A stretch of DNA of 64,000 nucleotides. It comes from Pseudomonas taiwanensis. GTDB taxonomy: Bacteria; Pseudomonadota; Gammaproteobacteria; Pseudomonadales; Pseudomonadaceae. Shown here one piece after another: positions 1 through 64,000 of the stretch. The notes below the pieces were generated by a model. That model was not told the DNA's origin, did no database searches, and saw only the letters and a list, made by a program, of their open reading frames with translations. The stretch's first letter is position 1; every line of letters starts with the position of its first letter. The translations under genes and the position numbers were made by a program. The DNA lies in NCBI RefSeq assembly GCF_013393345.1, contig NZ_QJRF01000074.1, positions 62,001-126,000 of the forward strand. The letters run 5' to 3'.

Positions 1-351
1 GGCACCGCGCAGATCTATCAGGCGTGGTGCCGCTTCAGTGGCCAGGCGGAAAGCGTACAACTGGATGAGTTGTTGCCGACGCCCTGGCTGGAGGAACTGA
101 CCCTTGATGCCAGCTGCGATCTCGACTGGGCACTGGCGACCCTGTGCCGCGCGGTGTACGACCCGCGCCGCGACGATGCGGACTTCCGCCGTAGCCTCGT
201 GGGCGATGAGCTGCAACGCCGCGCCGCCTTCGATGCCCTGCGCAAGCACTATCCGGTGCGACGGGAAATCGACGGGCTGCGGGTACGTTTGACGGGAGAG
301 GCGCCGAAGTTGGCGGAGATGGTTCGGGCGCTCGGGGCCGAGCTGGTTTAG
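1..351 (+). CDS. C-terminal part of an unrecognised protein (5' truncated)
   Basis: The frame is open from base 1 and ends with TAG at 349-351, so only the last 116 residues are visible and the start lies outside the window. The visible part is soluble-looking, rich in Asp, Arg and Leu, with no membrane segment and no motif I recognise. The codon use and GC-rich third positions match the neighbouring genes, which supports real coding. A strong GC-rich hairpin follows immediately (357-379). I assign no function; the upstream sequence would be needed to name it. Confidence 0.6.
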
Positions 352-356
352 ATAAT

Positions 357-379
357 GGGCCCGGGATTGCCCCGGGCCC
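357..379. terminator. GC-rich hairpin between convergent genes
   Basis: A perfect 9-bp inverted repeat (GGGCCCGGG / CCCGGGCCC) with a 5-nt loop lies between the end of the first gene and the end of the small minus-strand gene. There is no T-tract on either strand, so it may be a weak or bidirectional terminator, or only a stabilising 3' hairpin. Confidence 0.5.
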
Positions 380-386
380 AGGCGCG

Positions 387-563
387 TCAGGCCTTTCTCA
401 GCTCGGATGCCAGCTGCTTGTGCAGCTCCTGGCAGGCGCGCTGGATCATGATTTCGGTGATCGGAATCTCACGGCCTTCGGCGTCGATGATCGCGCCGCC
501 GACGGGACGACGCGGTTGCAGCGGGATCACGCGGCTATCGGTAGTGCTGTCGTGCAAGCTCAT
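387..563 (-). CDS. Small conserved-type protein of unknown function (58 aa)
   Basis: Short minus-strand gene. I chose the ATG at 563 rather than the in-frame ATG five codons upstream because GAGGAG sits 7 nt before it, and the upstream ATG lies inside that ribosome-binding site. The product is hydrophilic with a charged amphipathic C-terminal half (a long predicted helix ending QLASELRKA) and a central GGAIIDAEGREI segment. There is no membrane segment or signal. It resembles the small, conserved, unnamed proteins common in Pseudomonas. I do not recognise a domain. Confidence 0.65.
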   Translation of the reverse strand: MSLHDSTTDSRVIPLQPRRPVGGAIIDAEGREIPITEIMIQRACQELHKQLASELRKA

Positions 564-755
564 GGCCTGTCTCCTCATTCAGGTAATGCGCGCAGTCTAG
601 GTAGGGCATATGAACGCGCAGTGACAGTTGGCGCGACGGGTGCGCCGGAAAAACGAAAGACCAGGAAACACTAGCAGCGAATATGCCAACTGCGAGCGTC
701 CTGGTCCTGGTGGATGGACCCCCTGCGTGGGGCGAGAGTTCAGTACGAGGTAAGC

Positions 756-1883
756 ATGTCTCTGTTCCACATGGGTCTGATCATCAATCCCCTCGCCGGT
801 CTGGGCGGCCCGGCAGCGCTCAAGGGCAGCGACGGAGTCGCCGCGGATGCCCTCGCCAGAGGCGCCGAGCCTCGATCGGCTGCCCGCACGCGTCTCGCCC
901 TGGAATGCCTGTTGCCGCTTGTCGGGCGTATCCAGTTCGTCACCTTCCCCGGTCCGATGGGCGCCGACCTGCTGGCGGAGATGGGGTTTTCCCATCGCGT
1001 CCTGGGGCATCTCGACGGTCCCGTCACCAGTGCTGACGATACGCGCCACGCTGTCGATGCCCTGCAGGATGCCGGAGTGGCGCTGATCCTCTTCGCAGGG
1101 GGTGACGGTACGGCGCGGGATGTCAGCGCGGCGATTCGTGGCGATCAGCCGGTGCTGGGTATTCCCGCCGGGGTGAAGATCCACTCCGGCGTCTACGCCA
1201 TCAGCCCGCGAGCCGCCGGGGAATTGGCGCGGCGCCTGGTGGAAGGCGGGCTCGTGCGTCTGGCCAGTGGCGAGGTGCGCGACCAGGACGAGACCGCCCT
1301 TCGCGACGGCAAGGTGGCGGCGCGCTGGTACGGCGAGCTGACGGTACCGGTGGAAGGCCACTTCATGCAGCACGTCAAGCAAGGCGGCATGGAGTCGGAA
1401 GAGTTGGTGCTGGTGGATCTTGCCGACTGGCTGAGCGACAGCTGGGAGGAGGGCGTGCGTTATGTGTTCGGGCCGGGCTCCACGCTCCATGGCCTGGCCG
1501 CCAACCTGGGCCTGGAGACGACGTTGCTGGGCGTGGATGTGATCGAGAACGGCGCGGTGATCGCCCGTGACGTCACCGAAGCGCAACTGTTCGAGCTCGT
1601 GGATGGGCATCCCGCGCGGCTGCTCGTCACCGCCATCGGCGGCCAGGGGCACATCATCGGTCGTGGCAACCAGCAGATCAGCCCGCGGGTACTGCGTGCC
1701 ATCGGCCTGGAACACCTGCGGGTGGTGGCCACCAAGCGCAAGCTCGGCACCCTGGAAGGCCGGCCGCTACTGGTGGACAGCGGCGATCCGGCACTGGACG
1801 ACGCTTTCCCCGACGCGGTGCGGGTCTGGGCCGGTTACAAGGAAGAGCTGCTCTACCCGCTCGGGTGGGGCGACGAGGGCTGA
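756..1883 (+). CDS. ATP-NAD/AcoX-type kinase family protein
   Basis: A 375-residue member of the ATP-NAD kinase superfamily, in the larger branch annotated as 'ATP-NAD/AcoX kinase' rather than the housekeeping NadK of about 295 residues. The N-terminus GLIINPLAGLGG and the GGDGT motif (residues about 115-119, in AGGDGTARD) form the conserved nucleotide-binding and catalytic core of this fold. NAD is the likely acceptor, but the substrate of this branch is not established from sequence. Start at ATG 756, preceded by ACGAGG at 5 nt; an upstream in-frame ATG at 714 has no ribosome-binding site. The gene stands alone, 72 bp before the DCC gene. Confidence 0.8.
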   Translation: MSLFHMGLIINPLAGLGGPAALKGSDGVAADALARGAEPRSAARTRLALECLLPLVGRIQFVTFPGPMGADLLAEMGFSHRVLGHLDGPVTSADDTRHAVDALQDAGVALILFAGGDGTARDVSAAIRGDQPVLGIPAGVKIHSGVYAISPRAAGELARRLVEGGLVRLASGEVRDQDETALRDGKVAARWYGELTVPVEGHFMQHVKQGGMESEELVLVDLADWLSDSWEEGVRYVFGPGSTLHGLAANLGLETTLLGVDVIENGAVIARDVTEAQLFELVDGHPARLLVTAIGGQGHIIGRGNQQISPRVLRAIGLEHLRVVATKRKLGTLEGRPLLVDSGDPALDDAFPDAVRVWAGYKEELLYPLGWGDEG

Positions 1884-1954
1884 CGCCGCTCGCTGGTTTC
1901 CACGGGGATCGGATACCATCGACGACACTTTCCCGTAGATGCAGGAGCATCGCG

Positions 1955-2395
1955 ATGGATGTCGAGCAGTACCCGCCCCACGTTCGACCCGGCGAGCGCA
2001 TCGTGCTGTTCGACGGGGTCTGCAAGCTCTGCAACGGTTGGGCGAGGTTCCTGATTCGCCATGACCGGGCGCGAGTATTCAAGCTCGCGTCGGTGCAGTC
2101 CGCGGAAGGGCAGGCAATCCTCCGCTGGTTCGGCCTGCCTACGGATAGCTTTGCAACCATGCTGTATGTCGAAGGCCGGGAGTTGTTCGTCCGCTCCGAG
2201 GCCATTGCACGCATCGTTCGCCAGTTGCCGGCGCCCTGGCCGCTATTGGGTGTATTCCGCATCCTGCCGCTGGCCTTGCGGGACTGGTGCTACGACCGTA
2301 TTGCCTTGAATCGCTACCGCCTCTTCGGCAGGTATGACGTCTGCCTGTTACCGTCGCCCGACCATGAGGGGCGCTTTCTGAATGCCGATCGCTGA
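1955..2395 (+). CDS. DCC-family thiol-disulfide oxidoreductase-like protein (DUF393)
   Basis: A 146-residue protein with the family signature near the N-terminus: LFDGVCKLCN at residues about 20-29, which holds the DxxCxxC core that names the DCC family (DUF393). The family is predicted to be thioredoxin-like, but direct biochemical evidence is thin. The rest reads as a compact alpha/beta protein with several conserved aromatic residues and no signal peptide, so it is probably cytoplasmic. Start at ATG 1955 with AGGAG 7 nt upstream. Its last 14 nt overlap the DoxX-like gene, so the two are probably translationally coupled. Confidence 0.8.
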   Translation: MDVEQYPPHVRPGERIVLFDGVCKLCNGWARFLIRHDRARVFKLASVQSAEGQAILRWFGLPTDSFATMLYVEGRELFVRSEAIARIVRQLPAPWPLLGVFRILPLALRDWCYDRIALNRYRLFGRYDVCLLPSPDHEGRFLNADR

Positions 2396-2792
2396 GCTGC
2401 GACGCTTCGCAATGCTCGCCCGTTGTGGGCTGGCACTCCTGTTCCTCTATCACGGACTGGTGCCGAAGCTGCTCTGGCTGAGCGCCGACGAGAGGCTGAT
2501 GATCGCCGCCCACGGCCTCACGCATGTCGAGCTGGTAGCGACCCTGGCCGGACTGGCGGAAATCATCCTCGCGCTGATCCTCTTGGGCGTACGCCAGTCG
2601 CGCTGGCCCCTCGCACTCGCGGCGCTGCTGCTGGCAGGGCTGCTGCTGGACGTGGCCTTGTTCACGCCGGGCCTGCTGATCCAGGCATTCAACCCGCTCT
2701 CCACCAACCTGGTCGCGTTGTGCCTCTGCCTGGTGGGTTGGTGGGCCGAAACCCCTGTATGCAGCGAGCAATCCCTTGCACAACCCGACTGA
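2382..2792 (+). CDS. DoxX-like integral membrane protein
   Basis: A 136-residue, very hydrophobic protein with four predicted membrane helices (roughly residues 15-33, 45-66, 70-92 and 98-120), fitting the DoxX-like superfamily. Its role is unknown; relatives are linked to thiol redox balance or quinol-coupled functions. The start used is ATG 2382, inside the end of the DCC gene (14-nt overlap). No good ribosome-binding site precedes it, which fits translational coupling; a start at ATG 2412 is possible. The ABC transporter begins 8 nt after its stop. Confidence 0.7.
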   Translation: MPIAELRRFAMLARCGLALLFLYHGLVPKLLWLSADERLMIAAHGLTHVELVATLAGLAEIILALILLGVRQSRWPLALAALLLAGLLLDVALFTPGLLIQAFNPLSTNLVALCLCLVGWWAETPVCSEQSLAQPD

Positions 2793-2800
2793 GTCCCTCG

Positions 2801-4582
2801 ATGGCATCTTTTCTTTCCGCACGGCAGCGTAATGCGCTGCGCATGGCCGGGCGCTTCGTCGCGCCGTATCGCTGGCGGGTGATCGGCGCCTTGCTGGCGC
2901 TGTTGTTCACTGCCGGTATCACCCTGTCCATGGGCCAGGGCATTCGCCTGTTGGTTGACCAGGGACTGGCTACACAGTCCGAAGCGTCGTTGCGGCATTC
3001 GATCATGCTGTTCTTCGGCCTGGTGCTGGCTCTGGCGCTGGGCACCTTCACGCGTTTCTACCTGGTTTCCTGGATTGGTGAGCGCTTCGTTGCGGACATC
3101 CGCAAGCGCGTGTTCGACCACCTGATCCAGCTCCATCCGGGCTTCTACGAAAGCAATCGCGCATCGGAAATCCAGTCGCGGCTGACGGCAGACACCACGT
3201 TGCTGCAATCGGTGATCGGCTCCTCGCTGTCCATGGCATTGCGCAACGGGATCATGCTGGTCGGGGGCATTGGCCTGCTGTTCGTCACCAACCCCAAGCT
3301 GACCGGCATCGTGCTGCTGGCGTTGCCGCTGGTGCTGGCACCGATTCTCATCTTTGGTCGACGGGTACGGAAACTGTCGCGGCAGAGCCAGGACCGCATC
3401 GCCGACGTCGGCAGCTATGTGGGCGAGACCCTTGGCCAGATCAAGACGGTGCAGGCGTATAACCACCAGGCGCAGGACCGCCAACGATTCGCCGGCACCG
3501 TGGAAGGGGCATTCGACACCGCGCGGCGTCGCATCACCCAGCGTGCCTGGCTGATCACCCTGGTGATCCTGCTGGTGCTGGGCGCCGTAGGTGTGATGCT
3601 CTGGGTGGGTGGCACAGACGTGATCGCCGGACGCATTTCTCCCGGCGACCTGGCGGCCTTCGTGTTTTACAGCCTGATCGTGGGTGCCGCCTTCGGCGCC
3701 ATCAGCGAGGTGATCGGCGAGCTGCAGAGCGCCGCGGGTGCGGCAGAACGCATCGCTGAACTACTGCAGGCGCGCAATGCCATTCATGCACCGCTTGAAG
3801 GGCGGGCGACGCTACCGGAGCGGGTCAGTGGGCAGATCGAGCTGGAGGATGTGCACTTTGCCTATCCGGGACGACCTGATGTGAACGCGCTGGACGGCGT
3901 CAGCCTGGCGGTTCGTCCTGGCGAAACCCTGGCGTTGGTGGGGCCGTCCGGGGCGGGCAAGTCGACTGTGTTCGAGCTCCTGCTGCGCTTCTTCGATCCC
4001 CAGACCGGGAGCATCCGTGTGGAGGGCGTGGAGCTTCGCCAGCTCGATCCCGCTGACCTGCGCCGTTGCTACGCCCTTGTGTCCCAGAATCCGGCCCTGT
4101 TCTATGGCAGTGTCGAAGACAACATTCGCTACGGCCGACCCGAGGCCAGCGATGCCGAGGTCGAAGCCGCTGCCCGAGCGGCCCATGCGCACGAGTTCAT
4201 CGCCCGTCTGCCACAGGGTTATGGCACTCATCTGGGGGAGGGTGGTATCGGCCTGTCCGGTGGTCAGCGCCAGCGTCTGGCAATTGCCCGTGCCCTGCTG
4301 GTGGATGCCCCTATCCTGCTGCTGGACGAGGCCACCAGCGCCCTGGATGCGGAAAGCGAACACCTTATCCAGCAGGCCCTGCCGGCTCTGATGAGCGGGC
4401 GAACCACCCTGGTGATCGCTCATCGCCTGGCCACGGTACAGAATGCCGATCGCATTGCGGTGATGGAGCGGGGCAGGGTGGTGGCAATCGGTCGTCACGC
4501 GCAACTGGTGGTCAACAGTCCGCTCTATGCACGATTGGCTGAGCTGCAGTTCGGTGCCCGGACGGAGGATGAAGTCGAGTAG
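2801..4582 (+). CDS. ABC exporter, fused permease and ATPase (MsbA-like half transporter)
   Basis: A 593-residue half transporter: an N-terminal six-helix type-I exporter domain (residues about 25-320) followed by an ATPase. Walker A GPSGAGKST lies at about 382-390, the signature LSGGQRQR at about 485, Walker B LLLDEATSA at about 506, and the H-loop histidine in IAHRL at about 540. It should act as a homodimer in the inner membrane. The architecture suits lipid or drug export, and the substrate cannot be told from sequence. Start at ATG 2801, 8 nt after the DoxX-like stop, so it probably shares a transcript with the DCC and DoxX-like genes. A bidirectional terminator separates it from rne. 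Confidence 0.85.
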   Translation: MASFLSARQRNALRMAGRFVAPYRWRVIGALLALLFTAGITLSMGQGIRLLVDQGLATQSEASLRHSIMLFFGLVLALALGTFTRFYLVSWIGERFVADIRKRVFDHLIQLHPGFYESNRASEIQSRLTADTTLLQSVIGSSLSMALRNGIMLVGGIGLLFVTNPKLTGIVLLALPLVLAPILIFGRRVRKLSRQSQDRIADVGSYVGETLGQIKTVQAYNHQAQDRQRFAGTVEGAFDTARRRITQRAWLITLVILLVLGAVGVMLWVGGTDVIAGRISPGDLAAFVFYSLIVGAAFGAISEVIGELQSAAGAAERIAELLQARNAIHAPLEGRATLPERVSGQIELEDVHFAYPGRPDVNALDGVSLAVRPGETLALVGPSGAGKSTVFELLLRFFDPQTGSIRVEGVELRQLDPADLRRCYALVSQNPALFYGSVEDNIRYGRPEASDAEVEAAARAAHAHEFIARLPQGYGTHLGEGGIGLSGGQRQRLAIARALLVDAPILLLDEATSALDAESEHLIQQALPALMSGRTTLVIAHRLATVQNADRIAVMERGRVVAIGRHAQLVVNSPLYARLAELQFGARTEDEVE

Positions 4583-4597
4583 CGATAGCTGGTGAAC

Positions 4598-4630
4598 AAA
4601 AAAAAGGGGATGCCAATGGCATCCCCTTTT
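4598..4630. terminator. Bidirectional rho-independent terminator
   Basis: The hairpin GGGGATGCC / GGCATCCCC with a 2-nt centre is flanked by an A-run on the left and a T-run on the right. It therefore works as a terminator on both strands, for the ABC transporter (plus) and rne (minus). Confidence 0.92.
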
Positions 4631-4646
4631 TCATTCAGGAAAAGCT

Positions 4647-7600
4647 TCAGACGACTGGTTTAGTCTCGTCCTTGGCTTCTTCCTTCTCTTCTTCGTCGGC
4701 CTTGGTCTCGGCTTGCGCCGGTACTTCGGCTTCAGTCACGAGCGCGAGTTGTTCAGGCTGTTCAGCCGGGGTCTCTACTGCTTGCTCGACGGTTTCTTCA
4801 ACCTTCTGCTCGGCAGCTACCACTGTTTCTTCGACGTCTGCGACGGCGTGAGCAGCAGCGGAAACCGGTTCGGCGGCAGCAACAGCTTCGACGGCCTTGG
4901 CGGATGACTCTTCGGCTTCCTTGGCCAGACGCTCGGCTTCGCGCTGACGACGACGCACTTCGCGCGGATCGTTGGCGGCACGGCCGGTGCTGGTCGGAGC
5001 CTGGGCTGCCGGTACTTCAGGCTGCGGCGCAACGACCGGAGCTTCTTCGACAACGGCAGGTGCTTCTACCACGACTTCAGCAGCAGGGGCGGATTCAACG
5101 GCCTGGGGTGCTTCCACCACGGTCGCTTCGACCACCGGAGCTTGCTCAACGAACGCAGCAGTTTCTTCGACCTGGGCGACCACAACTTCGGTCTCCGCGG
5201 TTTCGACAACCGGAGCTTCGGCTTGAGCCGGGGCTTCGGTGACGGCTTCGGCAACAACTTCAGCGGCAACTACACCGGCGGCAACAGCGGCAGCAACCGG
5301 GGCTGCTTCGCCGTCTTCCTGACCTTCCACCAGCTCATCACCGTTGGCTTCACGCTGACGCTCGCGGCGGTTGCTGCGGCGGCGCTGGCCACGGGAACGG
5401 CGGCGAGGACGCTCGTCATCGGAGCCTTCCAGATCGTCGTCCTGCAGCAGCTCTTCGTTGTTCAGCAGTTCCTCGTCGACTGGCTCGGCCTGGGCCAGTT
5501 CGGCACGCGGCTGACGCTCTTCGCGAGGTTGACGCTCTTCACGCGGCTGGCGCTCTTCGCGGGCCGGACGCTCGGCGCGTTCGCCACGCTCGCGACGACC
5601 TTCCTGGCCTTCGCGCGGTTCGCGGGGCTCACGAGGTTCACGGGCTTCACGCGGCTGACGCTCTTCGCGGGGCTCACGAACCGGACGCTCTTCGCGAGGC
5701 TGGCGCTCTTCGCGCGGTTGACGCTCCTCACGGGGCTCACGAGCCTGACGCTCTTCGCGAGGCTGGCGTTCTTCACGTGGCTGACGCTCTTCGCGGGCCG
5801 GACGCTCGCGGCGGCCCTCTTGGCCTTCACGGGCTTCGCGAGGTTGGCGTTCTTCGCGAGGCTGGCGTTCTTCACGCGGCTTGCGATCTTCCTCGCGGCG
5901 GCCTTCACGAGGTTCGCGGCCTTCACGGCCATCGCGACGACGGTTCTGCTGACGGCCATTGCGGCGCTCTTCACCACGCGGCTGGCGCTCGGCAGCAGGC
6001 TTCTCAGCCTCGACCTTGGGCTCTTCCTTGCCGGCGAACAGGCCTACCAGCGACTTGACCAGACCCTTGAACAGGCTGGGCTCAGGAGTCGGTGCCGGTT
6101 GGACTTGCGGAGCGACTGCGGTCGGTGCCGGAACCGGGCGCTCGGGGGAAACGGTCTTCACCGCCGCTTCCTGGCGAACCAGGGTGCGGGTGGAGCTGAC
6201 CGGTTGGACTTCTTCCACCTCGGCCGGGGTCATTTCGTAGCTGGACTGGTTGTTCAGCACTTCCGGGCTGTCGTCGCGCAGGCGCTGGACTTCGAAGTGC
6301 GGGGTTTCCAGGTGGTCGTTCGGCAGGATGACGATGCGCGAACGGCTGCGCAGCTCGATCTTGGTGATGCTGTTGCGCTTCTCGTTGAGCAGGAACGCGG
6401 CGACCGGGATCGGCACCTGGGCGCGGACTTCGGCGGTACGGTCCTTGAGGGCCTCTTCCTCGATCAGGCGCAGGATGGCCAGCGAGAGGGATTCCACGTC
6501 ACGGATGATGCCTTGGCCGTCGCAACGGGGGCAGACGATGCCGCTGGTCTCGCCCAGGGACGGACGCAGGCGCTGACGGGACATTTCCAGCAGGCCGAAG
6601 CGCGAGATACGACCGATCTGAACGCGGGCGCGGTCGGCTTCCAGGGCTTCGCGGACTTTTTCTTCCACTGCACGCTGGTTCTTGGCTGGGGTCATGTCGA
6701 TGAAGTCGATGACGATCAGGCCACCGATGTCACGCAGGCGCAGCTGGCGGGCGATTTCTTCAGCCGCTTCCAGGTTGGTCTGCAGGGCGGTTTCTTCGAT
6801 GTCGCCACCTTTGGTCGCACGAGCCGAGTTGATGTCGATGGACACCAGGGCTTCGGTCGGGTCGATGACGATGGAGCCACCGGACGGCAGCTTCACTTCG
6901 CGCTGGAAGGCGGTTTCGATCTGGCTTTCGATCTGGAAGCGGTTGAACAGCGGAACGCTGTCCTGGTAGAGCTTGATCTTGCTCTGGTACTGCGGCATCA
7001 CCTGGCGAATGAAGCTCAGGGCTTCCTCGTGGGCTTCGACGCTGTCGACCAGCACTTCACCGATGTCCTGGCGCAGGTAGTCGCGGATGGCGCGGATGAT
7101 GACGTTGCTTTCCTGATAGATCAGGAAGGGAGCGCCGCGCTCACCGGAAGCTTCCTTGATGGCGCTCCAGAGTTGCAGCAGGTAATCCAGGTCCCACTGC
7201 AGCTCTTCGCTGGAGCGGCCCAGGCCGGCGGTACGAACGATCAGGCCCATGTCGGCCGGAGCGTTGAGGCCGTTCAGCGCTTCACGCAGTTCGTTGCGCT
7301 CTTCGCCTTCGATGCGACGGGAGATGCCGCCGGCGCGGGGATTGTTCGGCATCAGCACCAGGTAACGACCGGCAAGGCTGATGAAGGTGGTCAGGGCAGC
7401 GCCCTTGTTGCCGCGCTCTTCTTTCTCGACCTGGACGATGACTTCCTGGCCTTCGCTGAGCACTTCCTTGATGTTGATGCGGCCTTCGGGGGACTTCTTG
7501 AAGTACTCGCGGGAGATTTCTTTCAGGGGCAGGAAGCCGTGGCGCTCGGCGCCGAAGTCGACGAAGGCGGCTTCAAGGCTGGGTTCGATACGAGTGATTC

Positions 7601-7733
7601 GGCCTTTGTAGATGTTGGCCTTTTTCTGCTCGCGGGCACCCGATTCAATGTCCAGGTCGTACAGGCGTTGGCCGTCGACCAGAGCAACACGCAACTCTTC
7701 GGGCTGAGTCGCGTTAATCAGCATTCTTTTCAT
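4647..7733 (-). CDS. rne: Ribonuclease E
   Basis: A 1028-residue endoribonuclease, the core of the RNA degradosome, needed for mRNA decay and for rRNA and tRNA processing. The S1 domain (about 35-120) follows a standard N-terminus. Catalytic aspartates are D300 (in SIDINSA) and D343 (in VIDFIDM). The zinc-link cysteines are in CPRCDGQG at 401-408. An amphipathic membrane-anchor helix fits residues 551-569. The disordered C-terminal half holds an Arg/Glu/Pro repeat tract (about 603-743), an Arg-rich RNA-binding block ([16 protein letters not shown]) and a long Ala/Val/Glu-rich tail. Start at ATG 7733, as in the family. The leader is unusually long (see 7734-8228). Confidence 0.98.
5505..5927 (-). 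repeat. Repeat tract in rne encoding REERQP-type units
   Basis: About 420 bp coding for residues 603-743 of RNase E. It is made of many short imperfect repeats encoding REERQP, with variants such as REAREP and [10 protein letters not shown]. The repeats keep the reading frame and the charge pattern, giving an arginine-rich, alternating-charge disordered segment. Copy number is likely to vary between strains. Confidence 0.85.
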
Positions 7734-8228
7734 GTGGTACCAATGGGTTTCCGGGCTACCGGAAACGGCGATTGGCGCACACGACTCTCGCGGTCGGTGT
7801 CAGGTGCGTGTCAGGAGCGGCGTGCCACTCCAGTGTCCAGCGAGCTCCAGTCAAAGGGACCGGAATCGCGACTACGTCTCCTGCTTGCTGTCGTGACAGA
7901 AGCACTTGTTCAGGAGGAGGAATCAACGGTCGGAAGCGGACGAAATGAAGCGTCTTGAAACTACGCAGTCCGACGGTTATGCATCTCCACCCTACACTTA
8001 TCCCTTGAAAATCGGGTGCCGCTCGCTGAATCCGTAGCGGGTTGCATTTACCGTGATCTCCCAAAGGAAAGGGACGATCACGCGTCATGGCTCAAGGCTT
8101 TGGTTTCTGAAAATTCGCAGTCATTGCAGCGAATTTTCTGTCGGACGGCCTTACGTCCTGAAAGGGTTGCAGCGGTTGGGGGTGGCAGTTTTGGCGATCA
8201 CCCCGAAACCAGGCCGCTTTTGGCGGCG
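7734..8228 (-). promoter_or_regulatory. Long rne 5' leader with conserved-type hairpin (rne-II-like)
   Basis: If transcription starts about 7 nt after the -10 at 8240-8235, rne has a leader of about 495 nt. A perfect 10-bp inverted repeat (GAAAATTCGC / GCGAATTTTC, 10-nt loop) lies at 8109-8138 inside it. Pseudomonads are known to carry the rne-II RNA motif in rne leaders, and E. coli rne regulates itself through its leader. The position and structure here fit that, but I have not matched the rne-II consensus. Confidence 0.6.
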
Positions 8229-8234
8229 TTCGCG

Positions 8235-8263
8235 ACTATAGCAGTAATCATTAAGTGCTTCAA
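8235..8263 (-). promoter_or_regulatory. Sigma-70 promoter of rne
   Basis: Reading the minus strand, TTGAAG (8263-8258) and TATAGT (8240-8235) are separated by 17 nt, which is a good sigma-70 promoter. It lies back to back with the rluC promoter. Confidence 0.75.
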
Positions 8264-8277
8264 ATCCATAAAAAATT

Positions 8278-8285
8278 GTTATGAT
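8278..8285 (+). promoter_or_regulatory. Extended -10 promoter of rluC, implying a leaderless mRNA
   Basis: TGTTATGAT (an extended -10: TG, one base, TATGAT) ends at 8285. The expected start of transcription, 7 nt later, is base 8292, the A of the rluC ATG. No Shine-Dalgarno sequence precedes that ATG, so a leaderless rluC transcript is predicted. No clear -35 element is visible, as is common for extended -10 promoters. Confidence 0.6.
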
Positions 8286-8291
8286 GCGCAA

Positions 8292-9245
8292 ATGAACACT
8301 CCTGCCTCTCCAGCCTCCAGCGTCCAGCTGCTTGAGGTTGCGCCGGAATATGCCGGCCAACGCATCGACAATTTCCTACGCACTCATTTGAAAGGTGCGC
8401 CCAAGACGTTGATTTATCGCATCCTTCGTAAGGGCGAAGTCCGCGTGAACAAGGGGCGTATCAAGCCAGAGTACAAACTCCAGGCGGGCGACATCATCCG
8501 CGTTCCGCCGCTGCGTTTGTCCGAGCCGGACGAGCCGGCACCAGTGGCCCAAGGTCTGCTGGAGCGCCTGGAAAGTGCGATCGTTTACGAAGACAAAGCA
8601 CTGATCGTGCTGAACAAGCCGGCCGGCATTGCCGTGCACGGCGGGAGCGGTCTCAGCTTCGGGGTGATTGAAGCCTTTCGTCAACTGCGTCCGGAGAGCA
8701 AGGATCTCGAGTTGGTGCACCGCCTCGATCGCGACACCTCCGGGCTTCTGATGATCGCCAAGAAGCGCAGCATGCTGCGTCACCTTCACGAGGCGCTGCG
8801 CGGCGATGGCGTCGACAAGCGTTATCTGGCGCTGGTGCGCGGTAGTTGGCCGACTTCGAAGAAGAAAGTCAGTGCGCCGTTGATGAAGAACAATCTGCGT
8901 TCCGGCGAGCGCATGGTCGAAGTGAATCCGGAAGGCAAGGAGGCGCTTACCGAGTTTCGCGTCGTGCGCCGTTTCGGAGAGTTCGCCACCCTGGTGGAAG
9001 CCAGCCCGATTACCGGGCGTACTCATCAGATTCGTGTGCACGCCAAGCATGCCGGCCATTCCATTGCCGGCGATCCCAAGTACGGCGACGAGGATTTCAC
9101 TCGTGAGGTTCGTGAGTTGGGCGGCAAGCGCCTGTTCCTTCACGCACACTCCCTGGCGATCAGTCTCCCTGATGGGGGTGAGTTGAAGCTGGAGGCTCCG
9201 GTTGACGAGATGTGGCAGAAAACCCTGGAGCGTCTCGGTGCCTGA
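8292..9245 (+). CDS. rluC: 23S rRNA pseudouridine synthase C (955/2504/2580)
   Basis: A 317-residue pseudouridine synthase that modifies three uridines of 23S rRNA. It has an N-terminal S4 RNA-binding domain (about 20-85, starting at GQRIDNFLR) and the RluA-type catalytic domain with HRLDRDTSG, whose first Asp is the catalytic residue. The start at ATG 8292 matches the family's N-terminus; the frame stays open upstream but overlaps the promoter region. No ribosome-binding site is present. It heads a coupled set with the HAD phosphatase (8-nt overlap) and sppA, and is divergent from rne. Confidence 0.96.
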
Positions 9246-9930
9246 TTACCAGCTGCTGATTTTCGACTGGGACGGCACTTTGGTTGATTCCATCGCCCGT
9301 ATCGTCGAGTCCATGCGCGTGGCTGCAGAGGTTTCCGGACTTCCGTGGCGAGATGATGCGGCTATCAAGGGCATCATCGGGCTCGGTCTGCCGGAGGCGA
9401 TCGCGACGCTTTATCCAGAACTCGAAGATCCCCGGCGCATAGACGCATTCCGGCAGCGTTACGGTGAGCACTACAACACGCTGGAGTGCCAGCCTTCGCC
9501 GCTGTTCGAGGGGGTGGCTGAGGCGCTGGAGGTGTTCCGTGCCCAGGGCTATCGTCTGGCGGTGGCCACCGGCAAAAGTCGCCGGGGGTTGGAGCATGTG
9601 CTGGCCGGGCGTGGCTGGCTGGATTACTTCGATGTCACTCGCTGCGCGGACGAGACCGCGAGCAAACCTGATCCACGCATGCTGCATGAAATCCTTGCGC
9701 ATTGCGGAGTGACTGCCGAGCAGGCTGTGATGGTGGGGGATTCTCCCTTCGATTTGCGCATGGCGCATCGGGCTGGGGTGGATTCCGTGGCGGTTGGGTA
9801 TGGCGCCCAGCCGCTTGCTGAGTTGCTCAAGGAGTCGCCCAGGTTGGCGATCGAGCGTTTCGAGGAGCTGCGTCACTGGCTGGAAGGTGACCTGAGCCGG
9901 CAATCCCGAGAGGTGGAGCTTTATGTCTGA
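9238..9930 (+). CDS. HAD-family phosphatase (phosphoglycolate phosphatase-like)
   Basis: A 230-residue haloacid-dehalogenase hydrolase. Motif I is DWDGTLVDS near residue 10 (two Asp nucleophile/acid), motif II is in [10 protein letters not shown], and the C-terminal motif is [13 protein letters not shown] with the metal-binding Asp. It belongs to the Gph/YjjG-like group; the actual substrate is unknown. I chose GTG 9238, with GGAG 8 nt upstream. This gives an 8-nt overlap with rluC and puts motif I at the usual distance from the N-terminus. It overlaps sppA by 8 nt, so the three genes are probably one operon. Confidence 0.88.
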
Positions 9931-10903
9931 CGAATGGAAAGAAGCGCCTGCCGACAAGGCGGAGCAGAAGAGTTGGAAGTTGCTGGAGAAGGCTGTCCTG
10001 GCGGGAGTCCAGGAGCAGCGTCGTGCCCGGCGCTGGGGTATTTTCTTCAAGTCCCTGACCTTCCTGTATCTCTTTGTCGCCCTCGCGCTGTTCTGGCCGG
10101 CATTCGATCTGCAGAAAAGCGCTGCGCGCAGCCAGGAGCACACGGCGCTGGTCGAGGTCCGTGGAATGATCGCCGACGAAGAGGCTGCGAGTGCCGACAA
10201 CATCGTGACCGGCCTACGTGCGGCTTTCGAGGATCCGAAGACCAAGGGTGTCGTGCTGCGGATAAATAGTCCGGGTGGTAGCCCGGTGCAGTCCGGTTAC
10301 ATCTATGACGAGATCCGTCGGCTGCGTGCGGAGCACAAGGACATCAAGGTTTACGCGGTGATCACTGACCTTGGCGCGTCCGGTGCGTATTACATTGCCA
10401 GTGCGGCGGACGAGATCTATGCCGACAAGGCGAGCCTGGTCGGGTCTATTGGTGTCACTGCGGCGAGCTTCGGTTTCGTCGATGCCATGGGCAAGTTGGG
10501 TGTTGAGCGCCGCGTCTATACCTCGGGCGAGCACAAGGCCTTCCTGGACCCGTTCCAGCCACAGAAAGCTGAGGAAACCCAGTTCTGGCAAGGCGTCCTG
10601 GATACCACTCACCAGCAGTTCATCGAGAGCGTGAAAAAGGGACGTGGCGATCGGCTCAAGGTCGATGGGCATCCCGAGCTCTTTAGTGGGCTGGTCTGGT
10701 CGGGTGAGCAGGCGTTGGCGCTTGGTCTGGTCGACAAGCTCGGTAATACCAGTTTCGTTGCGCGCGAGGTCATCGGCGCGAAAGAGATCGTCGACTACAC
10801 CGTGCAGGAGTCGCCCTTCGATCGCTTCTCGAAAAAGTTCGGTGCCAGTGTTGCCGAGCGGTTGGCGCTCTGGATGGGGTTCCAGGGGCCGAGCTTGCGT
10901 TGA
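9923..10903 (+). CDS. sppA: Signal peptide peptidase SppA-type S49 protease
   Basis: A 326-residue short-form S49 serine protease of the inner membrane that degrades cleaved signal peptides. One N-terminal membrane helix spans about residues 43-61. The catalytic pair is visible: Ser153 in GASGAYY and Lys204 in SGEHKAF, about 50 residues apart as in the short Bacillus-type enzyme. INSPGGSP (about 114-121) lines the active site. Start at ATG 9923, overlapping the phosphatase gene by 8 nt. Followed by a strong terminator. Confidence 0.93.
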   Translation: MSDEWKEAPADKAEQKSWKLLEKAVLAGVQEQRRARRWGIFFKSLTFLYLFVALALFWPAFDLQKSAARSQEHTALVEVRGMIADEEAASADNIVTGLRAAFEDPKTKGVVLRINSPGGSPVQSGYIYDEIRRLRAEHKDIKVYAVITDLGASGAYYIASAADEIYADKASLVGSIGVTAASFGFVDAMGKLGVERRVYTSGEHKAFLDPFQPQKAEETQFWQGVLDTTHQQFIESVKKGRGDRLKVDGHPELFSGLVWSGEQALALGLVDKLGNTSFVAREVIGAKEIVDYTVQESPFDRFSKKFGASVAERLALWMGFQGPSLR

Positions 10904-10920
10904 TTTCGCGTCTGCTAAAT

Positions 10921-10951
10921 AAGAAAGCCCGGCCAGAAGCCGGGCTTTCTT
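10921..10951. terminator. Bidirectional terminator between sppA and yceF
   Basis: AAGAAAGCCCGGC and GCCGGGCTTTCTT form a 13-bp perfect stem with a 5-nt loop. The A-rich and T-rich flanks allow it to work on both strands. Confidence 0.9.
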
Positions 10952-10968
10952 CCTTCTATATGGGGGAA

Positions 10969-11547
10969 TCAGGGAATCTGTACGCCTTCGGCGAGCAGCA
11001 TGTCCACGAGTCGAATCAGTGGCAGGCCGACGAGGCTGGTGGCGTCCGGGCCTTCGGTCGCGCGGAACAGGCTGACACCTAGTCCTTCTGCCTTGAAGCT
11101 GCCGGCGCAATCATAGGGTTGCTCCGCTTCCAGATAGCGGCCTATGCGTTCGGCGTCCAGCTCGCGGAAGTGCACGGTGAAGGGCACGCAGTCCACCTGG
11201 TAATGGCCGGTAGCGCTATTCACGAGGGCGAGGCCGGTCAGGAAGCTAACACTGGTTCCGCTAGCTGCCAGTAGTTGATTGCGGGCGCGTTCGAAATCAT
11301 GGGGTTTGCCGAGGATCTGCTCGCCCAGCACGGCGACCTGGTCCGAGCCGATGATCAGATGGTTCGGGTTCTGGCTGGCAAGGGCTCTGGCTTTCTCCAG
11401 TGCCAGGCGGCGCACCAGTTGTTCGGCGGGTTCATCCGTCTGACGGCTTTCATCGATAGCGGGTGCGCCCCAGGTAAAAGGCAGTCGCAGGCGTTCGAGC
11501 AGTTCGCGTCGGTAGGGTGAGCTGGATGCAAGCACCAGGGGTAGCAT
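10969..11547 (-). CDS. yceF: Maf-family nucleotide pyrophosphatase (YceF type)
   Basis: A 192-residue Maf-like protein. It shows the family N-terminus LVLASSSPYRRELLERL, the IIGSDQVAV motif with the catalytic Asp, and the C-terminal segment SLVGLPLIRL. Its position next to yceD-rpmF matches E. coli yceF, a 7-methyl-GTP pyrophosphatase that limits incorporation of modified nucleotides. Start at ATG 11547 with GGAG upstream. It is divergent from yceD and convergent with sppA. Confidence 0.93.
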   Translation of the reverse strand: MLPLVLASSSPYRRELLERLRLPFTWGAPAIDESRQTDEPAEQLVRRLALEKARALASQNPNHLIIGSDQVAVLGEQILGKPHDFERARNQLLAASGTSVSFLTGLALVNSATGHYQVDCVPFTVHFRELDAERIGRYLEAEQPYDCAGSFKAEGLGVSLFRATEGPDATSLVGLPLIRLVDMLLAEGVQIP

Positions 11548-11617
11548 GGCAATCTCCGGTCTGAGAGGCGGGAAATTCTATAGAGGCCCGTCGCGCGCGG
11601 ACAATGCGGAAATTCTT

Positions 11618-11646
11618 TTGACAGGGCAGGGGCTCGTCCCTAGAAT
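11618..11646 (+). promoter_or_regulatory. Near-consensus sigma-70 promoter of the yceD-rpmF-fatty acid operon
   Basis: TTGACA (11618-11623) and TAGAAT (11641-11646) are separated by exactly 17 nt. The expected start is 11652-11656, and the yceD ATG is at 11656, so the leader is 0-4 nt. No Shine-Dalgarno sequence can fit. Confidence 0.9.
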
Positions 11647-11655
11647 GTCGCGCCT

Positions 11656-12183
11656 ATGTTGAATGGGCCGATTCCACCTCATGTAGATCCGCGCAAGCTG
11701 GCGGACCGCGAAGTCACTCTAGAGGGTGACATTGCGCTCGCCAGTCTGGAGCGACTCTGCGATCCCCTAGCGGACAACGCGGGCAGCATCCATGCAAGCC
11801 TCGCGTTCGCCCGTGACGAGCGTCGTGCTGTCGTTATTCACAGCCGGATTGACGTCGAGGTCAAGATGGTTTGCCAGCGTTGTCTAGAGCTGGTCACCCT
11901 GAACATCCACAGCGAGTGTGATTACGCCGTGGTGAGGGAGGGGGCGGACAGTCAGTCGCTGCCGAAGGGCTATGACGTGCTGGAAGTGGGTGAGGATCCG
12001 TTGGATCTGATGACTCTGGTCGAGGATGAGCTGTTGCTTGCCCTGCCCATTGTTCCGGCCCATGACCCTGAAGATTGCCAGCAGCCGGCGGGCACCAATG
12101 AGCCCGAGCCGAGCGAGAACGAGGTACCGCGGTCCAACCCGTTCAGCGTACTGGCGCAGTTAAAGCGTGACCCAAACGTTTAG
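11656..12183 (+). CDS. yceD: DUF177 protein YceD (23S rRNA accumulation protein)
   Basis: A 175-residue YceD/DUF177 protein, normally next to rpmF and linked to 23S rRNA accumulation. The central CQRCLELV segment holds the paired cysteines, and the C-terminus NPFSVLAQLKRD is the family hallmark. ATG 11656 aligns with the N-terminus of the family and the next Met is more than 60 codons further on, so the start is firm although it lacks a ribosome-binding site. It is the first gene of the operon and lies 13 nt before rpmF. Confidence 0.92.
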   Translation: MLNGPIPPHVDPRKLADREVTLEGDIALASLERLCDPLADNAGSIHASLAFARDERRAVVIHSRIDVEVKMVCQRCLELVTLNIHSECDYAVVREGADSQSLPKGYDVLEVGEDPLDLMTLVEDELLLALPIVPAHDPEDCQQPAGTNEPEPSENEVPRSNPFSVLAQLKRDPNV

Positions 12184-12196
12184 GAGTTAATTGATT

Positions 12197-12379
12197 ATGG
12201 CTGTTCAGCAGAACAAAAAATCCCGCTCGGCACGCGACATGCGTCGTTCCCACGACGCCCTCGAAGCCAACGCCCTGTCCGTAGAGAAGAGCACTGGTGA
12301 AGTTCACCTGCGCCACCACGTTTCCCCGGACGGTTTCTACCGCGGTCGCAAAGTGATCGACAAGGGCGCTGCCGAGTAA
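12197..12379 (+). CDS. rpmF: 50S ribosomal protein L32
   Basis: A 60-residue ribosomal protein with the invariant N-terminus [20 protein letters not shown], and [17 protein letters not shown] in the second half. This is the form lacking the four zinc cysteines, as usual in gammaproteobacteria. Start at ATG 12197 with TAGGAG upstream. It lies between yceD and plsX, the conserved arrangement linking ribosome and membrane-lipid synthesis. Confidence 0.98.
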
Positions 12380-12382
12380 TCC

Positions 12383-13393
12383 TTGGCCGCCTCGATCATC
12401 GCGATTGATGCAATGGGCGGGGACTACGGTCCCCGCTGCATTGTTCCAGCCAGCGTCGCCTGTCTGGCTGAATTCCCCTCGCTTCACCTGGTCCTCGTCG
12501 GCCAAGCTCCCCTCCTTGAAGAACTCGTTGCCCGCATTCCTGCGGTCGATCGCCAGCGCCTGCAAATCGAACACGCCAGCGAAGTGATCGCCATGGATGA
12601 GCGCCCGGCACAAGCCCTGCGCGGCAAGCCCGATGCCTCGATGCGTGTCGCCCTCGATCTTGTGCGCAATGGGCGAGCCCAGGCCTGTGTCAGTGCTGGC
12701 AATACCGGTGCCCTGATGGCGCTGTCGCGCTACGTGCTGAAGACCCTGCCCGGCATCGATCGCCCTGCCATGGTCAGTGCCATTCCCACGGCGCGGGGGC
12801 ATTGCCATCTGCTCGACCTGGGCGCCAACGTCGATTGCAGTGCCGAGCATCTCTACCAGTTCGCCGTGATGGGGGCTGTTGCAGCCGAGGCGCTCGGCAC
12901 TCCTGGTCCTCGCATCGCATTACTGAATGTCGGAACCGAGGACATCAAGGGCAACCAGCAGGTCAAGCTTGCGGCGAGCCTGCTGCAGCAGGCCGAAGGT
13001 CTCAACTACATCGGCTATATCGAAGGCGATGGCCTCTATCGGGGCGAGGCCGACGTGGTGGTCTGTGACGGTTTCGTCGGCAATATCCTGCTCAAGTCCA
13101 GCGAAGGATTGGCCTCGATGATTTCCACTCGAATGGAAGCGCTGTTCAACGAAACCCTCGCTTCTCGGGTGGTAGGTGCGCTGGCCCTGCCGTTGCTGCG
13201 CCGTCTTCGGACGGATCTGACTCCGGCACGCCATAACGGGGCGAGCTTCCTGGGGCTGCAGGGCATCGTGATCAAGAGCCATGGTTCGGCCGGCTCTGAA
13301 GGCTTCCAGAGCGCCATTCGTCGCGCGCTGATCGAGGTGCGCGAGAATCTCCCGCAGCGCCTTCACGGCAGACTGGAGCATCTGTTGCTGTAG
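12383..13393 (+). CDS. plsX: Phosphate acyltransferase PlsX
   Basis: A 336-residue enzyme that makes acyl-phosphate from acyl-ACP, the first step of phospholipid synthesis with PlsY. The N-terminus [13 protein letters not shown] and the motif [16 protein letters not shown] are diagnostic. The start is most likely TTG 12383, 3 nt after the rpmF stop, which places the IDAMGGD motif where the family has it; ATG 12410 falls inside that motif and is too late. No strong ribosome-binding site is present, so it probably depends on coupling to rpmF. Confidence 0.94.
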
Positions 13394-13496
13394 GATGTGA
13401 CCGCTACCGGCAGCCTGTCATCCAAATGTCAGTTCCGTGCGCTTGGCTATGCCAGGCGTCAATCTCCCTATACCGCCAGATAAGGGACCTCAGTCA

Positions 13497-14435
13497 ATGT
13501 CCGCATCCCTCGCTTTCGTATTTCCCGGTCAGGGTTCCCAGTCTCTGGGCATGTTGGCCGAGCAGGGGGGCCAGCAGAAGCTGGTCCTGGATACCTTCGC
13601 CGAAGCCTCCGAGGCGCTCGGCTATGACCTCTGGGCGCTGACCCAGCAAGGTCCGGAAGAGCAGCTCAACCAGACCGACAAGACCCAGCCAGCCATCCTC
13701 ACTGCATCCATCGCCCTGTGGCGCCTGTGGCTGTCCGAGGGTGGTGCACGCCCCGCGTACGTCGCCGGCCATAGCCTCGGTGAGTACTCCGCCCTCGTGG
13801 CTGCAGGCAGCCTGGGCTTCGCCGATGCCGTGAAGCTGGTGGAGCGTCGCGGTCAGTTGATGCAGCAGGCCGTTCCGGCAGGGCAGGGCGGCATGGCCGC
13901 CATCCTGGGTCTGGAAGATGCCGATGTGCTGGCCGCATGTGCCGAAGCCGCCCAGGGTGAAGTGGTCAGCGCTGTCAACTTCAACGCCCCCGGCCAGGTG
14001 GTGATCGCCGGTTCCGCTGCGGCCGTCGAGCGCGCCATCGAAGCGTGCAAGGCTCGTGGTGCCAAGCGCGCCATGGCGCTGCCGGTCAGCGTGCCTTCTC
14101 ACTGCGCCCTGATGAAGCCGGCCGCCGAGCGCTTCGCTGAGTCCGTCGACGCGCTGGACTGGCAGGCGCCGCAAATTCCGCTGGTGCAGAACGTCAGCGC
14201 CTCCGTGGTGGCCGACCTCACCGAGCTCAAGCGTGACCTGCTGGCTCAGCTCTACAGCCCGGTTCGCTGGGTAGAGTCGATGGTCAGTCTGTCTGAGCGT
14301 GGCGTTACCGACCTCGTCGAATGTGGTCCGGGTAAGGTGCTGTCCGGTCTGAACAAGCGCTGCGTGAAGGGTGTCAACACCCACAATCTGGATACCCCTG
14401 ATGCTTTCGCGGCCGCCCGTGCCGCGCTGGCCTGA
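13497..14435 (+). CDS. fabD: Malonyl-CoA:ACP transacylase
   Basis: A 312-residue enzyme transferring malonyl groups from CoA to ACP. It has the FVFPGQGSQ N-terminal motif, the nucleophile Ser93 in GHSLGEYS, and the general-base His near residue 201 in VPSHCALM. I start it at ATG 13497 with AAGGGA upstream; an in-frame ATG 20 codons earlier has no ribosome-binding site and does not match the family. It is followed by fabG after 15 nt. Confidence 0.97.
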   Translation: MSASLAFVFPGQGSQSLGMLAEQGGQQKLVLDTFAEASEALGYDLWALTQQGPEEQLNQTDKTQPAILTASIALWRLWLSEGGARPAYVAGHSLGEYSALVAAGSLGFADAVKLVERRGQLMQQAVPAGQGGMAAILGLEDADVLAACAEAAQGEVVSAVNFNAPGQVVIAGSAAAVERAIEACKARGAKRAMALPVSVPSHCALMKPAAERFAESVDALDWQAPQIPLVQNVSASVVADLTELKRDLLAQLYSPVRWVESMVSLSERGVTDLVECGPGKVLSGLNKRCVKGVNTHNLDTPDAFAAARAALA

Positions 14436-14450
14436 ACAAGGAGAAGACCT

Positions 14451-15194
14451 ATGAGTCTGCAAGGTAAGGTGGCATTGGTCACCGGTGCGAGCCGCGGCAT
14501 TGGCCAGGCTATCGCCCTCGAACTGGGCCGTCAGGGTGCCGTGGTGATCGGCACCGCGACCTCCGCTTCCGGCGCCGAGCGTATCGCCGAGTTCCTCAAG
14601 GACAACGGCATCGAAGGTGCCGGCCTGGTCCTGGACGTCAGCAATGACGAATCGGTCGCCAGCACCCTGGAACATATCCAGCAGCACCTGGGTCAGCCGC
14701 TGATCCTGGTGAACAACGCCGGCATCACCCGTGACAACCTGATGCTGCGCATGAAAGACGACGAGTGGTTCGACGTCATCAACACCAACCTCAACAGCCT
14801 GTACCGCCTGTCCAAGGCCGTGCTGCGTGGCATGACCAAGGCTCGCTGGGGTCGCATCATCAATATCGGTTCGGTGGTGGGTGCCATGGGCAACGCCGGC
14901 CAGACCAACTACGCCGCCGCAAAGGCTGGCCTGGAAGGCTTCAGCCGTGCCCTGGCCCGCGAAGTCGGCTCCCGTGCGATCACCGTCAACGCGGTGGCCC
15001 CTGGCTTCATCGACACCGACATGACCCGTGAGCTGCCGGACGCCCAGCGCGATGCGCTGCTGACCCAGATCCCGCTGGGTCGCCTGGGCCAGGCCGAGGA
15101 GATTGCCAAGGTGGTGGGCTTCCTCGCTTCCGACGGTGCTGCCTACGTCACCGGCGCAACGGTTCCGGTCAACGGCGGCATGTACATGAGCTGA
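14451..15194 (+). CDS. fabG: 3-oxoacyl-ACP reductase
   Basis: A 247-residue short-chain dehydrogenase that reduces beta-ketoacyl-ACP with NADPH. The nucleotide-binding motif TGASRGIG lies at about residues 12-19, the catalytic Ser is in NIGSVVG, and the Tyr/Lys pair is in TNYAAAKAG. It ends in VNGGMYMS as in the family. Start at ATG 14451 with AAGGAG upstream. A 191-bp gap with its own promoter follows before acpP. Confidence 0.97.
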   Translation: MSLQGKVALVTGASRGIGQAIALELGRQGAVVIGTATSASGAERIAEFLKDNGIEGAGLVLDVSNDESVASTLEHIQQHLGQPLILVNNAGITRDNLMLRMKDDEWFDVINTNLNSLYRLSKAVLRGMTKARWGRIINIGSVVGAMGNAGQTNYAAAKAGLEGFSRALAREVGSRAITVNAVAPGFIDTDMTRELPDAQRDALLTQIPLGRLGQAEEIAKVVGFLASDGAAYVTGATVPVNGGMYMS

Positions 15195-15202
15195 ATGTGA
15201 CG

Positions 15203-15298
15203 AATCCCTTCAGGAAGATGTCATATGGGCTGTCTAGAATTCGCTATATAAGTGCAGCAGGGTTATAGACATTTCGTTGCGGCGATCCTGAAGGGGTT
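15203..15298. repeat. Widely spaced inverted repeat between fabG and acpP
   Basis: AATCCCTTCAGGA (15203-15215) and TCCTGAAGGGGTT (15286-15298) are inverted copies with one mismatch, 70 bp apart, just upstream of the acpP promoter. They could form a long-range stem in fabG read-through RNA or be two binding sites. No function is known to me. Confidence 0.5.
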
Positions 15299-15310
15299 CA
15301 GGCGTTCTGC

Positions 15311-15338
15311 TTGAAATGCGGAAAACCCTTTCTATACA
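15311..15338 (+). promoter_or_regulatory. Sigma-70 promoter of acpP
   Basis: TTGAAA (15311-15316) and TATACA (15333-15338) are 16 nt apart. This gives a leader of about 40 nt with TAGGAG before the acpP ATG, and fits the high, separate expression of acyl carrier protein. Confidence 0.75.
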
Positions 15339-15385
15339 CTGCAGCCCCAGCTGCACGGATTTTTCCATAGGAGTGAAAACACGGT

Positions 15386-15622
15386 ATGAGCACCATCGAA
15401 GAACGCGTCAAGAAAATCGTCGCCGAGCAACTGGGCGTCAAAGAAGACGAAGTCACCAACAGCGCTTCCTTCGTTGAAGACCTGGGCGCCGATTCCCTTG
15501 ACACCGTTGAGCTGGTGATGGCTCTGGAAGAGGAATTCGAGACCGAGATCCCGGACGAGCAAGCCGAGAAGATCACCACCGTTCAGGAAGCCATCGACTA
15601 CATCAACGCCCACGCGCAGTAA
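15386..15622 (+). CDS. acpP: Acyl carrier protein
   Basis: A 78-residue acidic protein that carries growing acyl chains on a phosphopantetheine arm attached to Ser37 in the motif GADSLDTVE. Length, acidity and the C-terminal AIDYINAH are typical. Start at ATG 15386 with TAGGAG upstream. It has its own promoter and a strong terminator, so it can be transcribed alone as well as with the fab genes. Confidence 0.99.
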
Positions 15623-15647
15623 TGTAGTCGTCGGTTCCCCGACGCGG

Positions 15648-15690
15648 AAAAGCCGCACGACCCGACTGGGCGTGCGGCTTTTCTTTAAGC
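15648..15690 (+). terminator. Rho-independent terminator after acpP
   Basis: AAAAGCCGCACG and CGTGCGGCTTTT form a 12-bp perfect stem with an 11-nt loop, followed by a T-rich stretch. Confidence 0.9.
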
Positions 15691-15791
15691 CGATTGTTGA
15701 AAATCTGCGGTTTGCGCGTTACCTGCCGAGCTTTTCAACAGTCTGTTTATCCGAATCAACCGCCGTGTAGAGATTGAAGAAGGAGATCGCT

Positions 15792-17036
15792 GTGTCGCGT
15801 AGACGCGTCGTGGTCACTGGCCTTGGCATGCTGTCGCCGCTGGGTACTGATGTATCGAGCACCTGGCAGGGAATTCTGGCTGGCCGCAGTGGCATTGGCC
15901 CCATCGAGCATATGGACCTGTCCGCCTATACCACCCGTTTCGGTGGTTCGGTGAAGGGGTTCAATGTCGAGGAATACCTGTCGGCCAAAGAGGCGCGCAA
16001 GCTCGACCTGTTCATCCAGTACGGCCTCGCTGCAAGCTTCCAGGCTGTGCGTGACTCAGGTCTCGAAGTTACCGATGCCAATCGGGAGCGCATCGGCGTG
16101 GCCATGGGCTCCGGGATCGGTGGCCTGACGAACATCGAGAACAACTGCAAATCCCTGCATGAGCAAGGGCCGCGCCGTATCTCGCCGTTCTTCGTGCCTG
16201 GCTCGATCATCAATATGGTGTCCGGCTTCCTGTCGATCCACCTGGGTATCCAGGGGCCGAACTACGCCATTGCCACGGCGTGCACCACCGGCACCCACTG
16301 CATCGGCATGGCTGCGCGCAACATCGCCTATGGCGAGGCGGACGTGATGGTCGCGGGTGGCTCTGAAATGGCTGCCTGTGGCCTGGGATTGGGTGGTTTC
16401 GGCGCAGCCCGTGCGCTGTCGACTCGCAATGACGACCCGACCCGTGCCAGCCGTCCCTGGGACAAGGGCCGCGACGGTTTCGTGCTTTCCGACGGTGCCG
16501 GCGCGCTGGTCCTCGAAGAACTGGAGCATGCGAAAGCCCGTGGCGCGACCATCTACGCCGAACTGATCGGCTTCGGCATGAGCGGCGACGCCTATCACAT
16601 GACTTCGCCGCCGGAAGACGGTGCGGGTGCAGCGCGCTGCATGAGCAACGCCCTGCGCGACGCTGGCCTGAATGCCGCTGAGGTGCAGTACGTGAATGCC
16701 CACGGTACTTCGACCCCGGCCGGCGATATCGCTGAAGCCATGGCGCTCAAGTCTGTGTTCGGTGAGCATGCGTACAAGCTGGCAGTCAGCTCCACCAAGT
16801 CCATGACCGGTCACCTCCTGGGTGCGGCGGGTGCGGTGGAAGCCATCTTCAGCGTCCTCGCGCTGCGTGATCAGGTGGCGCCGCCGACCATCAACCTGGA
16901 AGAGCCGGACGAAGGTTGCGACCTCGACTTCGTGCCCCATGAAGCACGCTCGATGCCCATCGATGTCGTACTCTCCAACTCCTTCGGCTTCGGTGGCACC
17001 AACGGTTCCCTGGTGTTCCGCCGGTTCGTGGGCTGA
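15792..17036 (+). CDS. fabF: Beta-ketoacyl-ACP synthase II
   Basis: A 414-residue condensing enzyme that elongates acyl-ACP. The active-site Cys164 is in ATACTTGTH, and the two histidines are in [11 protein letters not shown] and TGHLLGAAG. The start is GTG 15792 with AGGAGA 6 nt upstream, giving the usual 414-residue length. It overlaps pabC by one base (TGATG), so the two are translationally coupled. The acpP terminator precedes it, so it probably also has its own promoter. Confidence 0.97.
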
Positions 17037-17851
17037 TGCCGAATTGGGTTGACGGCCATCCGGCTGATTCGCTGTCCATCAAGGATCGCGGTCTGGCCTA
17101 CGGCGATGGGCTTTTCGAAACCATCGCCGTACGTGGCGGCCGACCCCCGCTTCTCGAGTACCACATGGCGCGGCTCGCCGACGGCTGCCAGCGCCTGGGT
17201 ATTCCACTTGACCTGCAATTGATGCGCACGGAGTTGGTGGCCTTCTCGGCTGGATTGGGTGAAGGCGTCGCCAAGCTGATGGTCACGCGTGGCGATGGGC
17301 TGCGTGGTTATGCTCCGCCGCCTGTCGCGCTGCCCCGGCGCATTCTGCAGAGCGCTGCCTTTCCGCTTTATCCAGAGAGCAATGCGGAGCAGGGCGTCCG
17401 ACTCTTCCCTTGTGCCACTCGACTCGCCGAACAACCGATGCTGGCTGGCCTCAAGCACCTCAACCGGCTTGAACAAGTCCTGGCCCGTGCCGAATGGCAG
17501 GATGGCGAGCACGCCGAAGGCCTGATGCGCGATCTGTCTGGTCGTGTGATCGAGGGTGTGTTCAGCAATCTGTTCATGGTGCGTGACGGCATACTGCTCA
17601 CCGCTGATCTCTCCCGTTGCGGAGTCGCGGGTGTCATGCGCGCTGCGCTGCTGGATAGCGCCAAGGCGGAAGGTCTCCAGGCCGAAGTGCGCGATATCAC
17701 CTATGACGAGTTTCTCCAGGCGGATGAGGTTTTTCTCTGTAACAGCCTCTTCGGCGTATGGCCGGTGCGTTCTGTAACAGGGCATCACTGGCCGGTCGGG
17801 CCGCTGACCCGTAAACTTCAGGTCATCGCCCGCGAGCTACTGGATATCTGA
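17036..17851 (+). CDS. pabC: Aminodeoxychorismate lyase
   Basis: A 271-residue PLP enzyme of fold type IV that forms 4-aminobenzoate for folate synthesis. The motif DRGLAYGDGLFETI (about 18-31), the PLP lysine in LKHLNRLEQV, and the EVFLCNSLFGVWPVR segment near the C-terminus are typical. The start ATG overlaps the fabF stop by one base. The order fabF-pabC-mltG-tmk-holB is the common proteobacterial arrangement. Confidence 0.95.
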   Translation: MPNWVDGHPADSLSIKDRGLAYGDGLFETIAVRGGRPPLLEYHMARLADGCQRLGIPLDLQLMRTELVAFSAGLGEGVAKLMVTRGDGLRGYAPPPVALPRRILQSAAFPLYPESNAEQGVRLFPCATRLAEQPMLAGLKHLNRLEQVLARAEWQDGEHAEGLMRDLSGRVIEGVFSNLFMVRDGILLTADLSRCGVAGVMRAALLDSAKAEGLQAEVRDITYDEFLQADEVFLCNSLFGVWPVRSVTGHHWPVGPLTRKLQVIARELLDI

Positions 17852-17854
17852 TTC

Positions 17855-18892
17855 GTGATACGCAAATTCCTGCTGATGCTGGAAGCAGGCCTGCTCCTTG
17901 CCGGTCTGCTGATTGCCTTTGCCGGCTGGCAGCAGCGCGTCACCCTTGAGCAACCCCTCAACATCTCCGCCGAGCGGATGCTGGATGTGCCGGCTGGCGC
18001 TACGCCCGGTGGCCTGCTCAATCGCCTGGAGACGGAAGGGGTTCTGAACAACGCGTTCTGGCTGCGCCAGTACTGGCGCTTCAACCTGGCCGGCGAGTCC
18101 CTGCACAGCGGTGAGTATCGCTTGACGCCAGGCATGCGCGCCGCCGATCTGCTGGGACTGTGGCGGCGTGGCGAAGTGGTGCAGTACAGCGTGACCTTGG
18201 TGGAGGGTTGGAACTTCCGCCAGGTTCGCGCCGCCCTGGCCAAGCAGGCCAAGCTGGAGCAGACGCTGACCGATGTCAGCGATGCTGAGCTGATGGCTCG
18301 CCTGGGGCGCCCGGGCGAATACCCCGAAGGTCGCTTCTTCCCGGATACCTATCGCTTTGTGCGCGGCATGCGCGACATCGACCTGCTGAAGCAGGCGCGG
18401 GATCGTCTCGACCAGGTGCTGGCCGAGGAGTGGGGCAAGCGTTCCGAGAAATTGCCCTATAACGACCCCTATCAGGCGCTGATCATGGCGTCCCTGGTCG
18501 AGAAAGAGACCGGAGTGCCCAACGAGCGCGGGCAGATTGCCGGCGTGTTCGTGCGCCGACTCAATAGCGGCATGCTGCTGCAGACTGACCCGACCGTCAT
18601 CTACGGCCTGGGCGAGCGCTACAACGGCAACCTGACCCGCGATCACCTGCGTGAGGCGACCCCCTACAACACGTACGTGATCAGTGGCCTGCCGCCAACC
18701 CCCATTGCCCTCGCTGGGCGTGAAGCCATCCATGCCGCGCTGCATCCCGTGGCAGGGAAAAGCCTCTATTTCGTCGCCCGTGGCGATGGCAGCCATGTAT
18801 TCTCCGAGACTTTGGGCGAGCACAATCAGGCCGTGCGTGACTTCCAGATGAAGCGCCGCAGCGACTACCGCTCCAGTCCCACCCCGCAATGA
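17855..18892 (+). CDS. mltG: Endolytic peptidoglycan transglycosylase MltG
   Basis: A 345-residue YceG/MltG protein that cuts nascent glycan strands and so ends their growth. It has an N-terminal membrane helix (about residues 4-25), a LysM-like subdomain, and the catalytic Glu in SLVEKETG. The conserved LQTDPTVIYGLG and TPYNTYVISGLPPTPI segments follow. The start is GTG 17855, three bases after the pabC stop, and gives an N-terminus with a short basic stretch before the helix. Confidence 0.94.
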   Translation: MIRKFLLMLEAGLLLAGLLIAFAGWQQRVTLEQPLNISAERMLDVPAGATPGGLLNRLETEGVLNNAFWLRQYWRFNLAGESLHSGEYRLTPGMRAADLLGLWRRGEVVQYSVTLVEGWNFRQVRAALAKQAKLEQTLTDVSDAELMARLGRPGEYPEGRFFPDTYRFVRGMRDIDLLKQARDRLDQVLAEEWGKRSEKLPYNDPYQALIMASLVEKETGVPNERGQIAGVFVRRLNSGMLLQTDPTVIYGLGERYNGNLTRDHLREATPYNTYVISGLPPTPIALAGREAIHAALHPVAGKSLYFVARGDGSHVFSETLGEHNQAVRDFQMKRRSDYRSSPTPQ

Positions 18893-18896
18893 ATAA

Positions 18897-20517
<1,621 letters not shown>

Positions 20518-20552
20518 AATCGGTGGCTGAACCAGCTTGCCAGGAAAACCGT

Positions 20553-20909
20553 ATGAGCCTGCCGCCGAACCTGGGCCCGCGTAACGGGATTCTGTCCTTG
20601 ACCATCAAGGACAAGTCCGTGCTGTACGCCGCCTACATGCCGTTCATCAAGAACGGTGGCCTGTTCATTCCGACCAACAAGACCTACAAGCTCGGCGACG
20701 AAGTATTCATGCTGCTCAACCTGATGGATGAGCAGGAGAAGATTCCGGTCGCCGGCAAGGTGGTCTGGATCACCCCCAAGGGCGCCCAGGGCAACCGCGC
20801 AGCGGGCATCGGCGTCCAGTTCAATGATGGCGACAGTGGCGCGCGCAACAAGATCGAGACCTATCTCGCCGGCGCCCTCAAGTCCGACCGTCCCACCCAT
20901 ACGATGTAA
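20553..20909 (+). CDS. pilZ: Type IV pilus assembly protein PilZ
   Basis: A 118-residue PilZ-domain protein essential for type IV pilus formation. It is the founding PilZ form, which lacks the RxxxR and D/NxSxxG residues needed to bind cyclic di-GMP; I see neither motif here. The sequence from MSLPPNLGPRNGILSLTIKD to the end ALKSDRPTHTM is very close to the P. aeruginosa protein as I remember it. Start at ATG 20553 with AGGA upstream. Confidence 0.97.
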   Translation: MSLPPNLGPRNGILSLTIKDKSVLYAAYMPFIKNGGLFIPTNKTYKLGDEVFMLLNLMDEQEKIPVAGKVVWITPKGAQGNRAAGIGVQFNDGDSGARNKIETYLAGALKSDRPTHTM

Positions 20910-20975
20910 CCGGCCGCCGGGCCCGGGCTGAAAGCGACAGGCTTGAAGCTTGGCGCCTGCGCCTGGAGCCTGACC

Positions 20976-21758
20976 ATGCTGATCGACTCCCATTGCCATC
21001 TGGACCGCCTTGATCTGGGCGCCCATGGTGGTTCCCTGGACGCCGCCCTCGACGCCGCTCGTGCCCGTGGCGTCAGCCAGTTCCTCTGCATTGGCGTAAG
21101 TGCCGACAATGCTGCTGCCGTGAAGTCGGTGGCCGAGCGCTACGATGACGTGCATTGCTCGGTCGGTGTTCACCCCCTTGACCTGCAGCCGGGCGAATCC
21201 CTGGCGCTGGAATGGTTGCTGGGCGAGCTGGAGCATCCGCGGGTCGTGGCAATCGGTGAGACAGGTCTGGACTACCACTACGAACCCGAGGCAGCTGAGC
21301 TCCAGCAGCAAGCCTTCCGGCTGCATCTGGAGGCGGCGAAGGTCACCGGCAAGCCTGTCATCGTGCATACCCGCGAAGCCCGTGCCGATACCCTTGCTCT
21401 TCTGCGTGAGGCAGCACTGCCGCAGGCCGGCGTGCTGCATTGCTTTACCGAAGACTGGGAAATGGCGCGCGCAGCGCTGGATCTCGGTTTCTATATCTCC
21501 CTGTCCGGAATCGTCAGCTTCCGCAATGCCAGCGCGCTGCGCGACGTCGCGCGCCAGGTCCCGGCGGATCGCTTGCTGGTGGAAACCGATTCACCGTATC
21601 TCGCGCCCGTGCCTTATCGCGGCAAGCCCAACCTGCCGCAGTACGTACGTGAGGTGGCGGAGTTCCTGGCTGACTTGCGTGGGGTTCCCTTCGAAGCTTT
21701 CGCAGAGCAGACCAGCGAGAACTATCTGCGCCTGTTCCCCCTCGCGCGGCGCGGCTGA
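20976..21758 (+). CDS. TatD-family metal-dependent hydrolase (YcfH type)
   Basis: A 260-residue amidohydrolase-fold enzyme of the TatD DNase group. The metal-binding motif DSHCHLD is at the N-terminus, GETGLDYHY holds the bridging Glu, HTREA and LHCFTED carry further His ligands, and ETDSPYLAP holds the Asp. Relatives are 3'-5' exonucleases or D-aminoacyl-tRNA deacylase-like. The start is ATG 20976 with GGAG 8 nt upstream; an earlier ATG has no ribosome-binding site. It is the last gene of the pilZ block. Confidence 0.93.
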   Translation: MLIDSHCHLDRLDLGAHGGSLDAALDAARARGVSQFLCIGVSADNAAAVKSVAERYDDVHCSVGVHPLDLQPGESLALEWLLGELEHPRVVAIGETGLDYHYEPEAAELQQQAFRLHLEAAKVTGKPVIVHTREARADTLALLREAALPQAGVLHCFTEDWEMARAALDLGFYISLSGIVSFRNASALRDVARQVPADRLLVETDSPYLAPVPYRGKPNLPQYVREVAEFLADLRGVPFEAFAEQTSENYLRLFPLARRG

Positions 21759-21792
21759 AGCGGCTGCGGAAACCACTCGAAAAAACGCGCAC

Positions 21793-21913
21793 AAAAAAAA
21801 CCCGGGTTCTGGGGGATGAATCCGGGTCAAGACCATTAGGAGTAAAACAAAGGAACGCGATCCACGGTTCCTCGACTGGCTGGGCACTTGGGGGGAGATG
21901 CCGCGCGCCAGTA
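21793..21913 (-). ncRNA. rgsA: RgsA (P16)-type small regulatory RNA
   Basis: A minus-strand unit of about 120 nt ending in the hairpin ACCCGG...CCGGGT and eight T residues (21800-21793), a clear rho-independent terminator. Its middle holds a second hairpin, GGAAC / GTTCC. A CGATACT -10 element (21926-21920), like that used by sigma-S, lies upstream, giving a start near 21913. In P. aeruginosa the stress-related sRNA RgsA sits at exactly this place, next to the tatD-type gene. Identity rests on position, size and structure; I could not align it. Confidence 0.8.
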
Positions 21914-21919
21914 AGAAGA

Positions 21920-21926
21920 AGTATCG
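21920..21926 (-). promoter_or_regulatory. Sigma-S-like -10 element of the RgsA-type sRNA
   Basis: CGATACT on the minus strand resembles the sigma-S -10 consensus CTATACT and is correctly placed for an sRNA start at about 21913. I see no clear -35 element and no perfect TGTAAG-N6-CTTACA upstream site. Confidence 0.5.
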
Positions 21927-22004
21927 GTCAATATCCCCATGCGTCCAGACAGTGCAGCGGCGTTTCTTAAACCTATTTGGAATACGCCGGCGCCGGCTGA
22001 GTCC

Positions 22005-23138
22005 TCATGCGTCTGCCATCTGGCGTAAGAGCGCGAGCGTCTCGTCTATCACGTGGGATTCCGTATAGAAGTGCGGTGAGAAGCGGATTCCCCCTCCGCG
22101 CTGGGCGCACACCACCTGTTCCGCCCGGAGCCGTTCGAACAGCAGCTGATTGTCCCAGCCATCCAGGCGGAAAGTGAGGATGCCGGCGCGACGCAAGGGA
22201 TTCAGCGGGCTCAACAGTTGGATACCGGGGATCTGCGCCAATCCGTCTTGCAGCCATTGGACGCGTTCGGCGAGCGCCGCAGCAACCTGGTCCATGCCCA
22301 CCTCTTCCAGCAATGACAGGCTCGCTTCCAGCGCCATCGCGCCAAGCATGTTGGGGCTGCCGCACTCGAAGCGTCGCGCTGTACGGGACGGCTCCCAGTC
22401 GACGCGCTCGTAGTCACCGGGGTGCTCGAGCATGTGCCAGCCGTATTCATGGAGCTTCAGTTGTTCTCGCAGATCACTGCGGCAATAGAAAACCCCCAGT
22501 CCTTCCGGTCCAAGCATCCATTTATGCCCATCGGCCATGGCGAAGGCGCAATCAATGGCCTGAACATCGAAGGGCAGGGCGCCCAGCTGCTGAATGGCGT
22601 CGACACAGAAGAGCACGCCGAGCCGACGGCATTCGTGGCCGAGCCGGTGCAGATCCAGGCGCAATCCGCTGGCGTATTGCACGGCGCTTATCGAAAGCAG
22701 TCGGGTGCGAGGGCCGCACGCGGCGAGCAGCGTACCTTCCGGATCGGCTCCGTCCAGCGACACCTGGACCGTTTCCACGCCGAAGCGCTTCAGGGCTTCC
22801 CAGACGACGCGGTTGGACGGGAATTCCTGATCGCTGATGATCACCTGATCACCCGCCGTCCAGTCCAGACCAAAGGCAACGAACGAAAGGGCTTCCGATG
22901 TATTCTTGACCAGTGCAATATCAGCCGTGGTCGGACTGTTCAGTAGTCTGGCCAGGCGTTCGCGGAGGCGACGTTCCACGGTGAGCCAGTCTGGATAATC
23001 CCTTGCACCGAGGCGCCAGTTCTCTTCGGCGAAGCTCTGGACCGCACGAGTCGCGCGTTTGGGCCAGGGCGCAACCGCGGCATGGTTGAGATAGCGGAGC
23101 CCATCGGCGTGGGCGAACTCATCTTGCAATATGCTCAT
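22005..23138 (-). CDS. Class-V aminotransferase-fold PLP enzyme
   Basis: A 377-residue PLP enzyme of the cysteine desulfurase/isopenicillin N epimerase-like group. The PLP lysine is in ADGHKWMLGPEG (about 220-231), the cofactor Asp is in CVDAIQQLG, and the N-terminal YLNHAAVAPWP is typical. The real substrate is unknown; the C-terminal region has no obvious catalytic Cys loop, which argues against a true cysteine desulfurase. Start at ATG 23138. It has no strong ribosome-binding site. It is divergent from the TetR gene with 74 bp between them. Confidence 0.85.
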   Translation of the reverse strand: MSILQDEFAHADGLRYLNHAAVAPWPKRATRAVQSFAEENWRLGARDYPDWLTVERRLRERLARLLNSPTTADIALVKNTSEALSFVAFGLDWTAGDQVIISDQEFPSNRVVWEALKRFGVETVQVSLDGADPEGTLLAACGPRTRLLSISAVQYASGLRLDLHRLGHECRRLGVLFCVDAIQQLGALPFDVQAIDCAFAMADGHKWMLGPEGLGVFYCRSDLREQLKLHEYGWHMLEHPGDYERVDWEPSRTARRFECGSPNMLGAMALEASLSLLEEVGMDQVAAALAERVQWLQDGLAQIPGIQLLSPLNPLRRAGILTFRLDGWDNQLLFERLRAEQVVCAQRGGGIRFSPHFYTESHVIDETLALLRQMADA

Positions 23139-23212
23139 AGTCGGATGATCCGTGCATTTTTACGCCAGATAGGCATAATACGCGGCTTGATTTTTGACCC
23201 CACAGTCCCTTT

Positions 23213-23851
23213 ATGCAGAAAGAACCCCGTAAAGTCCGTGAGTTCCGCCGCCGCGAGCAGGAAATTCTCGACACCGCCCTCAAGCTCTTTCTAGAAGAGG
23301 GCGAAGACAGCGTTACCGTCGAGATGATCGCTGACGCAGTGGGTATCGGCAAAGGCACCATCTACAAGCACTTCAAGTCCAAGGCGGAGATCTATCTGCG
23401 CCTGATGCTCGACTACGAGCGCGACCTGAATGCGTTGTTCCATTCCGCAGATGTAGACCGCGACAAGGAAGCGTTGTCGCGCGCCTACTTCGAGTTCCGC
23501 ATGCGCGACCCGCAGCGCTATCGCCTGTTCGACCGCCTTGAAGAAAAGGTGGTGAAGAACAGCCAGGTGCCGGAGATGGTCGAGCAACTGCACAAGATCC
23601 GCGCGTCCAACTTCGAGCGCCTGACCCTGCTGATCAAGGGACGCATCGCCGAAGGCAAGCTGGAAGACGTTCCGCCGTACTTCCACTACTGCGCCGCATG
23701 GGCACTGGTGCATGGCGCTGTCGCGCTCTACCACTCGCCATTCTGGAGCAATGTCCTGGAAGATCAGGAAGGCTTCTTCCAGTTCCTCATGGACATCGGC
23801 GTCCGCATGGGCAACAAGCGCAAGCGCGAAAGCGAGTTGCCCGCGGGCTGA
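23213..23851 (+). CDS. TetR-family transcriptional regulator
   Basis: A 212-residue regulator. The N-terminal helix-turn-helix covers residues about 15-60, with VEMIADAVGIGKGTIYKHF as the recognition part. The C-terminal half is an all-helical ligand-binding domain of unknown specificity. It is preceded by the divergent aminotransferase gene and followed by the MoaA-like gene. The short 74-bp divergent spacer would hold both promoters and probably its operator. Confidence 0.9.
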   Translation: MQKEPRKVREFRRREQEILDTALKLFLEEGEDSVTVEMIADAVGIGKGTIYKHFKSKAEIYLRLMLDYERDLNALFHSADVDRDKEALSRAYFEFRMRDPQRYRLFDRLEEKVVKNSQVPEMVEQLHKIRASNFERLTLLIKGRIAEGKLEDVPPYFHYCAAWALVHGAVALYHSPFWSNVLEDQEGFFQFLMDIGVRMGNKRKRESELPAG

Positions 23852-23940
23852 CGCATTCAGAGCGCCTATAACGCGGTCCCGGATATGTGCCGTGTCGACC
23901 GCAGGGATATACTCCGGTGTACCACATGCCGGAGCGTCCC

Positions 23941-24909
23941 ATGATCGTCGACCGCCAAGGCAGGCGTTTCCGCAACCTGCGTATCAGCCTGACCGCCGCC
24001 TGCAACTACGCCTGTACCTATTGCGTGCCGGACGGCAAGAGGCTGGTGGCGGCCCAGGATGAACTCTCGGCCGAGGCCATGGTGCGCGGCGTGGCCTACC
24101 TCATCGAGGCGGCCGGCATCGAACGCCTGCGGATTACTGGCGGCGAGCCGCTGGTCAGCCCCAAGCTCGATCCGTTCCTCCGCGCAGTCAGCAAGCTTGG
24201 TCTCGAGGACATCAGCCTGACCAGCAATGGCCAGTTGTTGTCGCGCAAGCTCCCCCTGCTGCTGGATTGCGGCATACGCCGGCTGAACATCTCCCTCGAT
24301 ACCCTGGATGCTGACGAGTTCCGTGGCATCGCCCGTGGCGGCGATCTGGCCACCGTGCTCCAAGGGCTGGAAGAAGCGAAAGCTGCCGGCCTGAAGATCA
24401 AGGTCAATATGGTCCCCCTGCGTGGCAAGAACCTCGACCAGGTATTGCCGCTGCTGGACTATTGCCTGGAGCGGGGCTTCGAGCTGCGTTTCATCGAATT
24501 GATGCGCATGGGACACCTCGCTCGCGACCCCAACGGTTTCCATCAGCAGTTCGTAGGGCTGGAGGAGTTGCTGGCATTGATCCGAACGTCCCACGAGTTC
24601 GTTCAGGCTAGCGCGCCGCTGGATGCCACTGCCCTGCGTTATCGGGTGCCGGGTGAAGGCCATTTCGGCGTGATCGCCAACGAGAGCGTACCTTTCTGCC
24701 GGACGTGCTCCCGCTTGCGCCTGTCCTCCACCGGCTGGCTGCACGGTTGCCTGTCATCGAGCAATCGTCACTACGTCGGCGACCTGCTGGAAAAACCACG
24801 GCATGAGGCTCTGCCTGCCTTGCAGCGGTTGCTGGTCAAGGCGCTGGCCGACAAGCAGGACGTGGCGTTCTCCGGTGGTGTCACCGTGATGAAGATCATT
24901 GGCGGTTGA
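23941..24909 (+). CDS. moaA: MoaA-like radical SAM enzyme (GTP 3',8-cyclase family)
   Basis: A 322-residue radical SAM protein. The N-terminal cluster motif is CNYACTYC, followed by RITGGEPL for SAM binding. The C-terminal second cluster is CRTCSRLRLS with a third Cys in GWLHGCLSS, and the protein ends in Gly-Gly. All are hallmarks of MoaA, which starts molybdopterin synthesis. Start at ATG 23941 with GGAG 6 nt upstream. No other moa gene is nearby, so it may be a second copy; hence the symbol is a family assignment. Confidence 0.82.
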   Translation: MIVDRQGRRFRNLRISLTAACNYACTYCVPDGKRLVAAQDELSAEAMVRGVAYLIEAAGIERLRITGGEPLVSPKLDPFLRAVSKLGLEDISLTSNGQLLSRKLPLLLDCGIRRLNISLDTLDADEFRGIARGGDLATVLQGLEEAKAAGLKIKVNMVPLRGKNLDQVLPLLDYCLERGFELRFIELMRMGHLARDPNGFHQQFVGLEELLALIRTSHEFVQASAPLDATALRYRVPGEGHFGVIANESVPFCRTCSRLRLSSTGWLHGCLSSSNRHYVGDLLEKPRHEALPALQRLLVKALADKQDVAFSGGVTVMKIIGG

Positions 24910-24975
24910 TGGCGCGGAAGCTGCATTGGTTCTCCATCTGCCGGTTTTTCGTCGCCGGCACCTGGAGGACACACG

Positions 24976-25578
24976 ATGCGTAGGATGATTCTGTTGCTGG
25001 CAGTTCTCGGCCTGGCGGGCTGCATGAAGGTCAGTGACATGGCGGAAGGCACACGCGAGCAATTGAGCGATGCCGGATTCCTGGACCACAGCGAGACCCG
25101 TCGCGCCAGCCCCTGGCGCTTGCAGGCGGACTCCTTCATCTACATCGCGCAGGGCTACTTCGTGCCCCCGGGTTCCGCCTATCCGCGCCCCAACGTGGTC
25201 GCTGAAGAGGCGTTCAGGGGTTTCGTCGAGTACTTCCCCATGGTGCGTCGCGCCAAGGGCCCTGCCGGTCTGGAAGAGGCCATGGGACAGGCTCGCGCAT
25301 TCGGGGCGCATTATCTGCTGTACGCGCGATTCGCCAGTGCTGACGACCGCATCGGAACCGTCGAGGAGTGGGAAGACGAGGAATCGCTGGATCGGCTCGG
25401 GCGCGATCGTGGGGTAATCCAGTTGATGCTGATCGAGACCAATACCCGTTATCTCGTGGACACCGCCCGAATTCGCAATCGTGGCGGTTTTCTGACGTTT
25501 TACGATGAGAAACCTGAAGACCTGATCGGCGCGCCGCTGGAAGAGTATGCTCGCAGCCTGATCGGGTTGAGTCGTTGA
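24976..25578 (+). CDS. DUF4823-type lipoprotein
   Basis: A 200-residue predicted lipoprotein. The signal peptide ends in the lipobox LAGC at about residues 13-16. The mature part (about 60-190) fits the DUF4823 family of unknown function, common in Pseudomonas. Start at ATG 24976 with TGGAGG upstream. It is followed after 10 nt by the DUF1285 gene, suggesting one transcript. Confidence 0.82.
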   Translation: MRRMILLLAVLGLAGCMKVSDMAEGTREQLSDAGFLDHSETRRASPWRLQADSFIYIAQGYFVPPGSAYPRPNVVAEEAFRGFVEYFPMVRRAKGPAGLEEAMGQARAFGAHYLLYARFASADDRIGTVEEWEDEESLDRLGRDRGVIQLMLIETNTRYLVDTARIRNRGGFLTFYDEKPEDLIGAPLEEYARSLIGLSR

Positions 25579-25588
25579 GGAGATTGAA

Positions 25589-26158
25589 ATGAGCGATCCC
25601 GGCAAAGCCGGTGACTTGCTGGCGCAGATACCCAAGGGCGACAAGCCGGGTGGCGCGCCCGTTCATCTGTGGAACCCGCCGTTCTGCGGTGATCTCGACA
25701 TGCGCGTCGCTCGCGATGGCACCTGGTTCTACCTGGGCACGCCAATCGGACGCAAGCCGATGGTCAAGCTGTTCTCCAGCGTGATCCGCAAGGATGGCGA
25801 GGACTATTTCCTGGTCACGCCGGTAGAGAAGGTGGGCATCAAGGTCGATGACGCACCCTTCGTTGCGGTCGAGTTGCGGGTGGAGGGGGCAGGGCGGGAG
25901 CAGCAGCTGCGTTTCATCACCAATGTCGAGGATGAGGTGGTCGCCGGTGCAGTTCATCCGCTGCGTGTGGAGCTGGACCCGCAAACCCAGGAACCGTCGC
26001 CCTACGTCCTGGTGCGGACCAACCTGGAAGCGCTGATCCATCGCAACGTCTTCTACCAGTTGGTGGAACTGGCGGAGCCGCGCCAGATCGATGGCATTAC
26101 CTGGCTGGGTGTGTGGAGTAGCGGCGAGTTCTTCCCCATCGGACCACTGCCGGAGTAG
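25589..26158 (+). CDS. DUF1285 protein
   Basis: A 189-residue soluble protein of the DUF1285 family. The segment HLWNPPFCGDLDMRVARDG (about 26-44) and GTWFYLGTPIGR are characteristic. The family is often found near acyl-CoA metabolism and may have a split barrel fold, but its role is unknown. Start at ATG 25589 with GGAGATTGAA upstream. A terminator follows, shared with convergent etfD. Confidence 0.85.
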   Translation: MSDPGKAGDLLAQIPKGDKPGGAPVHLWNPPFCGDLDMRVARDGTWFYLGTPIGRKPMVKLFSSVIRKDGEDYFLVTPVEKVGIKVDDAPFVAVELRVEGAGREQQLRFITNVEDEVVAGAVHPLRVELDPQTQEPSPYVLVRTNLEALIHRNVFYQLVELAEPRQIDGITWLGVWSSGEFFPIGPLPE

Positions 26159-26174
26159 CCGGAAGGTGGATATG

Positions 26175-26200
26175 AAAAAGGCTCCCGAGGGAGCCTTTTT
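26175..26200. terminator. Bidirectional terminator between the DUF1285 gene and etfD
   Basis: AAAAAGGCTCCC and GGGAGCCTTTTT form a perfect stem, A-rich on one side and T-rich on the other, and so work for both strands. Confidence 0.93.
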
Positions 26201-26209
26201 CATGCCTGC

Positions 26210-27865
26210 TTACATGTTGGGGTAGTTCGGGCCGCCGGTACCTTCCGGGGCAACCCAGGTGATGTTCTGGGCCGGGTCCTTGATGTCGCAGGTTTTGCAG
26301 TGGACGCAGTTCTGGGCGTTGATCTGGAAGCGCTTGGCGCCGTCCTCCTGAGTCACCACCTCATATACGCCGGCCGGGCAGTAGCGCTGCGCCGGTTCGT
26401 CGTACAGCGGCAGGTTCTTGGCGATCGGGATGCTCGCGTCGGCCAGCTTCAGGTGGCAGGGTTGTTCCTCTTCATGGTTGGTGTTGGAGAGGAATACCGA
26501 GCTGAGCTTGTCGAAGCTGATCTTGCCGTCCGGCTTCGGATACTCGATGCGCTTGGACTCTGCGGCCGGCTTCAGGCAGGCGTAGTCCGGCTTGTTGTCG
26601 CGCAGGGTGACCGGGATCTTGCCGCCGAACCAGTTCTGGTCGATGTAGTTGAAAGCACCGCCCGCCAGCGCGCCGAACTTGTGGATCGCGGCGCCGAAGT
26701 TACGGCTGCGGAACAGTTCGTCATATAGCCAGCTGGATTTGAAGCTGTCGACGTAGCCGGTGAGCTCGTCACCACCTTCCTTGCCAGCGGCCAGGGCGGC
26801 AGCCACGGCGTCAGCGGCCAGCATGCCGGACTTCATCGCGGTGTGGCTGCCCTTGATCTTGGCGAAGTTCAGGGTGCCCAGGTCGCAACCGATCAGCGCG
26901 CCGCCCGGGAAGACCATCTTCGGCAGCGAGTTCAGGCCGCCCTTGCAGATGGCGCGGGCGCCATAGGCCACGCGCTTGCCGCCTTCCAGGTACTGCTTGA
27001 TCACCGGATGGTGCTTGTAGCGCTGGAACTCGTCGAAGGGCGAGAGGAAGGGGTTGCTGTAGGACAGGTCGATGATCAGGCCCACAACGATCTGGTTGTT
27101 TTCCAGATGGTAGAGGAAGGAACCGCCCGGGTTCTCATCATTCAGCGGCCAGCCAGCGGTGTGGACCACCAGGCCCGGCTGGTGCTTGGCCGGGTCGATG
27201 TCCCAGATTTCCTTGATGCCGATGCCGTAGTGCTGGGCGTCGGCTTCGGAGTCCAGGTTGTACTTCTTGATCAGCTGCTTGCCGATGTGGCCACGGCAGC
27301 CTTCGGCGAACAGGGTGTACTTGGCGCGCAGTTCCATACCGGGGGTGTAGTAACCCTCTTTCGGATGACCTTCGCGGTCCACGCCGAGATCGCCGGTGAT
27401 GATGCCGCGAACGACGCCGTTCTCGTCGATCAGCGCCTCCTGGGCGGCGAAGCCCGGGTAGATCTCCACGCCCAGGCCTTCGGCCTGTTGGGCCAGCCAA
27501 CGGCAGAGATTGCCCAGGGAGATGATATAGTTGCCCTCGTTGTGCATGGTCTTGGGCACGAAGAGGCCGGGAACCTTGATCGCGGAATCGGCATCCTTGA
27601 GCATATAGATGTCGTCGCGGGCTACCGGGGTGTTCAGCGGGGCGCCCAGGTCTTTCCAGTCAGGGAAGAGTTCGTTCAGGGCTCGCGGTTCGAATACGGC
27701 GCCAGAGAGAATGTGGGCGCCGACTTCGGAACCCTTCTCGACCACGCACACGCTGATCTCTTGACCAGCTTCCGCGGCCTTCTGCTTCAGTCGGCACGCG
27801 GCGGACAGGCCAGCGGGGCCGGCGCCGACGATGACGACGTCGAATTCCATGTATTCGCGTTCCAC
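26210..27865 (-). CDS. etfD: Electron-transfer flavoprotein:ubiquinone oxidoreductase
   Basis: A 551-residue membrane-associated flavoprotein that passes electrons from EtfBA to ubiquinone, so linking acyl-CoA dehydrogenases to respiration. The FAD-binding motif VVIVGAGPAG is at the N-terminus. The [4Fe-4S] ligands are in CVHCKTCDIKDP, with an earlier Cys in the YCPAG segment. The start is GTG 27865, with GAGGAG 7 nt upstream; a codon 15 nt earlier lies in the ribosome-binding site. It is divergent from etfBA across a shared control region. Confidence 0.96.
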   Translation of the reverse strand: MEREYMEFDVVIVGAGPAGLSAACRLKQKAAEAGQEISVCVVEKGSEVGAHILSGAVFEPRALNELFPDWKDLGAPLNTPVARDDIYMLKDADSAIKVPGLFVPKTMHNEGNYIISLGNLCRWLAQQAEGLGVEIYPGFAAQEALIDENGVVRGIITGDLGVDREGHPKEGYYTPGMELRAKYTLFAEGCRGHIGKQLIKKYNLDSEADAQHYGIGIKEIWDIDPAKHQPGLVVHTAGWPLNDENPGGSFLYHLENNQIVVGLIIDLSYSNPFLSPFDEFQRYKHHPVIKQYLEGGKRVAYGARAICKGGLNSLPKMVFPGGALIGCDLGTLNFAKIKGSHTAMKSGMLAADAVAAALAAGKEGGDELTGYVDSFKSSWLYDELFRSRNFGAAIHKFGALAGGAFNYIDQNWFGGKIPVTLRDNKPDYACLKPAAESKRIEYPKPDGKISFDKLSSVFLSNTNHEEEQPCHLKLADASIPIAKNLPLYDEPAQRYCPAGVYEVVTQEDGAKRFQINAQNCVHCKTCDIKDPAQNITWVAPEGTGGPNYPNM

Positions 27866-27937
27866 AGTCAATCTCCTCAAGGCTCTTCGATATTTTGTGT
27901 TGGAGGGCTAGGCTCGATCCCTGACCTGAGCCGGCGC

Positions 27938-27966
27938 ATTATATCCAGCCCCCAAGGCTGGTCCAA
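27938..27966 (-). promoter_or_regulatory. Sigma-70 promoter of etfD
   Basis: On the minus strand TTGGAC (27966-27961) and TATAAT (27943-27938) are 17 nt apart, a near-consensus promoter starting near 27931. Confidence 0.85.
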
Positions 27967-27968
27967 TA

Positions 27969-27982
27969 CAAACGTTTGTTTG
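27969..27982. promoter_or_regulatory. PsrA-type operator between etfD and etfBA
   Basis: CAAAC-N4-GTTTG matches the published PsrA consensus (G/C)AAAC-N2-4-GTTT(G/C). It lies 2 bp from the etfD -35 and overlaps the probable etfB -35 region, so one site could repress both sides until a long-chain acyl group releases PsrA. Confidence 0.75.
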
Positions 27983-28006
27983 AATTTTGTGAAGCCCTGA
28001 TAGAAT
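27979..28006 (+). promoter_or_regulatory. Probable promoter of etfBA
   Basis: TTTGAA (27979-27984) and TAGAAT (28001-28006) are 16 nt apart. The -10 is good and the -35 weak. This implies a leader of about 170 nt before etfB. Confidence 0.55.
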
Positions 28007-28183
28007 AAGGCTCTGCGGCTTATGGCAGGGCATTCTGCTGTATTGACCCGAATAGGCGATCCGGTCAAGATACGGGCGGTTTTGCGCTCGCTGTCTGGGC
28101 TGACGTCGGTTCCGGCCGACCTGCATCACTGGCCAGGCTCGTCTTGGCGACATTCTTATTAACCGGAGAGTAACGAGGAATCC

Positions 28184-28933
28184 ATGAAGGTTCTTGTAGC
28201 TGTCAAACGAGTGGTCGACTACAACGTCAAGGTCCGCGTCAAGGCGGACAACTCCGGCGTCGACCTCGCCAACGTGAAGATGTCGATGAACCCCTTCTGC
28301 GAAATTGCCGTAGAAGAAGCCGTCCGTCTGAAAGAAAAAGGCGTAGCGAGTGAAATCGTCGTCGTCACCATCGGCCCGAACACTGCTCAAGAGCAGCTGC
28401 GTACTGCCCTGGCCCTGGGCGCTGACCGCGCCATCCTGGTCGAGTCCGCCGACGAGCTGAACTCCCTGGCCGTGGCCAAGCTGCTGAAGGCTGTGGTCGA
28501 GAAAGAGCAGCCGCAGCTGGTCATCCTCGGCAAGCAAGCCATCGACAGCGACAACAACCAGACCGGCCAGATGCTCGGCGCCCTCACTGGCTACGCCCAG
28601 GGCACCTTCGCCTCCAAGGTCGAGCTGGCGGGCGACAAGGTCAACGTCACCCGTGAAATCGACGGCGGTCTGCAGACCGTTTCGCTGAACCTGCCGGCGA
28701 TCGTCACCACCGACCTGCGCCTGAACGAGCCACGCTACGCGTCGCTGCCGAACATCATGAAGGCCAAGAAGAAGCCGCTGGACGTGGTGACCCCGGATGC
28801 CCTGGGCGTTTCCACTGCCTCCACCGTCAAGACCCTGAAAGTTGAAGCACCGGCTGCGCGTCAGGCCGGTATCAAGGTCAAGTCCGTGGCTGAACTGGTC
28901 GAGAAACTGAAGAACGAAGCGAAGGTGATCTGA
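28184..28933 (+). CDS. etfB: Electron-transfer flavoprotein beta subunit
   Basis: A 249-residue subunit that binds AMP and helps accept electrons from acyl-CoA dehydrogenases. The N-terminus [17 protein letters not shown] and the recognition-loop region [10 protein letters not shown] are typical. Start at ATG 28184 with a GAGGAA ribosome-binding site. It is followed by etfA after one base, so expression is coupled. Confidence 0.97.
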
Positions 28934-28934
28934 G

Positions 28935-29864
28935 ATGGCAATCCTGGTAATCGCTGAACACAACAACAGCGCGCTGGCAGCCGCCACCCTCAACACCGTG
29001 ACCGCCGCTCAGAAGATCGGTGGTGATATCCACGTTCTGGTCGCTGGCCAGGGCGTCGGTGCCGCTGCAGAAGCTGCCGCCAAGGTCGCTGGCGTGTCCA
29101 AGGTGCTGGTTGCCGACAACGCCGCCTACGCGCACCAACTGCCGGAAAACGTCGCGCCGCTGATCGCTGAGCTGGGCAAGGGCTACAGCCACGTGCTGGC
29201 CCCCGCTACCACCAACGGCAAGAACTACCTGCCGCGCGTCGCTGCTCTGCTGGACGTCGACCAGATCTCCGAGATCATCGCTGTTGAAAGCGCCGACACC
29301 TTCAAGCGTCCGATCTACGCTGGCAACGCCATCGCCACCGTGCAGTCCTCGGCTGCCGTGAAGGTGATCACCGTGCGTTCCACCGGTTTCGACGCTGCCG
29401 CCGCTGAAGGCGGTTCCGCTGCCGTTGAGGCCGTCGGCACTGTTTCCGACGCCGGCAAGTCGGCCTTCGTCGGTGAAGAGCTGGCCAAGTCCGATCGTCC
29501 GGAACTGACCGCTGCCAAGATCGTCGTCTCCGGCGGCCGTGGCATGCAGAACGGTGAGAACTTCAAGCACCTGTACGCCCTGGCCGACAAGCTGGGTGCT
29601 GCCGTGGGTGCTTCCCGTGCCGCCGTCGACGCCGGTTTCGTGCCGAACGACATGCAGGTCGGCCAGACCGGCAAGATCGTTGCGCCGCAGCTATACATTG
29701 CCGTGGGCATCTCCGGTGCCATCCAGCACCTGGCGGGCATGAAGGACTCCAAGGTCATCGTCGCGATCAACAAGGACGAAGAAGCCCCGATCTTCCAGGT
29801 GGCGGACTACGGCCTGGTGGCTGACCTGTTCGAAGCCGTACCGGAACTGGAAAAGCTGCTGTAA
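28935..29864 (+). CDS. etfA: Electron-transfer flavoprotein alpha subunit
   Basis: A 309-residue FAD-binding subunit. The C-terminal FAD domain shows [24 protein letters not shown] and [10 protein letters not shown]. It forms a heterodimer with EtfB and delivers electrons to EtfD, encoded divergently. A terminator follows directly. Confidence 0.97.
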
Positions 29865-29887
29865 TAGCGCTTCCCGGCCTGCCGTAC

Positions 29888-29918
29888 AAAAAACCCGCTC
29901 TTCGGAGCGGGTTTTTTT
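29888..29918 (+). terminator. Terminator after etfBA
   Basis: AAAAAACCCGCTC and GAGCGGGTTTTTTT form a strong stem with a TTCG tetraloop and a run of T residues. Confidence 0.95.
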
Positions 29919-29968
29919 ATGGCTATGTCTGAATTAGCTGTTGCCCGAAGTCGACCGCGGTCCAGGAG

Positions 29969-30023
29969 GTAGGAGCTAGCTTGCTAGCGAAAAGGCGCCA
30001 ATCGCTGGCAAGCCAGCTCCCAC
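29969..30023. repeat. REP pair (two palindromic units)
   Basis: Two inverted Pseudomonas REP units. The left has the core GCTAGC-TT-GCTAGC and the right GCTGGC-AA-GCCAGC, with GTAGGAG and CTCCCAC at the ends. Each unit can fold on itself and the pair can also fold together. Confidence 0.85.
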
Positions 30024-30049
30024 GGGCAATGCAGCGTTTTTATTGCCCT

Positions 30050-30979
30050 TCAGCCACGGCTGGCGTCGAGGAAGGCCTGGTAGTGGCGGGCGGTTTCCTC
30101 CGGGCGTTCGAGCATCGGGGCGTGGCCACAGTCCCGCATGATCACCACCGTCGGTTTTCTCAGTAGGGGTTTCATCACTTCAATGCTGGAGACATCCAGC
30201 ACCCGGTCGCGCTCTCCCCAGAGCAGCAGGGTAGGGGCCTCGATTCTCGGCAGCTCCGGCTCTAGCGGGATATACCGCTCGCGAAGCTGGCGGAAGACTT
30301 CGTTGTAGTGCGCCTCGTTGGCCATGGATTGCTCGGCGAGGTAGGTCTTCACCGACTCGGGAAGGGGCGGCGGCTCGACGAAGACGAAATCCAGCAAACG
30401 CTGGAAGTCATCGGCATTGCGGACGACCAGAGGGTTGGGCTGGCCGCTTTCGATCAGACGAAACATTTCGCTCCTGTTCGGCGCGGTGATTCCGCCGTTG
30501 TCGAACAACGCCAGGCTGCGCACCTGTTGGGGGTAGCGAGCTGCGAAGATCCCGGCGATATGGCCGCCCATGGAATTGCCCACCAGGTGCACTTTGCCCA
30601 GCTCCAGCGTCTTGATGAAGGACTCCAGACGCTCTGCCTGGGTACCGACGTCGTAGCTGCCGGTCGGACGGTCGCTGTCGCCGAAGCCGGGCAGGTCGAG
30701 TGCGATGACGTGGTAGCGCTCGGTGAAGTGGCGAGCGAAGCGCAGCCAGTTGTCCTTGCTGGCGCCGAAGCCGTGGATCATCACGATGGTTTCGCCCATG
30801 GCCGGGCCGCCCTCGTAGTAATGGATGCTAAGATCGCCCAGCGCGACCTGGCGCTCCGTCAAGCCGGCGAGTTGGCGCTCCATGAGACGCACGCTGGCGG
30901 TGAGGGCCGCAGGCGAGAAATAGAGGGTTGTCGCTGCCGCCACCAAGAGGATGACGACTGCGATGATGAGTTTCTTCAT
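30050..30979 (-). CDS. plaF: PlaF-like membrane-anchored phospholipase A1 (alpha/beta hydrolase)
   Basis: A 309-residue alpha/beta hydrolase with one N-terminal membrane anchor (about residues 4-20). The triad is visible: Ser about 136 in GNSMGG, Asp258 in LLLWGERD and His286 in DCGHAP, with the oxyanion motif IHGFG. Its layout, the triad positions and its place near etfBA match P. aeruginosa PlaF, which remodels membrane glycerophospholipids; I assign it on that basis. Start at ATG 30979. It is divergent from a periplasmic binding protein gene. Confidence 0.83.
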   Translation of the reverse strand: MKKLIIAVVILLVAAATTLYFSPAALTASVRLMERQLAGLTERQVALGDLSIHYYEGGPAMGETIVMIHGFGASKDNWLRFARHFTERYHVIALDLPGFGDSDRPTGSYDVGTQAERLESFIKTLELGKVHLVGNSMGGHIAGIFAARYPQQVRSLALFDNGGITAPNRSEMFRLIESGQPNPLVVRNADDFQRLLDFVFVEPPPLPESVKTYLAEQSMANEAHYNEVFRQLRERYIPLEPELPRIEAPTLLLWGERDRVLDVSSIEVMKPLLRKPTVVIMRDCGHAPMLERPEETARHYQAFLDASRG

Positions 30980-31094
30980 GGCCTGCCCTTATCGCGAATA
31001 GTCCTTTCAACCGCCTGTACGCTAGCATGAAGCTCGCTCCAGGCGATGCGGCCCAAGCCAGGGCCAATCGAATGTCCAGCCCAGGAAACCTCAG

Positions 31095-31910
31095 ATGCCA
31101 AGATTGCAGCTCTCGTTCTTTCTCCTCGCGCTGTGCCTGTTGCCCGGACTCGGGCAGGCCGCCGGGAAATGCGAGCGTCTGGTGGCTACCGGCAATCCCG
31201 AATATCCCCCGTATCTGTGGCGTGATCCCGAGAATCCCAAGCAACTCATAGGCGCCAATGCCGATCTGCTCAAGCAGATTGCCAAGGAACTCGGCGTCAA
31301 GGTGGAAATCCTCTACACCGGCCCGTGGTCCCGCGCCCAGGATGAAGTCCGTACGGGCCGGGTCGATCTGATCGCGGGTGCATTCCTCACCCTGCCGCGC
31401 CTGGAAACCATGGATTACGTTCATCCAGCCTTCCTGGAAACCCAGAGCGTCGTCTGGGTGAAGCGCGAACGCGCGTTCCCCTACAGCGGCTGGGAAGATC
31501 TGCGCAGCCACACTGGCGGCTCCCTGGTGAAGAACAGCTTTGGCGAAGCCTTCGACCGCTTCGCCAAGGAAAACCTCAAGCTGGAAGAGGTTCCCAGTCT
31601 GACCCAGGCCTATCAGAAGCTGTTGCTGGAGCGCACCGACTACGTGCTCTACGAGCGCTACCCCGGTCTGGTGCTGGCCGACACCCTGGGTATGGCCGAC
31701 GATCTGGTCGCGCTGGAACCTCCGATTTCCAGTGAAGGTCTGTACCTGACCCTGTCTCACAACTCGGCCTGCAACGACCCCTGGCTGCGCGGACAGCTCG
31801 CGAAAAAAATGACAGAATTGGTCGCCGCCGGAGTGCCGCAAACCCTGCTGCAGCGCAACCTGGAACGCTGGAAGGCATTGCAGATGCAACCCGCCGGTAC
31901 TCCCGAATGA
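31095..31910 (+). CDS. Periplasmic amino-acid-type substrate-binding protein
   Basis: A 271-residue family-3 solute-binding protein with a cleavable signal peptide (about residues 1-22, ending GQAAG). The two-lobed binding fold begins at LVATGNPEYPPYLWRD. No ABC permease or ATPase is adjacent, so it may serve a distant transporter or act as a sensor. The next gene starts near or inside its end, suggesting one operon with the two lipoproteins. Confidence 0.85.
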   Translation: MPRLQLSFFLLALCLLPGLGQAAGKCERLVATGNPEYPPYLWRDPENPKQLIGANADLLKQIAKELGVKVEILYTGPWSRAQDEVRTGRVDLIAGAFLTLPRLETMDYVHPAFLETQSVVWVKRERAFPYSGWEDLRSHTGGSLVKNSFGEAFDRFAKENLKLEEVPSLTQAYQKLLLERTDYVLYERYPGLVLADTLGMADDLVALEPPISSEGLYLTLSHNSACNDPWLRGQLAKKMTELVAAGVPQTLLQRNLERWKALQMQPAGTPE

Positions 31911-31924
31911 TTAGGAATCCTCTA

Positions 31925-32281
31925 GTGAGCAAGACACCCCTGTTTGCAGCCGGCCTGGTTGTGCTGGCCCTGGCCGGCTGCGCCAGTGACCCGGCGCCCA
32001 TCGAGCAGATGCGCCTTACCGAGAAGGCTGTGGAGCAGGCCAAGGCCGTCGGCGCCACTGAACAGATCGAGGAAATGAAGCTTGCCCAGGACAAGCTCGC
32101 CCTGGCTGAAAAGAACATGGGGGAGCAGGACTACAAGCGCGCACGCGTCCTGGCCGAAGAAGCCGAACTGGATGCACGCCTGGCTGAAGCCAAGGTGCTG
32201 ACGAAGAAGAGCCAGGACCAGTTGGCCGAGCTGACCGCGCGGATCAATCGCCTGCGCAAGCAGTTGGGAGACGTGCAGTGA
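31925..32281 (+). CDS. DUF4398-type lipoprotein
   Basis: A 118-residue lipoprotein with lipobox LAGC (about residues 14-17) followed by a helical, Ala/Glu/Lys-rich DUF4398 coiled-coil-like region. I use GTG 31925 because TAGGA lies 8 nt before it; an ATG at 31907 overlapping the previous stop has no such site. The coupling with the next gene is tight (GTGA overlap), and the two proteins are related in their N-terminal halves. Confidence 0.8.
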   Translation: MSKTPLFAAGLVVLALAGCASDPAPIEQMRLTEKAVEQAKAVGATEQIEEMKLAQDKLALAEKNMGEQDYKRARVLAEEAELDARLAEAKVLTKKSQDQLAELTARINRLRKQLGDVQ

Positions 32282-33090
32282 ATCGGAATCATGCTTTGAC
32301 CGCCGGCCTGGTGCTCAGTCTCGGGCTCCTCGGCGGTTGCGCCAACCAGCAGCAGACCGAACAGAGCCTCGAGCAGGCCCGCCAGATGTTCCAGAAGGTC
32401 AAGGAGGACCAGAACGTCCTCAGCGCCGCGCCGAAGGATGTGATCCGCGCGGGCGAGTCCCTGGCCCGTGCCGAGCGTCTTTCCAGCTATTGGGGCAACG
32501 ACAAGGACGTTGTCCACTACGCCTATCTCAGCCAGCGCTACAGCGAGATTGCCAGCCAGCACAGCGAACAGAATCTCAATCAGGCGCGGGCCGCCAAGCT
32601 GCAACTGGAGCGCGAGCGCCTGCAACTGGCCCTGCGTGAAGCCAAGCTGCTCAGCGTCCAGCAACAGGGCAAGTGGCTTGAAGAACAGATGATCGCGCTG
32701 GCCGCCACCGAAACAGATCGTGGCCTGGTGATGACCCTGGGCGATGTGCTGTTCGACACCGGTCACGCCGACCTCAAGGCCTCGGCCAACCGCACGGTGC
32801 TGAAACTGGTGCAGTTCCTCCAGTTGAACCCGCGCCGTGTCGTGCGCATCGAAGGTTACACCGACAGCAGCGGCACCAAGACAGACAACCTCAAGCTCTC
32901 CACCGACCGTGCGCAGGCGGTGGCGGACGCCCTGGTCGACCTCGGCATCGATGCCAAACGCATCCAGGTCCAGGGCTATGGCGAAGCCTTCCCTGTGGCG
33001 GAGAACGCTTCCAACCGGGGCCGGGCACAGAACCGCAGGGTGGAAATCGTCTTCTCCAACGAAAAGGGCGAGCTCGGCTCGGCGCGCTGA
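32278..33090 (+). CDS. OmpA-family lipoprotein with N-terminal DUF4398 region
   Basis: A 270-residue lipoprotein (lipobox LGGC at about residues 18-21). Residues 25-140 are a coiled-coil-like DUF4398 region. Residues about 150-265 are a peptidoglycan-binding OmpA domain with LFDTGHADLK, IEGYTDSSGT and NRRVEIVF. It would tether the outer membrane to the cell wall. The start GTG overlaps the previous stop by 4 nt, so the two lipoproteins are probably made together and may interact. A terminator follows. Confidence 0.88.
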   Translation: MNRNHALTAGLVLSLGLLGGCANQQQTEQSLEQARQMFQKVKEDQNVLSAAPKDVIRAGESLARAERLSSYWGNDKDVVHYAYLSQRYSEIASQHSEQNLNQARAAKLQLERERLQLALREAKLLSVQQQGKWLEEQMIALAATETDRGLVMTLGDVLFDTGHADLKASANRTVLKLVQFLQLNPRRVVRIEGYTDSSGTKTDNLKLSTDRAQAVADALVDLGIDAKRIQVQGYGEAFPVAENASNRGRAQNRRVEIVFSNEKGELGSAR

Positions 33091-33104
33091 AGCTGCACTG
33101 CCAC

Positions 33105-33139
33105 AAGGCCCCGGTTGCCGTTCGGCACCGGGGCTTTTT
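33105..33139 (+). terminator. Terminator after the OmpA-like lipoprotein gene
   Basis: GCCCCGGT and ACCGGGGC arms form a long hairpin with a small internal stem and are followed by five T residues. Confidence 0.88.
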
Positions 33140-33155
33140 CATGGCTGGACAAATT

Positions 33156-33235
33156 CACTGTATCGCACACAATTTCCCGATCTGTACCGGTGCAGTTTTG
33201 AAGTGTTCAGATAGTGTTTCGGTCCAGTGATACAG
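33156..33235. promoter_or_regulatory. Repeated CTGTAYC-type sites upstream of the MocR gene
   Basis: CTGTATC (33158-33164) and CTGTACC (33182-33188) are direct repeats 24 bp apart, and GATACAG (33229-33235) is an inverted copy just before the start codon. Such clusters are typical of MocR/PdxR operator regions. This is a prediction only. Confidence 0.45.
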
Positions 33236-33243
33236 GTGCCGTC

Positions 33244-34677
33244 ATGACCAATCTGTTGCTCTACCAACGCATCGCCCAGCAACTGGCCGATGATATTCGC
33301 CGTGGTGTCTACCAACCGGGCGAACGCGTACCGTCGGTGCGCAAGCTCAGCTCCCAGCTCAGCGTGAGTCACGCTACCGTGCTGCAGGCCTACGCCAGCC
33401 TGGAGGACCAGGGGCTGATTCGCGCTCGCCCGCAATCCGGCTTCTATGTGCACCAGACCCCGGCCCTGACCGCGTCCACCCCGGATATCGCCCGCGTAGA
33501 ACGCCCGGGTCTCGTCACCCGTGCAAGCATCATCCAGCAGGTACTGGCCGAGTCCCGTCGTGAAGGTGTCTTCCCGCTGGGGGCGGCGGTACCCCATGTC
33601 GATTACCTGCCGGTGCGCACCCTGCACCAGCAGCTTGCCAAGGTCACACGCTTCCATAGCCCGCGCGCCTTCAGCTACATGTTCAGCCCCGGCTTCGAGC
33701 CACTGCGTCGCCAAGTGGCGATTCGCATGCGCGATGCCGGCGTGGTGGTGGACCCCAGCGAAGTGGTGATTACCCACGGCTGCGTGGACGCACTGCAGAT
33801 GAGCTTGCGGGTGCTGACCCGTCCGGGTGACCTGATTGCCACCGAGTCGCCGACCTACTACGGCTTGCTGCAACTGGCCGACCTGCTGGGCCTGAAGGTC
33901 ATCGAGATTCCCAGCGACCCGACCACAGGCATCAGCCTGGAAGCCTTGCAATTGGCCGCTAACCAATGGCCGATCAAGGCGCTGGTACTGACCGCGCGAC
34001 TGAGCAACCCCCTCGGCGGCACGATTCCCGAAGAGCGGCAGAAGCAACTGCTGCGCCTGTCCTCGGACTTCGACATCCAGATCATCGAAGACGATATCTA
34101 TGGCGAACTGATGTTCGACCAGGGACCTTCCAAGGCGATCAAGGCCTACGACCTCGACGATCGGGTGATCTACTGCTCCAGCTTTTCCAAGACCCTGTCG
34201 CCCGGTGTGCGCATCGGCTGGATGATCGCCGGCAAGTACCAGGCGGAAATCCAGCGTCTGCAGACCTTCAGTACCCATTCGGCGTGCAGCGTCACCCAGA
34301 TGGGCGTGGCAGCCTATCTCGAGAATGGCGGCTACGACCGGCACCTGCGCTATATCCGGCAGGAGTACCGGAAGAACCTCACGGCCTTCCAGCTCGCGGT
34401 CCAGCAGTACTTCCCAGAAGGCACCCAGATCACCCGGCCCAACGGCGGTTTCATCCTCTGGATCAGCCTGCCGGCCAAGGTGAACACCAAGGACTTGCAC
34501 ATGCGTGCCTTGCAGCAGGGCATCAGCATCGCGCCGGGGTTGATTTTCAGTAACACGGAACAGTTCAACCACTGCGTACGGCTGAACTGTGGCATCCCGT
34601 GGAACCGCGAGGCCGAGCGGGCCATGATGACGCTCGGCATGCTGGCGAAGCAGCTCTGCCAGGAAGCGGGATTGTGA
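33244..34677 (+). CDS. MocR-type regulator (GntR HTH fused to aminotransferase fold)
   Basis: A 477-residue fusion. Residues 1-75 are a GntR winged helix-turn-helix (ERVPSVRKLSSQLSVSHATV), and the rest is a fold-type-I aminotransferase domain with the PLP lysine in SSFSKTLSPGVRIGWM. Such proteins sense PLP or its amino adducts and regulate vitamin B6 or amino compound genes. Start at ATG 33244 with AGGTG upstream. No target gene is adjacent except itself, so autoregulation through the upstream repeats is likely. Confidence 0.9.
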   Translation: MTNLLLYQRIAQQLADDIRRGVYQPGERVPSVRKLSSQLSVSHATVLQAYASLEDQGLIRARPQSGFYVHQTPALTASTPDIARVERPGLVTRASIIQQVLAESRREGVFPLGAAVPHVDYLPVRTLHQQLAKVTRFHSPRAFSYMFSPGFEPLRRQVAIRMRDAGVVVDPSEVVITHGCVDALQMSLRVLTRPGDLIATESPTYYGLLQLADLLGLKVIEIPSDPTTGISLEALQLAANQWPIKALVLTARLSNPLGGTIPEERQKQLLRLSSDFDIQIIEDDIYGELMFDQGPSKAIKAYDLDDRVIYCSSFSKTLSPGVRIGWMIAGKYQAEIQRLQTFSTHSACSVTQMGVAAYLENGGYDRHLRYIRQEYRKNLTAFQLAVQQYFPEGTQITRPNGGFILWISLPAKVNTKDLHMRALQQGISIAPGLIFSNTEQFNHCVRLNCGIPWNREAERAMMTLGMLAKQLCQEAGL

Positions 34678-34682
34678 CCTTT

Positions 34683-34721
34683 CGCCGAGGGCCGCTCATG
34701 GCCCTCGGCGTTTGATTTTTT
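34683..34721 (+). terminator. Terminator after the MocR gene
   Basis: CGCCGAGGGCC and GGCCCTCGGCG make an 11-bp perfect stem with a 6-nt loop, followed by TTTGATTTTTT. Confidence 0.92.
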
Positions 34722-34797
34722 CCTCTGCGTTAACCCCGCTGGCGCTAGGCATCCGTCTACTGGTGCGAATGGCTCATTCGTTCCCAGGAGGCGTCCC

Positions 34798-36522
34798 ATG
34801 TCCAGCCACAGTTTCCTTCAGCACCAACCCCTGGCAGCCGGTTTCACCGCCGGCCTGCTGCTGGCCCTGACCGCCTGCAGTGCGCAGGATGCTTCTGCGC
34901 CTGCCAGCGGCAAGGCCGAGGCACCGCCGCCCGCATCGATCCAGGTGGAGCCGGAGCTGCGCGAGGAGACCAAGGCCAGCGCACCGGCAACCCTGGCCAA
35001 GCGCGCCGATTACGCTGCCGAGTCACGGCAGATGCCGATGATCGCGCCTGCGCCCATGCAGGATGCCGTGCAGCCGGGCTACCGCGACGTGCCGCGTGAG
35101 CAGTACCAGCACCTCGCCGACAACCCCGTGCACGCGGTGGCCAGCGATCCGGTCTCCACCTTCAGCATCGACGTCGACACCGGCAGCTACGCCAACGTGC
35201 GGCGCTTTCTCAGCGGCGGCCAACTGCCTCCGGCTGATGCCGTGCGGTTGGAGGAGATGGTCAACTATTTCCCCTACAGCTATCCGCTTCCCGAGGGCGA
35301 TGTGCCATTCGGCATCGGCATCGAACTGGCGCAAACGCCGTGGAACCCGCAGACGCGTCTGCTGCGTGTGGCGATCAAGGCGTCTGACAGCCGCGTCGAA
35401 CAGTTGCCGCCGGCCAACCTGGTGTTCCTCGTGGATGTTTCCGGCTCCATGGATCGTCGTGAGGGCCTGCCCATGGTGCAGGGCACGCTCAAGCTGCTGG
35501 TGGACCAGTTGCGCCCACAGGATCGCGTGTCCCTGGTGACCTACGCGGGAGAGGCGAGGGTGGTGCTGGCGTCCACGCCCGGTAGCGAGAAGGCGAAGAT
35601 CCGCGCCGCCATCGATCAGCTCAGCGCCGGCGGGTCCACGGCCGGCGAGTCGGGCATCCAGCTGGCCTATGCCGAAGCGCAGAAGGGCCTGATCCCCAAT
35701 GGCATCAACCGCATCCTCCTGGCCACCGATGGCGACTTCAACGTCGGCATCAGCGATTTCGAAAGCCTGAAGCAGCTGGCTGCGCAGAAGCGCAAAGGCG
35801 GGGTGTCCCTGACCACCCTGGGCTTCGGCATGGACAACTACAACGAACGGCTGATGGAGCAACTGGCCGATGCCGGTGACGGCAATTACGCCTACATCGA
35901 CAACCTGCGCGAGGCGCGCAAGGTGCTGGTGGATCAGCTCGGTTCCACGCTGTCGGTTGTGGCCAGGGACGTGAAGCTGCAACTGGAATTCAACCCGGCC
36001 GAAGTCAGCGAATACCGCCTGCTGGGTTACGAGAATCGTGCACTGAAGCGTGAAGACTTCAGCAATGACAAGGTGGATGCCGGCGAGATCGGTGCCGGAC
36101 ATACCATCACCGCGCTCTATGAGATCGTCCCCGTCGGCGCCAAGGGTTGGCTGGAACCACTGCGCTATCAGCCAGCCGCCAAGACCGAAGGCAATTCCGG
36201 CGAGCTGGCCTGGTTGCGCGTGCGCTACAAGGCGCCGGGCGCGGAGCAGAGCCGCCTGCTGGAGCGACCCATCGCTACCGCCAAGGTCGCAAGCCTCACC
36301 GAGGCCAGCGAGGACCTGCGCTTTGCCGCTGCGGTAGCTGCCTTCGCCCAGCAGCTCAAGGGCGGGCAATACACCGGCGAGTTCGGCCTGTCCGACAGCG
36401 CCAGCCTGGCCCGAGCGGCCCGTGGTGACGACCGCTTCGGCCTGCGAGGCGAGTTCGTGCAACTGGTGGAACTCGCGCAAAGCCTGCAAACTCCCGCACC
36501 ATCCCAAGCGCGGAAGGAATGA
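34798..36522 (+). CDS. von Willebrand factor A-domain lipoprotein (YfbK/DUF3520 type)
   Basis: A 574-residue predicted lipoprotein with signal peptide and lipobox (LTAC near residue 27), an Ala/Pro-rich linker, a conserved N-terminal vWA-associated region (STFSIDVDTGSYANVRRFL), a vWA domain with MIDAS motif DVSGSM (about 214-219), and a C-terminal DUF3520 region. It probably acts in the periplasm or at the outer membrane through metal-dependent protein binding. It ends one base before the ECF sigma gene begins, and the three genes 34798-37770 form one tight unit. Confidence 0.85.
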   Translation: MSSHSFLQHQPLAAGFTAGLLLALTACSAQDASAPASGKAEAPPPASIQVEPELREETKASAPATLAKRADYAAESRQMPMIAPAPMQDAVQPGYRDVPREQYQHLADNPVHAVASDPVSTFSIDVDTGSYANVRRFLSGGQLPPADAVRLEEMVNYFPYSYPLPEGDVPFGIGIELAQTPWNPQTRLLRVAIKASDSRVEQLPPANLVFLVDVSGSMDRREGLPMVQGTLKLLVDQLRPQDRVSLVTYAGEARVVLASTPGSEKAKIRAAIDQLSAGGSTAGESGIQLAYAEAQKGLIPNGINRILLATDGDFNVGISDFESLKQLAAQKRKGGVSLTTLGFGMDNYNERLMEQLADAGDGNYAYIDNLREARKVLVDQLGSTLSVVARDVKLQLEFNPAEVSEYRLLGYENRALKREDFSNDKVDAGEIGAGHTITALYEIVPVGAKGWLEPLRYQPAAKTEGNSGELAWLRVRYKAPGAEQSRLLERPIATAKVASLTEASEDLRFAAAVAAFAQQLKGGQYTGEFGLSDSASLARAARGDDRFGLRGEFVQLVELAQSLQTPAPSQARKE

Positions 36523-36523
36523 C

Positions 36524-37114
36524 GTGAACGCGACCCTCACGGATGACGATGCCGCCTTGTTGCGGCGTTATCGCAACGGTGATTCCGAGGCTTTCGGCGT
36601 GCTCTATACGCGCCATCGCCTTGGCCTTTATCGCTTTCTCTGTGGCCTGTGTGGTGATGGCGCGCTCGCCGAGGAAATCTTCCAGGAAACCTGGCTGAAC
36701 CTGATCCGTAGCGAGTCGTCGCCCCTTGGCCAGGCCAGCTTCAAGACCTGGCTCTATCAGATCGCCCGTAACCGCCTGATCGATCACTGGCGCAAGCACG
36801 GGCGCTTGCAGGGTCGTGAAGAGACCTTCGATGAGGCGCTGCACGGTGACGCACTGCCGGGCAGCAGCCCGGACCCCGAGCGGGAGCTTTCCCTGAGCCG
36901 GGACCAGCAACGCCTGCGCGCGGCGCTGGACGAATTGCCGGGTGAGCAGCGCGAAGTGTTCCTGTTGCGCGCCCATGGCGACCTGGAAGTGGCCGAGATC
37001 GCCGAACTCACCCGTACACCCGCGGAGACGGTGAAAAGCCGCCTTCGCTATGCGCTGCAGAAGTTGCGTCGGCTGTTGGCCGACCCGGCCGCGGCGGAGG
37101 AGGTATCCGCATGA
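36524..37114 (+). CDS. ECF-type sigma-70 factor
   Basis: A 196-residue alternative sigma factor. Region 2 runs from LLRRYRNGDSEAFGVLY to KTWLYQIARNRLIDHWRK and region 4 has DELPGEQREVFLLRAHGDLE and a helix-turn-helix. The start is GTG 36524 with AAGGA 5 nt upstream. It overlaps the next gene by 4 nt, which encodes a membrane protein in the position of an anti-sigma factor. Its regulon is unknown; the operon itself is a likely target, but no matching promoter is visible to me. Confidence 0.9.
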   Translation: MNATLTDDDAALLRRYRNGDSEAFGVLYTRHRLGLYRFLCGLCGDGALAEEIFQETWLNLIRSESSPLGQASFKTWLYQIARNRLIDHWRKHGRLQGREETFDEALHGDALPGSSPDPERELSLSRDQQRLRAALDELPGEQREVFLLRAHGDLEVAEIAELTRTPAETVKSRLRYALQKLRRLLADPAAAEEVSA

Positions 37115-37770
37115 ACCAAGACCCGCACAAGCCGGACGACATGGAACGGGAACTGCTCGAACACTACCGCTGCCATTGCCATGACGAACCCTCGGCGTTG
37201 CTGGACCAGCGCATCCTCGCCGCTGCTGCGGCACAGGCGGCACAGGACCGGGCTGAAGCTGCGCCTTCCTGGGGAGGGCGGCTGCATGCCTGGCTGTTTG
37301 GTGCTGGCGGTCGGCAACGCTGGGCGGTCGCCGTGGCCGGATTCGCCACCCTGGGCATCGGGCTCAGCCTGACCTTGCGGACCCAGCAGGAAGCCGAGCA
37401 ACGTTTCGATGCCCCGCCCGCCAGCCCCGCCCAGTATTCGGCGCCCGCTCCAGCGGCGGCACCCATGTCCAAGGCCGCACCGGCTACCCTGGCCAGTCCT
37501 CCGGTCCAGGCTGAAAAGAAAGCTTCGGTCATGGCCGACAGCAGCGCTGAAGTCCAGCAGGCACCGATGCCATTGGAGGAGGCCGCTCCGAAGGCGGAAA
37601 TGGCCAGGACGGCTCCGCAAGGCGAGCCGCAAGCCAGCTTGCAACGGGTGTTGGCGCTACAGGCGGAAGGCAAACGCGAAGAGGCGCACAAGCTCCTGGA
37701 TGAGTTGCAGGCCCGCTATCCGCAGTGGGACATCGCCGCTGAACTGCGCGAGTTGGAGCGTGACCGCTGA
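37111..37770 (+). CDS. Probable membrane anti-sigma factor
   Basis: A 219-residue protein with a cytoplasmic N-terminus (1-65), one membrane helix (about 70-88), a Pro/Ala-rich periplasmic linker and a short helical TPR-like C-terminus. The N-terminus holds a Cys/His cluster HYRCHCH, which does not match the usual zinc anti-sigma HxxxCxxC. Its position, topology and 4-nt overlap with the ECF sigma gene are the reasons for the call. No anti-sigma domain is recognisable by eye. Confidence 0.7.
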   Translation: MNQDPHKPDDMERELLEHYRCHCHDEPSALLDQRILAAAAAQAAQDRAEAAPSWGGRLHAWLFGAGGRQRWAVAVAGFATLGIGLSLTLRTQQEAEQRFDAPPASPAQYSAPAPAAAPMSKAAPATLASPPVQAEKKASVMADSSAEVQQAPMPLEEAAPKAEMARTAPQGEPQASLQRVLALQAEGKREEAHKLLDELQARYPQWDIAAELRELERDR

Positions 37771-37846
37771 CGGCGGTCGCGCCGGACTTGCCACAGTGCT
37801 GGCGAAAGTGGAGCATGGCGCCATCACTGCCCCCGCTAGAATTTCC

Positions 37847-38347
37847 ATGCGTTCGATTCATCTGCTTTGTGCCGGCCTGGCGCTGACTCTATTGGCGGCG
37901 TGCGACAAGGATGCCCCGTCGCAGCCCAAGGCGCCGCCCGCACCGCCCCCCATTTCCTCCAGTCCGGCGCCGGCGCCCTCGGCTGCCGAACCGGCCGCGC
38001 CCGTACCAAAGGTGCCCGAGACGGCGCCTGTTCCGCCGCCACCGGTGCCAACGCCCAAACCGGTGCCGTCGCCGCCCGCTCCGGTCAAACCGAAGGAACC
38101 GCCGGTTGCTGCCGCAACCACGGCGCCACTGCCCAAGGCCAAGCTCGACCTCACCTTGCCAAAGGATCTGGTCGATCAGTTGCAACCCAGCGAAGCCACT
38201 GCCGACCTACCGGACCAGCCCGTGCTACCGCAGATGTTCGCGGAAAAGCCTGCACCGGAAAGCCCGTTCCAGCTCAACGGCAAGTTGATTACCAATGAGC
38301 GGGAAGACGTGGAAGGCGCCGAGTTGCAGTTCGAGTTCAAGCGCTGA
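37847..38347 (+). CDS. Proline-rich lipoprotein of unknown function
   Basis: A 166-residue protein with a signal peptide and lipobox LAAC (about residues 13-16). Residues 20-95 are almost only Pro, Ala, Val and Lys, a likely spacer through the periplasm or cell wall. The end is more ordinary (KLDLTLPKDLVDQL). TAGAAT lies 4 nt before ATG 37847 and there is no ribosome-binding site. It lies 76 bp after the anti-sigma-like gene; a functional link is possible but unproven. Confidence 0.72.
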   Translation: MRSIHLLCAGLALTLLAACDKDAPSQPKAPPAPPPISSSPAPAPSAAEPAAPVPKVPETAPVPPPPVPTPKPVPSPPAPVKPKEPPVAAATTAPLPKAKLDLTLPKDLVDQLQPSEATADLPDQPVLPQMFAEKPAPESPFQLNGKLITNEREDVEGAELQFEFKR

Positions 38348-38378
38348 TCGCGTGCTCGTGACTTACGGGTGACGGATG

Positions 38379-38440
38379 GTAGGAGCGAGCTTGCTCGCGA
38401 AGAGGCCGCCCAAGAGATTCGCGAGCAAGCTCGCTCCTAC
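38379..38440. repeat. REP pair at the 3' end of the atu cluster
   Basis: GTAGGAGCGAGCTTGCTCGC and its inverted copy are separated by a short spacer. It lies between the convergent ends of the Pro-rich lipoprotein gene and atuH and may serve as their 3' hairpin. Confidence 0.88.
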
Positions 38441-38458
38441 ATAGTCAGGAAGTCTGCG

Positions 38459-40282
38459 TCAGAAACGATAATCCCCGCGCTGGATGGCCTGATACAGGGC
38501 CCCATCCAGCGGGCGGAAGGCCGGGTCGCCGGGCAGTCGCGCGAAAAGCGGTTCACTCACTGCTGACGGGTCATAGGCCTGCTGCTTCAGGTCGGTCTTC
38601 TTGTACTTGAAGGTTCCCGTGGTCTCCACCTCTCCCAGCAGGCGCACGAACAGCGGCGAGGCGTAGGCCGGCAGCTCGCGGTCCAGATGGTCGGCAAGGG
38701 CACGGTGATCCAGGTGCGCGCCACTGGCCAGGCGCAAGGCGGCCATGCCGCAGCGGCCGTTGGTGCCGGGAATCTCCACGCCGTAGACCACGGCATCCTC
38801 CACGCCAGGGAAAGCGCCCAGGGTGTTCTCGACCTCGGTGGTGGAAACGTTCTCGCCTTTCCAGCGGAAGGTGTCGCCGAGGCGGTCGACGAACTGCGCA
38901 TGCTTGCAGCCGATACCGCGCATCAGGTCGCCGGTGTTGAACCAGGCGTCACCCTTCTTGAACACGTCACGGAGGATCACCGCTTCGCTCTTGGCCGGAT
39001 CGGTATAGCCGTCGAAGGGCCACTTCGGGCTGATCTCGCTGATCAGCAGGCCCGACTCACCCTGCGCCACTTCCTGGAGGAATCCGCGTGGGTCCCGTAG
39101 CGGACGGTCGTTCTCCAGGTCGTAACGGACGATGGCGAAGGTGGCGGGGGAGAAGCCCACCGTGTTGTCGAAATTGAAGACGTTGGTGAAGCCGATGTTG
39201 CCCTCGCTGGAGGCATAGAACTCCATCACCCGCTCGATGCCGAAGCGCGACTTGAACTCGCCCCAGATCGAGGGGCGCAGGCCGTTGCCGATCATGCAGG
39301 TCAGGCTGTTGTTGCGCTCTTCGGGGCAGGGCGGCTGGTTCAGCAGGTAGCGGCACAGCTCGCCGATATAGCCGAAGCAGCTGGCCTGGTAGCGCGCGAC
39401 ATCCTTCCAGAAATTGCTGGCGGAGAACTTGCGGCGCAGCGCGATGGCGGCGCCACCCGCCAGCACCGAGGCCCAGCTCACGGTGACCGCATTGTTGTGG
39501 TAGCAGGGCAGGGTCAGATAGAACACGTCGGTCTCGGTGAGGCCAAGGCCCGAATGGCCGAAGCCGCCATAGGCCTTGATCCATTTGCCGTGGCTGAGGA
39601 TGGAGGCCTTGGGCAGGCCGGTGGTGCCTGAGGTGTAGATGTAGAAACAGGCGTCCTTGAGGCGCACCTGCCCGGTGTCCGCCGGGTTGTCACTGGACTG
39701 GCCGAGCGCCAGGCGCATCAGGTTCTGCCAGCCGGCCGGTGCATCGCCGGGCTCGAGCAGGCTATCGGCATCGGCCACCCAGTAGCAGCGGCGGGCGTCC
39801 TCCAACTCATCGCGGACTTCGTCGAAAGCGGCACGCAGTTCTTCTCCCACCACAAAATGTTGGGCCTTCACCAGATTGAGGCTGTGGCTCAGCACCTTGC
39901 CGCGCTGGGTGGTGTTCACCAGGGCGGCAATCGCCCCGAGCTTCGCCAGTGCGCCGAGCACTGCCAGCACTTCGATGCGGTTCTCCAGCATCACCGCCAG
40001 CACGCTGCCATGGGCCACGCCTTCGGCCTTCAGGGCACGGGCCAGACGGTTGCTCCAGGCATTGAGCTGGGCGTAGTCGAGCTGGCGTTGCTCGTCGATC
40101 ACAGCAGGACGTTCGGGATACAGGCGTGCCGCCCGCTCCAGCGCCCAGCCCAGGGAGAGCGCTTTCTCGCGGTTGCGAATGCCGGTGTAGTACAGGCCCA
40201 GCAGCAGGCGCGGCAGACGTGGCAGGTTGGCCGGCAAGCGGGCGATGAAACTCAGCGGGGAAATCAATTCGACCTGGCTCAT
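38459..40282 (-). CDS. atuH: Long-chain acyl-CoA synthetase AtuH
   Basis: A 607-residue FATP-type acyl-CoA synthetase (AMP-forming). The AMP-binding motif is YIYTSGTTGLPK (about residues 215-226), with FYASSEGNIGF and the C-terminal GDLMRGIG and KYKKTDLK. It would activate a terpenoid or fatty acid with CoA. It is the last gene of the atu cluster in the order A-B-C-D-E-F-G-H, as in P. aeruginosa. Start at ATG 40282. A 250-bp repeat-bearing gap separates it from atuG, so it may not be made at the same level as the others. Confidence 0.9.
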   Translation of the reverse strand: MSQVELISPLSFIARLPANLPRLPRLLLGLYYTGIRNREKALSLGWALERAARLYPERPAVIDEQRQLDYAQLNAWSNRLARALKAEGVAHGSVLAVMLENRIEVLAVLGALAKLGAIAALVNTTQRGKVLSHSLNLVKAQHFVVGEELRAAFDEVRDELEDARRCYWVADADSLLEPGDAPAGWQNLMRLALGQSSDNPADTGQVRLKDACFYIYTSGTTGLPKASILSHGKWIKAYGGFGHSGLGLTETDVFYLTLPCYHNNAVTVSWASVLAGGAAIALRRKFSASNFWKDVARYQASCFGYIGELCRYLLNQPPCPEERNNSLTCMIGNGLRPSIWGEFKSRFGIERVMEFYASSEGNIGFTNVFNFDNTVGFSPATFAIVRYDLENDRPLRDPRGFLQEVAQGESGLLISEISPKWPFDGYTDPAKSEAVILRDVFKKGDAWFNTGDLMRGIGCKHAQFVDRLGDTFRWKGENVSTTEVENTLGAFPGVEDAVVYGVEIPGTNGRCGMAALRLASGAHLDHRALADHLDRELPAYASPLFVRLLGEVETTGTFKYKKTDLKQQAYDPSAVSEPLFARLPGDPAFRPLDGALYQAIQRGDYRF

Positions 40283-40419
40283 GGTTCTCGCGTGTTGTCG
40301 TTGTTGTACGCAGATATGCCCCTGACTCTAGAGCGGTCGACCGGGTCCCGCCATGACCCTGGCGCGGCGGGGGAAGGGCAGATGGGCAAATGGTGGTGGT
40401 GAGGCTGTGGTGGCTCCTT

Positions 40420-40514
40420 GTGGGGGCGAATTCATTCGCGATGCAGGACACAGTCCTGCCCTTCGGCCTCAAGGGGCTGCTGCGCAGCCCATAGCGAATG
40501 AATTCGCCCCCACA
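40420..40514. repeat. Inverted REP-like pair between atuH and atuG
   Basis: TGTGGGGGCGAATTCATTCGC-type sequence at 40420-40440 and its inverted copy at 40494-40514 flank a 53-bp centre holding smaller hairpins. Each unit has a self-complementary core (GCGAAT / ATTCGC). It is a different sequence type from the GTAGGAG REP, but has the same design. Confidence 0.8.
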
Positions 40515-40532
40515 CCCTGGTTTGGCCAGGTT

Positions 40533-41357
40533 TCAATCCAGGAACAAATCCGGCACCAGCGAGCCGCCCTGCGGGTCGTAGCGGTACTGCTCGAATTCGG
40601 TCTGGCCCTGTTCGCGCAAGATTTCTTCGTCGATCAACAGGCGGCCGGTGATGCTGCGGCCCTGGCTGGCCAGGATGGCGTAGGCGGCGTCGGCCATGAT
40701 CGCGGGCGTGCGGGCACGCTTGAAGGCGTCGCGGCTACCCAGTTCGAACTCGATGGCGGCGGTGGCGATCATGGTCTGCGGCCAGAGCGAGTTGACGCTG
40801 ATGCCATAGCGCTTGAACTCCTCGCTCATGCCCAGGGTGAGCATGCTCATGCCGTACTTGGTGACGGTGTAGGGGCCGTGCTGGGCAAACCACTTGGGCG
40901 CGAGATTCAGTGGCGGCGACAGGTTGATGATGTGGCCGTTGCCGCTCTGCTTCAGGTAGGGAAGGGCGGCCTGGCTGCAGACCATCACGGCGCGGGTGTT
41001 GATCTGGTACATCAGGTCGAAACGTTTGGGTTCCAGGCGTTCGACGCCCACCAGCTTGATGGCGCCAGCATTGTTGACCAGCCCATCGATGCCACCGAAG
41101 TGTTCTGCGGCCTTGGCCATGGCCTCGCGCACGGCGTTTTCGTCGCGCACGTCCAGTTGCAGGGCCAGGGCCTTGCCGCCGGCGGCTTCCACTTCTTCGG
41201 CCACGCTGAAGATGGTGCCGGGGAGCTTCGGATGGGGCTCGGTGCTTTTGGCCGCGATGACGATGTTGGCGCCATCGGCGGCGGCGCGCAGGGCGATTTC
41301 ACGGCCGATGCCACGGCTGGCGCCGGTGATGAACAGGGTTTTGCCGGAAAGGGACAT
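40533..41357 (-). CDS. atuG: Short-chain dehydrogenase AtuG
   Basis: A 274-residue SDR. The nucleotide-binding motif is TGASRGIG at about 11-18, the catalytic Ser is in NLSPPLN and the Tyr/Lys pair in YTVTKYGMS. The C-terminus (PDLFLD) is typical of the SCP2-associated SDR group. In atu clusters it sits between atuF and atuH and its exact step is not proven. Start at ATG 41357 with AGGAG upstream. Confidence 0.88.
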   Translation of the reverse strand: MSLSGKTLFITGASRGIGREIALRAAADGANIVIAAKSTEPHPKLPGTIFSVAEEVEAAGGKALALQLDVRDENAVREAMAKAAEHFGGIDGLVNNAGAIKLVGVERLEPKRFDLMYQINTRAVMVCSQAALPYLKQSGNGHIINLSPPLNLAPKWFAQHGPYTVTKYGMSMLTLGMSEEFKRYGISVNSLWPQTMIATAAIEFELGSRDAFKRARTPAIMADAAYAILASQGRSITGRLLIDEEILREQGQTEFEQYRYDPQGGSLVPDLFLD

Positions 41358-41404
41358 CTGGATCTCCTGGTTCTTGTTGTTGTCCGGGGCCGCGCTGCGG
41401 CCCT

Positions 41405-41427
41405 TGGCGAATGAATTCGCCCCTACA
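41405..41427. repeat. Single REP-like unit between atuG and atuF
   Basis: One unit of the type seen at 40420-40514: a palindromic core GGCGAAT-GA-ATTCGCC followed by CCTACA. It lies in the 82-bp gap between atuF and atuG. Confidence 0.75.
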
Positions 41428-41439
41428 GAAAATCGTGCG

Positions 41440-43425
41440 TTAAGAGGCTTCTTCCACCTCTACCAGCAACTGGCGACTCTTCACCTGGTCGCCTTGGCTG
41501 ACCTGGACGCGACGGATCACACCGTCCACGCCGGCCTTCAGCGGGTGCTCCATCTTCATGGCTTCCAGTACCACCAGTAGCTGGCCCTTGGTGACGCGGC
41601 TGCCTTCGGCGACCAGCACTTCGACTATGGCACCATCCATGGGCGCTTTCACCACGCCGGAGCCGGCACCGGCCTGGCCGCCGGCAGGCTCGTGGGTGAC
41701 GTCCTGCAGTTCCAGGTTGCCGTTCTGGCCGAACAGCCAGAGCCGTGAACACTGCTGGTGGTAAGCGATGCGACGACGGATTCCGTCCAGTTCCATCACT
41801 GCCCAGCGGCCGTCTGCGCTCACCAGGCGAACGGCGACTTCCATGTCATTCACCCTTGCCAGCAGGCGCGGTTGCTGGCCAGCGTCCTGCACGGCCAACT
41901 CGACGGCGTGCTTCTGCTCTCCCTGGCGCAGTACCAGGCGCCAGGGCGCGCTGCCTGCGCTGCGCCAGCCGGCAAGACCGCCCTGGTGGGCGGAGTGGGT
42001 GGCCGAGGCCTGGTAGAGCAGGGTGGCGGCGACGGCCAGTTCCATCGGCGAAGCCGATTGCGGGCTGAGGCTCGGATCGTCGCCGAAAACGTCCCCAATG
42101 AAGGCAGTGGTGGCGTCCCCGGCCGCGAATTGCGGGTGTCGCAGCAAGTTGGCGAGGAAGCGCTGATTACCTTTCACGCCGAGCAGCACGCAATCCTCCA
42201 CCGCGCGCGCCAGCTTGCGCCGGGCTTCGTCGCGGGTGGCGCCCCAGGCGATGACCTTGGCCAGCATGGGGTCGTAGAAAGGCGTCACGGCCTGGCCTTC
42301 CACCAGGCCGTGGTCGATGCGGATGCCTTCCAGCTCAGACGGCTCCCAGCGCAGCACGTCGCCGGTCTGGGGCAGGAACCCGGCGGCCGGGTCCTCGGCA
42401 TAGAGACGTACTTCCATGGCGTGGCCGTTGAGACGAATTTCTTCCTGCTTCAAGGGCAGCGGTTGGCCCTCGGCGACGCGAATCTGCCAGGCCACCAGGT
42501 CTTGGCCGGTGATCAGCTCGGTCACCGGGTGTTCCACTTGCAGGCGGGTGTTCATCTCCAGGAAGTAGAAGTCGCCACGGGCATCCAGCAGGAACTCCAC
42601 CGTGCCGGCGCCGACGTAGTTCACCGTGCGTGCGGCCTGAACTGCTGCTTCGCCCATGGCCTGGCGCAGCTCGGCGGTCATGACCGGGCAGGGCGCTTCT
42701 TCGATGACTTTCTGATGGCGGCGCTGCACCGAGCAATCGCGCTCGCCGAGATAGACCAGGTTGCCGTGCTGGTCACCGAACACCTGGATTTCCACGTGAC
42801 GCGGCTGCAACACGGCCTTTTCCAGGATCAGTTCGGCGCTACCGAAGGCATTCAGGGCCTCGGAGCGAGCGGTGCGTAGCTGTGCTGCGAGTTCGTCCGG
42901 GCTGTTCGCCAGGCGCATGCCACGGCCGCCACCGCCGGCGCTGGCCTTGATCATCAGCGGGTAGCCGATGCGTCCGGCTTCGCGGGCCAGGATGGCGTCG
43001 TCCTGCTCAGCACCTTCGTAGCCGGGAATGCAGGGCACACCGGCTTCCAGCATGGCCAGCTTGGAGAGGCGCTTGCTGCCCATCAGGTGGATGGCTTCCA
43101 CGGTCGGGCCAATGAAGGTGATGCCCGCGGCCTCGCAGGCACGGGCGAAGTCGGCGTTCTCGGACAGGAAGCCGTAGCCGGGGTGGACGGCGTCGGCACC
43201 GGTCTTTTGCGCGGCGCCGATAATGGCCTGGATCGACAGGTAGGACTGGCCCACCGGCGCCGGACCAATGCACACCGCTTCGTCAGCGAGACGAACATGG
43301 CGCGCGTCGGCATCGGCTTCGCTGTAGACGGCGACAGTGCGATAGCCGAGGGCCTGGGCGGTGCGCATCACCCGGCAGGCGATCTCGCCGCGGTTGGCGA
43401 TCAGGATCTTGTTGAAGCTGGGCAT
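41440..43425 (-). CDS. atuF: Geranyl-CoA carboxylase, biotin-containing alpha subunit
   Basis: A 661-residue subunit that carboxylates its own biotin and passes CO2 to the AtuC subunit. Domains: biotin carboxylase N-terminal (1-115), ATP-grasp (about 115-325, with KASAGGGGRGM), C-terminal (about 335-445), linker domain, and biotinyl domain with the biotin-lysine in EAMKMEHP near the end. I start it at ATG 43425; the frame is open for 64 more codons but those run through a repeat. Context with atuC separates it from the leucine-pathway MCC subunits. Confidence 0.92.
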   Translation of the reverse strand: MPSFNKILIANRGEIACRVMRTAQALGYRTVAVYSEADADARHVRLADEAVCIGPAPVGQSYLSIQAIIGAAQKTGADAVHPGYGFLSENADFARACEAAGITFIGPTVEAIHLMGSKRLSKLAMLEAGVPCIPGYEGAEQDDAILAREAGRIGYPLMIKASAGGGGRGMRLANSPDELAAQLRTARSEALNAFGSAELILEKAVLQPRHVEIQVFGDQHGNLVYLGERDCSVQRRHQKVIEEAPCPVMTAELRQAMGEAAVQAARTVNYVGAGTVEFLLDARGDFYFLEMNTRLQVEHPVTELITGQDLVAWQIRVAEGQPLPLKQEEIRLNGHAMEVRLYAEDPAAGFLPQTGDVLRWEPSELEGIRIDHGLVEGQAVTPFYDPMLAKVIAWGATRDEARRKLARAVEDCVLLGVKGNQRFLANLLRHPQFAAGDATTAFIGDVFGDDPSLSPQSASPMELAVAATLLYQASATHSAHQGGLAGWRSAGSAPWRLVLRQGEQKHAVELAVQDAGQQPRLLARVNDMEVAVRLVSADGRWAVMELDGIRRRIAYHQQCSRLWLFGQNGNLELQDVTHEPAGGQAGAGSGVVKAPMDGAIVEVLVAEGSRVTKGQLLVVLEAMKMEHPLKAGVDGVIRRVQVSQGDQVKSRQLLVEVEEAS

Positions 43426-43449
43426 ATTCTCTCGCTCCTCGGATTCTAT

Positions 43450-43543
43450 TCCCCTCTCCCTTTGGGAGAGGGGCCAGGGGTGAGGGAACCACCTGCGCGC
43501 GGCGGGATTCCCCTCACCCCAACCCTCTCCCGGAGGGAGAGGG
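43450..43543. repeat. Intergenic CTCTCCC-type palindromic repeat between atuF and atuE
   Basis: The left half CCCTCTCCCTTTGGGAGAGG and the right half with CTCTCCCGGAGGGAGAG each form a hairpin, and the adjoining GGTGAGGG / CCCTCACC arms pair with each other. This is the well-known class of dispersed proteobacterial repeat often mistranslated as a peptide with LPPGEG and SQRERG. Confidence 0.85.
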
Positions 43544-43552
43544 AGTAAAGGC

Positions 43553-44350
43553 TCACTGCGCCCAATTGGGCTTGCGCTTCTGCACGAACGCCATCGTGCC
43601 CTCGGTGCCTTCCGCACCGGTCACGGCGGCGGCGAACTGCTCGGCAGCGCTGTCCAGCAAAGCGGCAAGGGGTTCGTTTTCCGTGGCCAGCAGCAGGGCC
43701 TTGGTGCGGGCGTTGGCGCCAGGCGCGCAGCGGCGGACCTGCTCCAGGCTCTCGGCCAGGCGCTGCTCCATGGCTGCGCCGTCGGCTTCGGCGAAATGCA
43801 CCAACCCCAGGCGCAGGGCTTCACGACCATCGAAGCGTGCGGCGGTCAGGGCCAGGCGGCGTGCCTGGGTAAGGCCGATACGCTTGACCACGAAAGGCGC
43901 GATTTGCGCCGGCAAGATGCCGAGGCTGGTTTCCGGCAGGCCAAACTGGGCGTCGGCAAGGGCGATGGCGATGTCCGAGACGCAGGCCAGGCCGAAACCG
44001 CCGCCCAGCACAGCGCCTTCCAGCACCACGACCAGTGCCTGCGGCTGCTCCTGGGCTTCCTCCAGCAGGCTGCCGAAGGCCCGGTTCAGGCTTCGGTAGG
44101 CATCGCTGCCGGTGGCACGGGCGCTGGCCATGTCCTTGATATCGCCGCCGGCGCAGAAGTGGCCACCGGCACCGCGCAGCACCACTGCGCGCACGTTGGC
44201 GTCGCCATGCACGGCAGCCAGGACCGCACGCAGTTCCTCGACCATCGCCAGGCTCATGGCGTTGCGGCTGTCCGGCCGGTTCAGGGTGATGTGCAGTACG
44301 CCGCCGGCCTGTTCCAGCAGCAGGGTTTCGCAGTTCGGCAATTCATTCAT
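43553..44350 (-). CDS. atuE: Isohexenylglutaconyl-CoA hydratase
   Basis: A 265-residue crotonase-family hydratase. The oxyanion-hole segments are GAGGHFCAGGDI (about 60-71) and EGAVLGGGFGLA. In the Atu route it adds water to the product of geranyl-CoA carboxylase. The start is ATG 44350, because the upstream extension runs through the REP. It lies between atuD and atuF, in the known order. Confidence 0.9.
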   Translation of the reverse strand: MNELPNCETLLLEQAGGVLHITLNRPDSRNAMSLAMVEELRAVLAAVHGDANVRAVVLRGAGGHFCAGGDIKDMASARATGSDAYRSLNRAFGSLLEEAQEQPQALVVVLEGAVLGGGFGLACVSDIAIALADAQFGLPETSLGILPAQIAPFVVKRIGLTQARRLALTAARFDGREALRLGLVHFAEADGAAMEQRLAESLEQVRRCAPGANARTKALLLATENEPLAALLDSAAEQFAAAVTGAEGTEGTMAFVQKRKPNWAQ

Positions 44351-44373
44351 GCCGGCATCCTCGTCAGGGTGTC

Positions 44374-44422
44374 GCAGGAGCCAGCTTGCTGGCGACGCTT
44401 TCGCCAGCAAGCTGGCTCCTGC
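44374..44422. repeat. REP pair between atuE and atuD
   Basis: GCAGGAGCCAGCTTGCTGGC and its inverted copy with a 5-nt centre make a near-perfect 49-bp palindrome. The core is GCCAGC-TT-GCTGGC. Confidence 0.88.
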
Positions 44423-44431
44423 GGATTGGGA

Positions 44432-45592
44432 TCAGCCTTTCTTTTTCCCGGGCAGGATGCCCATCAGCTTGCAGATGATGCCCAGCATGATTTCGTCCGC
44501 GCCGCCGCCGATGGAGACCAGGCGGGTGTCGCGGTAGGCGCGGGAAACATGGTTGTCCCACATGAAGCCCATGCCGCCCCAGTACTGCAGGCAGGCATCG
44601 GTGACTTCGCGGCCGAGGCGGCCGGCCTTGAGTTTGGCCATTGAGGCGAGGCGGGTGACGTCCTTGCCGGTGACGTACAGCTCCACGGCCTGGTAGACGA
44701 GCGCGCGCAGGGCTTCGATCTCGGTCATCAACTCGGCCAGGCGGAAATGGATCACCTGGTTGTCGATCAGCGCGTTGCCGAAGGTCTTGCGCTCCTTGCA
44801 GTAGTCGATGGTGACGTCCACGCAGTGCTCCAGGCCCTTGATCATGTTGGCGGCGCCGAACAGGCGCTCTTCCTGGAACTGCAGCATCTGCATCATGAAG
44901 CCGGCGCCTTCGTGGCCGATGCGGTAACGCTGCGGCACGCGAACGTTGTCGAAGAACACCTGGGCGGTTTCCGAGCTGCGCATGCCGAGCTTGTCGAGGT
45001 GGGCGCTGAGGGTGATGCCGGGGGTGTTCATCGGCACCATGATCAGCGACTTGTTGATGTGCGGCTTGTCGTCCGAGGTGTTGGCCAGCAGGCAGATGAA
45101 GTCGGCGCTGGGGGAGTTGGTGATCCACATCTTGCTGCCGTTGATCACGTAGTCGCTGCCGTCCTTGCGGGCGGTGGTCTTCATCCCGGCGACGTCGGAG
45201 CCGGCGCCCACTTCCGAGACGCCGATGCAGCCGACCATCTCGCCGGCGATGGCTGGGCGGAGGAACTCCTCACGCAGCTCATCGGAACCGAAGCGGGCCA
45301 GGGCCGGGGTGCACATGTCGGTCTGCACGCCGATCGACATGGGAATGCCGCCGCAATGAATGGTGCCGAACTCTTCGGCAGCGACGATGGAGTAGCTGTA
45401 GTCCAGGCCCATACCGCCGAATTTCTCCGGCTTGGAAATGCCGAGGAGGCCCAGCTCGCCCGCCTTCTTGAAGATGTCGTGGATCGGGAAGCGGCCTTCC
45501 TTTTCCCACTGGTCGACATGGGGGTTGATCTCCCTGTCGACGAAATTGCGCACCGTGCGGCGAAGTTCTTCGTGTTCCTGGGTGAAGATCAT
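44432..45592 (-). CDS. atuD: Citronellyl-CoA dehydrogenase (acyl-CoA dehydrogenase family)
   Basis: A 386-residue FAD acyl-CoA dehydrogenase. Motifs include GCIGVSEVGAGSDVAGMKT in the FAD/substrate region, YVINGSKMWITNS, and QYWGGMGFM near the C-terminus. It would turn citronellyl-CoA into geranyl-CoA, with electrons passing to EtfBA and EtfD, encoded at 26-30 kb. Start at ATG 45592 with AAGGAG upstream. It lies 22 nt from atuC with no repeat between them. Confidence 0.9.
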   Translation of the reverse strand: MIFTQEHEELRRTVRNFVDREINPHVDQWEKEGRFPIHDIFKKAGELGLLGISKPEKFGGMGLDYSYSIVAAEEFGTIHCGGIPMSIGVQTDMCTPALARFGSDELREEFLRPAIAGEMVGCIGVSEVGAGSDVAGMKTTARKDGSDYVINGSKMWITNSPSADFICLLANTSDDKPHINKSLIMVPMNTPGITLSAHLDKLGMRSSETAQVFFDNVRVPQRYRIGHEGAGFMMQMLQFQEERLFGAANMIKGLEHCVDVTIDYCKERKTFGNALIDNQVIHFRLAELMTEIEALRALVYQAVELYVTGKDVTRLASMAKLKAGRLGREVTDACLQYWGGMGFMWDNHVSRAYRDTRLVSIGGGADEIMLGIICKLMGILPGKKKG

Positions 45593-45614
45593 TGTTGTTC
45601 TCCTTATCGAATCA

Positions 45615-47231
45615 TCAGAACCGGGCCACGCCGAAGCTGTTGGCCTTGAGCGGGCGGACTTCGGCCTCTGCGCAGATATCCAGCAGATAACCCAGCAGTC
45701 GACGGCTGTCACGAGGGTCGATCAGGCCGTCATCCCAGAGGTTGGCGGTGCCGTAGAGTGCGGTGGATTGGCTGTCGAGTTTCTGAGCGGTCACCTGTTC
45801 GAGCATGTCGAGCATCTTCGGGTCGGCCTCCTTGCCCTCCTTGGCGTGTTTTTCCTCGGTGACGATGCGCAGCACCTTGCCGGCCTGGGCACCGCCCATC
45901 ACGGCCGTGCGGCTGTTGGGCCAGGCAAAGATGAAGCGCGGGTCGAGGCCGCGGCCGCACATGGCGTAGTTGCCGGCACCGTAGGAACCGCCCACCACCA
46001 GGGTGAGTTTCGGTACACGGGCGTTGGCCACGGCCTGAATCATCTTCGAGCCGTGCTTGATCACGCCCAGTTGCTCGGACTCGGTGCCGACCATGAAGCC
46101 GGTGGTGTTGTGCAGGAACAGCAGCGGCACGTTGGCCTGCTCGCAGAGCTGGATGAACTGCGCCGCCTTGGCCGCGCCGCGGGGCGTGATGGGGCCGTTG
46201 TTGCCGATCAGTCCGCAGGGACGACCTTCGATGCGCAGGTGGCCGCAGACGGTCTGGCTGTCGAATTCGTTCTTGAAGGCGAGGAATTCCGAGCCGTCGG
46301 CGATGCGGGCGACAATCTCGCGCACGTCGTAGGGCTTCTTCGGATCGGCCGGGACCACGCCCAGCAGTTCTTCGGCGCTATACAGCGGCTCGCGCCATTC
46401 GGCGTGGGCTCGGACCGGCAATTGGGCGTTCCAGGGCAGCATGGCGAGGATGTCACGGGCCAGGCGCAGGGCGTCGGCGTCGTTCTCGGCCAGGTACTCG
46501 GCGGTACCGGCGACCTGGGCGTGCATTTCGGCGCCGCCCAGTTCTTCGTCGCTCGCCACTTCACCGGTGGCGGCCTTCAGCAGGGGCGGGCCGGCGAGGA
46601 ACATCTTGGCCTTGCCGCGAACCACGATCACGTAGTCCGACAGGCCCGGTTGATAAGCGCCGCCGGCGGTGCTGGAGCCGTGCACAACGGTCAGCTGGGG
46701 GATGCCCATCGCGGAAATCCGCGCCTGGTTGGCGAAGCCGCGTGCCCCTTCGACGAAGATTTCCGCAGCATAATTGAGGTTGGCGCCACCGCTTTCGGTA
46801 AGGGCCACCAGCGGCAGTTTGTTCTCCACGGCGATCTGCTGCAGGCGCAGGGTCTTCTTCAGGCCGGTGGGGGAGATGGTGCCGCCCTTGATGGCACTGT
46901 TGCTGGCGCTGATCAGGCAACGAATCCCGGCGATGTAGCCGATGCCAGCGATGATGCCGCCGCCGGCCTGGGTGCCGTCCTTGTCGTCATGCAGTTTGTA
47001 GCCGGCCAGGGAACAGAGTTCGAGGAAGGGGCTGCCCGGGTCCAGCAGCAGGTTCAGGCGTTCGCGGGGCAACAGCTGGCCGCGTTTCTCGAACTTCGCT
47101 TTCGACTCGGCTGCCTTGTCCAGCACCTTCTGCTCGACGTCACGGAAGCTGGAGATAGCCGCGAGCATGGCGTCGCGGTTTCGGGCGAAGTCTTCGCCCT
47201 GGGAATCGAGTTCGGATTGGATGACCGTCAT
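45615..47231 (-). CDS. atuC: Geranyl-CoA carboxylase, beta (carboxyltransferase) subunit
   Basis: A 538-residue carboxyltransferase that transfers CO2 from AtuF biotin to geranyl-CoA. The N- and C-terminal crotonase-like halves are visible: TESGGANLNYAAEIF (about 145-159), GSSTAGGAYQPGLSD and AGPPLLKAATGEVAS, then NGPITPRGAAKAAQF and GGSYGAGNYAMCGRG. The substrate cannot be proved from sequence; the call against methylcrotonyl-CoA carboxylase rests on cluster context. It starts 4 nt after the atuB stop. Confidence 0.92.
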   Translation of the reverse strand: MTVIQSELDSQGEDFARNRDAMLAAISSFRDVEQKVLDKAAESKAKFEKRGQLLPRERLNLLLDPGSPFLELCSLAGYKLHDDKDGTQAGGGIIAGIGYIAGIRCLISASNSAIKGGTISPTGLKKTLRLQQIAVENKLPLVALTESGGANLNYAAEIFVEGARGFANQARISAMGIPQLTVVHGSSTAGGAYQPGLSDYVIVVRGKAKMFLAGPPLLKAATGEVASDEELGGAEMHAQVAGTAEYLAENDADALRLARDILAMLPWNAQLPVRAHAEWREPLYSAEELLGVVPADPKKPYDVREIVARIADGSEFLAFKNEFDSQTVCGHLRIEGRPCGLIGNNGPITPRGAAKAAQFIQLCEQANVPLLFLHNTTGFMVGTESEQLGVIKHGSKMIQAVANARVPKLTLVVGGSYGAGNYAMCGRGLDPRFIFAWPNSRTAVMGGAQAGKVLRIVTEEKHAKEGKEADPKMLDMLEQVTAQKLDSQSTALYGTANLWDDGLIDPRDSRRLLGYLLDICAEAEVRPLKANSFGVARF

Positions 47232-47235
47232 CGTG

Positions 47236-48111
47236 TCACTCCTGGTCCTTCAGCACATCGGGCAGGTAGGCGCGGTGGAAGCCGTTGTAGCCCTTGCTCT
47301 GGCCCGGCTTGGCCTTGGCCAGGGGGAAAGCGCGGCTGCCTTGGCTGGCAGCACCGTCGATACGAATGGTGTTGCCGCTGATGAAGGCGGCGCCGGGGGA
47401 GAGCAGGAAGACGATGGCGGCGGCCACTTCCGACTCGCTGCCGATGCGCTTGAGTGGCACGTGCTCGCGCAGGGTCGGGATGATGGCCTTGAAAGCGCCT
47501 TCATAGGTGTCCATGCCGCTGGAGGCGATCCAGCCAGGCGCCACGGCGTTGACCCGAACCCCTGCATGACCCCACTCGACGGCAGCGGTCTTGGTGAAGT
47601 TCTCCATGCCGGCGCGGGCGGCACCGGAGTGGCCCATGCCGGGCATGCCGCCCCACATGTCAGCGAGCATGTTGACGATGCTGCCGCCGGTCTTGCTCAT
47701 CGCCTGGTTGAACACCTCGCGAGCCACAAGGAAGCCGCCCACCAGGTTGGTGCGCACCACGGTCTCGAAGCCTTTCTGGTTGATCGAGGCGAGTGGGGCG
47801 GGGTACTGGCCGCCGGCGTTGTTGACCAGGTGGTGGATGGAGCCGTGCTCGGCCAGCACGGTCGCGACCATGGCCTTCACTGCGTCTTCTTCACGGATGT
47901 CGCAGGCCTGCCAGCTGGCGACACCGCCGTCTTCGATGATTTCACCTGCGGTCTTTTCCAGCTTTTCCGGCTTGCGGCCGACCAGCACCACGTGCGCGCC
48001 CAAGGCTGCCAGTTCATGGGCGGTGCAACGGCCGATGCCGCTGCCGCCACCGGTGACCATGATGGTCTGGCCGCTGAACAGGCCGGGCTTGAATACCGAG
48101 TCGTAGCTCAT
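47236..48111 (-). CDS. atuB: Short-chain dehydrogenase AtuB
   Basis: A 291-residue SDR. The nucleotide-binding motif is TGGGSGIG at about 20-27, NNAGGQYPAPL follows, and the active-site region is GHSGAARAGMEN, without the usual YxxxK Tyr, as in dienoyl-CoA reductase-like SDRs. This hints that it acts on CoA thioesters. It lies between atuA and atuC. Start at ATG 48111 with GGAAGGA upstream. Confidence 0.88.
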   Translation of the reverse strand: MSYDSVFKPGLFSGQTIMVTGGGSGIGRCTAHELAALGAHVVLVGRKPEKLEKTAGEIIEDGGVASWQACDIREEDAVKAMVATVLAEHGSIHHLVNNAGGQYPAPLASINQKGFETVVRTNLVGGFLVAREVFNQAMSKTGGSIVNMLADMWGGMPGMGHSGAARAGMENFTKTAAVEWGHAGVRVNAVAPGWIASSGMDTYEGAFKAIIPTLREHVPLKRIGSESEVAAAIVFLLSPGAAFISGNTIRIDGAASQGSRAFPLAKAKPGQSKGYNGFHRAYLPDVLKDQE

Positions 48112-48167
48112 TCTTGTTGTCCTTCCGTCTGTCGCGTCGGGGATGCGTTATCCGCGCCTTGCTCTTC

Positions 48168-48230
48168 GTAGGAGCGGGCTTGCCCGCGAATCGCTCGTGC
48201 AGCGCCATTCGCCAGCAAGCTGGCTCCTAC
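48168..48230. repeat. REP pair between atuB and atuA
   Basis: The left unit has core GCGGGC-TT-GCCCGC and the right GCCAGC-AA-GCTGGC, with GTAGGAG and CTCCTAC at the ends. The two units are different but each folds on itself. Confidence 0.86.
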
Positions 48231-48249
48231 GGGCCGGGCGCCGTGTCGT

Positions 48250-50040
<1,791 letters not shown>

Positions 50041-50082
50041 TGGAGTATTCCGCAGCACTGATGGGTGATGGATCGAACACTA

Positions 50083-50098
50083 CCAAGCAAGCGCTTGG
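50083..50098. promoter_or_regulatory. AtuR operator 1 (atuA side)
   Basis: CCAAGC-N4-GCTTGG, a perfect palindrome. AtuR of P. aeruginosa is known to bind two inverted repeats in this same intergenic region. Confidence 0.8.
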
Positions 50099-50128
50099 TT
50101 GAAAAGTGCCTGCCAAGTTCTTTTTCAC

Positions 50129-50144
50129 CCGAGCGCTTGCTTGG
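50129..50144. promoter_or_regulatory. AtuR operator 2 (atuR side)
   Basis: CCGAGC-N4-GCTTGG, with one arm mismatch. It is the inverted copy of operator 1, 46 bp away centre to centre, and covers the atuR -35 element. Confidence 0.78.
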
Positions 50145-50165
50145 GCGCATTAGCCGGCATAGATT
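50137..50165 (+). promoter_or_regulatory. Sigma-70 promoter of atuR
   Basis: TTGCTT (50137-50142) and TAGATT (50160-50165) are separated by 17 nt. The -35 lies inside operator 2, so AtuR would repress its own gene. Confidence 0.65.
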
Positions 50166-50233
50166 TCGTTAATCAAGACAGAGACTTGCGAACCATTCTT
50201 AAGTTGGAATGGCTGAGCGCAGCGGGGAAACGA

Positions 50234-50863
50234 ATGAGCCTTGACGACGAAAAAGCCCAGGCGGTGATGCAGGAACTGGTTGCCAGTGGCCAGATCACCG
50301 ACCCTGAAAGTGCCCGCGGCAAGCTGCTGCAGACCGCCGCCCACCTGTTCCGCAGCAAAGGTTACGAACGCACCACGGTGCGCGACCTGGCCAGCGCGGT
50401 AGGCATTCAGTCCGGCAGTATCTTCCACCACTTCAAAAGCAAGGATGAGATCCTGCGTTCGGTGATGGAGGAGACCGTCCTCTACAACACCGCGCTGATG
50501 CGTGCCTCGCTGGCGGAGGCTGGCGACTTGCGTGAGCGGGTGCTGGCGCTGATCCGCTGCGAACTTCAATCCATCATGGGCGGTACCGGCGAAGCCATGG
50601 CCGTGCTGGTATACGAGTGGCGTTCGCTGTCGGAGGAAGGGCAGCAGTACATCCTCCAGCTGCGCGAGGCCTATGAGCAACTCTGGCTGGGCGTTCTGGG
50701 GGAAGCGCGTGCCGAAGGGTATTTCACTGCTGACCCGTTCATCCTGCGGCGCTTCCTCACCGGTGCCTTGAGCTGGACCACCACCTGGTTCCGCCCGGAG
50801 GGTCCGATGACGCTTGACCAACTCGCCGAGCAGGCGCTGTCGCTGGTGATCAAGGACGCCTGA
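50234..50863 (+). CDS. atuR: TetR-family repressor AtuR
   Basis: A 209-residue TetR repressor. The helix-turn-helix (residues about 30-75) includes TTVRDLASAVGIQSGSIFHHF. It represses the atu operon and its own gene in P. aeruginosa; the same two-operator arrangement is seen here. I start it at ATG 50234 with GGGGA upstream; the frame is open further upstream across the operators and does not look coding. It is divergent from atuA. Confidence 0.9.
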   Translation: MSLDDEKAQAVMQELVASGQITDPESARGKLLQTAAHLFRSKGYERTTVRDLASAVGIQSGSIFHHFKSKDEILRSVMEETVLYNTALMRASLAEAGDLRERVLALIRCELQSIMGGTGEAMAVLVYEWRSLSEEGQQYILQLREAYEQLWLGVLGEARAEGYFTADPFILRRFLTGALSWTTTWFRPEGPMTLDQLAEQALSLVIKDA

Positions 50864-50971
50864 CGGCAAATGTGACGTCCGTCACGTCCCGTTCTGGAGA
50901 ACGTGGGTAGTTGCAACGTTAATCACGTACTCTGCGGCGCAGTGCCGTAACTGCAGGGAGCAGCTGTAGAG

Positions 50972-51793
50972 ATGGAAGTTTGCAGGGGGTTGTCCCTGAA
51001 GGCGTTGTGGGTTGCCGTAGTCCTGCTGATTTCAGCGCCTGTGGTGGCGTCGCAGACCGTGCAGGTCGCCGGCGCGCATTTCCCACCCTACGTGATCAAG
51101 CCGGAATCGGCCGAAGCCAGTGGCCTGCTGCTGGACATGCTCGCTGCACTCAATGAGTTGCAGTCGGACTATCGCTTCGTCGTGCGGCCGACCGCTATTC
51201 CCCGGCGCTTCCGGGATTTCCAGGAAGGAAAGATCGACCTCGCTGTATTCGAAAATCCGGACTGGGGTTGGCAGGGGATTCCTGGCGCACGGATCGACCT
51301 GGGCCTGGAAGATGCCGAAATCTTCATCACCAAGGCTCAGCAGGGTCGTGACCAGCACTATTTCTCCAAGCTGACCGGCAAGCGCCTGGCACTCTACAAC
51401 GGCTATCACTACGGCTTCGCCGGCTTCAATCCCGACCCTGAATTCCTCCAGCGCGAGTTCGACGCGAAGCTCACCTACTCCCACGACAGCAACCTGCGCA
51501 TGCTGCTGCGGGAGCGGGCGGATATCGCCCTGGTGACGCGCTCTTACTTCAACGTCTACCTGGAGCAGAATCCGAGCCTGGCAGGCAGTTTCCTGGCCAG
51601 CGAACGGCTGGATCAGCGCTATCACCACTACGCTGTGCTGAGGCCGGGAGCGCCCATCAGCGCTGCGCAGTTTTCCGCTCTGCTGGACGAACTACGCAGC
51701 GGCGGCCAGTTGCAACGGATATTCGGGCGATACGGGGTGGTGGTCAGGCCAGCCGCAACGGATAGCTCAGTAGCAACAGATGGCAGAGATTGA
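50972..51793 (+). CDS. Periplasmic substrate-binding protein (family 3)
   Basis: A 273-residue secreted protein with a signal peptide (about residues 1-28, ending APVVASQ) and the solute-binding fold starting at VQVAGAHFPPYVIKPE. No transporter is adjacent. It differs clearly from the binding protein at 31095. Its last 50 nt overlap, on the opposite strand, the end of the CPBP gene; both frames look coding to their ends. Confidence 0.82.
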   Translation: MEVCRGLSLKALWVAVVLLISAPVVASQTVQVAGAHFPPYVIKPESAEASGLLLDMLAALNELQSDYRFVVRPTAIPRRFRDFQEGKIDLAVFENPDWGWQGIPGARIDLGLEDAEIFITKAQQGRDQHYFSKLTGKRLALYNGYHYGFAGFNPDPEFLQREFDAKLTYSHDSNLRMLLRERADIALVTRSYFNVYLEQNPSLAGSFLASERLDQRYHHYAVLRPGAPISAAQFSALLDELRSGGQLQRIFGRYGVVVRPAATDSSVATDGRD

Positions 51794-52499
51794 CCGCCAG
51801 ATGCAGCGCAATGGCCAACGAGAGCCGGCCGCTGTAGTGGAACGCCAGGCCGTAACCCAAGCCGGCAACTGCCGCGACTAGCGCGAAGAGTGGGCTGAAG
51901 GGCAGGTGGACGGCCCCGAAGATCGCCGCCGTGAGCAGCACGCCCTTGCGCCCACCCAGCCAGGAAACCAGCATGGGCTGGAGCAGGCCGCGAAACACCA
52001 GTTCTTCTGCAAGCACCGTGGCCAGCAGGTTCACCGCCAGCCACTCCCAGATCATTGGCGGCCATTTCAGCTGCCAACCCACCAGGCCAATCGCCACGGC
52101 CAACGCTGGCACCAGCAACAGCGTTGCCAGCACAGCGAGCGCTGCCCGTTGCGTGGCTGGCGCGGGTAATGCCGGACGACCCAGCCAGCAGGCCAGCAGT
52201 GTCATGCCCACCAGCAACTTGTCCCACGACAGGCGCAAGGAATAGGGCGGAGCATCGGAACTCAATTGCTGTGGCTCAGCCAGGACCAGCGGGCTGAAGC
52301 CCGGCACCAGGTGGGCAGCCAACGCGATGGAGGAAAGCAGGGTGACCGTCAGCCAGAGCCGGGCTGGCAAGTGGTGTTCGGCGAGAACCCAGCCGGAGAA
52401 GGCGACCCCCGCCAGCAGCGCCCCCACTTCCACGCCACCCAGGCCCTGTCCGAGGGCGAGGACGACGAGCGGAAACAGCAGTTGCAAATGAAGCGGCAT
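51744..52499 (-). CDS. CPBP-family intramembrane metalloprotease
   Basis: A 251-residue membrane protein with about seven hydrophobic segments. The three family motifs are visible: AEELVFRG (Glu165, Glu166, Arg170), FGAVHLP (His198) and ALHLAVN (His233, Asn237). Relatives process prenylated proteins or confer immunity to peptides. Start at ATG 52499 with AGGGAAG upstream; the frame is open further but into non-family sequence. The small DUF2897 gene lies just upstream on the same strand. Confidence 0.88.
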   Translation of the reverse strand: MPLHLQLLFPLVVLALGQGLGGVEVGALLAGVAFSGWVLAEHHLPARLWLTVTLLSSIALAAHLVPGFSPLVLAEPQQLSSDAPPYSLRLSWDKLLVGMTLLACWLGRPALPAPATQRAALAVLATLLLVPALAVAIGLVGWQLKWPPMIWEWLAVNLLATVLAEELVFRGLLQPMLVSWLGGRKGVLLTAAIFGAVHLPFSPLFALVAAVAGLGYGLAFHYSGRLSLAIALHLAVNLCHLLLLSYPLRLA

Positions 52500-52551
52500 G
52501 CCACTTCCCTGTGGCGATGCCGCAGTCTGTTCTTCAGAAGAGGGCACGGGC

Positions 52552-52719
52552 TCAGCGGTCCTTGGCTTCCTTGGCATCCATTTCGGCATTGCGCTCGCGG
52601 ATGCGCTTGAGTTGCTCTTCGGTCAGCGGCAGTTTCTTTGCCGTATCGCGCAACACCATCAGGCTACCGACTATGGAGCCGATGGCCAGGACCAGTATCA
52701 GCCAGGCATACCAGGGCAT
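52552..52719 (-). CDS. DUF2897-type small membrane protein (55 aa)
   Basis: A short gene found by reading the minus strand. It encodes a 55-residue protein with one N-terminal membrane helix (about residues 4-22) and a basic, helical tail (KKLPLTEEQLKRIRERNAEM). This fits the DUF2897 family of unknown function. The start is ATG 52719, with GGGAG correctly spaced; the ATG six bases earlier abuts the ribosome-binding site. It ends 52 bp before the CPBP start, on the same strand. Confidence 0.75.
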   Translation of the reverse strand: MPWYAWLILVLAIGSIVGSLMVLRDTAKKLPLTEEQLKRIRERNAEMDAKEAKDR

Positions 52720-52828
52720 GATCATCTCCCGCGGAATGGGGTGGTTACTCTATTCGATTGTGCGCGCCTTTCCACGTTCCCGAGAATCATTCATTTCGAT
52801 AGGCGGCTGCGCACGAGCCGCCTTCAGG

Positions 52829-53305
52829 TCAGCGGGAGCTGCATCCTCCGGCCTGTTCTGCCGGTACTTCCAGTAGACGGGCGCGCAGCGTGTCGTAGGT
52901 CCAGTTGAACAGCAGGGTGTAGGGCAGGAAGAACAGCAGCAGCCCGATATCCAGCACGAACGCCTCCAGCAGTCCGATCGACAGCCACCAGGCCGCCAGC
53001 GGCACCAGCACCAGGATCAGGCCCAGTTCGAACAGCACGGCGTGGATCATGCGCACCGACAGGGTGCGCTGAAATCCGATGCGCTCCTGGGCACGGTCGA
53101 ACAGGCTGTTGAAGAGCATGTTCCAGAGCATCGCCACGGTGGAGAACATCAGGGTCAGCGCACCCATATGCGCCAGCGATTTGCCCAGTACCAGCGACAG
53201 TACGGGAGCGGTCAGCAGCACGGCCAGGCCCTCGAAGGCCAGGGCATGGAAAACCCGCTCCTTGATGGATTTGTTCAGGGCGGCGGTGGTGGTGGTCCGG
53301 GTCAT
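52829..53305 (-). CDS. PACE-family multidrug/chlorhexidine efflux transporter
   Basis: A 158-residue protein of four membrane helices made of two similar halves (KSIKERVFHALAFEGLAVLL and RTLSVRMIHAVLFELGLILV), the tandem bacterial transmembrane pair typical of PACE proteins such as AceI. These export chlorhexidine and short diamines by proton antiport. Start at ATG 53305 with AGGAG upstream. A divergent LysR gene is adjacent, as in many PACE loci. Confidence 0.9.
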   Translation of the reverse strand: MTRTTTTAALNKSIKERVFHALAFEGLAVLLTAPVLSLVLGKSLAHMGALTLMFSTVAMLWNMLFNSLFDRAQERIGFQRTLSVRMIHAVLFELGLILVLVPLAAWWLSIGLLEAFVLDIGLLLFFLPYTLLFNWTYDTLRARLLEVPAEQAGGCSSR

Positions 53306-53395
53306 GGTGCTCTCCTGGCTCCCAGTGAAGACATGCCCTGTATTCTCATCGGTCGATGGGATAGGGTTAAGTGAGACGCCATCGGGAAAACCGAT

Positions 53396-54283
53396 ATGAA
53401 CTACTCGCCTGAATCCCTTGAAGCCTTTGCCCAGGCAGTCGCCCTTGGCTCCTTCAGTGCCGCTGCGCGCAAGCTGGGCAAGAGCCAGTCCACCGTCAGC
53501 GAAGCCATCGCCCGGTTGGAGATCGACCTTGGGCTGGAACTCTTCGATCGCAGCAGCCGACAGCCGCAGCTGACCGATGCCGGCCGCGCCCTGCTGGGGC
53601 GCGTCGATGAGATCCTCGCCGCATCCGACCGTTTGCAGCACGCTGCGGCGCAATTGGCGGGCGGGCTTGAACCTCGGGTCAGCCTGGCGCTGTCGGACGC
53701 CTACCAGTCGGCGCAGTACGAAGAGCGCCTGACGGAGCTGGATCAGCGCTACCCCGACCTCGAGTTCGAATGCCTGATCGCCGAGCATCACGACGTGATC
53801 GAACTGGTCGTACAAGGGCGCGCCACCCTGGGTCTGTTGGCGGCACAGGGCAGCTACCCGCCGGAGGTGGGCTCGGCGACCGTGGCCGAGCGGGCGGACT
53901 TCGGCTTGTTCGCGGCGAGGGAGCACCCGCTCGCACAGCTGGCCGATGTACGGGAAAGCGACCTTGCCGGCTGGCGGCTGCTGCGCCTGAATACCGTGGG
54001 CGACGCCATGGCGCTGGATGACGAGCTGCCGTTCAGCGGCGGCCGTTGCTGGTCGGCGCCGAGCTACCTGATGCTGCTGGATATGGCCAGCAACGGTTTT
54101 GGCTGGGCGGAGCTGCCGCGTTGGCTCGTCAGCGGCTACGCCAACGGACGCCTGAAGGAGTTACAGGTGCCCGGCTGGCCGCGCAGCCAGGCGGTGGATG
54201 TGGTCTGGTCCCGCCAGCGTCCGCTGGGGCCGGCCGCGAGCTGGTTGCTGGAGCGCCTGCTGGACCGTCCCTCGGTGCGCTGA
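53396..54283 (+). CDS. LysR-family regulator, divergent from the PACE gene
   Basis: A 295-residue LysR regulator. The N-terminal helix-turn-helix (residues 3-60) has FAQAVALGSFSAAARKLGKSQ, followed by a ligand-binding domain. The divergent orientation with a 90-bp spacer suggests it controls the PACE efflux gene, as AceR controls aceI in Acinetobacter. Start at ATG 53396. Its ligand is unknown. Confidence 0.9.
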   Translation: MNYSPESLEAFAQAVALGSFSAAARKLGKSQSTVSEAIARLEIDLGLELFDRSSRQPQLTDAGRALLGRVDEILAASDRLQHAAAQLAGGLEPRVSLALSDAYQSAQYEERLTELDQRYPDLEFECLIAEHHDVIELVVQGRATLGLLAAQGSYPPEVGSATVAERADFGLFAAREHPLAQLADVRESDLAGWRLLRLNTVGDAMALDDELPFSGGRCWSAPSYLMLLDMASNGFGWAELPRWLVSGYANGRLKELQVPGWPRSQAVDVVWSRQRPLGPAASWLLERLLDRPSVR

Positions 54284-54327
54284 AACCGTTCTGGTAGCCT
54301 TGGCCCGGTTGTTCAAGGAGGAAGGAC

Positions 54328-55071
54328 ATGCAGATTCCCGTCACCATTCAAGCCGGCCTCTGGGGCTGGCTCGCTGCCAGCAGCCTGTTGATCGGCGCCG
54401 CCATCGGCTTCCTGGTGAAGCTGCCGCAGAAGGTGGTGGCTTCGATCATGGCCTACGGCAGCGGCGTGCTGGTCGCTGCCCTCTGCTTCGGCCAGATTCC
54501 CGAAGCCGAACGCATCGGCGGTCTCTGGCCAACCATGGCGGGGCTGCTGGCCGGTGGTGCCGTGTTCGTCCTGGCCAGCCAGTACATCGATCACCTGGAG
54601 CGCCACCATCGCGGTAAGAGCAGCAACGGCGGAAGCGGTATGGTCGCCTTGCTGATCGCCGTCGGCGCCTTTCTCGATGGCATTCCCGAATCCCTCGGCT
54701 TGGGGTTGGGACTGCTGGACGGTGGCAAGGTCAGCCTGCTGATGCTGGTGGCGATCTTCCTGGCCAACCTGCCCGAAGGCCTGGCCAGTGCGGCGGGGCT
54801 GCGTGAGGAAAAGCGCAGCGGCTGGGTGGTGTTCGCGCTCTGGGGTGTGATCGCGTTGCTGTCCGGACTCGCGGCCATGGCCGGTCCGGGGCTGTTCGCC
54901 GACCTTCAGCCCCATTGGCTGGCCTTCGCCCTGGGATTCTCGGCAGGGGCGGTGTTGTGCATGCTGGTGGATACCCTGATCCCTGAGGCTTTCGAGAGTA
55001 CTCACGCCTGGACGGGGCTGATCACGCTGGCGGGGTTTATGACGGCCTTTGCCCTCGATCATCTCGTCTGA
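54328..55071 (+). CDS. ZIP-family metal transporter
   Basis: A 247-residue membrane protein with about eight hydrophobic helices. The key metal-binding helices are DGIPESLGLGLG (about 112-123) and LANLPEGLASAAG (about 149-161), where the paired polar residues of ZIP proteins lie. It would import zinc or another divalent ion, or belong to a related group of unclear direction. A His-containing loop (HLERHHRGK) may bind metal. Start at ATG 54328 with AGGAGGA upstream. Confidence 0.87.
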   Translation: MQIPVTIQAGLWGWLAASSLLIGAAIGFLVKLPQKVVASIMAYGSGVLVAALCFGQIPEAERIGGLWPTMAGLLAGGAVFVLASQYIDHLERHHRGKSSNGGSGMVALLIAVGAFLDGIPESLGLGLGLLDGGKVSLLMLVAIFLANLPEGLASAAGLREEKRSGWVVFALWGVIALLSGLAAMAGPGLFADLQPHWLAFALGFSAGAVLCMLVDTLIPEAFESTHAWTGLITLAGFMTAFALDHLV

Positions 55072-55211
55072 GAGCCTGCCTACACGCTGCTGCGCGTCTG
55101 AAATACTGCGTTGAAAACGGCTTCGAAATGCTCATTTACAGCTCGTAGACTCCGCTTTCTCAGCCGTTTTCGCCTTGTCTTTCCATAGCTCGCGAGCGCG
55201 TAAACAGGCTC
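55072..55211. repeat. MITE-like nested palindromic element (140 bp)
   Basis: The ends are inverted: GAGCCTGCCTACACGC and the inverse of GCGCGTAAACAGGCTC (12 of 16 match). Inside, GAAAACGGCT (55113-55122) pairs with AGCCGTTTTC (55162-55171). The whole element is built as nested inverted repeats. I recall very similar sequence in other Pseudomonas intergenic regions. It starts at the last base of the ZIP stop codon. Confidence 0.7.
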
Positions 55212-55281
55212 CATGAGGCAGCGGTGCGCGCCGGCTTCCGCTACAATGCGCGCCGTTTCCGATTCGTATGAGATTTCCTCC

Positions 55282-55980
55282 ATGTCCGCCTGTCAGACGC
55301 CGATCATTGTCGCCCTCGACTTTCCTACCCGCGAAGCCGCGCTTCGGCTGGCCGACCAGCTGGATCCCAAGCTGTGCCGGGTCAAGGTGGGCAAGGAGCT
55401 GTTCACCAGCTGCGCTGCGGAAATCGTCTCGACCCTGCGTGACCGGGGCTTCGAGGTTTTCCTCGACCTGAAATTCCACGACATCCCCAACACCACGGCG
55501 ATGGCGGTGAAGGCTGCTGCCGAGATGGGTGTGTGGATGGTCAACGTGCACTGCTCGGGTGGCCTGCGCATGATGGCCGCCTGCCGCGAGACCCTGGACA
55601 AGTTCAACGGCCCGAAGCCGCTGCTGATCGGCGTGACCGTGCTGACCAGCATGGAGCGCGAAGACCTGGCCGGCATCGGCCTCGATATCGAGCCCAAGGA
55701 ACAGGTGCTGCGCTTGGCAGGCCTGGCCGACAAGGCCGGCATGGATGGCCTGGTGTGCTCGGCCCAGGAAGCCACCGACCTCAAGTCCGCCTATCCGCGC
55801 CTGCAACTGGTGACGCCGGGTATCCGCCCGGCCGGTAGCGCCCAGGATGACCAGCGCCGCATCCTCACCCCGCGCCAGGCCCTGGATGCCGGCTCCGACT
55901 ACCTGGTGATCGGCCGTCCGATCAGCCAGGCTGCCGACCCGGCCAAGGCGCTGGCGGCAGTCGTCGCCGAACTGGCCTGA
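55282..55980 (+). CDS. pyrF: Orotidine 5'-phosphate decarboxylase
   Basis: A 232-residue enzyme that makes UMP. The catalytic DxKxxD motif is in [11 protein letters not shown] (about 58-68), the N-terminus has [14 protein letters not shown], and the C-terminal phosphate-binding region shows TPGIRPAG and YLVIGRPI. Start at ATG 55282. The repeat at 55072-55211 lies upstream, close to where its promoter should be. Confidence 0.97.
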
Positions 55981-55985
55981 TGCCG

Positions 55986-56013
55986 AAGGTGCGCTGCACA
56001 CGCAGCGCACCTT
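55986..56013. terminator. Hairpin between pyrF and the convergent MDR gene
   Basis: AAGGTGCGCTGC and GCAGCGCACCTT form a perfect 12-bp stem with an ACAC loop. Only a short T-stretch follows, so it is a probable rather than certain terminator for both genes. Confidence 0.7.
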
Positions 56014-56022
56014 TCATGCAAT

Positions 56023-57027
56023 TCAGCGCACTTTCAACACCAGCTTTCCGAAGTTCTCTCCGCTGAACAGCCTGCCCAGGGTCTCCGGGAAGGTCTCCAG
56101 TCCGCTCACCACGTCTTCCTTGCTCTTCAGCTCGCCGCTGGCCAGCCAGCCGGCAATGTCCTTCACCGCTTCGCCGAAGCGCGGCGCGTAATCGAACACC
56201 ACCATCCCTTCCATGCGTGCGCGGTTGACCAGCAGCGCCAGGTAGTTGGCCGGGCCCTTCACCGCTTCCTTGTTGTTGTACTGGCTGATCGCGCCGCAGA
56301 TGACGATGCGCGCCTTGCGGTTGATGCGGGTGAGCACGGCATCGAGGATGTCGCCGCCGACGTTGTCGAAGTAGACGTCCACGCCCTTGGGGCATTCGCG
56401 CTTGAGGGCAGCGTGGAGGTCCTCGGCCTTGTAGTCGATGGCGCCGTCGAAGCCCAGTTCCTCCACCAGGTAGCGGCACTTGTCGGCACCGCCGGCGATG
56501 CCTACTACGCGGCAACCCTTGATCCGCGCGATCTGTCCGGCAACGCTGCCCACCGCGCCGGCGGCCCCCGAGATGACAACTGTTTCCCCGGCCTTTGGCT
56601 GGCCGACGTCAATCAGGGCGAAGTAGGCGGTCATGCCGGTCATGCCCAGGGCGGAAAGGTAGAGGGGCAGGGGAGCCTGGTTTGGGTCCACCTTGTGGAA
56701 GTCGCGTGGCTCGCCCAGGAAGTAGTCCTGCACGCCCACCACGCCGCTGACGTGATCGCCCACCTTGAAGTCCGGATGTCCGGAGGCCACCACCTTGCCG
56801 ACGCCCAAGGCGCGCATCACCTCGCCTATCGCCACGGGTGCGATGTAGGAGCGGGCGTCATTCATCCAGCCGCGCATGGCTGGGTCCAGGGATAGATAAA
56901 GGTTCTCCACCAGTACCTGACCAGCAGCGGGTTCGCCAGCCGCGGTTTCCACATAAGAGAAGGTCTCGCGAGTGGCCGGACCGACCGGGCGCTGGGCGAG
57001 GAGAAACTGACGGTTGAGCGGGGACAT
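56023..57027 (-). CDS. NADP-dependent oxidoreductase of the MDR family (CurA-like)
   Basis: A 334-residue medium-chain dehydrogenase/reductase without the zinc-binding cysteines, of the leukotriene B4 12-hydroxydehydrogenase/CurA group. Motifs: LYLSLDPAMRGWM near residue 45, and the nucleotide-binding SGAAGAVGSVAGQIA (about 155-169). It probably reduces alpha,beta double bonds of ketones or aldehydes with NADPH. I start it at ATG 57027 with GGAG upstream; the longer frame is not family-like. Confidence 0.88.
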   Translation of the reverse strand: MSPLNRQFLLAQRPVGPATRETFSYVETAAGEPAAGQVLVENLYLSLDPAMRGWMNDARSYIAPVAIGEVMRALGVGKVVASGHPDFKVGDHVSGVVGVQDYFLGEPRDFHKVDPNQAPLPLYLSALGMTGMTAYFALIDVGQPKAGETVVISGAAGAVGSVAGQIARIKGCRVVGIAGGADKCRYLVEELGFDGAIDYKAEDLHAALKRECPKGVDVYFDNVGGDILDAVLTRINRKARIVICGAISQYNNKEAVKGPANYLALLVNRARMEGMVVFDYAPRFGEAVKDIAGWLASGELKSKEDVVSGLETFPETLGRLFSGENFGKLVLKVR

Positions 57028-57253
57028 GGCAGGAACTCCGGAAGAGGAAAGCCTTGGTGATAGTTCTTCGCCACAGCCAGGGCAAGTCCGTTGACCGGGC
57101 GGAATGTGCAGGCATGAATAATCGTGATCCTGCATGCCGTCGTTCATCATCAATCTGGATGGTGTGCTCACCAGAGCCCTGATGATGCTGACGCCCGGTG
57201 CCCGTCACTGACTAGACTTCGCCGCAGTTTCCATTCCCGTCGAGGATTCACAG

Positions 57254-58015
57254 ATGAGCATGAAGTTCTCCGGCCAGGTTGCCCTGGTGACCGGCGCCGC
57301 CAACGGTATCGGCCGCGCCACTGCCCTGGCGTTTGCCGCCGAAGGGCTGAAGGTAGTGGTTTCCGACGTGGACGCTGCGGGTGGCGAAGGCACCGTGGGG
57401 CTGATTCGCGCCGCCGGTGGCGATGCACGCTTCATTCGCTGCGACGTGACCCGCGATGCGGAAGTCCAGGCACTGATGGAAGGTGTCGTGGCTGCTTACG
57501 GCCGCCTTGATTACGCCTTCAACAACGCTGGTATCGAGATCGAGAAGGGCAAGCTTGCCGAGGGCAGCGAGGCCGAGTTCGACGCCATCATGGGCGTCAA
57601 CGTGAAGGGCGTGTGGCTCTGCATGAAGTACCAGATCCCGCTGTTGTTGGCCCAGGGCGGCGGTGCCATCGTCAACACCGCCTCGGTAGCGGGGCTGGGT
57701 GCCGCACCGAAGATGAGCATCTACGCCGCTTCCAAGCACGCGGTGATCGGCCTGACCAAGTCGGCTGCCGTCGAGTATGCGAAGAAGAAGGTACGGGTGA
57801 ATGCCGTATGCCCGGCGGTGATCGACACCGATATGTTCCGCCGCGCCTACGAGGCCGACCCGAAGAAGGCCGAGTTCGTCGCCACCATGCACCCGGTGGG
57901 ACGCATTGGCAAAGTGGAGGAAATCGCTGCGGCGGTGCTCTACCTCTGCTGCGACGCGGCAGGCTTCACTACCGGCCATGCGCTGGCGGTGGATGGTGGC
58001 GCCACGGCGATCTGA
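57254..58015 (+). CDS. Short-chain dehydrogenase/reductase
   Basis: A 253-residue classical SDR. The nucleotide-binding motif is TGAANGIG at about 14-21, the NNAG segment FNNAGIEI, the catalytic Ser in NTASVAGL and Tyr/Lys in YAASKHA. An Asp after strand 2 (SDVDAAG) suggests NAD preference. The substrate is unknown. Start at ATG 57254 with GAGGA upstream. It is divergent from the MDR gene by 226 bp in which I see no further gene. Confidence 0.88.
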   Translation: MSMKFSGQVALVTGAANGIGRATALAFAAEGLKVVVSDVDAAGGEGTVGLIRAAGGDARFIRCDVTRDAEVQALMEGVVAAYGRLDYAFNNAGIEIEKGKLAEGSEAEFDAIMGVNVKGVWLCMKYQIPLLLAQGGGAIVNTASVAGLGAAPKMSIYAASKHAVIGLTKSAAVEYAKKKVRVNAVCPAVIDTDMFRRAYEADPKKAEFVATMHPVGRIGKVEEIAAAVLYLCCDAAGFTTGHALAVDGGATAI

Positions 58016-58021
58016 AGAACT

Positions 58022-58077
58022 GTAGGAGCGAGCTTGCTCGCGAACGGTTCCGACTTCGCGAGCAAGCTCGCTCCTAC
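58022..58077. repeat. Perfect REP pair after the SDR gene
   Basis: Two inverted REP units with perfect 23-bp arms (starting GTAGGAGCGAGCTTGC) and a 10-nt centre, 7 nt after the SDR stop. It has the same sequence type as the REP at 38379-38440. Confidence 0.93.
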
Positions 58078-58091
58078 AAAGTTGCGAATTC

Positions 58092-58115
58092 AAGGCGCCT
58101 TGCGGCGCCTTTTTC
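58092..58115. terminator. Terminator between the SDR and benE-type genes
   Basis: AAGGCGCC and GGCGCCTTTTT form a short perfect stem followed by T residues. It is T-rich on the plus strand and overlaps the end of the minus-strand gene by two bases. Confidence 0.8.
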
Positions 58116-59328
58116 ATTTGTTCTTGCCACTGTCGACGTTGAGGATCAGTAAGGTCAGGACGCCGGCGATCAGCCCCCAGAAGGCCGAGCCGATCGACAG
58201 CAGCGTCATGCCCGAGGCGGTGACCATGAAGGTGATCAGCGCCGCCTCGCGTTCCTTGGCCTCCTGCATCGCTGCGGTCAGGCCATTGCTGATGGAGCCG
58301 AACAGCGCCAGGGCGGCGATGGACAGCACCAGCTCCTTGGGAAATGCGGCGAACAGCGCCGCCAGGGTTGCGCCGAAGGTCCCCGCAATGCCATAGAAAA
58401 TCCCGCACCAGACCGCGGCCGTGTAGCGCTTGTTGCGGTCTTCATGGGCGTGGGGGCCTGTACAGATAGCCGCGCTGATGGCCGCCAGGTTGATGCCGTG
58501 GGAGCCGAATGGCGCCAACAGCAACGACGCGATGCCGGTGACCGAGATCAGCGGCGAAGCCGGCACTTGGTAACCATCGGCGCGCAGCACAGCGATGCCG
58601 GGGATGTTCTGCGATGCCATGGCCACCACGAACAACGGAATGCCGATGCTGATCACCGCCGTGACGGAGAAGTCCGGCGTCGTCCACACCGGTTCGGCCA
58701 GGGCGAACTCGAAGCCGCTGAAATCCAGTAGGCCGAGAGCGGCCGCCATCACGCAGCCCACCACCAGGGCCACCAGCACCGCGTAGCGCGGTTGCAGGCG
58801 CTTGAACACCAGGTAGCTGAAGAACATTGCCAGCACCAGGGCGGTGCGGTGCTGGGCAGCGATGAAGATCTCGCTGCCGATCTTGAACAGGATGCCGGCC
58901 AATAACGCGGCCGCCAGTGACCCCGGCAGGCGGCGCATCAACCGCTCGAAACCACCGGTCAATCCCACCAGGGCGAGCAGGGCGGCGCAGACGATGAAGG
59001 CGCCGATTGCCTCGCCGTAGCTCACGCCCGGCAGGCTGGTGATCAGCAGGGCAGCGCCGGGCGTGGACCAGGCAACGACGATGGGCGTGCGGTAGCGCAG
59101 CGAGAGTCCGATGGTCGTCAGCGCCATGCCGATGGACAGCGCCCAGATCCAGGAGGAGATCTGCGCGCTGCTGAGCCCCGCAGCCTGTCCCGCCTGGAAC
59201 ATCAACACCAGGGAGCTGGTGTAGCCGGTGAGCATGGCGATGAAACCCGCCACGATGGCCGATGGCGAGGAGTCGGCCAGGGGACGAAGGCGCGTCGGGT
59301 TGGCCGGGGTTTCCGAAGTTGAGGTCAT
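58114..59328 (-). CDS. BenE-family transporter (benzoate/proton symporter type)
   Basis: A 404-residue membrane protein with about twelve hydrophobic helices, of the BenE family. The segment SQNIPGIAVLRADGYQVP (about 230-250) and FGSHGINLAAISAAICTGP are characteristic. The start ATG overlaps the LysE-type stop by one base, so the two are translationally coupled. No benzoate genes are nearby, so the true substrate may be different. Confidence 0.88.
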   Translation of the reverse strand: MTSTSETPANPTRLRPLADSSPSAIVAGFIAMLTGYTSSLVLMFQAGQAAGLSSAQISSWIWALSIGMALTTIGLSLRYRTPIVVAWSTPGAALLITSLPGVSYGEAIGAFIVCAALLALVGLTGGFERLMRRLPGSLAAALLAGILFKIGSEIFIAAQHRTALVLAMFFSYLVFKRLQPRYAVLVALVVGCVMAAALGLLDFSGFEFALAEPVWTTPDFSVTAVISIGIPLFVVAMASQNIPGIAVLRADGYQVPASPLISVTGIASLLLAPFGSHGINLAAISAAICTGPHAHEDRNKRYTAAVWCGIFYGIAGTFGATLAALFAAFPKELVLSIAALALFGSISNGLTAAMQEAKEREAALITFMVTASGMTLLSIGSAFWGLIAGVLTLLILNVDSGKNK

Positions 59329-59945
59329 CAGATCTTTCCGTGGACGTCGACCAGGATGGGATAGAGCGAAGCCACCAGCAGCAGGGCCATGCCGATGTTG
59401 AACAGGCGCAGTATGCGCGGTTCGGACAACCAGCGGCGCAGCAGGCTGCCGGCGATTGTCCAGAGTCCGACGCTGGGGCAGTTGACCAGGGCGAACAGGG
59501 CGGCGATCAGAACCACGTTGACCACGAAGTTGTCCTGCGGGGTATAGGTGGTGATGGCGCCGATAGCCATGACCCAGGCCTTGGGGTTGACCCACTGGAA
59601 GGCTGCCGCCTGGAGGAAGGTAAAGGGCTTCGGCCGCTTCTCGGCGTTGCCGGCATCCGGTGCGCCGGAGCCGGCGATCTTCCAGGCCAGGTAGAGCAGG
59701 TAGGCCGCGCCGATGTAGCGCAGCGCGGTGTAGAGCAGGGGGACCTGCTGGAATACCTGGGACAATCCCAGGCCGACGCACATCACCAGCACCATGAAGC
59801 CGAGGCTGATGCCGAGCATATGCGGCAGGCTGCGGCGTACCCCGAAGTTCACCCCGGAAGCGAGCAGCATCATGTTGTTGGGGCCGGGCGTCACGGAAGT
59901 GACGAAGGCGAAGAGGATGAAGGCGAAGATCAGTTCCAGGCTCAT
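59328..59945 (-). CDS. LysE/RhtB-family amino acid exporter
   Basis: A 205-residue protein with about five or six membrane helices. It has the family N-terminal motif VTSVTPGPNNMML (about residues 14-26) and WVNPKAWVMAIGA. These proteins export amino acids or their analogues. Start at ATG 59945. It lies immediately upstream of the BenE-type gene, the two sharing one base. Confidence 0.9.
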   Translation of the reverse strand: MSLELIFAFILFAFVTSVTPGPNNMMLLASGVNFGVRRSLPHMLGISLGFMVLVMCVGLGLSQVFQQVPLLYTALRYIGAAYLLYLAWKIAGSGAPDAGNAEKRPKPFTFLQAAAFQWVNPKAWVMAIGAITTYTPQDNFVVNVVLIAALFALVNCPSVGLWTIAGSLLRRWLSEPRILRLFNIGMALLLVASLYPILVDVHGKI

Positions 59946-60094
59946 GGGCGGTCACCTTGTCGTTGTGCCAGCAGACTACGACTAGGCGTGCCGCAACGTC
60001 CCGATACAGCAACGCACGGGTTGAGCAATACAGTCGGTTGGCACCCTGGGTATCTGCGGCTACTGTGATGCTTTTGCCGCCTGGAGTGATGCAC

Positions 60095-60724
60095 ATGGAC
60101 GAGAACCCCTACGCCGCCCCTCGTGTGGATCTGGTGGAGGACGCGGGGCCCCGCCAGATGAACGGCTGGACGCCGGGGCATTTGAGACTGATGGGCTGGC
60201 TGAGCCTGGCCTGTGCACTGGGTACCCTCATCCTCACGGGTATTGCCGTGGCCGCCGGCGCCACCGAAGACCCGCTGATGACCCGTCTCTCCGACTGGAT
60301 CGGCGCGGCGCTGACACTGCTGGGCTGCTACCTGCTGATCCGCCTGAAGCTGTTCGCCGAGGCACGCTTTTCTGCCGAGGGGCTGGCGCCGCCGGTCTGG
60401 GCGGTGATCATCGGGAGCCTGGCGATCGAACTGCTGGATGTCCTGATGGGCGATGCCAGCACTGAACCGGGCTGGCCCATGCTGTTCTACTTCGGTGCGA
60501 TTGCCGTGCTCGGCGCCTTGACCGCCTGGCTCGGGGTGCGCCTGCTCAAGGTGCAGAACGCCTATCCGGCTTTCAGGGTGATGGGCTGGCTGGACCTGGT
60601 GGGCGGCATCATGATGGCCACCATCGTATTGATGCTGTTGGGGCTGCTGCCGCTGATCGCCGGCAACCTGGCGATGATGCTGGTGTTTTTCCGCGGCGCG
60701 CGAGAACTGGAGCCGTCCAGCTAA
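60095..60724 (+). CDS. Membrane protein with NPYAAP motif, unknown function
   Basis: A 209-residue protein with a cytoplasmic N-terminus carrying the DENPYAAP motif common to many unrelated bacterial membrane proteins, and about five to six hydrophobic helices. No functional family is clear to me. I start it at ATG 60095 because GGAG lies 8 nt before it; an ATG 6 nt earlier is too close to it. Its end overlaps the end of the MarR gene by 4 nt. Confidence 0.7.
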   Translation: MDENPYAAPRVDLVEDAGPRQMNGWTPGHLRLMGWLSLACALGTLILTGIAVAAGATEDPLMTRLSDWIGAALTLLGCYLLIRLKLFAEARFSAEGLAPPVWAVIIGSLAIELLDVLMGDASTEPGWPMLFYFGAIAVLGALTAWLGVRLLKVQNAYPAFRVMGWLDLVGGIMMATIVLMLLGLLPLIAGNLAMMLVFFRGARELEPSS

Positions 60725-61176
60725 CCCTCGGCGGATTCCGTCTGCCGCGCGGTGCAGAGCGCCTGGTTGACCTCCAGCCAGCCGCGTACCGCTTCTTCCC
60801 CAGCCTCGCCAAAGGCGCGTTGCAGCAGTCGCGCCTGTTCCCGGCGCAAGGCCTGTTCCAGTCTGGCGCCTTCGGCGGTGAACCCCAGTAGGCGCTTACG
60901 TTTGTCGTCGTCGGCAGCGACGCTTTCCACCAGTTTCATCTCGATCAGCTGTCGCAGCGGCGTGTTCAGTGCCTGCTTGGTCACGCCCAGGTAGCCCAGC
61001 AATTCCTTGACGCTCAGCCCGGGGTACTTGGCGATGAAGAACAGGATGCGGTGGTGCACCCGCGACAGGCCTCGGCGGGCGAGGATTTCGTCCGGCTTGC
61101 TGGTGAAGGCCTGGTAGCCGAAGAAGAAGGCTTCCATGGCGGCTTGCTGAATGCTGGGATTTTTCAGGTCAAGCAT
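60721..61176 (-). CDS. MarR-family regulator
   Basis: A 151-residue winged-helix regulator. The recognition region has VKELLGYLGVTKQALNTPLRQL, followed by the wing DDKRKRLLGFT. It is divergent from the PLP aminotransferase gene with 82 bp between, so it is likely to control that gene and itself. The possible operator is at 61211-61223. Confidence 0.88.
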   Translation of the reverse strand: MLDLKNPSIQQAAMEAFFFGYQAFTSKPDEILARRGLSRVHHRILFFIAKYPGLSVKELLGYLGVTKQALNTPLRQLIEMKLVESVAADDDKRKRLLGFTAEGARLEQALRREQARLLQRAFGEAGEEAVRGWLEVNQALCTARQTESAEG

Positions 61177-61210
61177 ATTGACGTATCTGTCGTGGTCGTC
61201 GTAGTTTCGG

Positions 61211-61223
61211 TCAAGCAGTTTGA
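61211..61223. promoter_or_regulatory. Possible MarR operator
   Basis: TCAA-N5-TTGA inverted repeat in the divergent spacer, together with a TTGAC sequence next to the MarR start. A weak prediction from symmetry and position only. Confidence 0.4.
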
Positions 61224-61258
61224 CTTAATTTCCTCGCTTCCGCACCCGGTGACAATCC

Positions 61259-62425
61259 ATGGCCTTCTCCGAACGCATCGCCCGCCTGAAAAGCTCCCTG
61301 ATCCGCGAAATCCTTGCCGCCGCCCAGCGTCCGGAAGTGATGTCGTTCGCTGGAGGCCTGCCAGCCGAGCCGATGCTGCCGAAAGTGGACTGGGACGAGA
61401 TGCCGGCCAGCATGGGCCAGTACGGCATGAGCGAGGGCGAGCCGGCGCTGCGCGAAGCCATCGCCGCCGAAGCGCGTGCCCTGGGCGTGCACTGCGAGGC
61501 GAGCCAGGTATTGATCGTCAGTGGCTCGCAGCAGACCCTGGACCTGGCGTCCAAGCTGTTCATCGATCCGGGCACCGAAGTGCTGCTGGAAGCCCCGACC
61601 TACCTGGCGGCCCTCCAGGCATTCCAGCTGTTCGGCGCTGATTGCATCGCCGTTCCCCAGGAAGCTGATGGCCCCGAAATCGCGGCCCTGCGCCAGCGTC
61701 TGGAACAGCACAAGCCTTCCTTCGCCTATCTGATTCCGACCTTCCAGAATCCGTCCGGTACCCGCTACAGCGAGGCCAAGCGTGATGCGGTCGCTGCACT
61801 GCTGGACGAGTTCGGCGTCACCCTGATCGAAGACGAGCCCTACCGTGAGCTGGTGTTCGACGAAGGCAGCGCCACGCCCATCGTCAGCCGCCTGAAGAAG
61901 GCCAGCTGGATCTACACCGGTACCGTTTCCAAGACCTTGCTGCCGGGTCTGCGTGTGGGCTTCCTGATTGCCACCCCGGATCTCTTCCCGCACCTGCTGC
62001 GCCTGAAGCAGTCCGCCGACCTGCACACCAACCGCATCGGCCAGTGGCAGGCGTTGCAATGGTTCGGCACCGAACAGTACCGCCAGCACCTGGCCGAGCT
62101 GCGTGATTTCTATCGCGTGCGTCGCGATTCCATGCAAGCCGCACTGGAGGAACATTTCGGTGAGCTGGCCACCTGGGAAATTCCCCAGGGCGGGCTGTTC
62201 TTCTGGCTGACCCTGAAACAGCCGCTGGACACTCGCACGCTGCTCAAGCCGGCGCTGGAACAGAATGTCGCCTTCATGCCGGGCGAACCGTTCTTCATCG
62301 ACCCGGACAAGCACCCGGGTCACCTGCGCCTGAACTTCAGCCATGTGGCGCCTGAGCGCCTGGGCGAAGGTCTGAAACGACTCGCAGGCGTCATCCGCCA
62401 GGCCCAGGCTGCGGAAGCTGCCTGA
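61259..62425 (+). CDS. PLP-dependent aminotransferase (class I/II)
   Basis: A 388-residue fold-type-I aminotransferase of the 2-aminoadipate/valine-type group. The PLP lysine is in GTVSKTLLPGLRVG (about 220-233), with PTFQNPSGTRYS and the C-terminal Arg in HLRLNFSH. It lacks the DNA-binding domain seen in the MocR protein. Start at ATG 61259. It is followed after 18 nt by the GST gene. Confidence 0.87.
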   Translation: MAFSERIARLKSSLIREILAAAQRPEVMSFAGGLPAEPMLPKVDWDEMPASMGQYGMSEGEPALREAIAAEARALGVHCEASQVLIVSGSQQTLDLASKLFIDPGTEVLLEAPTYLAALQAFQLFGADCIAVPQEADGPEIAALRQRLEQHKPSFAYLIPTFQNPSGTRYSEAKRDAVAALLDEFGVTLIEDEPYRELVFDEGSATPIVSRLKKASWIYTGTVSKTLLPGLRVGFLIATPDLFPHLLRLKQSADLHTNRIGQWQALQWFGTEQYRQHLAELRDFYRVRRDSMQAALEEHFGELATWEIPQGGLFFWLTLKQPLDTRTLLKPALEQNVAFMPGEPFFIDPDKHPGHLRLNFSHVAPERLGEGLKRLAGVIRQAQAAEAA

Positions 62426-62443
62426 CCACAGAGGGGTAGAGCG

Positions 62444-63046
62444 ATGTACAAGGTTTACGGCGACTACAAATCCGGCAACTGCTACAAGGTCAAGCTGATC
62501 CTCAATCTGCTCGGCCTGCCGTACCAGTGGGTGCCGGTGGACATCCTCAAGGGCGAGACCGAGCGCCCTGAATTTCTCGAGAAGAACCCCAATGGCAAGA
62601 TCCCGGTCCTGGAGCTGGAAGACGGCACCACGCTCTGGGAATCCAACGCCATCCTGAACTTCCTCGCCGAAGGCAGCGACCTGTTGCCCGCGGAGCCGCG
62701 CCTGCGCACCCAGGTGCTGCAATGGCAGTTCTTCGAGCAGTACAGCCACGAGCCCTATGTCGCGGTGGCGCGCTTCATCCAGCTCTACAAGGGCATGCCG
62801 GAAGATCGTCTGGAGGAGTACAAGGTCTGCCAGGTGCGCGGGAACAAGGCGCTGAAGGTGATGGAGAAGCAGCTGCAGCGCACGCCGTACCTGGTGGGGG
62901 ATCGCTACTCCATCGCTGATATCGCCCTCTATGCCTACACCCATGTGGCCCATGAAGGCGGATTCGACCTGTCCGGCTACCCGGCGATCCTCGCCTGGCT
63001 GGACCGCGTGGCCAGCCATCCCCGGCATGTGGGGATGTTCGACTGA
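62444..63046 (+). CDS. Glutathione S-transferase family protein
   Basis: A 200-residue GST. The N-terminal thioredoxin-like domain (1-80) has SGNCYKVKLILNLLGLPYQW and NPNGKIPVLELEDG with the conserved cis-Pro, and ESNAILNFLAEG. The C-terminal helical domain follows, with YSIADIALYAY. The substrate is unknown. Start at ATG 62444. A terminator follows. Confidence 0.88.
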   Translation: MYKVYGDYKSGNCYKVKLILNLLGLPYQWVPVDILKGETERPEFLEKNPNGKIPVLELEDGTTLWESNAILNFLAEGSDLLPAEPRLRTQVLQWQFFEQYSHEPYVAVARFIQLYKGMPEDRLEEYKVCQVRGNKALKVMEKQLQRTPYLVGDRYSIADIALYAYTHVAHEGGFDLSGYPAILAWLDRVASHPRHVGMFD

Positions 63047-63061
63047 AGTTATCTGATCTAT

Positions 63062-63089
63062 GAAGAAGCCGGCGCAAGCCGGCTTCTTC
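63062..63089 (+). terminator. Terminator after the GST gene
   Basis: GAAGAAGCCGGC and GCCGGCTTCTTC form a 12-bp perfect stem with a GCAA loop, followed by a T-rich stretch. Confidence 0.87.
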
Positions 63090-63212
63090 GTTTCTGGCGA
63101 ACAGTGGGCGCGTGGCGGATATCCGTTGCTCCGGGCTGTGCGGTGACCCCTATCAGCGAACCCGCGCGGTGACTCGAAAGCCTGTTCACGTCTGCAGGTT
63201 GTTCTCATCTTA

Positions 63213-63226
63213 TTGATTGGAATCAA
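63213..63226. promoter_or_regulatory. Anr/FNR box upstream of bacteriohemerythrin
   Basis: A perfect TTGAT-N4-ATCAA. Its centre (63219.5) is about 41.5 bp upstream of a start near 63261, set by a possible TAGCCT -10 (63249-63254). This is the classical position for activation by Anr under low oxygen. Confidence 0.88.
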
Positions 63227-63307
63227 GATTTTTCCCACTGCCAGCCACTAGCCTACCGGCCGTTTCGATCTTTCAGACAACGCCGGGCGGCACGGTGAGG
63301 AGAACAA

Positions 63308-63769
63308 GTGGTGTATCTCGAGTGGGAAAGTGATCTGGACACCGGCATCGAAGTCATCGATGGCCAGCACAAGCGCATCGTCGAGATGATCAATGGATTG
63401 CATGCCGCCCAATTGCAGATGGACAAGGCAGCTGTGGCACGGGTGATCGAGGAAGTGGTCGACTACACGCTGTCGCACTTCGCCTTCGAGGAAACCCTGC
63501 TGGAAGATGCCGGCTACCAGTTCAGCCGGGCGCACAAGAAGGTCCACGAACTGTTCATCCGGCGGGTCAACGTGTTCCGCACGCGTCATCAGGCCGGTGA
63601 TGACGTGGCCGACGAGCTCAAGGATCTGCTTGGTCGCTGGCTGTTCAATCACATCCGTAATGACGACGCCAACTACGTCGAAGCGGTCAAGGCCAACATG
63701 CAGCAGTTGACGCGGGACGACAGCAACGGCGGCTGGCTTTCGCGCTCGATGAGGCGATTCTTCGGTTGA
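63308..63769 (+). CDS. Bacteriohemerythrin
   Basis: A 153-residue oxygen-binding di-iron protein. All seven ligands are visible: His21, His57, Glu61, His76, His80, His115 and Asp120, in HKRI, HFAFE, HKKVH and HIRNDD. It would bind oxygen, likely for microaerobic respiration, as shown for Mhr of P. aeruginosa. The start is GTG 63308 with GAGGAG upstream. The Anr box upstream supports low-oxygen control. Confidence 0.94.
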
Positions 63770-63871
63770 GGGCAGGCCGCAGCCTGGTTTCTGCATTCAT
63801 GGCGGACCTTCCAGCCTTGTACTAAGTTGGACGCTCCAGCCTGCCAACAGGCGTTTCCGGGAGTGTCGACC

Positions 63872-64000
63872 ATGAAATACCGAGGCAGTTGTCACTGCGG
63901 GAAGATCGCCTTTGAAGTGGAAGGCAACCTGGAGCAGGTCATGGAGTGCAACTGCTCCTTGTGCAGTCGGCGCGGCTATCTGCTCTGGTTTGTCCCGCGC
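63872..64000 (+). CDS. GFA/CENP-V-family protein, 5' end only
   Basis: The first 43 residues of a gene running off the window. MKYRGSCHCGKIAFEVEG and CNCSLCSRRG hold the cysteines that bind zinc in the glutathione-dependent formaldehyde-activating-like (GFA) family. Many members are not true formaldehyde-activating enzymes. Start at ATG 63872 with GGGAG upstream. Confidence 0.88.
   Translation, partial: MKYRGSCHCGKIAFEVEGNLEQVMECNCSLCSRRGYLLWFVPR

Follow-up and report, generated by a model that had tools for sequence, protein, structure and literature searches.

The terpene-degradation operon atuABCDEFGH of Pseudomonas taiwanensis, encoded on the minus strand, carries palindromic repeats in five of its seven gaps, and the most probable account is recurrent colonization of open post-stop spacers by mobile repeats that are tolerated there, with no segmentation of the operon being maintained. 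The operon looks more like a preferred target for such repeats than like a control arrangement that is fixed. This reading builds on the established family identity of the repeats, their linkage to RAYT-type genes, genus-wide enrichment, post-stop position, and turnover between relatives; that the repeats are mobile, and that tolerance rather than benefit causes the enrichment, is what we infer from them. All coordinates refer to the window, the whole 64-kb stretch of DNA that was analyzed.

Repeats of the P. taiwanensis atu operon

The operon comprises atuA (48250–50058 as the longest ORF; the gene caller favors a start at 49968), the SDR-type atuB (47236–48111), the carboxyltransferase-type (beta) subunit gene atuC (45615–47231), the acyl-CoA dehydrogenase-type atuD (44432–45592, with its ATG at 45592), the enoyl-CoA hydratase-type atuE (43553–44350), the biotin carboxylase-type (alpha) subunit gene atuF (41440–43425), the SDR-type atuG (40533–41357), and the acyl-CoA synthetase gene atuH (38459–40282), all on the minus strand. 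The name atuA follows from gene order and the preliminary description; the gene has no NCBIfam match. Gap lengths are 138 bp (A/B), 4 bp (B/C), 22 bp (C/D, 45593–45614), 81 bp (D/E), 127 bp (E/F), 82 bp (F/G), and 250 bp (G/H). As described previously, the A/B, D/E, E/F, F/G, and G/H gaps hold palindromic repeats and B/C and C/D hold none; the scoring treated every gap of up to 20 bp as empty, and an empty B/C means only that the genes touch there.

The repeats belong to fewer kinds than the preliminary description supposed when it assigned a different one to each gap: A/B and D/E share family F2, and F/G and G/H share family F1. In G/H, a complete F1 REPIN with two inverted GCGAATGAATTCGC units lies 18 nt past the atuG stop (40419–40514, minus strand; 25-nt arms, 96% complementary). 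The F/G element (approximately 41387–41426, minus strand) is half an F1 REPIN, with one REP unit and an inner GGGCC...GGCCC stem; lacking the doublet, it ranks as a REP singlet that probably arose by truncation of a REPIN. The D/E gap holds an F2 REPIN 8 nt past the atuD stop (44373–44423, minus strand; 23-nt arms, 100% complementary, 5-nt loop), and A/B a heterologous REP pair of family F2 (AGGAGCnnGCTTGCnnGCGA) 18 nt past the atuA stop (48167–48231, minus strand; 28-nt arms, 82% complementary in the inverted-repeat search). The G/H, D/E, and A/B elements thus each combine two inverted REP units in one hairpin.

The E/F element (43450–43545, minus strand), 9 nt past the atuE stop, is an inverted pair of an intrastrand-triplex motif of the form CCCTCTCCC-loop-GGGAGAGGG-spacer-GGGTGAGGG; one copy matches exactly, on the minus strand at 43511–43543, a pattern written for TMECO, and a degenerate copy lies on the plus strand at 43450. 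This element is missing from the inverted-repeat listing that gave A/B, D/E, and G/H. A sixth palindrome, absent from the earlier list, lies 3′ of atuH: an F2 REPIN whose 23-nt arms pair perfectly, located 18 nt past the atuH stop (38379–38440, minus strand). All five gap repeats fold better than their dinucleotide shuffles (z = −5.1 for A/B, −11.2 for D/E, −7.0 for E/F, −3.1 for F/G, and −8.8 for G/H).

Both families are abundant in the P. taiwanensis genome: F1 at 319 + 308 sites with at most one mismatch (control, 0) and F2 at 326 + 338 sites with at most two (control, 4 + 4). Under loose matching in a 464-kb sample, only 1 of 36 F1 and 18 of 55 F2 matches fell inside called genes, so that the families of the G/H, D/E, and A/B elements are high in copy number and mainly extragenic. 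Each family also has a cognate RAYT-like gene (PF01797 above cut-off) flanked by its own units, L090 on both sides by F1 and L092 by F2. Across loci, 100 of the 135 testable atu hairpin arms (160 hairpins in total) have at least three near-exact copies outside atu; among control coding 18-mers, 0/240 have at least three copies elsewhere and 14/240 at least one. Orthologous A/B, C/D, and D/E gaps are occupied in some and empty in others of six close loci. From these sequence comparisons, the atu palindromes appear to be dispersed, mostly non-autonomous repeats that are presumably mobile.

Occupancy of atu gaps relative to other operons

For cross-genome counts, a hairpin was defined as an ungapped inverted repeat scoring at least 12 in a gap of more than 20 bp. 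Such counts miss gapped or single-unit elements, including F/G of P. taiwanensis, which scores under the threshold; the table of relatives leaves out eight cells with gaps above 600 bp. Total atu occupancy was 156/465 gaps with tblastn-based genes and 154/466 with the gene caller.

Among 20 related genomes, hairpins occupied 68 of 106 atu gaps of 21–330 bp and 7 of 121 co-directional gaps of this length elsewhere in these genomes, a contrast inflated by promoter-bearing gaps in the background, and the atu fraction exceeded the co-directional background in 19 of the 20. Background genes were called by a codon-score script, and the comparison stretches were taken at round offsets on atu-bearing contigs rather than as random draws. 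The liu operon behaved similarly (33/76, against 68/106 for atu). Counted by operon, occupied gaps numbered 3/118 in nuo, 22/157 in hut-region runs, 7/51 in the L219-type run, 33/97 in liu, and 156/465 in atu, with the hut, nuo, and L219 runs taking in some neighboring genes. The L219 run, which includes a two-component system and has 2/7 gaps occupied in P. taiwanensis, was followed in 8 of the 16 other genomes that match it at 84% identity or above; it replaced as control the L200 run, which had been chosen for its repeats in P. taiwanensis and had a match in only 3/24 genomes. The prp region was unusable as a control, prpD standing alone in 6/10 loci.

Restricting the comparison to gaps above 20 bp in runs of at least four genes gave 33/285 in P. 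taiwanensis, 6/81 in other genomes, 3/84 in atu flanks, and 156/311 in atu. Between 61 and 260 bp, 138/229 atu gaps were occupied; convergent gaps of this length were occupied at 41/59 in P. taiwanensis and 45/69 in atu loci. A general effect of acyl-CoA operons was rejected, six other acyl-CoA-type runs showing no enrichment (2/16 gaps above 20 bp). Tolerance alone leaves unexplained both this poverty and the excess of atu over ordinary runs of at least four genes.

Position, turnover, and alternative explanations

Hairpins sit at the start of the spacer: 102 of 160 begin within 15 nt past the stop codon (median 9 nt), and 7 of 160 end within 15 nt ahead of the next start. Their distribution turns over, with 17 occupancy patterns among 25 complete atu operons; a tree of four atu genes (FastTree, midpoint-rooted) requires a minimum of 66 changes under strict scoring. 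The nearest relative (L012; 91.0% nucleotide identity over genes A, C, D, and E) carries a hairpin in C/D but none in A/B, which is only 11 bp long, and the D/E gap shrinks to 4 bp in L014 and 29 bp in L010, both empty. Because C/D carries a hairpin over threshold in 30/81 loci, its emptiness in P. taiwanensis is a local feature. Presence is clustered on the tree under stricter scoring, the observed count being reached in 3/300 shuffles for C/D and 4/300 for E/F, and more weakly for G/H (9/300) and D/E (13/300); this is the pattern that inheritance would give.

We propose that REP/REPIN elements of two families with resident RAYT-like genes, together with triplex-motif repeats, land repeatedly, decay, and are lost, the landing zone being the spacer from the stop codon to the next ribosome-binding site. 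With their many non-overlapping, loosely spaced junctions, atu and liu would tolerate such repeats, and the operon would therefore fill up again and again across species, with a different set in each. As a by-product, individual hairpins might locally retard decay or translation, and no particular segmentation would be maintained.

There is a small but appreciable chance that the hairpins are instead selected as mRNA-decay or translation elements that protect or throttle the upstream cistron, any available repeat serving. Genus-wide enrichment in atu and liu, the very stable folds, and the filling of the D/E site by different hairpins among close relatives are consistent with such selection, as is stop proximity, since E. 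coli REPs in that position reportedly lower translation (PMC12306157). Stop proximity, however, is described as a general habit of REPs (PMC3733652) and is shared, less sharply, by 22 of 63 other co-directional hairpins in P. taiwanensis. Occupancy also varies even among close relatives; P. aeruginosa PA7 (L079) has no over-threshold hairpin in its atu gaps; and compensatory changes are few, broken pairs outnumbering compensatory pairs among inherited copies in eight of nine comparisons and equaling them in the ninth. A single triplex motif is present in the PA7 C/D gap. A mixed account, in which the atu and liu gaps are refilled landing sites with roughly the occupancy of convergent ends and any post-stop hairpin is selected because uncoupling a cistron's mRNA or translation from its neighbors is useful in both carboxylase pathways, we consider unlikely.

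The preliminary description had gone further, proposing that the repeats can cut the operon into the segments A|BCD|E|F|G|H, with AtuC and AtuF, subunits said to need a fixed ratio, in different segments. In E. coli, about 12% of polycistronic mRNAs are reportedly segmented by differential decay (PMC5927463), which lends the idea a precedent, but a fixed segmentation of atu that tunes the AtuC:AtuF ratio is very unlikely. The map is not conserved, relatives carrying repeats in different gaps, and no junction was found to keep a protective structure across relatives. Of 76 loci, 61 (0.80) have one or more hairpins between atuC and atuF, no excess over the 0.85 expected from independent filling, and the ratio idea finds no support.

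That the cluster is a chance arrangement, spotted by eye in a single genome rich in REPs, has little to recommend it once relatives are considered. Within P. taiwanensis the case against it is weak, as a run with at least four hairpins arose in 350 of 5,000 shuffles. The shuffled sample comprised 1.264 Mb taken at regular offsets along six large contigs, and extrapolation from it gives about 0.4 equally rich runs per genome. The comparative counts contradict it: enrichment recurs beyond the nearest clade, where 142/280 gaps above 20 bp are occupied across 74 loci, with many changes on the tree. The earlier interpretation thus stands for clustering beyond chance, strongly in relatives and weakly in the genome itself, and falls for fixed segmentation and the subunit ratio.

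Transcription terminators or attenuators are scarcely credible despite the strong, GC-rich stems, since a scan of 38000–51000 found no intrinsic terminator (stem plus U run, operon strand) in any atu gap. The two strands together gave seven sites, against 9.3 expected from shuffled sequence, and the only one on the minus strand lies inside atuC. Rfam searches returned two gathering-score matches in the window, both outside the operon, and a relaxed search of 38300–50250 gave six microRNA look-alikes far under gathering scores.

Relation to known repeat systems

The F1 and F2 elements resemble the Pseudomonas REP/REPIN and RAYT system of PMC3116915 in their inverted extragenic doublets, hairpins, hundreds of copies, and flanked tyrosine-transposase-type gene. 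That account describes a random spread of doublets over extragenic space; here, by contrast, several lie inside one operon, and both atu and liu show enrichment. GTAG-tagged REPs, reported mostly in co-directional and convergent gaps (PMC3733652), likewise lie, between co-directional genes, close to where the upstream ORF ends; we found no operon-level hot spot such as atu described there. The E/F element shares its inverted-pair arrangement with TMECO, an E. coli intrastrand triplex motif reported as tandem inverted pairs, with intergenic instability and without bias of operon arrangement (PMC4666352); the atu copy, whose triplex formation is putative, differs in lying in Pseudomonas and inside an operon. 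As in decay-reshaped E. coli operons of the malEFG type, a cistron-end hairpin can protect mRNA, but the structures reported in PMC5927463 are often conserved and mostly within coding regions, whereas the atu hairpins are dispersed, turning-over repeats. A search by title and abstract found no paper on repeats in atu or liu gaps, although such work may exist.

A repeat pattern can be striking in a single genome without being a conserved control map. The atu operon offers a natural experiment across dozens of Pseudomonas species, each gap being occupied or empty in near relatives, and single-gap differences between strains make the effect of a REP hairpin on an operon testable.

Palindromes in the gaps of the atu operon

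The operon runs from atuA to atuH on the minus strand, and its gene names follow the preliminary description and gene order; a family scan returned agreeing types for atuB to atuH and no match for atuA. Palindromic repeats were located in five of the seven gaps of this minus-strand operon, as first described: A/B (138 bp), D/E (81 bp), E/F (127 bp), F/G (82 bp), and G/H (250 bp), all folding better than shuffled sequence. B/C (4 bp) and C/D (22 bp) hold none. An inverted-repeat search placed a sixth palindrome after atuH (38379–38440), and a terminator scan found no intrinsic terminators within the atu gaps.

The five had been taken for different repeats; two families account for four of the gaps. 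F1 (GCGAATGAATTCGC) forms a complete REPIN, an inverted REP doublet, in G/H and a half element in F/G, and F2 (AGGAGCnnGCTTGCnnGCGA) makes pairs in A/B, D/E, and after atuH. Genome-wide, F1 has 319+308 sites (at most one mismatch; reversed control pattern 0) and F2 has 326+338 (at most two mismatches; reversed control pattern 4+4). At least three near-exact copies elsewhere were found for 100 of 135 testable atu hairpin arms and none for 25; coding controls gave 0/240 at that level and 14/240 for at least one copy. The arms are mostly dispersed repeats. Among six genomic matches to the PF01797 transposase, L090 has F1 units on both flanks, L092 has F2 units on both flanks, and L094 has a third-family unit at one end; L089, L091, and L093 have no unit of any of the four families. 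Judged by sequence, F1, F2, and the flanked, RAYT-like genes carry the marks that PMC3116915 gives for REPIN/RAYT systems. F2 REP pairs also form a tandem array (period about 81 bp) adjoining the RAYT-like gene in L092 (761–1430) and lie in convergent gaps at 29865–30049 and 58016–58113 of the window.

The E/F gap carries the intrastrand-triplex motif of PMC4666352 as an inverted pair, one copy matching the pattern exactly and the other degenerate. Loose matching yielded 38 such motifs in a 1.264-Mb sample of the same genome (both E/F copies counted) and others in the E/F, C/D, and F/G gaps of relatives; P. aeruginosa PA7 (L079) has one in C/D. A 22-nt palindrome akin to the motif has 19 sites genome-wide. 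The repeat elements of the atu gaps are of known kinds.

When the whole F/G gap (41358–41439) was folded, the region after the atuF stop paired with the atuG ribosome-binding site. The 136 nt from the G/H REPIN to atuH (40283–40418) are 99.3% identical to L012, the nearest relative's locus, and 96.3% to L014, above the 87.5–92.2% of atuG and atuH against these loci; identity to L009 and L011 is about 81%. The stretch is possibly a separate atuH promoter or regulatory site, or a recent exchange. Upstream of atuA, an inverted repeat with CCAAGCAAGCGCTTGG (50083–50144) is what we take to be, probably, the AtuR operator. Across related loci, 70 of 87 divergent gaps of 151–260 bp hold an inverted repeat over threshold, presumably often this one. 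Rfam matches on the minus strand of the window include an rne-II leader (7744–8001) and the RgsA sRNA (21802–21999).

Occupancy of atu and liu across relatives

Hairpins were counted at an inverted-repeat score of at least 12, below which the F/G half element falls. In the 1.264-Mb sample, atu was the richest of 233 runs (4/7 gaps; next runs, 3); hairpins occurred in 68/714 other co-directional gaps, 74/156 convergent gaps, and 8/150 divergent gaps. The suggestion that this exceeds chance gains little from this genome alone, because hairpins shuffled over gaps gave an equally rich run in 350/5000 trials (about 0.4 per genome), and draws its support from relatives. In 20 genomes, each compared through one arbitrarily placed 20-kb stretch, gaps of 21–330 bp were occupied in 68/106 cases in atu vs. 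7/121 in other co-directional positions, with atu higher in 19 of the 20. Over 80 related loci, 156/465 atu gaps were occupied (156/311 of those >20 bp; 142/280 outside the nearest clade). For gaps >20 bp in other runs of at least four genes, counts were 33/285 in the same genome, 6/81 in the 20 other genomes, and 3/84 in atu flanks.

The liu operon, picked for related function before its repeats were known, is as rich as atu: 33/97 gaps in L169–L188 hold a hairpin (A/B 14/20, B/C 11/19, D/E 8/19, R/A 0/20, C/D 0/19). Junctions with touching or overlapping genes have no hairpin room and were scored empty by rule; these are liu C/D (at most 2 bp in 18/19) and atu B/C (between −1 and 5 bp across 79 loci). 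Elsewhere, occupancy was 22/157 in hut-region runs (19 loci), 7/51 in eight other genomes for the two-component-system run L219, chosen because its repeats were present in the first genome, and 3/118 in nuo (10 operons). Other acyl-CoA-type runs were not rich (2/16 gaps >20 bp, own and comparison samples). Atu and liu top a gradient among the operons looked at.

Turnover of the hairpin arrangement

Counted over related loci and the window, occupancy was 16/78 for A/B, 0/79 for B/C (empty by rule), 30/81 for C/D, 27/80 for D/E, 47/76 for E/F, 24/52 for F/G, and 16/26 for G/H. The arrangement is not conserved: 25 complete operons show 17 patterns and close loci differ, so the proposed segmentation A|BCD|E|F|G|H is not a conserved one. 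Minimum tree changes at the six variable junctions, A/B and C/D through G/H, were 14, 20, 20, 20, 14, and 6, a little below shuffled means of 14.7, 24.4, 22.7, 22.8, 17.2, and 8.1. Stricter scoring gave 66 changes in total, with clustering on the tree at C/D (3/300 shuffles) and E/F (4/300), less at G/H (9/300) and D/E (13/300), and little at F/G (36/300) and A/B (85/300).

Comparison with close relatives found some elements shared and the pattern itself drifting. Among six close loci, L012 and L014 share the E/F pair with the window, and these two and L009 share the G/H REPIN. L010 and L014 have a short D/E gap with no hairpin, and L009 and L011 carry a different hairpin there. C/D is 22–23 bp only in the window and L011; the remaining five loci have 70–76 bp, and in two of them, L012 and L013, the gap contains a hairpin over threshold. 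L011, L012, and L014 have an 11-bp A/B gap and a 1-bp B/C overlap vs. 138 and 4 bp in the window, a different layout and not a simple missing insert. No hairpin over threshold occurs in the atu gaps of PA7. A hairpin lies between atuC and atuF in 61/76 loci vs. an expected 0.85 under independent gap filling, which removes support for the idea that hairpins maintain a boundary between the AtuC and AtuF subunits.

Placement after stop codons and possible signs of selection

Atu hairpins begin a median of 9 nt past the stop codon; 102/160 start within 15 nt after it and 7/160 end within 15 nt before the next start, and 22/63 background hairpins of the same genome start within 15 nt of a stop. REPs near upstream stops were already known (PMC3733652). 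Because stop-proximal placement is reported to lower translation in E. coli (PMC12306157, citing an earlier study), a local effect is possible, and this keeps alive the reading that a hairpin as such is selected. We consider that reading improbable. Hairpin structure shows selection weakly if at all: nine inherited-gap comparisons, a test of low power, gave 0, 0, 1, 0, 0, 0, 5, 0, and 0 compensatory changes against 3, 2, 1, 1, 1, 2, 10, 4, and 2 broken pairs. In decay-segmented E. coli operons, structures are frequently conserved and generally lie within coding sequence, according to PMC5927463.

Finding atu and liu refilled genus-wide while the pattern drifts is less expected than the elements themselves. 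Both operons would offer open, tolerant spacers after stop codons that mobile repeats colonise, and the inserted hairpins may have local side effects.
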